Positions 1-36,812 of a DNA stretch of 36,812 nt are shown one piece after another. The stretch lies in the NCBI GenBank assembly GCA_028288925.1, contig JAQGHG010000015.1, positions 1-36,812 of the forward strand. Direction: 5' to 3'. The stretch comes from Patescibacteria group bacterium (GTDB lineage Bacteria; Patescibacteriota; Saccharimonadia; UBA4664). The position numbers and the translations under genes were made by a program. Numbering within the stretch: the first letter of the stretch is position 1; each line of letters starts with the position of its first letter. The notes beneath the pieces are model-generated. The model searched no databases, was not told the origin of the DNA, and saw only the letters and a list, made by a program, of their open reading frames with translations.

Positions 1-1181
1 TCCATGGCCGGATCGACGGGCTCGTCGGCGCCGGAGTTGATGGCGGCGATGAGATCACCTTCGAGGTCGCGCTTGGCAGCGGCCGCGGCTTCGGCGGTGG
101 CTTCGATGCGAGATTCATCGGCCGAGAGGATGTCGATGTTCCAGCCGGTGAGTTTGGCGGCCAGGCGGACGTTTTGGCCTTGCTTGCCGATGGCTAGCGA
201 GAGCTGGTCTTCGGGTACGCGCACGATGGCTTTCTTTTCGACGTCGTTGAGGCTAACGCTGACGACCTTGGTGGGACTCAGGGCGTTGGCGATGTAGGTT
301 TCGGAGTTGTCGGAGAAGGGGATGATGTCGATCTTCTCCTCGCCGAGATCGCCCATGACGGCTTGCACGCGGCTGCCGCGGCCGCCCACGAAGGTACCGA
401 CGGCGTCGACACCGGCGGCGTGCGACTGCACGGCCACCTTGGAACGGATGCCGGCTTCGCGGGCGATGTTCATGATCTCGACGGTGCCGGCCTCGATCTC
501 GGGGACCTCGAGCTCAAACAGGTGTTTGACCATGTTGGCGTGGGCCCGGCTGAGGACGATTTGCGGCCCGCGGGCGGTCTGCTCGACGCGCACCACGTAG
601 ACTTTGAGGCGCTGGCCGGTGTAGTAGCGCTCGCCGGGGATCTGCTCGCTGGCGAACAGGATGCCGGTGGCTTTGCCGAGGTCGACGTAAACCATGTTGC
701 CTTCGACGCGCTGGACGCTGCCGTTGAGAACGATACCTTCTTTGTCCTTGTACTCGGTAAAGATGATTTCGCGCTCGGCCTCGCGCAGGCGCTGGATGAT
801 GACCTGCTTGGCGGTCTGGGCGGCCACACGGCCGAAGTCTTCGGGGTGAGCCTGCATCTCGACCATGTAGGGCTCGATGCCTTCCTCGATGTTGGCCTCG
901 CGGACGATAGCGTCTTTGTTGATTTTCTTGGCGTCCGAGAGGGCGATTTGCAGGAAGTCGTTTTCGACCTCGCCGTCCGGCACGACGGTCTTGGACTCGT
1001 AAATGCGGACTTCACCGGTCTCTTGGTCGAGCTCGGCGCGGGCTTCCTGGTCTTTGTCGGAATAGTCTTTTTTGTAAGCGGCGGCTAGCGCGGCTTCGAC
1101 GGTCTCGATGATAATATCGCGCGGGAGGTTCTTCTCTTCGGCGATCATATTAATAGCGGCTAAAAAATTGGGGGTTTGCAT
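1..1181 (-). CDS. nusA: Transcription termination/antitermination factor NusA (C-terminus beyond left edge)
   Basis: NusA binds RNA polymerase and nascent RNA and modulates pausing, termination and antitermination. About 393 residues are visible from an ATG at 1181. The N-terminal RNAP-binding domain (about 1-125) is followed by an S1 domain (about 130-200, core [16 protein letters not shown]), then two KH domains, the first containing [11 protein letters not shown] and the second around residues 320-350 with [13 protein letters not shown]. The protein runs off the left edge shortly after KH2. An AGGAGA Shine-Dalgarno lies 8 nt before the ATG and a strong promoter lies upstream at 1262-1290. 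In many bacteria rimP precedes nusA; here the upstream neighbour is an unrelated orphan gene ending in a hairpin, so nusA appears to start its own transcript. Identification is secure. Confidence 0.97.
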
Positions 1182-1261
1182 ACTTAATTGTCTCCTATTC
1201 AATTGTTATTCAGTTTTACTATTTTTCGAAAAATAGCCGGCAGGGCGCCGACTTCACAAAT

Positions 1262-1290
1262 AGTATAGCTTTTGTACTTAGAAATGACAA
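1262..1290 (-). promoter_or_regulatory. Sigma70-type promoter of nusA
   Basis: On the minus strand TTGTCA (1285-1290) and TATACT (1262-1267) are separated by exactly 17 bp, a near-consensus match. The expected transcript begins near 1255, giving a leader of about 75 nt before the nusA ATG. The promoter lies just after the hairpin that closes the preceding gene. Confidence 0.8.
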
Positions 1291-1295
1291 GGGAC

Positions 1296-1330
1296 GCAGC
1301 CGGGGTGAGCAGATGCTACACCCCGGCTGC
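1296..1330 (-). terminator. Perfect 12-bp GC hairpin after the orphan membrane gene
   Basis: GCAGCCGGGGTG (1296-1307) pairs perfectly with CACCCCGGCTGC (1319-1330) around an 11-nt loop. It lies 20 bp past the stop of the minus-strand gene 1350-2354 and just before the nusA promoter. No run of T follows on the minus strand, so it is not a textbook intrinsic terminator; termination or 3'-end protection is inferred from position. Confidence 0.6.
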
Positions 1331-1349
1331 AGGCCCAAGGAGGGGCCGA

Positions 1350-2354
1350 TCAGCTGGTGAGTTTGCGGCGGAACTGGAGAACTTGTTCGGCCATGTCGAG
1401 CTGCGCCTGCAGGCCGGCCACGTCGAGCGACTTCGAAGACGGCAGGCCGTCGGTCCGGTGTTCGGCCTTCATTTGAGCGTAGATGCCTTCGAGCATGTCG
1501 TCGCGCCGCTGGCGCAGAGCGCTGGCTTCGTCGCTAGGCGGTAGCTCCCGAAGGGCGGCGTCGACCTGATGTATCAGCGCCATCTCATCGCCGAACACCC
1601 GGCGGGCTTGCTGGTCGAGCTTCCGCTGCCGGAACCAGAGAGCCGCGAGGTGCGGCCCAAAGTAGCTGGGAGCCAGCAGGATGGTGGCGCATTTGGTGCC
1701 GTTGCAGGTGCCGTCGAGCGTCCAGGACAGTTCGGCGAAACGCGTTCGACTGTAGACATACTGCCGAAACACCCGGCGGCGGCCGACGAGGAAGACGACT
1801 CCTCCGCCAGCCAGCCAGAGCAAGCCGGCGGCTTCGAGCGCCGACAGGCCGAAGGGCGTGAAGACATAGCGGCCGGGTTGCGAGACGGCTTCTGCGGCCA
1901 CAATCCGCTCCACGCCGCCGTGTTTGATCTGCAGGAGCTTGGATTGCACCGAGGGCGTGAGTGAACCACACTCCCGGCACTGATTGCCGGCGAAGGGGTT
2001 GAATCCGAGGTCGCTTGTGACGCCACCGTAGAGGTTGGCGTCGCCCTGGAAGTCGCGGATGGCGGCCGGGAGCGGGGCGTTCGAACCGACCGGCCCGAGC
2101 GCCTTCCGGAGGTCTTCGGCCAGGGTGATGTCGGCGCTGTTGCGACCCGACTGCCCGACCCCGGCGATGACCTTCCAGAACTCGGTTCGGTTGTGAGCGT
2201 AAATGGCTGCCTGGCGCTGCTCCCGATGCTGGGAGTACTCAGTAGCGCCGGCGACGCCGACGAGCACCAGGAGGGCCGCCACAACGGCAGCCCATACCTG
2301 AAGCTGGGCCCGGAGGAGTGCCTCGTGGGCCCGAGTGGCTAGTGATGGTTCCAT
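1350..2354 (-). CDS. Orphan two-helix membrane protein with CxxC motif
   Basis: I do not recognise a family. From the chosen ATG the protein is about 334 residues. A first membrane helix (core WAAVVAALLVLVGVAGA) lies near residues 20-38. An extracytoplasmic stretch of about 130 residues follows, with a CRECGS motif, and a second helix (core AAGLLWLAGGGVVFLVG) near 178-195. The cytosolic tail has a GTCNGTKC motif and a Gln/Arg-rich, probably coiled-coil end. The frame stays open upstream to a TTG at 2447 with ATGs at 2432, 2411 and 2372; 2354 was chosen because GGAGG lies 11 nt before it, but this is uncertain. Downstream is the hairpin at 1296-1330. Codon choice looks more C/G-ending than in neighbouring housekeeping genes, by eye only. 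Confidence 0.7.
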   Translation of the reverse strand: MEPSLATRAHEALLRAQLQVWAAVVAALLVLVGVAGATEYSQHREQRQAAIYAHNRTEFWKVIAGVGQSGRNSADITLAEDLRKALGPVGSNAPLPAAIRDFQGDANLYGGVTSDLGFNPFAGNQCRECGSLTPSVQSKLLQIKHGGVERIVAAEAVSQPGRYVFTPFGLSALEAAGLLWLAGGGVVFLVGRRRVFRQYVYSRTRFAELSWTLDGTCNGTKCATILLAPSYFGPHLAALWFRQRKLDQQARRVFGDEMALIHQVDAALRELPPSDEASALRQRRDDMLEGIYAQMKAEHRTDGLPSSKSLDVAGLQAQLDMAEQVLQFRRKLTS

Positions 2355-2414
2355 TGGCGAAACCGCCTCCATATTCCTTGGGTCAAAGTACTGATCTACG
2401 GGTAGGCCCATAGC

Positions 2415-2430
2415 GAGGATGGGTATCCTC
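2415..2430. repeat. Short inverted repeat near the 5' end of the orphan gene
   Basis: GAGGAT (2415-2420) and ATCCTC (2425-2430) flank a 4-nt loop. It lies upstream of the preferred start of gene 1350-2354 and could be a leader hairpin or an operator. It may also be chance. Confidence 0.25.
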
Positions 2431-2488
2431 ATGCCCGCCACCAACAACGTTGGGGGTAACCATGATGATGCTATGGAAGGGGCCTGTG

Positions 2489-2523
2489 ACGGCGGGAACG
2501 GAAGAGGCTTCCGTTCCCGCCGT
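2489..2523 (-). terminator. Perfect 16-bp GC hairpin after the lipoprotein gene
   Basis: ACGGCGGGAACGGAAG (2489-2504) pairs perfectly with CTTCCGTTCCCGCCGT (2508-2523) around a 3-nt loop. It begins 25 bp past the stop of gene 2548-3669. No U-tract follows on either strand. The size and shape match the hairpin at 8129-8163, though the sequence differs. Confidence 0.65.
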
Positions 2524-2547
2524 ACGGGATGGTGCTCGATCAGACGG

Positions 2548-3669
2548 CTACTTGCCGCCGTTGACCGTGATGCTCGACCGCGGCAGCGCGTTGTGCTGCG
2601 GCGAGCAGTCGACGCCGGCCTGGACGTAGACCAGACACTTGGCGGCGGCGGCCCTGGCCCGGGTTGCTTCCAGATCGGCCTGGAGCTGAGCGGTCCTGAG
2701 CTGGGCCACCAGGATGGCGGCCTTGTCCCTTTCGACCTGGCCGATGTTGGCCTTCTGCTTCGCGAGCAGTTCGGCCTGATCGGCGGCGGTCTGGGCCGTC
2801 TGCCGCGTGGACTCGTAGGCCTGTCGGGCGGTCAGCAGGTTGGGATCCTGCGGTGTGACGTCCAGGACGTCGAACCCGATGGGTGGACACTTGGAGTTGT
2901 AGTCGGGCGGCATCTGCCCCGCAGGGGGCTGTTCGACGCCACAGAAGAAGCGCCCGCCCAGCTTCGCGGTGAGGAGCTGGTCGACCTTGAGCCCGACCTG
3001 CCGGCCGTAGGTCTCCTGGATGCTCTCGCCGGCCTTGGCCTGCGGATCGAGTACGCCCGTCTCCTGATTGGCGTTGGCCGGGTAGCTGAAGTGCAGCCCG
3101 GCCCAAGTGTACGTCGTGTGCGTGCCTTCGACGTACTGGACGGTCCGGACGACCCTGGCGGCGGTGAACCCGAAGTTCTCCGCCAGGAACTTGAACCAGC
3201 CGGCCTCGACGGCGGCCTTGCCCCGCAGGTTGAAGCCGAGACCGCCGTCGTGGGCGGACTCGTCCGTGGAGTTGCGGCGGCCGTGCTTGGCGAACCAGTC
3301 GCAGGCGTACCGAGGGTCGAAGCGGAAGCGGAGCTGGCCCTGCACGTCCATCGGCGTCTGACCGGCGTAGCCGATGTACGACAAGGGAGCGCCGGGGTCT
3401 CGCGAACCCGTGTTGGAGGCCATGTAGAACCGGTTGGAGGCCGGCATGTAGACGACGGTGTCGTTCATACCGTATCTCTTCGGCTTAGCCCCCGGGTCGA
3501 GGTGGCCCTTGAGGGCCTTGCCATCGCTCGCGCTGCCGTAGGCGCAGGCGATCTCATCGGCGGCCGGAGCGGCCTTCGTGCCGCAGCCCGTGAGCAGCGA
3601 CGTGAACATGAGCGCACAGGCCGCCAGAGCAACGGCGCGCAAGTGATGCGCTCGAGACATTCGAGGCAT
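2548..3669 (-). CDS. Secreted lipoprotein with SPFH/Band-7-like layout
   Basis: About 373 residues. The start has basic residues, a hydrophobic stretch and a lipobox (LLTGC), so the protein should be exported, lipidated and tethered to the outer face of the membrane. The middle contains VQGQLRFRFDP and a helical region, then ESIQETYGR and GFDVLDVTPQDP, followed by about 80 residues of Ala/Gln/Glu-rich coiled coil (near TARQAYESTRQTAQTAADQA). The order of pairing segment, FDVLDV strand and long coiled coil resembles SPFH/Band-7 proteins, but this is fold-level inference. The ATG at 3669 has AGGAGG 4 nt before it; the longer frame start at 3735 would sit at the predicted transcript start. The gene ends in a perfect hairpin and stands alone in transcription. 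Confidence 0.75.
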   Translation of the reverse strand: MPRMSRAHHLRAVALAACALMFTSLLTGCGTKAAPAADEIACAYGSASDGKALKGHLDPGAKPKRYGMNDTVVYMPASNRFYMASNTGSRDPGAPLSYIGYAGQTPMDVQGQLRFRFDPRYACDWFAKHGRRNSTDESAHDGGLGFNLRGKAAVEAGWFKFLAENFGFTAARVVRTVQYVEGTHTTYTWAGLHFSYPANANQETGVLDPQAKAGESIQETYGRQVGLKVDQLLTAKLGGRFFCGVEQPPAGQMPPDYNSKCPPIGFDVLDVTPQDPNLLTARQAYESTRQTAQTAADQAELLAKQKANIGQVERDKAAILVAQLRTAQLQADLEATRARAAAAKCLVYVQAGVDCSPQHNALPRSSITVNGGK

Positions 3670-3686
3670 TGCACCTCCTAATAAGC

Positions 3687-3707
3687 AGCGACGGCCTAAC
3701 CGTCGCT
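3687..3707 (-). promoter_or_regulatory. Leader hairpin upstream of the lipoprotein Shine-Dalgarno
   Basis: AGCGACGG (3687-3694) and CCGTCGCT (3700-3707) form a perfect 8-bp stem with a 5-nt loop in the predicted leader of gene 2548-3669, a few bases before its AGGAGG. It could affect mRNA stability or ribosome access. Function is not known. Confidence 0.4.
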
Positions 3708-3743
3708 TGACAAGAAGAGCCGAGTACTCTCCCATAGCAGCAA

Positions 3744-3772
3744 TTTATATCATAGCTATCTATATATTACAA
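3744..3772 (-). promoter_or_regulatory. Sigma70-type promoter of the lipoprotein gene
   Basis: On the minus strand TTGTAA (3767-3772) and TATAAA (3744-3749) are 17 bp apart in an AT-rich patch. The predicted transcript start near 3737 supports the ATG at 3669 over the one at 3735. Confidence 0.6.
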
Positions 3773-3814
3773 GTTTGACCTTCCATGATTCGTATTGTGT
3801 CTTTGAAAAGCAAC

Positions 3815-3843
3815 TTACCTCCAAGCGCTCAAGCCGTTATACT
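3815..3843 (+). promoter_or_regulatory. Probable promoter of the M1 aminopeptidase
   Basis: TATACT (3838-3843) is a good -10 box. TTACCT lies 17 bp upstream at 3815-3820 and is only a weak -35. The leader would be about 23-25 nt, containing GAGG 8 nt before the ATG at 3873. Confidence 0.45.
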
Positions 3844-3872
3844 GAAACCCTGTAACGCGTGAGGTTTTAGCT

Positions 3873-6429
<2,557 letters not shown>

Positions 6430-6443
<14 letters not shown>

Positions 6444-6783
6444 CATTGGGCAGATAGGCGATATCCGGCGCCGCGAGCTCGCCTTCGACGGTAATGACGT
6501 CGATCTGATAAGCGCCGTGGTAGCCGTGAGCCTGGTTCCAGGCAAGGGCGGCGCGGCGCAGGCGGAGGATCTTGTCGCGCGAAACGTATTCGACGGCAGA
6601 GCCGTAGCGGGTGGTGGCGCGGTATTTGACCTCGACGAAGTGGATGGCGGCGGCCCGGCGCGCGACGATATCGAGCTCGCACCAACGGTTGCGCCAGTTG
6701 CGGTCCAAAACCTGATAGCCTTGGGCGGTCAAATAGTCGGCCGCGAGCTGTTCGGCGGCCCGGCCGCGCTCGGTCGTGGTCAT
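6430..6783 (-). CDS. yraN: YraN/UPF0102 family nuclease-like protein
   Basis: A 117-residue member of UPF0102, which has the restriction-endonuclease-like fold and is often found beside rnhB. The signature is visible: GRAAEQLAADYL at the start, then CELDIVARR (Glu36 and Asp38) and HFVEVKYR (Glu51, Lys53), the E-D-ExK pattern of this nuclease fold. The family's cellular role is not firmly settled; association with DNA repair and recombination is assumed. The ATG overlaps the rnhB stop (ATGA), so the two are translationally coupled. The TAG at 6430-6432 lies inside the last codons of the convergent aminopeptidase gene. Confidence 0.93.
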
Positions 6784-7409
6784 GCCCGGGCCCGCAAAGG
6801 GGCAAAGCTGAGGCGGTGGTGCGGGCTGGGCCCGAGCGTGGCCAGGGCTGCCTGGTGCACGCGCGTGCCGTAGCCTTTGTGTAGCTCGAAGCCGTAGCCG
6901 GGCGCCCGGCGCGCGAGGAGGGCCATGTAGCGGTCGCGCGCGACCTTGGCCACCACGGAGGCGGCAGCTACCGGTACGATCAGCGCGTCGGCTTTTACGA
7001 TGGCCTGCGATTCGTGCGCGGTGTCTTGGAGGTAGTTGTGCCGGCCGTCCAGAATGACGATGGTATCGGGGCTGGACCCGAGGCCGGCCAGCGCCCGCAG
7101 ACCACTCTCGCGCACCGCCCAGCTGAGGCCGTGAGCGTCCACCTCGGCCGGCGCCACCCAGCCGATACCGATGGCGAGTGCTTGGCGCCGGATATCGCGA
7201 GACAGGCGCTCCCGGGCAGCCGGCGAGAGCAGTTTGGAGTCCCGCACGCCCGGGAGGCGGAGGTTGGGCGGCAATATAACGGCGCCGGCCACTACCGGGC
7301 CCGCCCAAGCGCCCCGGCCGACCTCGTCGATACCGATGACGGTGCGCCCGGCCCGTACATGCGCCCTAATTAGCTTCCAGGTTGGTGAGGGTATCGGCAT
7401 ATGCGTCAT
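6780..7409 (-). CDS. rnhB: Ribonuclease HII
   Basis: RNase HII cuts the RNA strand of RNA-DNA hybrids and initiates removal of single ribonucleotides from DNA. The 209-residue protein has GIDEVGRGAWAGP (Asp28, Glu29), ILDGRHN (Asp121) and KADALIVPVAAASVVAKVARD (Asp141), giving the complete DEDD metal site. It is followed by yraN with a 4-nt overlap. The start is uncertain between ATGs at 7409 and 7400. No Shine-Dalgarno is visible, and the rplS terminator ends only 9 nt upstream, so the transcript is either leaderless or reached by read-through. Confidence 0.96.
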   Translation of the reverse strand: MTHMPIPSPTWKLIRAHVRAGRTVIGIDEVGRGAWAGPVVAGAVILPPNLRLPGVRDSKLLSPAARERLSRDIRRQALAIGIGWVAPAEVDAHGLSWAVRESGLRALAGLGSSPDTIVILDGRHNYLQDTAHESQAIVKADALIVPVAAASVVAKVARDRYMALLARRAPGYGFELHKGYGTRVHQAALATLGPSPHHRLSFAPLRARA

Positions 7410-7417
7410 GATAACAG

Positions 7418-7443
7418 AAAAATAATCCGGCGAGCGGATTATT
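7418..7443 (-). terminator. Intrinsic terminator of rplS
   Basis: AATAATCCG (7421-7429) and CGGATTATT (7435-7443) form a 9-bp stem with a 5-nt loop. On the minus strand a run of five T (7418-7422) follows directly. It sits between the rplS stop and the rnhB start, and is one of few hairpins here with a U-tract. Confidence 0.8.
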
Positions 7444-7472
7444 CTTTAGGAATCGCGAGTTTTTGAGAAGTC

Positions 7473-8078
7473 TTACGACTGGACGGCTTTGCCTTCGCCC
7501 GGCTCAGCCTTGTCGACGCCGGCCTGAGCCTCTTCGGCGGAAGCTTCGGCTTCGTTGGAGCCATCGACATCGGCGGCTACGCTGGGCTCGTCTTCGGCGC
7601 CGGCGGCCTTGTTTTCGGCCTTTTCGACGTCCTGGAGGGGCGTGGCGTCGTTCAGAGCATCTTGATTTTCGGCGGGATCAATTACCTCGGCCTCGGCGAC
7701 CGGCGCGGTGACATCATTGGCGGCGGCCTTGTCGAAGGCGACTTCCTTGAGACGGGCGGACTTACCGCGGCGGTTGCGCAGGAAAGACAAGAAGTTGCGG
7801 CGGACTTTGGCCCGGCGCAGAATTTCAATCTTTGAAACATTGGGAGAGTGCAGCAAGAAGGTCTTTTCGACGCCTACGTTGGAGGCGATCCGGCGCACGG
7901 TGATGCAAGCGGTCAGCTCGTTCATACGGTGAGTGCGGATGACTACACCTTCGAATACCTGAATACGCTGCTTGGCGCCTTCCTTGATGAGCTGGTGGAC
8001 ACGGATGGTGTCTCCGGACTGCACCTGGGGCAGAGCGGGCTTGCGGTAGTTCTGTTCGAGCTGAGTGATTGCATTCAT
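7473..8078 (-). CDS. rplS: Ribosomal protein bL19 with long acidic C-terminal tail
   Basis: bL19 lies at the interface of the large and small ribosomal subunits. Residues 1 to about 113 are a normal L19 (SGDTIRVHQLIKEG, QVFEGVVI, the ASNVGVEKTF stretch, and RNRRGKSARLKE at the usual end). The usual family length is about 115 residues, but this one continues to 201. The extra 88 residues are low-complexity and rich in Ala, Glu and Asp with almost no aromatics. The tail is in frame and lacks internal stops, and the terminator comes after it, so it is probably translated. The gene stands alone, without the rimM/trmD partners common elsewhere. A promoter at 8088-8116 would give a leader of only about 2-3 nt. 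Confidence 0.96.
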   Translation of the reverse strand: MNAITQLEQNYRKPALPQVQSGDTIRVHQLIKEGAKQRIQVFEGVVIRTHRMNELTACITVRRIASNVGVEKTFLLHSPNVSKIEILRRAKVRRNFLSFLRNRRGKSARLKEVAFDKAAANDVTAPVAEAEVIDPAENQDALNDATPLQDVEKAENKAAGAEDEPSVAADVDGSNEAEASAEEAQAGVDKAEPGEGKAVQS

Positions 8079-8087
8079 AACTTGGGT

Positions 8088-8116
8088 ACTTTAACACAGA
8101 TAATAACGGTGATCAA
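8088..8116 (-). promoter_or_regulatory. Promoter of rplS with very short leader
   Basis: On the minus strand TTGATC (8111-8116) and TAAAGT (8088-8093) are 17 bp apart. The -10 ends 9 nt before the rplS ATG, so the transcript would begin within a few bases of the start codon. No Shine-Dalgarno is visible. Confidence 0.55.
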
Positions 8117-8128
8117 GAGGTAGGGGGC

Positions 8129-8163
8129 GAACGTTCGGGAGTGCTGGGCACTCCCGAACGTTC
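8129..8163 (-). terminator. Perfect 16-bp hairpin after the coiled-coil membrane gene
   Basis: GAACGTTCGGGAGTGC (8129-8144) pairs perfectly with GCACTCCCGAACGTTC (8148-8163) around a 3-nt loop, 18 bp past the stop of gene 8182-8691 and upstream of the rplS promoter. No U-tract follows on the minus strand. Confidence 0.65.
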
Positions 8164-8181
8164 TGGGGCGGGGGGGCGAGG

Positions 8182-8691
8182 CTAGCTCTTGAGCCATTCC
8201 CCGAGGGTTGGAATATCCGTGCCTTGCGAGAGATAGTAGCTGCAGGCTCGGGTGTACCCCTCCATCATCTCCCGAGAAGGCTGAGAAGGCGCTACCTTGT
8301 GGTTGGCCCGTGCGAACTCCTCGGCCAGCCGGGCTTCGGCGTCGGCACGGGCGGCCGCCACACGGCGTTTGGCCTCGACGGCGTCCGCGAGGGCTCCGTC
8401 TGCGGCCTTGGCCTCGACCTCGTAGTCCGCCGTCTCGGCCCGGAGCTTGGCGATTGCCGCGGCAATCTCGTCCTCCAGGACGCCCCGGCTCTTCTCGAGC
8501 TGGACCCTGCGCTCCTCCAGCTGGAGGAGCTTCTGTTCGCGAGCGAGCTCGCGATCGCCCTCGTTGGCCACGCGCGAGGTCGCCATGGCCTCCAGAGCCC
8601 GCCGGGCCGGCCGTCCCAGGTAGAACAGCGCGGCCAAAGCGACCGTGGTGAGCGCCACAGCCCAGATGAGGGCCGTGAGTACTTCCACCAT
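8182..8691 (-). CDS. Orphan membrane-anchored coiled-coil protein
   Basis: I do not recognise a family. From ATG 8691 the protein is 169 residues. It has one N-terminal membrane helix (core LTALIWAVALTTVALAALFY), a basic stretch (GRPARR), then about 90 residues of charged heptad-like sequence rich in Glu, Arg and Ala (for example EEFARANHK near its end). A short tail follows with Cys, Tyr-Tyr and TLGEWLKS. This suggests a membrane-tethered rod facing the cytosol. GGGAG lies 9 nt before the ATG, and a promoter at 8746-8774 gives a leader of about 50 nt. The open frame reaches 8919, but that part lies upstream of the promoter and is not credible as coding. A 16-bp hairpin follows the stop. Confidence 0.7.
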   Translation of the reverse strand: MVEVLTALIWAVALTTVALAALFYLGRPARRALEAMATSRVANEGDRELAREQKLLQLEERRVQLEKSRGVLEDEIAAAIAKLRAETADYEVEAKAADGALADAVEAKRRVAAARADAEARLAEEFARANHKVAPSQPSREMMEGYTRACSYYLSQGTDIPTLGEWLKS

Positions 8692-8745
8692 GTTTGAAAC
8701 TCCCGCCTGTTGGTGTTTCGAGCCGACGGATGTCGGCGCGATATG

Positions 8746-8774
8746 GTTATACCATCGATGCCTGGGTAGCGCAA
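8746..8774 (-). promoter_or_regulatory. Promoter of the coiled-coil membrane gene
   Basis: On the minus strand TATAAC (8746-8751) lies 17 bp after TTGCGC (8769-8774). The -10 is good and the -35 weak. It supports translation from 8691. Confidence 0.5.
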
Positions 8775-8812
8775 CTTCCGCGTTGCGAGTTTTGGAGGAG
8801 AGGCCGGCGGGC

Positions 8813-9181
8813 TCATCTGTGCCAGCGACTTGGGCGTCCCCTCTTGGGCGGGGGCTTACGCCGGAGTCTTCTGGGCTTGGCGCGCCCGACTTCGGTCCTT
8901 CGCGAACCCCGGTACGCATGAACTTCAGCCCACAACCTAGCCCGGGTCTCGATATGCTCTCTCAGTATTCGCTCGCGACGCCGTTCCTCGCTGAGTCTTA
9001 TCAGCTCAACACCCAACAGCGCTCCGGGCAGGACGAGGCCAACGAGACAAAGATGCATGAAGGCGTTAGGGGTGATGATATTGATATTGCCGGTGATCAC
9101 GATTATGCCGAGATAGCCGGCGACATTGAAGCAGTAACCAACACCGAAGCGCTTGAGCAACGAGCGCGAGAATAGCGACAT
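8813..9181 (-). CDS. Small orphan membrane protein with basic tail
   Basis: A 122-residue open frame with no recognised family. Two hydrophobic segments are visible (core YLGIIVITGNINIITP, then LCLVGLVLPGALLGVELI), followed by an Arg/Glu-rich helix and a very basic, Pro-rich end (KPRRLRRKPPPKRGRP). The last part resembles chance translation of GC-rich sequence, so the true C-terminus or even the gene is open to doubt. No Shine-Dalgarno is visible before ATG 9181. It sits between dnaE and the coiled-coil membrane gene on the same strand. Confidence 0.5.
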   Translation of the reverse strand: MSLFSRSLLKRFGVGYCFNVAGYLGIIVITGNINIITPNAFMHLCLVGLVLPGALLGVELIRLSEERRRERILREHIETRARLWAEVHAYRGSRRTEVGRAKPRRLRRKPPPKRGRPSRWHR

Positions 9182-9207
9182 AGCACCACAATCTATGAGG
9201 GAACTCT

Positions 9208-9226
9208 AGCTAGATAGAAGCTAGCT
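9208..9226. repeat. Inverted repeat in the gap upstream of the small membrane gene
   Basis: AGCTAG (9208-9213) and CTAGCT (9221-9226) flank 7 nt. It lies 27 bp upstream of the start of gene 8813-9181 and could be an operator or chance. Nothing else is seen in 9182-9273. Confidence 0.25.
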
Positions 9227-9273
9227 CCGCCATGCTAATCCGATGCTGCGGATTTGGCAATAACTGCGTGGCG

Positions 9274-12200
9274 TTACGAACGTATTACCTGACCCTGGCC
9301 GACGATAGCGCTGAGTTTGGCCATGAGGGTGTCGGAGACGGTGACTTTGAAGGGTAGGCGGATTTTCTTGGGCGAGTCGGCGCCGACCACGATGTAGGTC
9401 TCGGAACCGCCGGAATGGGCGCCCAGGACCTCCTTGATATCGCGGAGGAGCTGCTGGTTGGAGAGATCGGCCAATTTGAGCACCAGGTAGCCCGCGGAGG
9501 AAGTGGCTGCCGCGGCTGGGGAAACCGGCGCGGGTGATGTGCGGCGGGCGGGCGTTGAGGCCCCACTAGAGGAGAGGGTCGACCCGGACGGCCGCAGCGA
9601 TTTGTGGGCTTTGGCGGTGTCATAATCGATGATTTTGGCGTTATCGGCCATGATTTTGGGCTCGCCGGTAAGCCGGCCTTCGCGGTCGCGGGCGGAGATT
9701 TTGCCCGATACCATAATGATATTGTCGGGTTCGTAGACCTCGGGTGATTTCTCGAAGGCCTTAGGGAAGACGATGAGCTCGGTGGGGCCGGTTTTGTCTT
9801 CGATGCCGACGAAGGCCATGATGTCGCCTTTTTTGGTGGTAATTTTGCGAACGGTAGTAATGAGTCCACCCACTTTGACAATCTTGCCGTCGGCTTCGGG
9901 TGTGATAGCCATAATGGGCTGGCAGGTGTCGGCCAAATAGCCGGCGTATTCATCCAGCGGGTGGTGCGAGATGTAGAGACCGAGGAGGTCTTTTTCCCAG
10001 GCCAATTGCTCACGCGAGGATGCGGGGTGCGGCGGCGGATCGAGGCGGAGGGCCGGCAGGTTTTCTTCGGCGCCGAGCGAGCCGAAGATGTCGATCTGGC
10101 CGGAGAGGGCGTTTTTTTGCGCCCTAGACGCGTAGCCCGTGAGGAGATCCAAGTTATTGAGCACCAGCCCGCGATTGCCGCCGATGAAGGCGTCGAAGGC
10201 GCCGGTCTTGGCGAATGATTCCCAAGCCTTCTTGTTGCAATCGCGGGCGCTGACGCGTTTGGCGAAGTCTTCGATACTCGTGAACGGCCCGCCCTCTTCG
10301 CGCGCCCGCAGCACGGCTTCGATGGGGCCGGTGCCGACGTTTTTGATGGCCGAGAGGCCGAAGCGGATATTGCCGGTCTCCTTGACCACCGCAAACTCCA
10401 GGAACGACTCATTCACGTCCGGCGGCATCACGGTGATACCCATGTGCTGGCATTCGGCCACCTCGATGGCGATGCGGTCGATGTTGCCAAAATCGCTGGT
10501 GAGCAGCGCCGACATGAAGGCGGCCGGGTAGTGAGCCTTGAGGTAGGCGGTTTGGTAGGCAATGAGAGCGTAGCAGGCGGCGTGAGCCTTGGGAAAACAG
10601 TAGGCCGCGAAGGCTTCGAGCTGGATCCAAAATTCCTCGATGGCCGCTGGGTCGGCGCCGGAGACTTTGATGGCCCCTTCGACGAATTCTTTCTTCATCT
10701 TGGCGAGCACTTCGGGCTTTTTCTTGGCCACGCCTTTGCGGAGGGTGTCGGCCTGGCCGCCGGTGAAGCCGCACATGTCTTTGGCGATCTGCATGACTTG
10801 TTCCTGGTATACGAGTACACCGTAGGTCATCTTGAGAGCGCTTTCCATCTTGGGGTGGGAATAGGTAATCTCGGCGCGGCCGTGCTTGCGGTCGATGAAG
10901 TTGTCGATGAACTGCATGGGGCCGGGGCGGTAGAGCGCCGCCATAGCGATAATGTCGTCGAAAACGCTGGGCTTGAGCTCGCGCAAGTAGCGCTTCATGC
11001 CGGCGGATTCTAGCTGGAAGACGCCGGTGGTGTCGCCGCGGGCCAGGAGCTCGAAGGTCTTGGCGTCGTCGAGCGGCAGGGTGCCCAGATCGATAGTATG
11101 GCCGTAGACGCGTTTGATGATGCGCAGGGCGTTATTGATAACGGTAAGGTTGGAGAGGCCCAGGAAGTCCATTTTGAGCAGGCCCAGCTCCTCAATGACA
11201 CCCATGGAGAACTGCGTAGCGACGCCGCCCTTTTGGGCCCGCTGGAGCGACACGTAATTAACAATGGGCTTGGGCGCGATCACCACGCCGGCCGCGTGCA
11301 CGCCGTTGGAGCGGATGGTGCCTTCAAGGTTGATGGCTTGATCGATCACCGTTTTGGCCCGGGAGTTGGTTTTGTACTCGGCGACAAGTTCGGGGTTGGG
11401 GACTTGCTCGGCGCCCTTGCCCTCCTTGATGCCGGCCGAAACAGCCAGCGGAATATGGCGCCCCTGCACCGGCTGCGGCACGAGCTTGGCGATGCGGTCG
11501 ACCTCGTCGTAGCTGTAGCCGAGCACGCGGCCCACATCGCGCACCGAGTTGCGCGCCGCCATGGTGCCGAAGGTGATGATCTGGGCGACCCGCTCCTGAC
11601 CGTATTTTTCGGTGACGTACTCGATGACTTCGCCGCGGCGGGTGTCTTGGATATCGATATCGATGTCCGGCATGGAGACGCGGTCGGGGTTGAGGAAACG
11701 CTCGAAGAGCAGGTCGTACTGCAGCGGCTCGAGCTCGGTGATGTTCATGACGTAGGCCACGATCGAGCCGGCCGCGCTCCCCCGCCCCGGACCGAAGATG
11801 ATGCCTTGATTTTTGCCCCAGTTGATGAGGTCGGCGGTGATGAGGAAGTAACCGTCGTAGCCCATGCGGCCGATAATGCCCATCTCGTATTCCAGGCGCT
11901 CAATAATGTGCGGCTCGACGAGTTTGCGGGCTTTTTCTTCGGTGATGTGGGCAATGTCTTCCTTGGGGATGCCGCCGTAGCGCCAGGCTAAGCCTTGCCA
12001 GCAGAGGTGATGGAGGTATTCTTGCTCGTTTTTGAAACCTTCGGGGACCTCAAAGGTGGGGATGAGAATGCCGCCGAGCTCGATATCGATATCGCAGCGC
12101 TCGGCGATCTTGACGGTGTTTTCGTAGGCTTCGGGGATGTGCGCGAACCGCTCGGCGATTTCCTCGGGCGAGCTCAGGTATAGGTCCATGCTCATGCTCA

Positions 12201-12963
12201 TGCGGTTGGGGTCGCTGAGTTCCTTGCCGGTCTGGACGCAGAGCAGGATCTCGTGGGCCTCGCGGTCTTCGTGGCGGCTGTAGTGCGAGTCGGCCGTGAC
12301 CACCACGGGGATGCCGGTCTTGCGGCTGAGCTCGATCTTGCCGTCGTTGATCTGCTTCTGCGTGTCCCACTGGTGTTCGTGAGCTTGGAGCTCCAAGTAG
12401 TAGTTGCCGGGCCCGAAGGTATCCTGATACCAGCGGGCGACGGCCTCGGCCTCGGCCATGTTGTTGCTCAGGATGTGACCGGCCACCTCGCCACCGGCAC
12501 AAGCCGAGAGCGCGATGAGGCCTTCGTGGTACTGGGTGAGCAGCTCGCGGTCGACGCGCGGCTTGTAATAGTAACCTTCGAGCTGGGCGATGGTGACGAG
12601 CCGCATGAGGTTGTGAAACCCGACTTTGTTGTAGGCCAGCAAGATGAGGTGGTACGGGTTGGCGTCTTGGCGGCCGGCTTTGTCCAGGTGGCCGCGCGGC
12701 GCCACATAGGCCTCGAGACCGATAATTGGCTTGATGTCGCGCTTTTTGGCTTCTTTATAAAACTCTATAGCGCCGGAGAGCGTGCCGTGGTCGGTCATAG
12801 CGACGGCGTTCATGCCCATCTCTTTGATGCGGTCGAGCATGCCCGGCACCTTTTGCAGGCCGTCGAGTAGGCTGTAGTGGCTATGGTTGTGCAAGTGGAC
12901 AAACTGAGTCTGCGCGCCGGTCTTGGGCACAGTCTGAACATCCCCCGTTTTCACTTCTGCCAC
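9274..12963 (-). CDS. dnaE: DNA polymerase III alpha subunit (DnaE)
   Basis: The replicative polymerase catalytic subunit, 1229 residues, a normal length. The N-terminal PHP domain (about 22-290) keeps metal-binding motifs: HLHNHS, AMTDHG, GLEAYV and TADSHY. The polymerase core has GPGRGSAAGSIVAYV and the catalytic aspartates in PDIDIDIQD (about 430) and LKMDFLGL (about 597). An OB domain (GGLITTVRKITTKKGD, about 1033) and a C-terminal domain follow. The start codon is GTG at 12963, supported by GGGGAGG 6 nt upstream. An extended -10 box lies about 30 nt upstream. The intact PHP site is compatible with built-in proofreading, as known for some DnaE proteins; that activity is inferred. Confidence 0.98.
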   Translation of the reverse strand: MAEVKTGDVQTVPKTGAQTQFVHLHNHSHYSLLDGLQKVPGMLDRIKEMGMNAVAMTDHGTLSGAIEFYKEAKKRDIKPIIGLEAYVAPRGHLDKAGRQDANPYHLILLAYNKVGFHNLMRLVTIAQLEGYYYKPRVDRELLTQYHEGLIALSACAGGEVAGHILSNNMAEAEAVARWYQDTFGPGNYYLELQAHEHQWDTQKQINDGKIELSRKTGIPVVVTADSHYSRHEDREAHEILLCVQTGKELSDPNRMSMSMDLYLSSPEEIAERFAHIPEAYENTVKIAERCDIDIELGGILIPTFEVPEGFKNEQEYLHHLCWQGLAWRYGGIPKEDIAHITEEKARKLVEPHIIERLEYEMGIIGRMGYDGYFLITADLINWGKNQGIIFGPGRGSAAGSIVAYVMNITELEPLQYDLLFERFLNPDRVSMPDIDIDIQDTRRGEVIEYVTEKYGQERVAQIITFGTMAARNSVRDVGRVLGYSYDEVDRIAKLVPQPVQGRHIPLAVSAGIKEGKGAEQVPNPELVAEYKTNSRAKTVIDQAINLEGTIRSNGVHAAGVVIAPKPIVNYVSLQRAQKGGVATQFSMGVIEELGLLKMDFLGLSNLTVINNALRIIKRVYGHTIDLGTLPLDDAKTFELLARGDTTGVFQLESAGMKRYLRELKPSVFDDIIAMAALYRPGPMQFIDNFIDRKHGRAEITYSHPKMESALKMTYGVLVYQEQVMQIAKDMCGFTGGQADTLRKGVAKKKPEVLAKMKKEFVEGAIKVSGADPAAIEEFWIQLEAFAAYCFPKAHAACYALIAYQTAYLKAHYPAAFMSALLTSDFGNIDRIAIEVAECQHMGITVMPPDVNESFLEFAVVKETGNIRFGLSAIKNVGTGPIEAVLRAREEGGPFTSIEDFAKRVSARDCNKKAWESFAKTGAFDAFIGGNRGLVLNNLDLLTGYASRAQKNALSGQIDIFGSLGAEENLPALRLDPPPHPASSREQLAWEKDLLGLYISHHPLDEYAGYLADTCQPIMAITPEADGKIVKVGGLITTVRKITTKKGDIMAFVGIEDKTGPTELIVFPKAFEKSPEVYEPDNIIMVSGKISARDREGRLTGEPKIMADNAKIIDYDTAKAHKSLRPSGSTLSSSGASTPARRTSPAPVSPAAAATSSAGYLVLKLADLSNQQLLRDIKEVLGAHSGGSETYIVVGADSPKKIRLPFKVTVSDTLMAKLSAIVGQGQVIRS

Positions 12964-12993
12964 TCGCTGCCTCCCCTCTCACTATCGGATCTT

Positions 12994-13002
12994 ATTTTAG
13001 CA
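12994..13002 (-). promoter_or_regulatory. Extended -10 promoter of dnaE
   Basis: On the minus strand TGC (13000-13002) directly precedes TAAAAT (12994-12999), the TGn extended -10 pattern. No clear -35 is seen. The leader would be about 25 nt and include the GGGGAGG ribosome site. Confidence 0.5.
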
Positions 13003-13083
13003 CAAGGAGGATGGCGCCTGCCCGCGCCACTCTCTCCCGTTATCCTCATTGCTATAGGTATGTGAATAATTCCATTACTTGCC

Positions 13084-13102
13084 AAAACGTCTTATACGTT
13101 TT
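13084..13102 (-). terminator. Candidate hairpin downstream of rsgA
   Basis: AAAACGT (13084-13090) and ACGTTTT (13096-13102) form a 7-bp stem with a 5-nt loop, about 110 bp past the rsgA stop. The stem is AT-rich and weak, so its role as a terminator is uncertain. Confidence 0.3.
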
Positions 13103-13212
13103 CGATTAAATGCTCTACCAAGCCAGTAAGCTATCACTCTTTGACGCACGACGGTACTAGTGGAAAAATTCACACGCTGCGTCTCGTATGAATGGCGGCA
13201 ACCGATGATTTG

Positions 13213-14208
13213 TTAGGGATTAACCGAAACGTCATTGAGCTCGGCCCGGAAGCGGCGGTAGCTAGCCAGGCGCTCGGGATCGAGTTTGCCGGCCTCAATC
13301 GCCGCTAAAACGGCGCAGTCCGGCTCGCGGTCGTGCGCGCAGTCCTGAAATTGACACTGGGGCGCGAGGGCTTCGATGTCCGGGAAGACGGTTTCGAGCT
13401 CACGCTCGCTGCCCCAGAGCTGGAGCTCGCGCAGGCCGGGCGTGTCGATGAGCAAGCCGCCGCCGGGCAGTCGGAAGAGTTCGCGGTGTGACGTGGTGTG
13501 GCGGCCCTTGGAATCGCTCGCGCGGACCTCCTGGGTGGTCTGCCGCTCTTCGCCCAGCAGCCGGTTGGTGATGGTGGACTTGCCGACACCAGACGAGCCC
13601 AGGAAGACGGCGGTTTGGCCCGGCGTGATGGCCTGCTGTATAGCCTCCATACCGAGGCCGGTGCGGGCGCTGGCGACGATTACCGGCAGGCCTAGCTGTT
13701 CTAACTGGGCCACAGCCGGTCCGATATCGTCGGCCTTGTCGGCTTTATTGAGGATGATGATGGCGCGGATACCGTCTTTGGCGAGCTGAAACAAATAGCG
13801 CTCCAGCCGCGCCGGGCTGAAATCCTGGTCCATGGCCTGCACCAGGAAGGCCAGATCGACGTTTACCGCCAGGATTTGGCGCTGCGGCCGGCGGTGGCGA
13901 CGCGAGCGGTCGGAGAGGAGGCGCGCGATCTCGGTGCGGCGCGGCAGGACGGCCTGGATGACCGCGTCGCCGGTGTCGCTCCGGGCGATCAGCACCCAGT
14001 CGCCCACTTTGGGCTGCTGGGTGGGCGCGAGCTCGTGACGCAGCCGGCCGGCCATCTCGGCGATTAGCTCATCGGGCGCGGCCAGCCGGTAGTTGAGTCC
14101 GAAGTCGGCGATGACGCGGGCCGGCTGATAATCAGCCGGCCCGGCATCGCGCAAAGCTGCTTCGGCTTCTTTGTTCCAACCGAGCGGCCGGAGGTCTGAG
14201 GTAGTCAT
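13213..14208 (-). CDS. rsgA: Ribosome small-subunit biogenesis GTPase RsgA
   Basis: RsgA is a circularly permuted GTPase that checks late maturation of the 30S subunit. The 331 residues show an N-terminal OB domain (VGDWVLI), then G4 (NKAD, about 154) before G1 (GSSGVGKST, about 204-212) and G3 (DTPG), the permuted order typical of the family. A C-terminal zinc knuckle reads CQFQDCAHDREPDC (about 287-300). TACAGT lies 7 nt before the ATG and no Shine-Dalgarno is visible, so the mRNA may be leaderless, though the evidence is weaker than for other genes here. It stands alone between dnaE and the membrane cluster. Confidence 0.96.
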   Translation of the reverse strand: MTTSDLRPLGWNKEAEAALRDAGPADYQPARVIADFGLNYRLAAPDELIAEMAGRLRHELAPTQQPKVGDWVLIARSDTGDAVIQAVLPRRTEIARLLSDRSRRHRRPQRQILAVNVDLAFLVQAMDQDFSPARLERYLFQLAKDGIRAIIILNKADKADDIGPAVAQLEQLGLPVIVASARTGLGMEAIQQAITPGQTAVFLGSSGVGKSTITNRLLGEERQTTQEVRASDSKGRHTTSHRELFRLPGGGLLIDTPGLRELQLWGSERELETVFPDIEALAPQCQFQDCAHDREPDCAVLAAIEAGKLDPERLASYRRFRAELNDVSVNP

Positions 14209-14254
14209 GCATATAACTGTAAACTATCGCGACGGGAAGTTCTAACTAATGGAG

Positions 14255-14548
14255 TTATTGAACTCCGCGGTTTTGAATAGTCTGGCCGAGATCCTGGAAG
14301 AAATGGCCGATGACGGGCGCGCCGCCGAAGATCTGCAGGAGACCGACGAGAATAGCTACGCCGACGGTGGCGCCAATGACGCCGCCGAGGCCGGCAAAGA
14401 GCCCGCGCACGAATGAGCTCCAGATTTGGCGCCTGGTGCTGTGAAGCACATATAGATAGTCTAGGATCAGGGCGTCCTCGACTGCCTTGCCGAGCTTTTC
14501 ATAGTTTACGCCGCTCTTCTTGTTGGCGTCGGGTCGTTCGGTGATCAT
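14255..14548 (-). CDS. DUF5665-like small membrane protein
   Basis: 97 residues with one strong membrane segment (core GLGGVIGATVGVAILVGLLQ), preceded by HSTRRQIWSSFVRGLFAG and followed by a short amphipathic end. The pattern of an RRQIW-type segment, a Gly-rich helix and a terminal PxIGxFFQDLG matches my recollection of DUF5665. Function is unknown. It starts 8 nt after the stop of the YtxH-like gene and is probably the last gene of that operon. Confidence 0.75.
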   Translation of the reverse strand: MITERPDANKKSGVNYEKLGKAVEDALILDYLYVLHSTRRQIWSSFVRGLFAGLGGVIGATVGVAILVGLLQIFGGAPVIGHFFQDLGQTIQNRGVQ

Positions 14549-14556
14549 AGATCCGG

Positions 14557-15018
14557 CTAGTCCCGTGGCTTCTCAATGGCGTCGCCGGCCTTGGTCTTGG
14601 CCGAGGTAGCCAGGTGGCGAGTGACGCGCTCGAGTTCGGTCATTACCGACGCGCCCTCATTGAGGAGCTGCTTAACTTGCTTGACGGCCACGTCCTTGGT
14701 CTGGTTGCCGCTGCGGGCCATGTTGGCGGCTGAGATGCGAAGGTCCTGCTTGAGAACTTCGGCGCGGCGGACGAGCTCCTGGCTCTCCTCGCGGGCCTCG
14801 CCCTTGAGGTCCTTAGCGGCTTCTTTGAGCGAGTCAACGCGGCCACCGACTTCGTCGCTCATCTTCTCGAGGCGTAGCTGAATGTCCTGATAGGTTCCTT
14901 TAACTTTGCCCTTGATCTCTTCGCGGGTCTCTTTGCCACTCTTGGGCGCGAGCAACAGCGCGGCTACCGCTCCGACGAGCGCCCCTGTAAAAGTGCCTTT
15001 CCAAAATGATTTCTTCAT
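14557..15018 (-). CDS. YtxH-like envelope/stress protein
   Basis: About 153 residues. It starts MKKSFWKGTFTGALVGAVAA and continues LLLAPKSGKETREEIKGK, the usual YtxH pattern of one Gly/Ala-rich membrane helix followed by LLxPxSGxETR and a long charged helix. The remainder is amphipathic and probably coiled coil, facing the cytosol. YtxH proteins are small, abundant and often stress-linked in Firmicutes; the exact role is unknown. The ATG at 15018 is preferred over 15051 because GGAGA lies 6 nt before it. It sits in a cluster with the 85-residue membrane gene, the DUF5665-like gene and probably mscS. Confidence 0.85.
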   Translation of the reverse strand: MKKSFWKGTFTGALVGAVAALLLAPKSGKETREEIKGKVKGTYQDIQLRLEKMSDEVGGRVDSLKEAAKDLKGEAREESQELVRRAEVLKQDLRISAANMARSGNQTKDVAVKQVKQLLNEGASVMTELERVTRHLATSAKTKAGDAIEKPRD

Positions 15019-15072
15019 CGCGCGTCTCCTTTCGTTTTCTGATTCTTCCATACTACTCTACTCCTTCTTTGA

Positions 15073-15330
15073 CTACTCCTTGCCCTTTTTGCCGGTAAAC
15101 CGGCGTACGATGGCCGCGATGACCGCCGAGGCTGCTACCGGCGCTATCTTGGTACCGATCATAGAAGCGATGTCGGCGACATTGGCGGTCGCCTCCTCGG
15201 CCCGTTGCGAAATGCGGCGAAGGTTGCGCATGACCCCGATCATTAGACTCACCAAGACTACGGTGAGAATTATTAAGGTCAAAAACCCAATCGCCAGGAG
15301 CACCACTAGAACTGTTTCGACGGCATTCAT
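15073..15330 (-). CDS. Small single-helix membrane protein
   Basis: 85 residues with no firm family. A long hydrophobic N-terminal segment (core LVVLLAIGFLTLIILTVVLV) is followed by a basic and charged amphipathic stretch (RNLRRISQRAEEATANVADI), an Ala/Ile-rich helix and a Lys/Arg-rich end. The layout resembles the DUF948/YtxG type of protein that often accompanies YtxH, but sequence evidence is thin. It lies between mscS and the YtxH-like gene on the same strand. Confidence 0.75.
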   Translation of the reverse strand: MNAVETVLVVLLAIGFLTLIILTVVLVSLMIGVMRNLRRISQRAEEATANVADIASMIGTKIAPVAASAVIAAIVRRFTGKKGKE

Positions 15331-15394
15331 GAATTACGGCTCTCGTTACTTCTTCTAAGGTACCGCCTTATGATACTTGACGCAACCGACATGA

Positions 15395-16051
15395 CTATTG
15401 GGCACTCTCACGAACCGTGGCAGCCTTCTCGGCGGCATCGCTGCGGCGCTTGCGGGCAGCGGCCCGGAACCGCTTGGCGGCCTTGGTGGCTTTCACGAGC
15501 GCGCCCACCTCCGGGTGTTTGCTGATGACGATCCACTCTTTGCGCTCCACCACGGAGTTCGGAATGATGTGCAGTATCCCCCGGTCGTCGCGCAAGCGGG
15601 TGCGGCGGGCGTCCATGCTCTCGATGGTACCTAGGGTGGGCCGTTCGCCGACTATTACTTCGTCGCCGACGTTAAAGTCATTGTCGCGGGCCAGGAAAAT
15701 GCCGGCGATGATGTCGGCGATTAAGGTCGAACCGCCCGCCGCCATGGCGATACCGAGGGCGGCGACCGACCCGGTAAAGAAGTAAATGACGCCGCTAAAG
15801 CCGAGCTCACCGAGCAAGGTGACCGAGAGGAATATCCACATGATGATGGAGATGACCGATACCATAACGTCGCGCAGAGCGGGCTGCATGCTGGTGTACT
15901 TCATGATGAAGCGCAAAACCCGCTCCAGGACCCGGATTACGAGAATTCCCACGAGCAAGTCGAAGAGCGCGTTGGGAAGCCGTGGTAAGACGGTGTTGAG
16001 TGCTCCCACTACGTGGTTGGTGAAATTTGTTCCGAGATCAAATGAAGCCAT
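15395..16051 (-). CDS. MscS-type mechanosensitive channel
   Basis: MscS channels open under membrane tension and release solutes on hypo-osmotic shock. The 218 residues have three membrane helices. The pore-lining third is Gly/Ala-rich (VAALGIAMAAGGSTLIADII), followed by the beta domain with FNVGDEVIVGERPTLGTIES and RGILHIIPNSVV, both family hallmarks. The protein is short: after the beta domain only a charged Lys/Arg tail of about 45 residues remains in place of the larger alpha-beta C-terminal domain. It heads the membrane cluster on the minus strand and is divergent from the Nudix-like gene at 16089. Confidence 0.93.
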   Translation of the reverse strand: MASFDLGTNFTNHVVGALNTVLPRLPNALFDLLVGILVIRVLERVLRFIMKYTSMQPALRDVMVSVISIIMWIFLSVTLLGELGFSGVIYFFTGSVAALGIAMAAGGSTLIADIIAGIFLARDNDFNVGDEVIVGERPTLGTIESMDARRTRLRDDRGILHIIPNSVVERKEWIVISKHPEVGALVKATKAAKRFRAAARKRRSDAAEKAATVRESAQ

Positions 16052-16076
16052 AGTGCTTATTCTTATTCTACTACGT

Positions 16077-16082
16077 TACAAT
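16077..16082 (+). promoter_or_regulatory. -10 box 6 nt before the Nudix-like gene (leaderless)
   Basis: TACAAT (16077-16082) ends exactly 6 nt before ATG 16089 and no Shine-Dalgarno is present. The -35 region is poor. The transcript is predicted to begin at or next to the start codon. Confidence 0.55.
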
Positions 16083-16088
16083 ACTGTT

Positions 16089-16622
16089 ATGGAACACGCG
16101 GACTACTTAGTTGATCTTCTCGACCCGGATGGGAAGATAATAGGCCAAAAGCCACGGCGAGCAATCGATAAGCTCACCGATCTCTATCATGGTGTGCACG
16201 TGTTAATGATTACACCTCAAGGCGAGGTGGTGCTGGGCGGAATTCCGCGGCGGCAGGAACTTCCGAACATGTACACCCGGCAACTGGGCACTACGGTCGC
16301 GGCAATTCGCCGGCACAAGGAGACAGCCGAAGAGGCCGGCCAGCGTGCGCTGGAGCAGGAATTGTTTTTGCACCGGGCAAACGTCCGGCTGCTGGGCGAG
16401 GGCATGGTGACGCTGGAAGACGGGCGCGGTACTTATTTGAGCGCGTTCTACGTGATAGCTGAGCCCCCACAAACCTACAGTACCATCGGCATCGAGAGCC
16501 TCAAGGTACTGTCGCCGGACCAGTTGCGGACGGCGCTGGAGCTGCACCCGGAGCATTTCGCGCCGAGTTTGCGGTACATTTGGAAGCGGTTTTACGATCT
16601 GCCGACGGACCTAGCCGGCTAG
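16089..16622 (+). CDS. Nudix-like / isopentenyl-diphosphate isomerase-like protein
   Basis: 177 residues. The opening (YLVDLLDPDGKIIGQKPRRA, then HGVHVLMITPQGEVVLGG) and the Nudix-like helix (KETAEEAGQRALEQEL) match the branch containing type I IPP isomerase and related Nudix hydrolases. The usual GG before the Nudix box and the REUxEExGU signature are degraded here (RALEQEL), so catalysis is uncertain. The protein is better called Nudix-like than given a substrate. The start is fixed by the -10 box 6 nt upstream; the open frame extends back to 15786 through the divergent mscS gene. Its TAG overlaps the convergent gatB TAG at a shared CTAG. Confidence 0.85.
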   Translation: MEHADYLVDLLDPDGKIIGQKPRRAIDKLTDLYHGVHVLMITPQGEVVLGGIPRRQELPNMYTRQLGTTVAAIRRHKETAEEAGQRALEQELFLHRANVRLLGEGMVTLEDGRGTYLSAFYVIAEPPQTYSTIGIESLKVLSPDQLRTALELHPEHFAPSLRYIWKRFYDLPTDLAG

Positions 16623-18061
16623 CCGAGCCGGTCCTTGAGGAGCTGGTTGATGAGCGGCGGATTGCCCTTGCCCTTGGTGGCTTTCATGCTGGCGCCGACG
16701 AGGGCGCCGAAGGCCCGCTGGTTGCCGGCGCGGTAGTCGGCGACGGCCTGCGGATGGTCGGCCATGACCTGCTCGACGATCTTGGCCAGCTCGCCCTCGT
16801 TGGATTCTTGCATGAGTCCGCGCTCCGATGCAAGCTTGGACGGATCAGCGGCATGGGCGCGCAGCAGGCCGAGTAGTTCTTTGGCATTGGTGCTGGAGAG
16901 CTGGCCGGCGGCGGCCATGGCGGCGACTTGGTTGAGGATGCGCGGCGTCAGCTGCGACTCCGGACCATGGTCTTCGCGCAGCTTGATCTCGGGGCCGGCC
17001 AGCCAGGTGAATACGAAGCGCGCGTGCTTGGGCTCGAGCTTGTGGGCCTCGTACCAGACGCGCGCCAGCTCCGGCTCCCCCACTAGCACCTCGGCGTCGC
17101 GCGGCGAGATGCCCACCTTAGCCAGGAGTACCCGCAGGTCGGCCGGCAAGAAGTCGAAGTGGCCCTGGGCGGCGGCCATGGCGCGCGGAATCACGAGCGG
17201 CGGCAGGTCGGGCTCGGGAAAGTAGCGGTATTCGTCGGCGTCTTCTTTGGAGCGCATGGGGTAGGTCTGTTGCTTGGCGTCGTTCCAGCCGCGCGTTTCT
17301 TGGCGCACGCGGTCGCCGTGCTCCACGAGTACGATCTGGCGGCGCGTCTCGTACTCCACGGTGCGCTCGATGGCCTTAAAGCTGTTGAGGTTCTTGGTCT
17401 CGGTGCGCGTGCCGAGCTCCTTGGCGCCCTTGAGCCGCACGCTCACATTCACATCGAAGCGCATATTGCCGTAGTACAGGTTGGCCTGGCTGACGCCGGC
17501 GTAGCGCACGAGGTTGTACAGCTCTTGGGCATAGCCTTTGGCTTCGGCAGGTGTGCGCATGTCAGGCTCGCTGACGATCTCGACCAGCGGGGTCTCGGCG
17601 CGGTTGAGGTCGACCAGCGAGTAATCTTTGCCCTCGGGATGCGTGAGCTTACCGGCGTCGCCTTCGAGGTGCGCGCGGGTGATGCCGATGCGCACGGTAC
17701 GGCCTTCGAGCGGGAATTCCACGAAGCCCTCGCCCACAATCGGCTCGTCGAACTGGGTAATCTGATAGCCCTTGGGTGAATCAGGATAAAAGTAATTTTT
17801 GCGGTCGAATTTGGTATGGAGCTTTTCCGGATATTCGTAGTTTAGGGCTTTGCCAAGCCTCATTGCAAGTTCAACGGCGCGCTTATTGAGCACGGGTAGC
17901 GTCCCCGGCATACCAAAGCAGACTTCGCAGACATTGGTGTTGGGCTCGGCCTCGCGGGAGTCATTATCGCACGAGCAGAAGAGCTTGCTCTTGGTGGCGA
18001 GCTGTACGTGGCATTCGATGCCGATGACTACTTCGTATTTGTCGCGGATTTCGGGTTTCAT
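16619..18061 (-). CDS. gatB: Asp-tRNA(Asn)/Glu-tRNA(Gln) amidotransferase subunit B
   Basis: GatB binds the misacylated tRNA and phosphorylates its Glu or Asp group so that ammonia delivered from GatA can form Gln-tRNA or Asn-tRNA. The 480 residues include GIECHVQL at the start, the zinc-binding cysteines (CSCD and CEVCFGMPG), RKNYFYPDSPKGYQITQ, and DLNRAETPLVEIVSEPDM. A helical and tail domain (about 295-480) ends ...NPPLINQLLKDRLG. Length is normal. The ATG overlaps the stop of the double-Nudix gene (ATGA). It is the last gene of the gat operon and is separated from gatCA by two unrelated genes. Confidence 0.98.
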   Translation of the reverse strand: MKPEIRDKYEVVIGIECHVQLATKSKLFCSCDNDSREAEPNTNVCEVCFGMPGTLPVLNKRAVELAMRLGKALNYEYPEKLHTKFDRKNYFYPDSPKGYQITQFDEPIVGEGFVEFPLEGRTVRIGITRAHLEGDAGKLTHPEGKDYSLVDLNRAETPLVEIVSEPDMRTPAEAKGYAQELYNLVRYAGVSQANLYYGNMRFDVNVSVRLKGAKELGTRTETKNLNSFKAIERTVEYETRRQIVLVEHGDRVRQETRGWNDAKQQTYPMRSKEDADEYRYFPEPDLPPLVIPRAMAAAQGHFDFLPADLRVLLAKVGISPRDAEVLVGEPELARVWYEAHKLEPKHARFVFTWLAGPEIKLREDHGPESQLTPRILNQVAAMAAAGQLSSTNAKELLGLLRAHAADPSKLASERGLMQESNEGELAKIVEQVMADHPQAVADYRAGNQRAFGALVGASMKATKGKGNPPLINQLLKDRLG

Positions 18062-19173
18062 TTTGTCATTTCCTCCCTCAGTAGCACGCGGATATCTCCC
18101 GGCATCTTTAATTGCCCGGCTTCTTCTAGGGTAAACCAGCCGATATCGCTGGTTTCATAGTCGTCCTTAACGACCACCTGCTCCGGTATGAAGGCGATGT
18201 AGAGCAAATCGAGGTGAAAATGCTCGGGCTGGCCTCCTTTGGCGGGGATTTTCACCTCGACGAGCCGGCGGGGGGTGGGAAGAACCGTAGAGCGATCGTC
18301 GATCTTTGTGGCTGGTGGTAGATAGGGCGCGATATCGAGCTGAGTCTCCTCCTGCACCTCTCGAATCGCGGTCTCAACTGGATTCTCGCCGGGCTCGACG
18401 TGACCGCCGGGTGGCATCCAGAGGTCGTGCCGAACGCTATGGAGTAGCAATACTTTGACAGGTTGGCCTTTGGTGAGAACCAAGGTCATTACGGTATATT
18501 CTTTGGTGACAGTTTCTAAACTCATAGTATGGCCTTTATTTATCTGACTCATCGCGGCCGAAGTAGGGGGCGTAGGCTTCTTGGAGTGCCCGTGGGGCGA
18601 ACCGAGCGAGGTCGCGGCCGCTTCGCTTGCGATGAGCGATTCGATTTGGTGAAAGACGTCTAGGTATGAAGGCTTCATTAAAGAGAAGATGAAGCGCTTA
18701 GCTTGCTCGGGCGAGAGATCGTAGAGGTCCTTGATCGGCCAGATTTCAAAACCCATGGCCTTCCCCTGCTCAACCTGAAGGTCTTTGACATCACCATCGT
18801 AGCGGTAGGCGTAGATGTTTTGAAGCGCGCGGTTGTGGGCGCCGGTGGCAGCGTCTTGGAAGTCTACTCGATTTTGACGGAGGAATTGCAGCTCTTCGGG
18901 CTTTACCGCGAGGCCGGCTTCTTCGTGGAGCTCGGCGACGGCGGCGTCGAGCCAATCCATGCCGAGCTCGACGTGGCCGCCGACGGAGGCATCGAGCATG
19001 TCGGGGAAGGTGTCTTTGTCTGGTGCGCGGTGTTGGAATATAAGCTCGCCTCTACCGGTGTAGAGCCAAACATTGACCTCGCGATGGAGCAGCCCGTCGC
19101 GGTGGATCTTGGCGCGGGTTTCGGTGCCGATGATGTCGCCGGCTTCACTTACAACGTTGAGCATCTCGGCCAC
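18058..19173 (-). CDS. Tandem double-Nudix hydrolase fused protein
   Basis: 371 residues with two Nudix domains in one frame. The first (about 1-175) has VGGHVELG and AELHEEAGL. The second (about 217-371) has PPGGHVEPGENP and REVQEETQL, a nearly complete Nudix box. Between them is a low-complexity linker rich in Ser, Pro, Ala and His. Nudix enzymes hydrolyse nucleoside diphosphates linked to another group; the substrate is not predictable here. The start is GTG at 19173, overlapping the TAG of the upstream gene (TAGTG); ATG 19164 is an alternative. An ATG at 18525 with AAAGG 7 nt before it could also yield the second domain alone. It lies within the gat operon. Confidence 0.88.
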   Translation of the reverse strand: MAEMLNVVSEAGDIIGTETRAKIHRDGLLHREVNVWLYTGRGELIFQHRAPDKDTFPDMLDASVGGHVELGMDWLDAAVAELHEEAGLAVKPEELQFLRQNRVDFQDAATGAHNRALQNIYAYRYDGDVKDLQVEQGKAMGFEIWPIKDLYDLSPEQAKRFIFSLMKPSYLDVFHQIESLIASEAAATSLGSPHGHSKKPTPPTSAAMSQINKGHTMSLETVTKEYTVMTLVLTKGQPVKVLLLHSVRHDLWMPPGGHVEPGENPVETAIREVQEETQLDIAPYLPPATKIDDRSTVLPTPRRLVEVKIPAKGGQPEHFHLDLLYIAFIPEQVVVKDDYETSDIGWFTLEEAGQLKMPGDIRVLLREEMTK

Positions 19174-19661
19174 TACAGACCTCCGAGGTCTTTGAGCGCG
19201 CGCTCGAAGTCGGCTAGGGCCTCGCGGGCCTGGCTGGCGACGAGGTCGAAGCCGACTTCGTGGGCTAGGGCGTTGCGGAGTTTGTGCGCGCGCCAGACGC
19301 TGTTGCGGTCCGAGAGGCGGTTCTGGGAGGAGCGCAGGCGGTCGGCCATGGTGTCGCCGGCGGCGCCGGAGGAGCGCATGTAGTGGTCGAGGAGCTTGTC
19401 GGCTTCCATGATAGCGTTGCGCAGGCCGTTGCCGCCGCCCTGGGCGGCCATGCCCTGGATGGTGACCCAGCGGGTGGCGATCTGATCGCGGGTGAGGCTG
19501 GGGGCGGGCTGGTGGTGGCCGGAGCCGCCCCGGTAGCCGCCGCCGCGGCCGCCCCGGCGCTGCTTGCCGCGCGGGTTTTGGCTGACGAGCGCGAAGAGCA
19601 CGATGGCCGACACCAGCACTATGACCAAAAAGATCATGATCGTGTTCACCGCGCGCTCCAA
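19173..19661 (-). CDS. Single-helix membrane protein in the gat operon
   Basis: 162 residues with no recognised family. An N-terminal membrane helix (core IMIFLVIVLVSAIVLFALV) is followed by a Gly/Arg/His-rich flexible linker (RRGGRGGGYRGG) and a helical cytosolic domain of about 100 residues. That domain contains WVTIQGMAAQGG, ADKLLDHYMRSSG and HKLRNALAHEVGFDL. The layout suggests a membrane-tethered helical domain facing the cytosol. The start overlaps the end of gatA by 16 nt, and its stop overlaps the double-Nudix GTG, so it is tightly coupled to gatA and expressed with the amidotransferase. Confidence 0.85.
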   Translation of the reverse strand: MERAVNTIMIFLVIVLVSAIVLFALVSQNPRGKQRRGGRGGGYRGGSGHHQPAPSLTRDQIATRWVTIQGMAAQGGGNGLRNAIMEADKLLDHYMRSSGAAGDTMADRLRSSQNRLSDRNSVWRAHKLRNALAHEVGFDLVASQAREALADFERALKDLGGL

Positions 19662-21085
19662 TCTCCGATGAGGTCCTCGGCTGCGGCGGCGGCCTCTAGC
19701 AGGCGGCGCTCGGCGCGTTGGGGTGCCATGAGTTGCAGGCCGACCGGCAAGTTGCCACTGGCCGTACCGAAAGGAATCGAGACGGCCGGGATGCCGACGA
19801 GGTTGACCGCGACCGTCATGACGTCTTCGAGGTAGAGCGCCAGCGGATCACCCGATTTGGAGCCGAGCGGGAAGGCCGGGTTGGGCGAGGTGGGGCCAAG
19901 GAGTAGATCGTATTTCTTGAAGGCTTCATTGAATTGGCCGATAAGCTGGGTGCGGACTTTTTGGGCGCGTTTATAATAGGCGTCGTAATAACCGCTGGAG
20001 AGCACATAGGTGCCGATCATGATGCGGCGCTTGGCCTCGGGTCCGAAGCCCTCCTCGCGGGACAGGCGGTAGGTTTCTTCGAGGTTGGTGGCCTTGGGCG
20101 AGCTGTGGCCGAAGCGCACGCCGTCGTAGCGCGCTAGGTTCGAGGAGACTTCGGCCGGCACCAGGATGTAGTAGGCGGCTAGGGCGAGCTCGGTGGCGGG
20201 CAGGCTGATTTCGTGAACCTCGGCGCCGGCGGCCTTGAGACGGGCGACGGTGGCCAAAAGCTTGGCCTTGATCTCGGGGTCGAGGCCTTGGCCGAGGTAT
20301 TCTTTGATGAGGCCGATGTTGAGGCCTTTAAGCGAGCCGGCTTTGACGGCGTAGCTCCCCTTGTCGCGCGGGATGGTGGTGGCATCCGTCGGGTCGGGGC
20401 CGGCCATCACGTCGAGCACCAGACCGGCATCGGCCACCGAGCGCGTGAGGGGCCCGAGTACGTCGTTGGAGCTGGCCATGGCCACCACGCCGGTACGCGG
20501 CACGAGGCCGTAGGTGGGCTTGAGGCCGACTACGCCGCACATGGCCGCGGGCTGGCGGATGGAGCCGCCGGTGTCGGTACCAACGGCGAAGGTGGCTTGG
20601 CCCAGTGCCACGGCCGCCGCCGAACCGCCGGAGCTGCCACCAGGGATGCGCGTGGGGTCGTGGGGGTTCTTGGTAGGGCCGAAGTCGGAGTTTTCGGTGG
20701 AGCCGCCGTGCGCGAAAGCGTCGAGGTTGGCCTTGGCCACCATGATGGCGCCGGCGGCCTTGAGGCGGCGGATGACCGGCCCTTCGTAGGGCGAGCGGAA
20801 CGGCCGCAAGATGTTGCTGGCGGCGGTGGTATGGGTGCCTGTGGTGAGGTAGTTGTCCTTGGCGATGAAGGGAATGCCGGCTAGCGGCAGGTCCTCGCCG
20901 GCCTTCACGCGCGCGTCGACGGCTTTGGCCTGCTCCAGCGCGGCGGGGTTGAGTTCCAGGACGGCGTGGTAATCCTCGGTCTCGGCAATGCGCGCCAGGC
21001 TGGCCTGTACCAGATCGGCGGCCGTGAGCTTGCCGGCCTTTACATCGGCCACGAGCTCGGCGATGGGACGCGTGATGTTAATCAC
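19646..21085 (-). CDS. gatA: Asp-tRNA(Asn)/Glu-tRNA(Gln) amidotransferase subunit A
   Basis: GatA is the amidase subunit that releases ammonia from glutamine for GatB. The 479 residues have the amidase-signature triad: Lys in IAKDNYLTTG (about 75), Ser in GSSGGSAAAVA (about 150) and Ser in DTGGSIRQPA (about 173). Length is normal. Its ATG overlaps the gatC stop by 4 nt (ATGA). It is the second gene of the operon, and the next gene starts inside its last codons. Confidence 0.98.
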   Translation of the reverse strand: MINITRPIAELVADVKAGKLTAADLVQASLARIAETEDYHAVLELNPAALEQAKAVDARVKAGEDLPLAGIPFIAKDNYLTTGTHTTAASNILRPFRSPYEGPVIRRLKAAGAIMVAKANLDAFAHGGSTENSDFGPTKNPHDPTRIPGGSSGGSAAAVALGQATFAVGTDTGGSIRQPAAMCGVVGLKPTYGLVPRTGVVAMASSNDVLGPLTRSVADAGLVLDVMAGPDPTDATTIPRDKGSYAVKAGSLKGLNIGLIKEYLGQGLDPEIKAKLLATVARLKAAGAEVHEISLPATELALAAYYILVPAEVSSNLARYDGVRFGHSSPKATNLEETYRLSREEGFGPEAKRRIMIGTYVLSSGYYDAYYKRAQKVRTQLIGQFNEAFKKYDLLLGPTSPNPAFPLGSKSGDPLALYLEDVMTVAVNLVGIPAVSIPFGTASGNLPVGLQLMAPQRAERRLLEAAAAAEDLIGDWSAR

Positions 21086-21372
21086 CCGAGCACCCGCTTT
21101 ACCACAATGTAACCGTCTTTTTGCTCGGGCGCGTTGGCCAATAATTGCTCACGAGGCATACTAGGCCGCACCTCGTCTTCGCGCCAGACGTCCTCGAGGC
21201 CGGTGACTTGGTCGGTGGGCTCGGTGTCCGAGACGTCGACGTTTTGGAGCTGTTCGACGAATTCCATGATTTGGCCGATTTCGGCCGACATGCTGGCGGT
21301 CTCTTCCTCGCTCAGGCCGATGCGGGCCAGTTTGGCGATGCGGGCGACTTCGGTGGTTCCAATCTTTGACAT
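21082..21372 (-). CDS. gatC: Asp-tRNA(Asn)/Glu-tRNA(Gln) amidotransferase subunit C
   Basis: GatC is a small subunit that wraps around GatA and helps assemble GatCAB. The 96 residues show the family pattern: VARIAKLARIGLSEEE near the start, then QIMEFVEQLQNVDVSDTEPT, and WREDEVRPSMPREQLLANAP toward the end. It is the first gene of the operon gatC-gatA-(TM protein)-(double Nudix)-gatB. A strong promoter lies upstream with the -10 box 6 nt before the ATG, so the whole operon is predicted to be transcribed as a leaderless mRNA. Confidence 0.96.
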   Translation of the reverse strand: MSKIGTTEVARIAKLARIGLSEEETASMSAEIGQIMEFVEQLQNVDVSDTEPTDQVTGLEDVWREDEVRPSMPREQLLANAPEQKDGYIVVKRVLG

Positions 21373-21378
21373 GCGATA

Positions 21379-21407
21379 AGTATAGGTTGAGCCCGGCTTT
21401 GTGCCAA
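21379..21407 (-). promoter_or_regulatory. Promoter of the gat operon, leaderless
   Basis: On the minus strand TTGGCA (21402-21407) and TATACT (21379-21384) are 17 bp apart, close to consensus. The -10 box ends exactly 6 nt before the gatC ATG at 21372, so transcription should begin at the start codon. This is the best-supported leaderless promoter in the window. Confidence 0.8.
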
Positions 21408-21457
21408 GTCTCTCTAGTGTTGGGACGTTCCAGCACGTAGCGGCTTCGGGATTGTCG

Positions 21458-21934
21458 CTAAGTGTTCAGATCAGCCTGCAGCCGCTCCATCATGTCTCCC
21501 ACTCGGTTGGTGTAGTCCAGGATAGTCGCGATTTCGGCATCCGAGTAGGAGGCCATGAGGTCTTCGAAGGCTTGGCTGAGCGGGCCGTAGAGCTCGCCGA
21601 TAGTTTTTTTGTAGTCGCCGCGCTCGATCGGCTCGACGATGACGCGACGGCGGTCGTTGGGGTCCGCTACGCGGCGTACCAAACCGGCTTTCTCGAGCCG
21701 GTCGACCATACCGGTGACGCCGCCGGTGCTGAGGCCGAGAGCCTTGGCGAGCTGGCCGGCGGGCATGCGGCCGCGGCACTGCAACACGTCGCAAAACTCG
21801 AATTCGGCGGCCGACAGCCCGATGTGCTGGGCGATGGCATGGGTAAACAGCACAGTTAAGGTGCCTTGGCGCTGAACCGCCAGGTTCAATTCATGCACTA
21901 ATTGTTCCCGCTCTTTGGCCATTGACGCTTCCAT
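21458..21934 (-). CDS. MarR-family transcriptional regulator
   Basis: A 158-residue winged-helix dimeric repressor of the MarR type. The DNA-binding region reads LSAAEFEFCDVLQ, then GQLAKALGLSTGGVTGMVDR and LEKAGLVRRVADPNDRRRV, the canonical wing with the DxRR pattern. It is divergent from an MFS drug-efflux gene, the classical arrangement for MarR control of export. A 7-3-7 palindrome at 21941-21957 overlaps its own -10 region, implying autorepression. TAAGAT ends 6 nt before ATG 21934 with no Shine-Dalgarno; an ATG at 21922 is an alternative start. Confidence 0.93.
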   Translation of the reverse strand: MEASMAKEREQLVHELNLAVQRQGTLTVLFTHAIAQHIGLSAAEFEFCDVLQCRGRMPAGQLAKALGLSTGGVTGMVDRLEKAGLVRRVADPNDRRRVIVEPIERGDYKKTIGELYGPLSQAFEDLMASYSDAEIATILDYTNRVGDMMERLQADLNT

Positions 21935-21940
21935 GGAATT

Positions 21941-21957
21941 ATCTTAGTATCTAAGAT
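21941..21957. promoter_or_regulatory. Probable MarR operator palindrome
   Basis: ATCTTAG (21941-21947) and CTAAGAT (21951-21957) flank 3 nt, a perfect 7-3-7 inverted repeat in the 70-bp gap between marR and the MFS gene. The left arm contains the minus-strand TAAGAT -10 box (21941-21946) of marR. The size and location fit a MarR dimer site. No clear promoter for the MFS gene could be assigned. Confidence 0.65.
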
Positions 21958-22004
21958 GATTAGATCGCGAAATATTTACCCTATTTTAGGAACTCAACGA
22001 AATT

Positions 22005-23693
22005 ATGTCAACCGAGCCCGTACTATCCGCCCGCCAACACTCTAATGCCATGACCGGCCGCACCCGTAATATCGCGATGTTCGTGGTGGCGTTGGCCTTC
22101 GTGATGGACCTGCTCGATTCGACCATCGTCAACATCGCGATCCCCTCGATCCAGGCCAACCTGGGCGCCAGCTACACTACTATCCAATGGCTGGTGGCGG
22201 GATATTCGCTGGCCTTCGCGCTGCTCTTGATCACCGGCGGACGCATGGGCGATGTGTTTGGCTACCGCAAGATCTTCATTATCGGCGTGGCCGGTTTTAC
22301 GATCGCTTCGCTACTGAGTGGTCTCGCTTGGACGCCGGGCATTTTGATAGCGGCGCGGCTGCTGCAGGGCGCCATGGCGGCCCTGATGGTCCCGCAAGTA
22401 ATGTCCCTGATGCAGGTAATGTATCCGCCGCATGAGCGCGGGATGATCAACGGCATGTTTGGCGCCATGGCCGGTGTGGCCGCGTCGCTCGGGCCGGTGG
22501 TCGGCGGTGTGCTGATCCACGCCAACATCTTTGGCCTGGATTGGCGGCCGATCTTCCTGATTAACGTGCCGGTTGGCTTGATTGGGCTGTGGGCGGCGCG
22601 CAAGTACCTGCCGGCCGGCAAGTCGGCTCACCCGCTCAAGCTCGATCTCATCGGCACCGGCCTGGTGATGGTGGCACTGTCGCTCATCGTCTTCCCGCTC
22701 ATCCAGGGCCGCGAGCTGGACTGGCCGGTCTGGACGTTTGCCATGATGGTTGCTTCGCTGCCGGTGTTCGGAATTTTTGCCTGGTGGCAGCGCCGCAAGC
22801 AGGCCCTCGACGGTTCGCCGCTGGTGCTGCCTGCCCTCTTCGCCAAGAAGTCGTTTAGCCTGGGCCTGTTTACCAACGTGGTCTTCCAGGGCGCCATGGT
22901 TGGATTCTTCCTGCTCTCCACACTGCTCTTGCAGATCGGCCTGGGCTACGGCGTCATCAAGGCGGCGCTCACTGGTATCCCGACGGCCATCGGTATCGCT
23001 AGTACATTCGCGCTGCTGGCGCCGAAGGTTATTCCGATGCTGGGCCGCTACGCCATCTCCGTGGGTACGGTGGTCATGAGCGTGGGCTTGTCGCTGATCG
23101 CCTGGGCCGTGCATAACGGCGGCGTACATACTAGTCCTTGGCTGCTAGCCGTGCCCCTGCTGGTAGTGGGTGTAGGTATGGGCCTGGTCATGTCGCCGAT
23201 CTTCGCGGTAGTACTCAATGATGTGGACCACAACCACGCCGGATCGGCCTCGGGGATCCTCAACGCCGTCCAGCAGGTCGGTGGCGCCATCGGCATCGCC
23301 GCGATCGGCGTGGTGTTCTTCGGCCAGCTCACCAGCTACGCCGGCCAGAGCGTCGACCAGGTAGCCCCGGCGCTGCGCGACAAGATGACCGCCCAACACG
23401 TACCGGCGCCGGCTCAGACGGCCATTATTGACGGCTTTAAGGTCTGCTACCACGACCGCGTGAGCCAGAAGGACAGCACCGCTACGCCCGAAAGCTGCAA
23501 GCAGCCCACCGCGGTCAACCCCACGCTTGGCAAGATCGTCGCCGACTCAGCCAAAGACGCCAACGGCGTGAACTTCGCCCATGCCTTCAAGATTGGCGCG
23601 CTCTACATGACCGGCCTGCTGGGGATAGTATTCCTGCTGAGTTTTGCTCTGCCCCGCCACATCCGGCCCGAAGCGTTCGAGGAAGCGGCTTAG
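22005..23693 (+). CDS. MFS multidrug efflux transporter (DHA2, 14-helix type)
   Basis: A proton-driven exporter of the EmrB/QacA branch. The 562 residues carry about 14 membrane helices, the TM1 signature LDSTIVNIAIPSIQANLG and motif A GGRMGDVFGYRK after TM2. Motif C-like GAMAGVAASLGPVVGG lies in TM5. Before the last helix is a longer extracytoplasmic loop with two cysteines (KVCYHDR and PESCKQP). It is divergent from a MarR regulator with an operator between them, suggesting drug- or metabolite-induced export. AGGA lies about 13 nt before the ATG, farther than usual, so translation initiation is unclear. Confidence 0.95.
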   Translation: MSTEPVLSARQHSNAMTGRTRNIAMFVVALAFVMDLLDSTIVNIAIPSIQANLGASYTTIQWLVAGYSLAFALLLITGGRMGDVFGYRKIFIIGVAGFTIASLLSGLAWTPGILIAARLLQGAMAALMVPQVMSLMQVMYPPHERGMINGMFGAMAGVAASLGPVVGGVLIHANIFGLDWRPIFLINVPVGLIGLWAARKYLPAGKSAHPLKLDLIGTGLVMVALSLIVFPLIQGRELDWPVWTFAMMVASLPVFGIFAWWQRRKQALDGSPLVLPALFAKKSFSLGLFTNVVFQGAMVGFFLLSTLLLQIGLGYGVIKAALTGIPTAIGIASTFALLAPKVIPMLGRYAISVGTVVMSVGLSLIAWAVHNGGVHTSPWLLAVPLLVVGVGMGLVMSPIFAVVLNDVDHNHAGSASGILNAVQQVGGAIGIAAIGVVFFGQLTSYAGQSVDQVAPALRDKMTAQHVPAPAQTAIIDGFKVCYHDRVSQKDSTATPESCKQPTAVNPTLGKIVADSAKDANGVNFAHAFKIGALYMTGLLGIVFLLSFALPRHIRPEAFEEAA

Positions 23694-23706
23694 CTTTTCA
23701 GCCCTT

Positions 23707-23715
23707 TGCTATAAT
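23707..23715 (+). promoter_or_regulatory. Extended -10 promoter, leaderless flavin-protein gene
   Basis: TGC (23707-23709) followed by consensus TATAAT (23710-23715), ending exactly 6 nt before ATG 23722. No Shine-Dalgarno is present. It lies right after the MFS stop. Confidence 0.65.
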
Positions 23716-23721
23716 TAGCCG

Positions 23722-24207
23722 ATGGAGGATAAGGCCGCGTACATTATCAGGAGGACCCTCTACGCTGCCGTCGCGACGAGCACGGTGGCCGGGGAGCCTT
23801 GGAATTCGCCGGTATACGTTGTATACGATGATCGCTTAATTTTTTACTGGGCGTCCAGCAGGTCGAGCCAGCATTCGCTAAATATTTCGACGAACGCACG
23901 AGTATTTTTGGCCATTTATGACTCAAGCACACCGTGGGGCGAAGGTGAGGGCGTGTTTATTCAGGCTGAAGCCGCGGAGGTAAACGATTCTACGGAGGTA
24001 GCGAGAGCCTGCGGTTTGCGAGAAGCGCGAGCCGTAGGCGCGACCCAGCCCGCTGAGGACTTCGGGGGTGGCCACCTACGGCGAATTTATAAGGCGACGC
24101 CGAAAAAGATATGGGTCAATCAAGGCCGTACTGTGAACGGCGCCTTCGTCGACGAGCGGATAGAGATCAGCATTCGAGCTTTGACTACTGCTATGACCAA
24201 GAGTTGA
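23722..24207 (+). CDS. Pyridoxamine 5'-phosphate oxidase-like flavin-binding protein
   Basis: 161 residues of the split-barrel FMN-binding superfamily. The visible pattern is AAVATSTVAGEPWNSPVYVVYDD, cut here as AAVATSTVAG then PWNSPVYVVYD, followed by LIFYWASSRSSQHSLNI (cofactor phosphate-binding region), ARVFLAIYDSS and GVFIQAEAAEV. The C-terminus has IYKATPKKIWVN. Members bind FMN, F420 or haem and reduce or oxidise small molecules; the substrate and cofactor cannot be told. It follows the MFS gene by 28 nt but has its own leaderless promoter. The next gene converges 8 nt away. Confidence 0.87.
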   Translation: MEDKAAYIIRRTLYAAVATSTVAGEPWNSPVYVVYDDRLIFYWASSRSSQHSLNISTNARVFLAIYDSSTPWGEGEGVFIQAEAAEVNDSTEVARACGLREARAVGATQPAEDFGGGHLRRIYKATPKKIWVNQGRTVNGAFVDERIEISIRALTTAMTKS

Positions 24208-24215
24208 GAGGCGGC

Positions 24216-24611
24216 TTAGGAGGCCAATATGGCGCCGGCCAACACGATCCCCAGCAGGTGGTAGCCCTGGTCGATGGCGTAGAGCTTCTTGGAAGCGCCC
24301 TGGAAGGAATTATTGATGAGGCCGGTGGTGGCCGCGAACCCGACCCAGAGGATCAATCCGAGCACGGCACCGCCCCAAATCCCCTCGGTCATCGTAGCTT
24401 GGACCAAGTAGGTTTCTGCCAGTACCAGTACCACCATGGCCAAGAAGGTAGTTATCATAGCGGCCTGAGCGCCGGCCATATCTTCTTTCTTTCTGCCTAA
24501 CTCTTTCATCCAGGCCTTAGCGAAGAGCACCGGCGAATACCAGAGCGCACCCACGGCAAAATAGACCACTACGGCGGCGATGATCCGCCAGATTGATATC
24601 TCAAACACCAT
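24216..24611 (-). CDS. DUF1761 family membrane protein
   Basis: 131 residues with four membrane helices. It starts WRIIAAVVVYFAVGALWYSP, followed by LFAKAWMKELG, and later GLILWVGFAATTGLINNSFQ and LYAIDQGYHLLGIVLAG, matching DUF1761. The function of that family is unknown. AAGG lies 10 nt before the ATG. It is downstream of the SRPBCC gene, separated by a probable terminator, and converges on the flavin-protein gene. Confidence 0.88.
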   Translation of the reverse strand: MVFEISIWRIIAAVVVYFAVGALWYSPVLFAKAWMKELGRKKEDMAGAQAAMITTFLAMVVLVLAETYLVQATMTEGIWGGAVLGLILWVGFAATTGLINNSFQGASKKLYAIDQGYHLLGIVLAGAILAS

Positions 24612-24659
24612 GAAACTTTACCTTCTCTTATATAGCCAAACAATAGCACTACGCGGCGC

Positions 24660-24685
24660 AAAAACAAGCTGGAGAAAGTTCCAAC
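24660..24685 (-). terminator. Probable intrinsic terminator of the SRPBCC gene
   Basis: GCTGGA (24668-24673) and TCCAAC (24680-24685) pair with one G-U wobble around a 6-nt loop; on the minus strand a T-rich stretch follows (24660-24667). It begins 4 bp past the stop of gene 24689-25135. Confidence 0.5.
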
Positions 24686-24688
24686 GTT

Positions 24689-25135
24689 TTACTCGGCGGG
24701 CGGGCAGATGAGGGCCCGCAAGGCTTCATAGTCGCCCTGCATGCGGGCTCCCGCTATCGCCTCTACCGCGCCCTTGGTGAGATTGAGGACAAAGTTTGTG
24801 AATTCGAATTTAAGTTCGCAGACTACCGTTGTATGACCGGAAGGCTCGCTGGATAGACGAATGATGGCATTATAGGTAATGGCGCCGGTCTTGCTGGCTA
24901 GCTCAATTTCTTCATCTTTTTCGAGGCGTACCACATTAATCCGGGCCCGGTTGGTTTGGCCACCCGGCAGTATGGAATAGGTATCATACGCGAGGCCTTC
25001 CCGCAGGGGGCCCGGCTCCGAGACGGTAATCATTCCGCTATTCCAGAGCGGGTAGGACTTAAGATCGCAGAGAGCCCGATAGACCGTAGCTCTGCTACAG
25101 GGGAACGTGACCGGCATGGTGGTGACAAATGGCAT
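24689..25135 (-). CDS. SRPBCC (START-like) domain protein
   Basis: 148 residues of the SRPBCC/polyketide-cyclase fold, a helix-grip pocket that binds lipids or other hydrophobic ligands. The characteristic opening is TFPCSRATVYRALCDLKSYP followed by LWNSGM, with the central strands ELASKTGAITYNAIIRLS and HTTVVCELKFEF and a long C-terminal helix (KGAVEAIAGARMQGDYEALR). SRPBCC genes often lie beside ArsR or HxlR regulators, and here the gene is divergent from an HxlR regulator. The ligand is unknown. ATG 25117 is an alternative start. Confidence 0.85.
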   Translation of the reverse strand: MPFVTTMPVTFPCSRATVYRALCDLKSYPLWNSGMITVSEPGPLREGLAYDTYSILPGGQTNRARINVVRLEKDEEIELASKTGAITYNAIIRLSSEPSGHTTVVCELKFEFTNFVLNLTKGAVEAIAGARMQGDYEALRALICPPAE

Positions 25136-25207
25136 AGCTATTGGGGGGTCTACTTAGGTTAATTGTGGACCGGTTGGCTAGCCGGGGCAAGGCTTAGCCC
25201 CAGGTAG

Positions 25208-25213
25208 TATACT
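25208..25213 (+). promoter_or_regulatory. -10 box 7 nt before the HxlR gene (leaderless)
   Basis: TATACT (25208-25213) ends 7 nt before ATG 25221. An in-frame ATG at 25215 lies only 1 nt after the box, upstream of the predicted transcript start, so 25221 is the likely start. A small inverted repeat GGGGC...GCCCC at about 25184-25201 lies just upstream. Confidence 0.6.
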
Positions 25214-25220
25214 GATGATT

Positions 25221-25532
25221 ATGAATAATAAGCAGCCTCTTAGTGAATGTGGCGTGAGCCGGGCGTTGGAGGTAATCGGCGGCAAATGGACGCTTTTGAT
25301 TATCCGCGATCTCCTTGACGCGCCCCGGCGGTTCGGCGAACTGGAACATTCGCTAGAAGGCATCTCGCCCCGGACGCTAGCCCTCCGGCTCAAGGAGCTC
25401 GAACACGACGGCGTGTTGACGCGCGACTGCAGCCGGGGGCCCTCCCATCCTATTTACCGGCTGACCCAGCGCGGCCGCTCGCTGCAGCGAATTCTCGACC
25501 AGATGCGCGGTTGGGGCGAAGCGGCTCGCTGA
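25221..25532 (+). CDS. HxlR-family transcriptional regulator
   Basis: A 103-residue winged-helix regulator. It matches HxlR throughout: ECGVSRALEVIGGKWTLLII near the start with the conserved cysteine, RDLLDAPRRFGELEHSLEGI, SPRTLALRLKELEHDGVLTR, and YRLTQRGRSL toward the end. HxlR members often sense redox or electrophiles through the N-terminal Cys. It is divergent from the SRPBCC gene, its probable target, and ends 7 nt before the convergent paralogue B stop. Confidence 0.94.
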   Translation: MNNKQPLSECGVSRALEVIGGKWTLLIIRDLLDAPRRFGELEHSLEGISPRTLALRLKELEHDGVLTRDCSRGPSHPIYRLTQRGRSLQRILDQMRGWGEAAR

Positions 25533-25539
25533 CCGGCCG

Positions 25540-26628
25540 CTAGGCCGGGATGGTCCGCGGGTTCACGAGGGCGCTCTCGAAGGCTTCGGGGAGCCGGGCC
25601 CGGAGCTCGGCACGGGAGAATTTTCGTAAGACTTCTTTGGTGATGATGTAATCTTCGATTTCCCGGTACGCTTGGATGAGCTCGTTATTATCGTGGGCGT
25701 TGGGTTCTTGGGCCGGGCCCAAATGAGCGGTGACAGCCCGCACCTTATTGATGGCCGGCTGGATATCGTGCGGATTTGATACTAGCTGGGCGGTTTTGAT
25801 GACGACATCGATGTAGCTGGCATCGGAGGCCAGGCGCTGATGCGACAGAGCCTTGAAGGCGGTGCCGGCGGCCAGCAGCACTAGGCCGGCGATGAGCCCC
25901 GGCGTTACGCCTAGCGCGTGTTGGGCATACCAGTTGTTGATGGGTAGCGAGCTGCTCATGACCCATTCGATACCCCAACCCACCACGCCAATGGCGCTAG
26001 CCGCGGCCAGCCACTTGATGGCACCGGCATAGAACGGCCCTAGGGCCCGGATGATGCGCAAGACGAGCATCAGGGAGGCGGAGGTGAGCACGAGATTCCA
26101 GGCTACTAGGGCGACATAGATATGAAGCTGGGCTTCGGCGGCGGGCGTGTCCGTTACCCGCAGGTGCGGCAATTGGGTAGCTAGGACGGCGGTCATGGCC
26201 GCCAGCCCGAAGACCAGCCAACGGGAGCCGGCCGGCGATTTGACGCTTAGAATCCTGGCAAACCGCCGCATACCCAAGTAACTCGCCCCGGCCGAAAAGA
26301 TGTAGGGCAGCAGGATGAAGCCCCAGCTCACCCATTTGGTGTCGGTGATGTGGAAGAACACCAGCAGAGGTAGTTGTAGCTGGGCAACCCCCAGCAATAT
26401 GATGCCGGCCGAAAGGAATCCATAAGCGATTTTGAACTGAGTCCGGAAGGTGCGAAGGCTGGTGAGAAAATACCAGGCCGCGCAGACTTGGGTAACGAAG
26501 AGGGCGGCCGACATCACCATTTGGTTGCGGAGGTAGAAACCATTTTCGACGGTGTTGGGAGCCAATAAGAAGACCGCGCCGACAACCAGCACAATTATCG
26601 TAAGCGAGATGGTGAAGCTTTTATACAT
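25540..26628 (-). CDS. Membrane protein of an unrecognised 8TM + cytosolic module family (copy B)
   Basis: 362 residues, no family I recognise. Eight membrane helices fill about 1-260. TM3 contains LLGVAQLQLPLLVFF and TM4 is followed by YLGMRRFARIL. A PH pair lies in TQLPHLR after TM5, and YAGAIKW opens TM7. After TM8 a cytosolic helical module (about 268-350) begins YIDVVIKTAQLVS and contains RAVTAHLGP, QAYREIEDYI and LRKFSRAELRARL. All of these recur in genes 26634-27836 and 33972-35125. The layout resembles a membrane sensor with a short cytosolic output or adaptor module; that role is inferred. It starts 5 nt after the stop of copy A (AAGGAG 1 nt before the ATG), so the two form an operon. 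Confidence 0.85.
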   Translation of the reverse strand: MYKSFTISLTIIVLVVGAVFLLAPNTVENGFYLRNQMVMSAALFVTQVCAAWYFLTSLRTFRTQFKIAYGFLSAGIILLGVAQLQLPLLVFFHITDTKWVSWGFILLPYIFSAGASYLGMRRFARILSVKSPAGSRWLVFGLAAMTAVLATQLPHLRVTDTPAAEAQLHIYVALVAWNLVLTSASLMLVLRIIRALGPFYAGAIKWLAAASAIGVVGWGIEWVMSSSLPINNWYAQHALGVTPGLIAGLVLLAAGTAFKALSHQRLASDASYIDVVIKTAQLVSNPHDIQPAINKVRAVTAHLGPAQEPNAHDNNELIQAYREIEDYIITKEVLRKFSRAELRARLPEAFESALVNPRTIPA

Positions 26629-26633
26629 GCTCC

Positions 26634-27836
26634 TTAGACTAATTTGGGCCAGAAGGTTTGCTGGGCGCCATCGGTGAGACGGAGCTTTTGAGCAATGGTC
26701 TGGCGCAATGATTCTTTGCTAAACTTACGAACCTGTTCACGTTCCAGTAAGTAGCGCTCGATATCCAGATAGACTTGCATGAGTATGGCTTCGTCGGCGG
26801 CGGAGAGTTTCTGGCCGGGCCGCATACGGGCGGTCACGTGGCGCAAACGATCGAGTAGCGAGTCGATAGACTGAGTACTCGAGGCGAGGTTGGCCGCGTA
26901 CACCACAATGTCCACCGAAGACAGATCGGACTGTTTCTGGGGGTGAATGGGCTTACCAAAGAAGTTGCGCGCGACCCAGCCCTGCGTGTCGCCGGCGCCG
27001 GCCGTGATGGTACTAAAGCTGTAAGCGGCCCGGAGCATGAAGATCCCGGCGATGAAGAGCGGGATCATGGGAAAGGCGCCGATGAGAAACCACTGCTGGT
27101 CGCCGACCGATAGGATAGCCAAGATGTCGCCGGCGCCGCCAATCACCAGCGCGATAAATGACACCGTCATCCAGGCCAGGGCATTCGCATACATCACGCT
27201 GGCGATACGCTTGACCTGTAAGACGAAAGCCGCGCCCATGGCCATATTAAATACATCAATGATCGTAAGGCCATTGGCGGCATCAAGCTTAAACTCCGAT
27301 GTAACAGTCGGCACATGGGGGGCCATCACGACAGCGGTTAAGACGATGATGAGACCAACTACTTCGAACCAAATCTTGGTCGTAAAGTTGTGAATGCCGA
27401 AGAGTTTCGCAAGCGCGCGGGTGCCCACATAGACCATTATGATAGCTATCATAAAGGGTATGGCGCTCACGCTATTATCCTTCCAATACGTGCTGAAGGT
27501 GACCAAATAAAGAAACAGCGGGAGCTGCAGAAAGGCGATACCTAGGAATGTAAGCGCGATACAGATGAGGATGTAGACACGCTTGAGCTTACTAGTAAAC
27601 CCGCCCAGCCCCATAATAAACAAGACCGAGGCCCCTACGAAGGAGACGGCGGTACCGATGGCCACGGCGAAGTAGGCGTGAAAGGTTAGCCAATCGTTGC
27701 CCTGAGGGGTGGGCAGTATGAACGAGAGAGCCATGACGGCGATGAGGGTCCCAACAACCCCCCATACGGTTACTTTTGCGCGCTGCATGTGGTGCATTAC
27801 TCCTAAGCTAGGGGTTATGATTTGGCTTACGCTCAT
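26634..27836 (-). CDS. Membrane protein of the same 8TM + cytosolic module family (copy A)
   Basis: About 400 residues from ATG 27836 (AGGA a few nt upstream); the open frame reaches 27959, and ATGs at 27797 and 27788 are alternatives. Eight membrane helices: TM3 has FLGIAFLQLPLFLYLVTF, TM4 ends VYVGTRALAKLFGI, MAPHVP follows TM5, YANALAW opens TM7. A Gly-containing linker leads to the cytosolic module (about 315-395): SSVDIVVYAANLASSTQSID, RHVTARMRPGQ, QVYLDIERYL and VRKFSKESLRQTI. Identity with the split copy C in this module is high by eye. No enzymatic motif is visible. It is the first gene of the A-B pair. Confidence 0.87.
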   Translation of the reverse strand: MSVSQIITPSLGVMHHMQRAKVTVWGVVGTLIAVMALSFILPTPQGNDWLTFHAYFAVAIGTAVSFVGASVLFIMGLGGFTSKLKRVYILICIALTFLGIAFLQLPLFLYLVTFSTYWKDNSVSAIPFMIAIIMVYVGTRALAKLFGIHNFTTKIWFEVVGLIIVLTAVVMAPHVPTVTSEFKLDAANGLTIIDVFNMAMGAAFVLQVKRIASVMYANALAWMTVSFIALVIGGAGDILAILSVGDQQWFLIGAFPMIPLFIAGIFMLRAAYSFSTITAGAGDTQGWVARNFFGKPIHPQKQSDLSSVDIVVYAANLASSTQSIDSLLDRLRHVTARMRPGQKLSAADEAILMQVYLDIERYLLEREQVRKFSKESLRQTIAQKLRLTDGAQQTFWPKLV

Positions 27837-27968
27837 CCTCTTCCTTTCGATGGAGCGCGTCAAGCACCCGGAAGACGGCGTACAATAGAGGTAATTGACG
27901 GGGTCCACGGATATGGCACAAGGCGAGAAATTGGCCGGCTTTGTGCGCGGCCTAGGCATGGTGTAGCT

Positions 27969-28400
27969 TTAGCCGAGTTCTTTCCAAAAACAGGCATAAT
28001 CGCTGCCGCGGGTAAAACCGAGCGCCTCATACCTGTCATGGAGTTTGGAATCGCTGGTCGAGGTGTAAACCAATACTTCGTGATGGCCCTTGGACCGTAA
28101 CGCCGCCAGAGCCGCGTCGGAGAGGGCCCGCGCCACTTTGGCTTCGTCGTCAGTGGCGGGGACGCAAAATCGAAACAGCCAGGCCACCCGCCCGTCTTCG
28201 ATGAGCGAGACGGTACCGATGATCCGTCCGGCGCGCTCGGCTACCAGGATGGCATCGGGGTCGGCTTCGACGCGCTTACGGAGGCGCGCGGCCGAATCGC
28301 GCTCTTCGCTAAAAACGCCGCCATACGTATCGGTCCGGCGGTAGAGCGCGGCGAGTTGGTCGTAGTCGGCGGGGCGGTATGTTCGTACGGTAAAATTCAT
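27969..28400 (-). CDS. GNAT family N-acetyltransferase
   Basis: 143 residues of the GCN5-related fold, transferring acetyl from acetyl-CoA to an amine. It opens with FTVRTYRPADYDQLAALYRR (the usual alpha-1 region), then ILVAERAGRIIGTVSLIEDG (beta-4), VAWLFRFCVPATDDEAKVAR (the acetyl-CoA-binding turn, though the Q/RxxGxG loop is degenerate) and HEVLVYTSTSDSKLHDRYEA with LGFTRGSDY at the end. The substrate is unknown. TATTAT lies 6 nt before the ATG with no usable Shine-Dalgarno, so it is predicted leaderless. It is upstream of copy A on the same strand. Confidence 0.88.
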   Translation of the reverse strand: MNFTVRTYRPADYDQLAALYRRTDTYGGVFSEERDSAARLRKRVEADPDAILVAERAGRIIGTVSLIEDGRVAWLFRFCVPATDDEAKVARALSDAALAALRSKGHHEVLVYTSTSDSKLHDRYEALGFTRGSDYACFWKELG

Positions 28401-28406
28401 GGCCTC

Positions 28407-28412
28407 ATAATA
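28407..28412 (-). promoter_or_regulatory. -10 box 6 nt before the GNAT gene (leaderless)
   Basis: On the minus strand TATTAT (28407-28412) ends 6 nt before ATG 28400. GTGACA lies about 19 bp farther upstream as a possible -35. Confidence 0.5.
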
Positions 28413-28428
28413 AGAGACTAGGGAAGCG

Positions 28429-28938
28429 TTATGTCACCTCGTAGCGATTGTGGACCACGCCGCCAGGAAAGGCGTAGCCGGCCCGAAAAGCCAGCCGCAG
28501 GCTCCCCTTGTAGCTGCCGAGGAGGGGCGTGCCGGCGCCGAGGATGATGGGATAGACGCTGATCCAGGCCTCGTCGATGAAGTTGGCCTCGGCGAAGAGG
28601 CCGTTGATCTGGCCGCCGCCGGAGAGCACGGCCGTGGCGTGGCCGTCGTCGTGGAGGCGGCGCATGAGTTCCATGGGTCCGCCCGTGACGTAAACGATGG
28701 CCGGATCATAGCTGAGGATGTCGCGGTTGCGCGTGAGAATGTAGGTGGTGGTGCCGGGGATGGGATAGTTTTGGCCGCGGTACTGATCGAAGGTACGGCG
28801 GCCCACTACCACCGCGCCGGCACTGACGGCGAGCTTGGTAAACTGGCGGTCGTCTTCGGGCGTCACGAAGTCGGAGCTGCCGCGCGCGTCGGCGATATAG
28901 CCGTCGAGCGACACGGCGGGATACCAGATGAGTTTCAT
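28429..28938 (-). CDS. RibD C-terminal / dihydrofolate reductase-like protein
   Basis: 169 residues of the RibD-C/DHFR-like reductase family, stand-alone NADPH-dependent reductases found widely outside the riboflavin pathway. The signature is visible: VSLDGYIADARGS near the start, AGAVVVGRRTFDQY, YILTRNRDI, YVTGGPMELMRRLHDDG, VLSGGGQINGLF and the end ISVYPIILGAGTPLLG. No riboflavin genes are nearby, so the substrate is open. The ATG overlaps the stop of the cyclase gene (ATGA), giving a coupled pair with it. Confidence 0.9.
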   Translation of the reverse strand: MKLIWYPAVSLDGYIADARGSSDFVTPEDDRQFTKLAVSAGAVVVGRRTFDQYRGQNYPIPGTTTYILTRNRDILSYDPAIVYVTGGPMELMRRLHDDGHATAVLSGGGQINGLFAEANFIDEAWISVYPIILGAGTPLLGSYKGSLRLAFRAGYAFPGGVVHNRYEVT

Positions 28939-29540
28939 AGGATTGTCGCAATCACGCGAGCCGGCGCGGCATCGACGTCGAGGCGGAGCGGCAGAGCAGT
29001 GATAGTAAATGTGCGGCCGGCTAGCCGATCGAGATTGGTGAGGTTTTCAATGATGAGCACATCCCCGCCCAACAGTATTTTGTGAATCGGGAAGGGTGGA
29101 TAATCGGGACCGCACATGTCCATACCTACTAAGCTCACTTGCCGTTCGACTAAATAATGGGCCACCTCGGCGGGGATGGGAGTGAACTTCTCGAAGTAAT
29201 CTGTCTTTTCGTACCGCTCAATCATACCGGTATGAAATATCACTATGTCGCCGGCCTTTAAGCCGAGCTTGCGAATGTCAGCCAGATTGTATCCCTGGCG
29301 TACATCGATATACACCCCCCGGCCGACAAAGCGTTCGACGGGATAGGCGTCGAGATTATGGCCTCCAGAAATCATATGCGAAGGCGCGTCAATGTGCGTC
29401 CCTACATGAGTCGCGAGAGTCACCAAATGATCTTGAAAGCCGTCTTGCTCAATATTGGTAACCGGCTTGACCCTGACCGCCGGATCGCCGGGGTACACGG
29501 GCGTCTGATTGGTGAGCCTGACGGAGAGATCGATGTGCAT
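28935..29540 (-). CDS. Cyclase family / kynurenine formamidase-like hydrolase
   Basis: 201 residues from ATG 29540. The family's metal-binding signature HVGTHIDAPSH lies at residues 45-55, with TPVYPGDP before it and GDIVIFHTGM after it. A second metal-site region reads GMDMCGPDYPP and a C-terminal segment IIENLTNLDRL. The family includes arylformamidase and other amide or lactone hydrolases; substrate not predictable. The frame stays open to 29615, but the -10 box 6 nt before 29540 makes that the likely start. It is coupled to the RibD-C-like gene downstream. Confidence 0.9.
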   Translation of the reverse strand: MHIDLSVRLTNQTPVYPGDPAVRVKPVTNIEQDGFQDHLVTLATHVGTHIDAPSHMISGGHNLDAYPVERFVGRGVYIDVRQGYNLADIRKLGLKAGDIVIFHTGMIERYEKTDYFEKFTPIPAEVAHYLVERQVSLVGMDMCGPDYPPFPIHKILLGGDVLIIENLTNLDRLAGRTFTITALPLRLDVDAAPARVIATIL

Positions 29541-29546
29541 GGTCTC

Positions 29547-29555
29547 ATGATAGCA
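29547..29555 (-). promoter_or_regulatory. Extended -10 promoter of the cyclase gene (leaderless)
   Basis: On the minus strand TGC (29553-29555) precedes TATCAT (29547-29552), which ends 6 nt before ATG 29540. No -35 is seen, in keeping with an extended -10 element. Confidence 0.5.
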
Positions 29556-29600
29556 AATATAACTCGGCGGCGAGGCGGACCGGCACGATGTCTCGCATAA

Positions 29601-29637
29601 GAACTCGCGGAGCAACTGGGGGCTCCTCCGCGAGTTC
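29601..29637 (-). terminator. Perfect 12-bp hairpin after the orphan gene
   Basis: GAACTCGCGGAG (29601-29612) pairs with CTCCGCGAGTTC (29626-29637) around a 13-nt loop, 20 bp past the stop of gene 29658-30116. An alternative inner pairing GGAGC/GCTCC is possible. No U-tract follows on the minus strand. Confidence 0.6.
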
Positions 29638-29657
29638 CGACCCCATATCGCGAAGGT

Positions 29658-30116
29658 CTAGCCTTCTGGGTTGACTCGGCGAACTAGTCTCAGCCAGCAT
29701 TCCCCCATTTCCCAAGCGCCAGAACCGCTCGTGAATAGGAGGCGGGTCCTGGGAAGCTCGATGTCGCCCACTTGGCTCAAAACGTAGTAACCGATCTGTG
29801 GGTAACTCCCCTCCCTGAGGCCAACTCCGTGGTTTCCCAGATGTTTTGTGAGCTTGCTCTGAAAGCCTGAGACCGGCCTGAATGTCCCGAGCTCCCATTC
29901 GCCCCACGGGGCTTCTACGATCAGGGTTCCGTCCCATGCCAGGAAGAGGATTCCCCGAGTATTCCACAGCTCGTTGGACTTAGGTAGGTTGCTGCGGTCG
30001 ATTTGGGTGAACTTCCAGGAGAGGATTTCGGCAAAGTTCCACATGGCGAGGAAGATCTCCCAAGCCTCTCCATCGGCCAGAAGAGGGTGAAAGGATCCCT
30101 CGGATATCGCGTCCAC
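29658..30116 (-). CDS. Orphan Trp-rich soluble protein
   Basis: 152 residues with no recognised family, no signal peptide and no membrane helix. It is rich in Trp and Gly and seems mainly beta-stranded (RGILFLAWDGTLIVEAPWGE, WELGTFRPVSGF, RTRLLFTSGSGAWEMGECWL). The start is GTG at 30116, supported by AAGGAG 8 nt upstream. CATAAT at about 30167-30172 on the minus strand is a possible -10. It ends in a perfect hairpin. Its Shine-Dalgarno-led start and hairpin end match the other family-orphan genes of the window and contrast with the leaderless neighbours. Confidence 0.7.
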   Translation of the reverse strand: MDAISEGSFHPLLADGEAWEIFLAMWNFAEILSWKFTQIDRSNLPKSNELWNTRGILFLAWDGTLIVEAPWGEWELGTFRPVSGFQSKLTKHLGNHGVGLREGSYPQIGYYVLSQVGDIELPRTRLLFTSGSGAWEMGECWLRLVRRVNPEG

Positions 30117-30229
30117 GGGTGCGGCTCCTTCGATCGAACTGCCGGGTTTTTTTAAAGGCCGCGTGTATTATGGCGCGGAGCTACTTCTTAATACAGTGTC
30201 ATTTTGGAGAATAATTCATGGGGGGGGCA

Positions 30230-30712
30230 CTAAGCCTTGTCGACCCGCAAGGTCTGTTCTAGGAGCTTGGTGATGCGGTCGTTGGCGGCCTTGAGCTGGC
30301 GTTCGGTTTCTTTGAGCTTGGTGATGTCCTGCATTACATTTACCGACAAAATAACCTTGCCCTCGGCGTCTACGACGGGCATGGCCTTGAGCGACGTCCA
30401 TCGCATGCCTTCGTAATGAGGGGCGGCGTAGCCGACGATCATCTCCGGCTCCTCTACCCCCTGCAGCGCCTGGCGGCCTGGGAGTTGCGCGACGGGAATG
30501 GCGCGGCCTTGCTCGTCGTAGAATCTGAACCCTTCGATAATTTTCGCACCGCCTTTGCGCAGAGCATCTTCGGGGCCGGCACAATTCATCATACGGGCAG
30601 CGACCCGGTTTACAAATACGAGCTTACCGGAAGGGTCCTGGACGGTAATGCCATGGGCAATGCCGTGGAGGATTTGGTTGAGCTGATCAATGTCGCTGAT
30701 TAATCGCTGCAT
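30230..30712 (-). CDS. Single PAS-domain protein with C-terminal coiled coil
   Basis: 160 residues from ATG 30712. A PAS domain spans about 10-125: GITVQDPSGKLVFVNRVAAR, then DEQGRAIPVAQLP and RWTSLKAMPVVDAEGKVILS ending VNVMQDIT, the usual PAS C-terminal strand. The tail LKETERQLKAANDRITKLLE is a coiled coil that would dimerise or connect to a partner. No kinase, GGDEF or HTH output is attached, so it may be a free-standing sensor or adaptor. The open frame extends to 30889, across the divergent HIT gene, but TATAAT 7 nt before 30712 fixes the start. Confidence 0.85.
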   Translation of the reverse strand: MQRLISDIDQLNQILHGIAHGITVQDPSGKLVFVNRVAARMMNCAGPEDALRKGGAKIIEGFRFYDEQGRAIPVAQLPGRQALQGVEEPEMIVGYAAPHYEGMRWTSLKAMPVVDAEGKVILSVNVMQDITKLKETERQLKAANDRITKLLEQTLRVDKA

Positions 30713-30719
30713 ATCGCTT

Positions 30720-30727
30720 ATTATAAT
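30720..30727. promoter_or_regulatory. Self-complementary -10 box serving both directions
   Basis: ATTATAAT (30720-30727) is its own reverse complement, so both strands read TATAAT. On the minus strand it ends 7 nt before the PAS ATG at 30712. On the plus strand it ends 6 nt before ATG 30734 (four codons, MRNT, then TGA), with the HIT start at 30749 overlapping after the stop (TGAATG). The two divergent genes thus appear to share one -10 element. Confidence 0.65.
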
Positions 30728-30748
30728 GGATATATGAGGAACACGTGA

Positions 30749-31237
30749 ATGTTTAACCACGCCCCTGTGGATTATTTTTGTCTGTTTTGCTCGTTGCTCG
30801 CGGGAGAGGATGACAAACGAGTTTATTCGAAGCCGGCCGACATTATCTACCAGGATGACTTCGTGACGGCTTTTATTGCCTCGCATCAATTAAAGAATAA
30901 TCCCGGACTCGTGATTGTCATTCCCAACGAGCATGTTGAGAATATTTATGACTTGCCGGATGAGCTGTCCGCCAAGATTCACCAACTCGAGAAACGGCTG
31001 TGCATTGCCGTGCGGGAGGCTTACCCATGCGTGGGCAACGTGATCCGCCAGCATAATGAGCCGATCGAAGGAGCGAAGTGTAAAGGACAAGATGTGCTGC
31101 ACTATCATCTGCAGATTATCCCCCGCTACTCGGACGACCGGATGTACGAGTATGCCGAAGATGGCGAACGCTACCTCATGCCCGAAGATGAGCGGCGGCA
31201 GTATGTAGAGCTGCTTCGCGATAAGCTCGCCTTGTGA
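30749..31237 (+). CDS. HIT-family protein (HxHxQ type)
   Basis: 162 residues of the histidine-triad superfamily, which hydrolyse or transfer nucleoside monophosphates. The zinc pair CLFC lies at 11-14. ADIIYQDDFVTAFIASHQ and NPGLVIVIPNEHVENIYDLP follow. The active site DVLHYHLQIIPRY (about 114-126) has HxHxQ, as in GalT-like and some HIT branches, where the third His is replaced. AGGA lies 9 nt before ATG 30749 within a leader of only about 15 nt. It shares the ATTATAAT promoter region with the divergent PAS gene and ends 4 nt before the convergent glycosyltransferase. Confidence 0.92.
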   Translation: MFNHAPVDYFCLFCSLLAGEDDKRVYSKPADIIYQDDFVTAFIASHQLKNNPGLVIVIPNEHVENIYDLPDELSAKIHQLEKRLCIAVREAYPCVGNVIRQHNEPIEGAKCKGQDVLHYHLQIIPRYSDDRMYEYAEDGERYLMPEDERRQYVELLRDKLAL

Positions 31238-31241
31238 AGAT

Positions 31242-32369
31242 CTATACCTGAGTCCAGACAGGGGCAAGCGGCTCTGTGGCCGGGGCATGGAACTGAGCAT
31301 AGGCTTTTTCGAAGGCGGCGGCGTAGTCTTTTACCATCCGGGCGCTGGAGAAGTTCTTCTCTACATGCTTGCGGCAGTGCGTGCGCGGAATCTGGTCGAT
31401 TTTCCCCACGGCGGCCGCCATTTCGGCGATGGTGTCGACAATGAAGCCGGTTTTACCGTCGCGGACAATCTCCGGCACCGCCCCCCGGCGCGTCGCGATC
31501 ACGGGGGTGCCGCACGACATCGCCTCGATCATGGTGAGGCCGAAGGGCTCTTCCCATTGGATGGGGGCGAGCAAGGCCTGGGCCTTTTGATAGTAAGCTA
31601 CGATGGAATCTCGCTCCATGAAGCCCAAATAAAGGATTTTGTCGTTCAGGTGGGGTTTTACCTGGGTGGCGAAATAGTCTTTCTGATTGGCGTACACCGC
31701 TCCAATGATCAGCAAGCGGCTGCCGGTCTCTTCGGCTACCTGAATGGCCTCTCTGACACCTTTTTCGGGCATAATGCGTCCGGCGAAGAGCAGATAATCG
31801 CCGGCTGATTCGGAGTAGGTAAAGAAATTGGGGTCGATACCGTTGTGGACCGTGGCCAGGTAGGGCAGATCGGGGGCGGTGACTCGCTGTCTATCGGAGG
31901 TTGAAATATAGAACTGATTGGGGCTCCCATACATTTGCGTGGCTTCGCGGAAGCGCGCGGCGATCGGGTCATGGGTGGTGTAGACCACCGGAACCGTGGG
32001 ATAAAGTCTAGCGAACGGAAGGGCGGCTTCCGGGTGGTGAAAGTGCAGGAGATCGTATTCGCCGCGGCTGGCGCGTTCAAACATCTCGTGCGCCATATAT
32101 TGGTCCCAAAGCCCGAGAATATTGTGCGATGTCTTGGCCTCTTCGGCCGCGATAGTCGCGAGATCGCCCATATTACGGATGAGGGGCGCGAGGTTAAGAG
32201 TCTCGACCGCGGTGTCGAGCTGGGTGCCGTTAGGGCCAAAGAAGGTGACATCGTGCCCAGCCTTGGACAGGCCTTCGGCGACCGCGACGGCAATGTCGCT
32301 AGGGGCATTAATCATGTCGGTCGGATGAGGTGCGGGCAGGTAACCACGGGCCATGGTGGCGATTTTCAT
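31242..32369 (-). CDS. Glycosyltransferase family 4 (GT-B fold)
   Basis: 375 residues that transfer a sugar from an activated donor, probably to a lipid, cell-wall or solute acceptor. The N-terminal Rossmann domain has the family start KIATMARGYLPAP and HFHHPEAALPFARL. The C-terminal domain has LLFAGRIMPEKGVREAIQVA, LYLGFMERDSIVAYY and the donor-binding EEPFGLTMIEAMSCGTPVIA (about 269-288). AGGAG lies 6 nt before the ATG, so this gene is Shine-Dalgarno-led. TATACT at about 32418-32423 on the minus strand is a possible -10. Donor and acceptor are not predictable. Confidence 0.93.
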   Translation of the reverse strand: MKIATMARGYLPAPHPTDMINAPSDIAVAVAEGLSKAGHDVTFFGPNGTQLDTAVETLNLAPLIRNMGDLATIAAEEAKTSHNILGLWDQYMAHEMFERASRGEYDLLHFHHPEAALPFARLYPTVPVVYTTHDPIAARFREATQMYGSPNQFYISTSDRQRVTAPDLPYLATVHNGIDPNFFTYSESAGDYLLFAGRIMPEKGVREAIQVAEETGSRLLIIGAVYANQKDYFATQVKPHLNDKILYLGFMERDSIVAYYQKAQALLAPIQWEEPFGLTMIEAMSCGTPVIATRRGAVPEIVRDGKTGFIVDTIAEMAAAVGKIDQIPRTHCRKHVEKNFSSARMVKDYAAAFEKAYAQFHAPATEPLAPVWTQV

Positions 32370-32470
32370 CTAGAGCTCCTTAAGTTGTACTCCCACGACG
32401 TATCTTACAGCGAGAGCAGTATAGCGCGAGGACGGCCAGATGTATCTGTGCATTATTACAGCATAAGGGG

Positions 32471-33253
32471 TTAGGAATGCGCGTCGGGCTCCGGCTGGCA
32501 ACGCGGACAGTGGAAGGCCGTGCCTTGGGCTGTGAGCGGGCCGTGGCAGCGGGGGCAGATTTGGTCGGTGTGGCGGTGCGGAATGAGCCAATCGTCCGGG
32601 AAGCGCTCAGGGTCGGCATCGAGGGTAATGGCTTCGTCGGTGAGGCGGCGTGTGAGCTGGTGGAGGCGCGCGGATTCGGCCTCGCTGAGGGCGCTGAATT
32701 TGGTGTGAGGATTGAGCCTGGCCTGCCACAGAAACTCGTCCGCGTACTTGCCGCCGATGCCGGCGATGAGCTTCTGGTCCATCAGCACGTCGCGGACGCC
32801 GCGGCGTTTGGCGCGGAGGGTGGTGACGAAATATTCCTCGGGAATGTCCAGGAGGTCGGGACCGAGGGCTTTTTCGGCTTTGAGACCAATGAATTCGCGC
32901 ACGTAGATTTTGCCGAGATGGCGCTGGTCGCTCATCACCAGGCGCCGGCCGTCGGCGAAGTGGAGGACGAAACAGGCGAACTTGGGGAGCTCATCGCCGG
33001 GCGTCAGCAGGCGGAGCTTGCCGGTGAGGCCGAGGTGGGTGATGAGCTGCTCCGGCGCGCCGGCGTCCCATACAAGCCACTTGCCGTAGCGACTAATGCT
33101 GGTGATGGCGCGCCCCACCAGAAGACCTTCGAGAGCTTGCGTCTCGGCCCGGACCACCCGAAGATCCACCGCTTCGACCCGGGCGATGGGTTGGCCTACG
33201 ATTTCGCGGGTAAATTGGCGCTTATAGACTTCGAGTTCGGGGAGGGAGGGCAT
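32471..33253 (-). CDS. Fpg/Nei-family DNA glycosylase with altered key residues
   Basis: 260 residues aligned along the whole Fpg fold: N-terminal MPSLPELEVYKR, GKWLVW (Lys58), HLGLTGKLRL, the H2TH region DQKLIAGIGGKYADEFLWQA, and a zinc finger with Cys233, Cys236, Cys249 and Cys252. Pro2, the catalytic nucleophile, and Lys58 are retained. Compared with E. coli Fpg, Glu3 (proton donor/acid) is Ser3, Asn in GVGN is Gly168, and the zinc-finger Arg before FYC is Gly244. These three are usually essential, so the enzyme may be inactive, altered in specificity or a divergent subfamily. It starts 5 nt after the SGNH gene (GAAGG near the start), forming an operon with it. Confidence 0.88.
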   Translation of the reverse strand: MPSLPELEVYKRQFTREIVGQPIARVEAVDLRVVRAETQALEGLLVGRAITSISRYGKWLVWDAGAPEQLITHLGLTGKLRLLTPGDELPKFACFVLHFADGRRLVMSDQRHLGKIYVREFIGLKAEKALGPDLLDIPEEYFVTTLRAKRRGVRDVLMDQKLIAGIGGKYADEFLWQARLNPHTKFSALSEAESARLHQLTRRLTDEAITLDADPERFPDDWLIPHRHTDQICPRCHGPLTAQGTAFHCPRCQPEPDAHS

Positions 33254-33258
33254 ACGTA

Positions 33259-33888
33259 TTAACCTTCGAGGCTGTTAAGGAGAGCGGGTTTTACGGCTTG
33301 ATAGACAATTTCATATCCCTCGTCGCTAAGGTGTAATCCGTCCCGGTAAAACACTTGCGCCGGGTCGGCGGCCAGGATTTGCTCAAATACATCCACCTTG
33401 GGCACATCAAGCCGCTGGGCTGTTTTGGTGCATATGGCGTTATATTCGCGGAGGCGCTCGCGGGTGTAGGTATAGGTTTTAAAGGTAACTTCTGCTTTGG
33501 CGCATGGGCCCATCCCCACCAGCAACACTTTGTCGGTTACCTCGCGGGCCGCGGCGATGCTGGTCTCCAGGTTGTGCTGGTATTCCTCGGGCGCGACCTC
33601 GGGCTGGCCGTTGGTCAGGCGGCTATCGTTTTTGCCGGTCGCGATGATCACTACAGCCGGCCAGGCTGCGGAGTGGCGGGCGGCCAGCTCGGGCTTGATG
33701 CGCGCTGCTAGCCCACGTGAGGTCTCGCCGCCGATGCCCAAATTGTACATTTGCCGCTTGGTGCCGTCGGTGGCGTCTTGCGTAAGGCGGTGCATATCGC
33801 GCTTGAGGCGGTCGCACCAGCCACCTTGCGAATCGTACGTGCCGGCAACCAGGCTGTCGCCAAAGACATAGATGCTGGCTACTTTCAT
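33259..33888 (-). CDS. SGNH/GDSL-family hydrolase
   Basis: 209 residues of an SGNH esterase or lipase-like fold, with a flavodoxin-like core. Block I is VFGDSLVAGTY (Ser12), the glycine block NLGIGGETSRG, block III ATGKND, and block V DGLHLSDEGY with the catalytic Asp and His near 184-187. No signal peptide is seen, so it should act inside the cell. The substrate is unknown. GGAG lies 7 nt before the ATG. It is the first gene of a pair with the Fpg-like gene. Confidence 0.93.
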   Translation of the reverse strand: MKVASIYVFGDSLVAGTYDSQGGWCDRLKRDMHRLTQDATDGTKRQMYNLGIGGETSRGLAARIKPELAARHSAAWPAVVIIATGKNDSRLTNGQPEVAPEEYQHNLETSIAAAREVTDKVLLVGMGPCAKAEVTFKTYTYTRERLREYNAICTKTAQRLDVPKVDVFEQILAADPAQVFYRDGLHLSDEGYEIVYQAVKPALLNSLEG

Positions 33889-33951
33889 GGGAGGGCTCCG
33901 GTTGATGTCTCCTATGATACCAGGCTAAAAGCCGCACGTGGGGTCGTCGCG

Positions 33952-33960
33952 TGCTATATT
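33952..33960 (+). promoter_or_regulatory. Extended -10 promoter of the copy C genes
   Basis: TGC (33952-33954) precedes TATATT (33955-33960), 11 nt before ATG 33972. No Shine-Dalgarno is visible. The leader would be about 4-5 nt. Confidence 0.5.
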
Positions 33961-33971
33961 GCCACTAGATA

Positions 33972-34784
33972 ATGGTTACGCTTATGAAATCGGCCCGGCT
34001 TATTATGATTGGCGTACTGGCAGCAGCAGCGTTTGTGGCCGTGTTGGCTCTATACGCGATTCCGCAGCCGGTTTCTTGGAAGGGTAGTGCCCTGCTCTTT
34101 CGCTTGCCGCTGGTTCTGACGTGTGTGTACGTGGTGTTCCACCTAGCGGCGGGGTTGTTGTTTTTAACTACTTTGGATGTTTACAAAGCCGGATTGCGGC
34201 GGGCGTACGCCGCGATCGCGGCCGGGATTATGCTGCTAGGGCTGGCATCGATCCAACTCCCCATTATTAGTGCCTTCAACTTGTGGAACTCGGCCTGGGC
34301 GACACGGGGCGGGATCGTGCTGCCGTTCGTGCTGACGGGAATTATCACCTATAGCGGTATTCGTTCCTTCGCCCGGCTCATCAACATCAGGCATTGGCTC
34401 ACCCGGTTTGGCTTGGTTCTCCCTATGATCGCAAGCCTCTGTGCGCTCTCGGCGTTTTTGCCGCACGTAGCGGCGAACCGCCCCGAGATAGTTTTTGATA
34501 TTTCTAGCGCTATTATCATCTGGGTATCGTTGTTTTATGCGGTATGCGCTCTGACGGCCGCCCAAATAATGCGCTCGGTGGGCGCCCATTATACTCAGGC
34601 GATGGCGTGGCTCGTGGGTGGCCTTGCTACTTCGTCGCTCGTTCTCGCCGTAGCGATCAGCCACACCTTCCTCATAAGTGCCGAGCAGGGCGATTCGGCT
34701 ATCCTGATAGGCGTCTTGGGCCTGATTTCTGGAGTTTTGTATCTGATGGCCGGCTATGCTTTCGCTAAAACGCGGGAGTACTAG
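33972..34784 (+). CDS. 8TM membrane module of the unrecognised family, split copy (C1)
   Basis: 270 residues, equal in length to the membrane part of copies A and B. Eight helices are visible. TM3 has MLLGLASIQLPIISAF, TM4 ends YSGIRSFARLINI, FLPHV follows TM5, YTQAMAW opens TM7, and TM8 ends GYAFAKTREY before TAG. Each of these matches the corresponding position in 25540-26628 and 26634-27836. Here the protein stops after TM8, and the cytosolic module is a separate gene 5 nt downstream in another frame. ATG 33984 is an alternative start. Confidence 0.87.
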   Translation: MVTLMKSARLIMIGVLAAAAFVAVLALYAIPQPVSWKGSALLFRLPLVLTCVYVVFHLAAGLLFLTTLDVYKAGLRRAYAAIAAGIMLLGLASIQLPIISAFNLWNSAWATRGGIVLPFVLTGIITYSGIRSFARLINIRHWLTRFGLVLPMIASLCALSAFLPHVAANRPEIVFDISSAIIIWVSLFYAVCALTAAQIMRSVGAHYTQAMAWLVGGLATSSLVLAVAISHTFLISAEQGDSAILIGVLGLISGVLYLMAGYAFAKTREY

Positions 34785-34789
34785 GCACT

Positions 34790-35125
34790 ATGTCATGGTT
34801 ATCTCGCCTCGCGGGCAAGGAGGAACCGGCGGCCGAGATTACTTCAGCCCTGGACCTCGTGATATACGCGGCGGGTCTGGCCTCCAGCTCACAGGCGATC
34901 GACACCACCCTGCAAAAAGTCCGGCTGATTACGGCCCAGGTGCAGCCGGGCGGCCCTATGCCGGCGGCCGTAGAGGCGCCGCTCCTGCAAGCGTACCTGG
35001 ATATTGAGCAGTATTTGATCTACAACGAGCCGCTCCGGTCGTTTACAAAAGAAGACTTGCGGCGGCGGTTGAGCGAGACTTTGCGGTCTGCATTGGCGAA
35101 GCACGAGGCGCCGAGCCGCAGCTGA
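34790..35125 (+). CDS. Stand-alone cytosolic module of the unrecognised family (C2)
   Basis: 111 residues corresponding to the C-terminal module of copies A and B: SALDLVIYAAGLASSSQAID, RLITAQVQPGG, QAYLDIEQYLI and LRSFTKEDLRRRL. No membrane helix is present. The match covers about 80 residues, with a short unmatched N-terminus (MSWLSRLAGKEEPAAEI). It starts 5 nt after the stop of C1; GGGAG lies 11 nt before the ATG, inside the end of C1. The separate gene shows that the module can fold and act on its own, presumably docking to the C1 membrane protein. Confidence 0.87.
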   Translation: MSWLSRLAGKEEPAAEITSALDLVIYAAGLASSSQAIDTTLQKVRLITAQVQPGGPMPAAVEAPLLQAYLDIEQYLIYNEPLRSFTKEDLRRRLSETLRSALAKHEAPSRS

Positions 35126-35160
35126 TTGCCATCGCTCGAGCGTGAGAATGGTTTGTGGGG

Positions 35161-35166
35161 TACTAT
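35161..35166 (+). promoter_or_regulatory. -10 box 6 nt before the HelD-like gene (leaderless)
   Basis: TACTAT (35161-35166) ends 6 nt before ATG 35173. No Shine-Dalgarno and no clear -35 are present. Confidence 0.45.
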
Positions 35167-35172
35167 AGACCG

Positions 35173-36812
35173 ATGGATCAAACCGAAAAAGATGAGCTGC
35201 TGCGCGCCGCGAAAGCTGATATTGTCCGAACCACGAGCGTGATCGGCGGCCTGGTAGAGCGGCTGGACGAGTCGATCGGGCAGGCCGCGGCGGCCGAGCG
35301 GGCCATCGACAACACCGAGAGCGAGACGGCCTTCGAGGACCGTATGTTGGCGACGGCAATGAGCGCGAACTCGGCGCAGACCCGCGAGGGGCTGACGCAG
35401 CTGGTGCTGTCGCCGTACTTCGCGCGGCTGGATGTGGGGTTCGCGGACGAGCCGGAGCGGCCGTATTACATCGCTAAGCACGCGGCCAGCGAGCTGGGGA
35501 TTTATTCGTGGACGGCGCCGGTGGCGGCGCTGCGGTTTGAGGCGCCCGGCGAGGTGAGCTATCAGACGCCCCGGCGCGGGCGGCGGGCCGGCGCGATGAC
35601 GCGGCGCGACCAGTACATGATAGCGCGCGGGCACCTGAACTTCATGACGACGGAAGCCGTGGGCCGCGAGCGCGAGCTGGTTTACCAAGAGCACTTCTCG
35701 GGCCGCAAGACGGGATTTGTGTTACCGGAGGTGGTGGCGCAGATGGAGAAAGCGCAGGATCAGGTAATCCGGGCGGACCATCGCGGGCCGTTCGTGATCT
35801 CGGGGCCGGCCGGCTCGGGCAAGACCACACTGGCGCTGCACCGGGTGGCGTTCCTGCGCCAGTCGCCGGAGACGGCCGGGCAGTATCCGGCCGAGTCGAT
35901 TCTCGTGCTAGTGCAAGACGGTAGCACCGAGGATTATTTTTCGCACCTTTTGCCAGAGCTGGGTATCCACGACGTGCAGATTACGACGTTTGGACACTGG
36001 GCGATTGGCGTACTGGAGCTGGGGCGGTACTTTTACCACGCGCGGCCGGGGCACAACGAGCAGGAACGGGACCGCTATGAATTTGCCAAATTACAGGCAT
36101 TATCGGGTGAAATGGCGCCGGCGACCACACGCGAGTTGAAGGCGCCGGACAAGCTGCTCGTGGCTCACTACCGCGATTATTTGGACGATGGACAGATGGG
36201 ACTGCTAGCCAGCGAGCTCGAAGAAAGCGCGCTCGACCGGTTTGACCTCACACTCCTCTTAATGGCGAAACGGCGGGCCGAGGGCGCCCTCATGACCACG
36301 GTGGAGGACGTAACGTACCTGCGCGGCGGCCTTACCAAGAAGACCCCGCGCAAGGTGCCACTGGAGTACGCCCTGGTGCTGGTGGACGAGTTTCAGAACT
36401 ATTTGCCGGAGCAATTGCGACTACTGCGCGGCGCGGCCGACAAGAAACAGTCGATGCTGTACATCGGCGACTTGGCGCAGCAAACGCAGTTTGGGGCGAT
36501 GCGCGATTGGGCGCAGATCGGCGAGGCGGTGGCGCCGGAGCGGACAATTAAGCTGCAGAAGGTCTACCGTAACACACGCCAGATCCTGGAGTACATTCGC
36601 GGCCGGGGCTACGATGTGGAGATTCCGGTGGGTGTAGCCGAGGGCCCGGCCGTAGCCGAGCACCCGGCGCGGGATGTGGTGGAGGCGCTGCAATATATAG
36701 TGGGGCTCACGCGCGCGCCCGGCACGCAGCTGGGCATCATCGCCAAGGACCCGGCGGCCATCGAGACCTACCGCGACTACTTCGCCGATGATCCATCGGT
36801 GCGCTGCCTGAC
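35173..36812 (+). CDS. HelD-like / UvrD-superfamily ATPase (C-terminus beyond right edge)
   Basis: About 546 residues are visible and the frame is open at the edge. An N-terminal helical/coiled-coil arm (about 1-60) precedes a HelD-type domain with YFARLDVGF, then RPYYIAKHAASELG and YSWTAPVAALRF. The superfamily 1 motor follows with Walker A in VISGPAGSGKTTLALHRVAF (about 212-231), the motif Ia region ILVLVQDGS, and motif II VDEFQ (about 405) in LVLVDEFQNYLPEQL. HelD proteins bind RNA polymerase and use ATP to recycle stalled or terminated complexes; UvrD-type DNA helicase remains possible. The -10 box sits 6 nt before the ATG. Copy C of the membrane family lies immediately upstream on the same strand. 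Confidence 0.88.
   Translation, partial: MDQTEKDELLRAAKADIVRTTSVIGGLVERLDESIGQAAAAERAIDNTESETAFEDRMLATAMSANSAQTREGLTQLVLSPYFARLDVGFADEPERPYYIAKHAASELGIYSWTAPVAALRFEAPGEVSYQTPRRGRRAGAMTRRDQYMIARGHLNFMTTEAVGRERELVYQEHFSGRKTGFVLPEVVAQMEKAQDQVIRADHRGPFVISGPAGSGKTTLALHRVAFLRQSPETAGQYPAESILVLVQDGSTEDYFSHLLPELGIHDVQITTFGHWAIGVLELGRYFYHARPGHNEQERDRYEFAKLQALSGEMAPATTRELKAPDKLLVAHYRDYLDDGQMGLLASELEESALDRFDLTLLLMAKRRAEGALMTTVEDVTYLRGGLTKKTPRKVPLEYALVLVDEFQNYLPEQLRLLRGAADKKQSMLYIGDLAQQTQFGAMRDWAQIGEAVAPERTIKLQKVYRNTRQILEYIRGRGYDVEIPVGVAEGPAVAEHPARDVVEALQYIVGLTRAPGTQLGIIAKDPAAIETYRDYFADDPSVRCL

Follow-up and report, generated by a model that had tools for sequence, protein, structure and literature searches.

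A family of eight-helix membrane proteins with a separable cytosolic module, found beside two-component and type IV pilus genes in some Saccharimonadia

Introduction

Two adjacent minus-strand genes and a further plus-strand locus in the window (the entire 36,812-nucleotide stretch of contig JAQGHG010000015.1 analyzed here, from the genome of a Patescibacteria group bacterium) encode predicted membrane proteins with a shared plan that a preliminary description was unable to assign to any family. The question raised by this locus is what these proteins are and in which process they are likely to take part. Here we describe the family, its architecture and distribution, and its genomic context in related bacteria, and weigh the functions that could explain them.

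Three loci in the window encode members of one family

The first two genes are copy A (P0001, 362 aa; 25540..26628, minus strand) and copy B (P0002, 400 aa; 26634..27836, minus strand), each encoding an eight-TM domain followed by a fused cytosolic module. They are separated by 5 nt, and each is preceded by a Shine-Dalgarno-like sequence; the one located just before the copy A ATG (AAGGAG, 26630..26635, minus strand) overlaps the stop codon of copy B. The profile match of copy B begins near residue 14, so that a later ATG may be the true start of this gene. Copy A is convergent with an HxlR regulator gene ending at 25532.

Copy C lies about 6 kb from the A/B pair, on the plus strand, and consists of two genes, one for the membrane domain (P0003, 270 aa; 33972..34784) and one for the module (P0004, 111 aa; 34790..35125), the latter opening with a short hydrophobic/amphipathic stretch, MSWLSRL. 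The preliminary description had taken 33972-35125 for a single gene; its membership in the family stands, but a TAG codon at 34784 closes the ORF of the membrane domain, and the ATG of the module, at 34790, is in a different frame. A frameshift, sequencing or assembly error was considered and rejected: the split is biological because three related genomes (G165, locus L074; G115, L092; and G260, L079) are split identically, with a separate ribosome-binding-like site for each module.

When copy B was used as the query in a translated search of its own genome (G000, 1.22 Mb), copy A and both halves of copy C were retrieved, as well as a fourth copy located on another contig (C19:71761-72855; E 1e-32). 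The matches to the other copies (E 4e-22, 2e-14, 2e-12 and 2e-10) are beyond chance, and every one of the membrane and module motifs listed in the preliminary description is present in all three loci, in agreement with the similarity claimed there. By sequence comparison, the three window loci belong to one protein family. Copies A and B were described as tandem paralogues; a recent tandem duplication is rejected, given that the two proteins are only about 24-26% identical and belong to different parts of the family tree. In the same tree, copy C is the sister of a copy from a pilus operon of the genome G003 (support 98/92).

The family appears undescribed and, so far, specific to Saccharimonadia

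Pfam, NCBIfam, PHROGs and PADLOC, queried with the window proteins or with the whole set of members, gave no credible match, and neither did profile searches of PDB sequences. The lowest library E-values, obtained with single members (TBCC_N, 1.6e-4; AmaP, 1.1e-3), look like chance matches. Thus, the family appears to be undescribed in every library searched, as the preliminary description had surmised. A viral origin was also considered and rejected as far as a fold search of viral structures goes, in which no match was significant.

A search of 60 relatives yielded one further carrier, G003. We then used one profile for the module (A3) and another for the membrane domain (A4), as proposed in the preliminary description; both singled out an identical set of 11 genomes among 393 from the class. 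The carriers belong to five families and encode one to five copies per genome, about 35 copies in total. In a sample of 380 genomes from the phylum, the window genome is the sole carrier. A scan of named genomes with P0002 produced no match, and the module alignment contains no pattern conserved enough for a pattern search; carriers among named records were reached via the conserved neighbor RR1 (see below) instead. These include Candidatus Saccharibacteria CullarsAll.DT.42, YM_S32_TM7_50_20 and UBA2018, and because the named records among the carriers are Saccharibacteria, the class of the carriers corresponds to the Saccharibacteria lineage. On the genomes searched, the family is, so far, specific to the class Saccharimonadia.

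The membrane domain is a duplication of a four-helix unit

The AlphaFold2 model of copy A, built from a 35-row alignment (pLDDT 93.3, pTM 0.90), contains eight long TM helices (residues 2-22, 30-60, 63-91, 104-126, 136-152, 162-195, 198-227 and 233-261) followed by five short module helices (272-280, 286-301, 311-330, 339-344 and 348-355), with the module confidently placed. The membrane domain, delimited by this model, the charge distribution and the alignment of its halves, comprises residues 1-262 (25843..26628, minus strand), and the cytosolic module comprises residues 263-362 (25543..25842, minus strand). The loops TM2-3, TM4-5 and TM6-7 each carry about three Lys/Arg residues, compared to 0.4-0.9 in the outer loops; both termini are therefore predicted to be cytosolic (N-in/C-in), which explains how either of them can carry the module. 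The eight helices counted in the preliminary description are borne out by the model.

The profile of TM1-4 aligns with that of TM5-8 over 121 columns (hhalign probability 95.9%, E 6.5e-9), and the alignment persists when disjoint sets of sequences are used for the two halves (78%, E 2e-5), whereas reversed and block-shuffled controls score at most 1%. Because the halves align and the controls fail, the membrane domain is a direct duplication of a four-helix unit, with both halves in the same orientation.

The conserved inner-loop positions are 62, 66, 69, 121, 200, 206 and 258 (copy A numbering), and the conserved outer set consists of Q85, P154-H155, E165 and position 169, which is Asp in most members (D169) and His in copy A. 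The conserved polar residues are located at the membrane faces, not in the middle of the helices. The outer polar set (Q85, H155, E165, D169) is compatible with ligand or ion sensing but proves nothing, and no recognizable ligand or catalytic motif was found in the family.

The membrane domain and the module are constant partners

Among the approximately 35 membrane domains, 21 are fused to the module in the TM-module order and nine in the module-TM order, and five are encoded by a separate gene; in every case, the module adjoins a membrane domain and the membrane domain adjoins a module. Because the module is always found beside its membrane partner, in any arrangement, the two halves are likely to act jointly. 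Domains that alternate between fusion and separate genes are commonly taken to cooperate, and from this we infer physical contact between the membrane domain and the module. The module-TM order occupies one side of a branch of the family tree, with weak support (62/20). Of the five split copies, four group together and, because the fused G003 copy is nested among them (support 99/98), either fission or refusion of the domains has occurred.

The module itself behaves as a separate helical domain of about 85 residues, in line with the conserved cytosolic module of the preliminary description: it consists of five helices and is fused to either end of the membrane domain or encoded by its own gene. 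A fold search with the module alone yielded no match. We considered the possibility that the module is an HPt domain and rejected it, as none of the 34 modules contains a conserved phospho-accepting histidine. The open reading frames containing the TM domain are no longer than about 440 aa and carry only the family's own module; no fusion to a kinase, cyclase, phosphodiesterase or other known output domain was found among the profile-detected members.

Two loci depart from the common arrangements. In G208 (L076:14029-14334, minus strand), a module-only fragment, apparently a degenerate extra copy, lies directly upstream of an intact module-TM gene (module profile E 3.5e-8). In G260 (L079:6933-8963, minus strand), one free module gene is located between two membrane genes of different subfamilies, which suggests that this module may serve two membrane partners.

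In relatives, the family recurs at a kinase-receiver-PilB operon

Four genomes (G003, G165, G260 and G143) share the gene order HK - [family] - RR1 - RR2 - PilB - PilC, followed by prepilins, and in two others (G208 and G367), a module-TM member adjoins this cluster of kinase and receiver genes; in G367 (L088), PilB is 0.8 kb away from the family gene. In the examples that were checked, the histidine kinase contains HAMP, PAS, HisKA and HATPase domains, PilB contains T2SSE and MshEN, and PilC contains T2SSF. RR1 and RR2 are CheY-like receivers, RR1 being a distinctive one. Genes in the fetched loci were called simply as the longest ORFs. RR1 was detected in eight of 386 class genomes, seven of which carry the family (Fisher p ~1e-11, uncorrected for kinship). 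In six of the seven genomes with both, a family copy is located within three genes of RR1, against an estimated chance probability of 4e-10 under a random-placement model that assumes independent genomes and estimates gene counts from genome size. G134 encodes the family and RR1 apart from each other, and G372 has the RR1 locus with no family copy detected. A text search for papers on Patescibacteria that combine response regulators and histidine kinases with the type IV pilus returned none.

The HK - RR1 - RR2 order is found at L094, L074, L079 and L081 and at the named loci L108-L126, in Saccharibacteria, WWE3 and Microgenomates groups. Because other CPR bacteria (WWE3 and several Microgenomates groups) keep this order, often followed by PilB and PilC, without the family, the latter is an added, optional component of the operon. 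The family is not found in pilus operons generally, being carried by 11 of 393 class genomes. Its slot is where an input or an adaptor would fit. In some of the operon kinases, only a short region precedes HAMP (80 residues in L074), and several of the kinases found at the corresponding position in other CPR bacteria are larger (731-764 aa); this difference might fit a sensor supplied in trans. Such a neighborhood points to a shared process, whichever the direction of signaling. The signaling role proposed in the preliminary description gains from this context, with copies adjoining histidine kinases and receivers at the RR1 locus in six genomes, but not from domain architecture, given the lack of fusion to an output domain.

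About two-thirds of the copies, those in the window included, have no HK, RR or pilus neighbor, and several adjoin unrelated metabolic or ABC-transport genes. The window genome has pilus loci but RR1 was not found in it, so the window copies may serve another circuit. The signaling-like gene nearest to them, five genes from copy B, encodes a PAS-only protein (30230-30889, minus strand; 219 aa). This protein, encoded between the family copies, lacks a kinase domain, has a coiled stretch at its C-terminal end, and clusters by BLAST with kinases encoded near other family copies. Copy B is preceded by cyclase, RibD_C and GNAT genes, and upstream of these lies a gene (29658-30116, minus strand) for a 152-aa protein without a Pfam match. 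Elsewhere in the same genome, there are two HisKA_7TM histidine kinases (C19:38205-38852 and C19:62522-63166), and the fourth copy of the family lies about 9 kb from one of these.

Comparison with known systems and alternative functions

The family resembles the transmembrane sensor domains of bacterial kinases and cyclases (MASE1/MASE6, MHYT, HisKA_7TM and 7TMR-DISM) in combining a polytopic membrane domain, near or with histidine kinases, with a cytosolic helical part. MASE-type sensory domains are usually fused to a kinase or another output domain. By contrast, the family has eight TMs in a 4+4 repeat, no kinase or cyclase fusion, and a module that is uniquely its own. Likeness to MASE-type sensors, raised in the preliminary description, was not recovered at the profile level: comparison with 12 HisKA_7TM (PF16927) sequences gave an hhalign probability of 4.3%, and none of 35 members has a credible Pfam match.

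Microbial rhodopsins were the best structure matches in Foldseek (E 0.04-0.8, probability up to 0.99-1.00), none of them significant (TM-score 0.32-0.41 on the full query and 0.37-0.58 on the targets). Rhodopsins (PF01036) are seven-helix bundles, compared to eight helices here, and there is no profile match. Because no lysine is conserved in any helix core (the largest lysine fraction is 17%), we rejected the possibility that the family consists of retinal proteins.

With respect to the operon, the closest parallel is Chp/Pil control of type IV pili, where the PilG and PilH receivers act on the motor ATPases. The two systems share receiver-only proteins encoded beside pilus motor genes and probably acting by protein-protein contact. 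They differ in that a classical histidine kinase replaces CheA/MCP, and in the added eight-TM protein with its module, which is not known from Chp.

Three other functions were weighed. The membrane domain could be a small-molecule or ion transporter with a regulatory or oligomerization module, the copies at pilus loci being incidental or supplying something. Such a transporter would fit the copies beside metabolic or ABC-transport genes, and it would fit the repeat, since NiCoT, TSUP and other TOG families have been described with eight TMs in a 4+4 arrangement derived from a duplicated 4-TM unit (PMC7176098), as here with both halves in the same orientation. The family differs from the TOG superfamily in the absence of a detected sequence link, the appended signaling-like module and the two-component/pilus context. 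Profiles of TauE/TSUP, rhodopsin and YhhN do not match the family, although this comparison is without power, given that TauE and rhodopsin failed to match each other too (and two of the twelve picks in the TauE set were wrong ORFs). We consider a transporter unlikely, on account of the location of the conserved polar residues at the membrane faces and of the recurrent HK/RR1 slot, which would be left unexplained.

Distinctly less probable is a structural accessory of the pilus or of its inner-membrane platform that would dock the assembly ATPase, with the proximity of HK and RR reflecting mere operon content. The family does share an operon with PilB and PilC in four genomes and comes close to PilB in G367, but it is carried by only 11 of 393 class genomes, other CPR groups have the pilus operon without it, the copies (up to five per genome) are mostly located away from pilus genes, and in the four operons, the family sits between HK and RR1, not amid the pilus genes. 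It is very improbable that the membrane domain is an enzyme, such as a lipid hydrolase of the YhhN/CREST type, to which the module would add a helical accessory domain: H155, E165 and D169 lie near the outer face and there is a structure match to a viral lysoplasmalogenase, but that match is not significant (E 0.04, TM-score 0.53 on the target), and YhhN (PF07947) is absent from the Pfam scans and scores 0.1% in hhalign (against only two YhhN sequences).

Discussion

The reading that we tentatively favor, while giving it somewhat less than an even chance, is that the family serves a two-component circuit as an accessory receptor or adaptor in the membrane, at pilus loci in some genomes. We infer the signaling role, contact with the kinase or receivers, and an effect on the pilus. 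Under this receptor/adaptor model, the membrane domain would sense some condition, either at the membrane or beyond it, and the signal would pass via the three conserved cytosolic loops and the module, which would couple to the kinase or the receivers. At pilus loci, the circuit would consist of the HAMP-PAS histidine kinase and the CheY-like RR1 and RR2, beside PilB and PilC, and the likely end effect would be control of pilus extension, the output probably being PilB activity. What appears to be new is the family; the system resembles a version of two-component control to which a membrane partner has been added.

In Saccharibacteria, attachment to the host, host competition and twitching are driven by type IV pili, and how extrusion and retraction are regulated is one of the questions that a 2025 study of these pili lists as open (PMC12206443). 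With somewhat less confidence than we give the receptor/adaptor role in general, we suggest that in Saccharibacteria, a duplicated four-helix sensor and a separable module, attached at either end or acting in trans, may form a new receptor-adaptor family whose two-component circuit would control type IV pili and might thereby influence attachment to the host. That the two domains occur in either order (A-B and B-A) as well as in separate genes makes this family a clear natural case for physical partnership. It adds an unnamed family to the poorly annotated Saccharibacteria lineage and, being encoded at a kinase-receiver-PilB operon as a membrane component that is both specific and testable, would offer a handle on the control of pilus extrusion and retraction.
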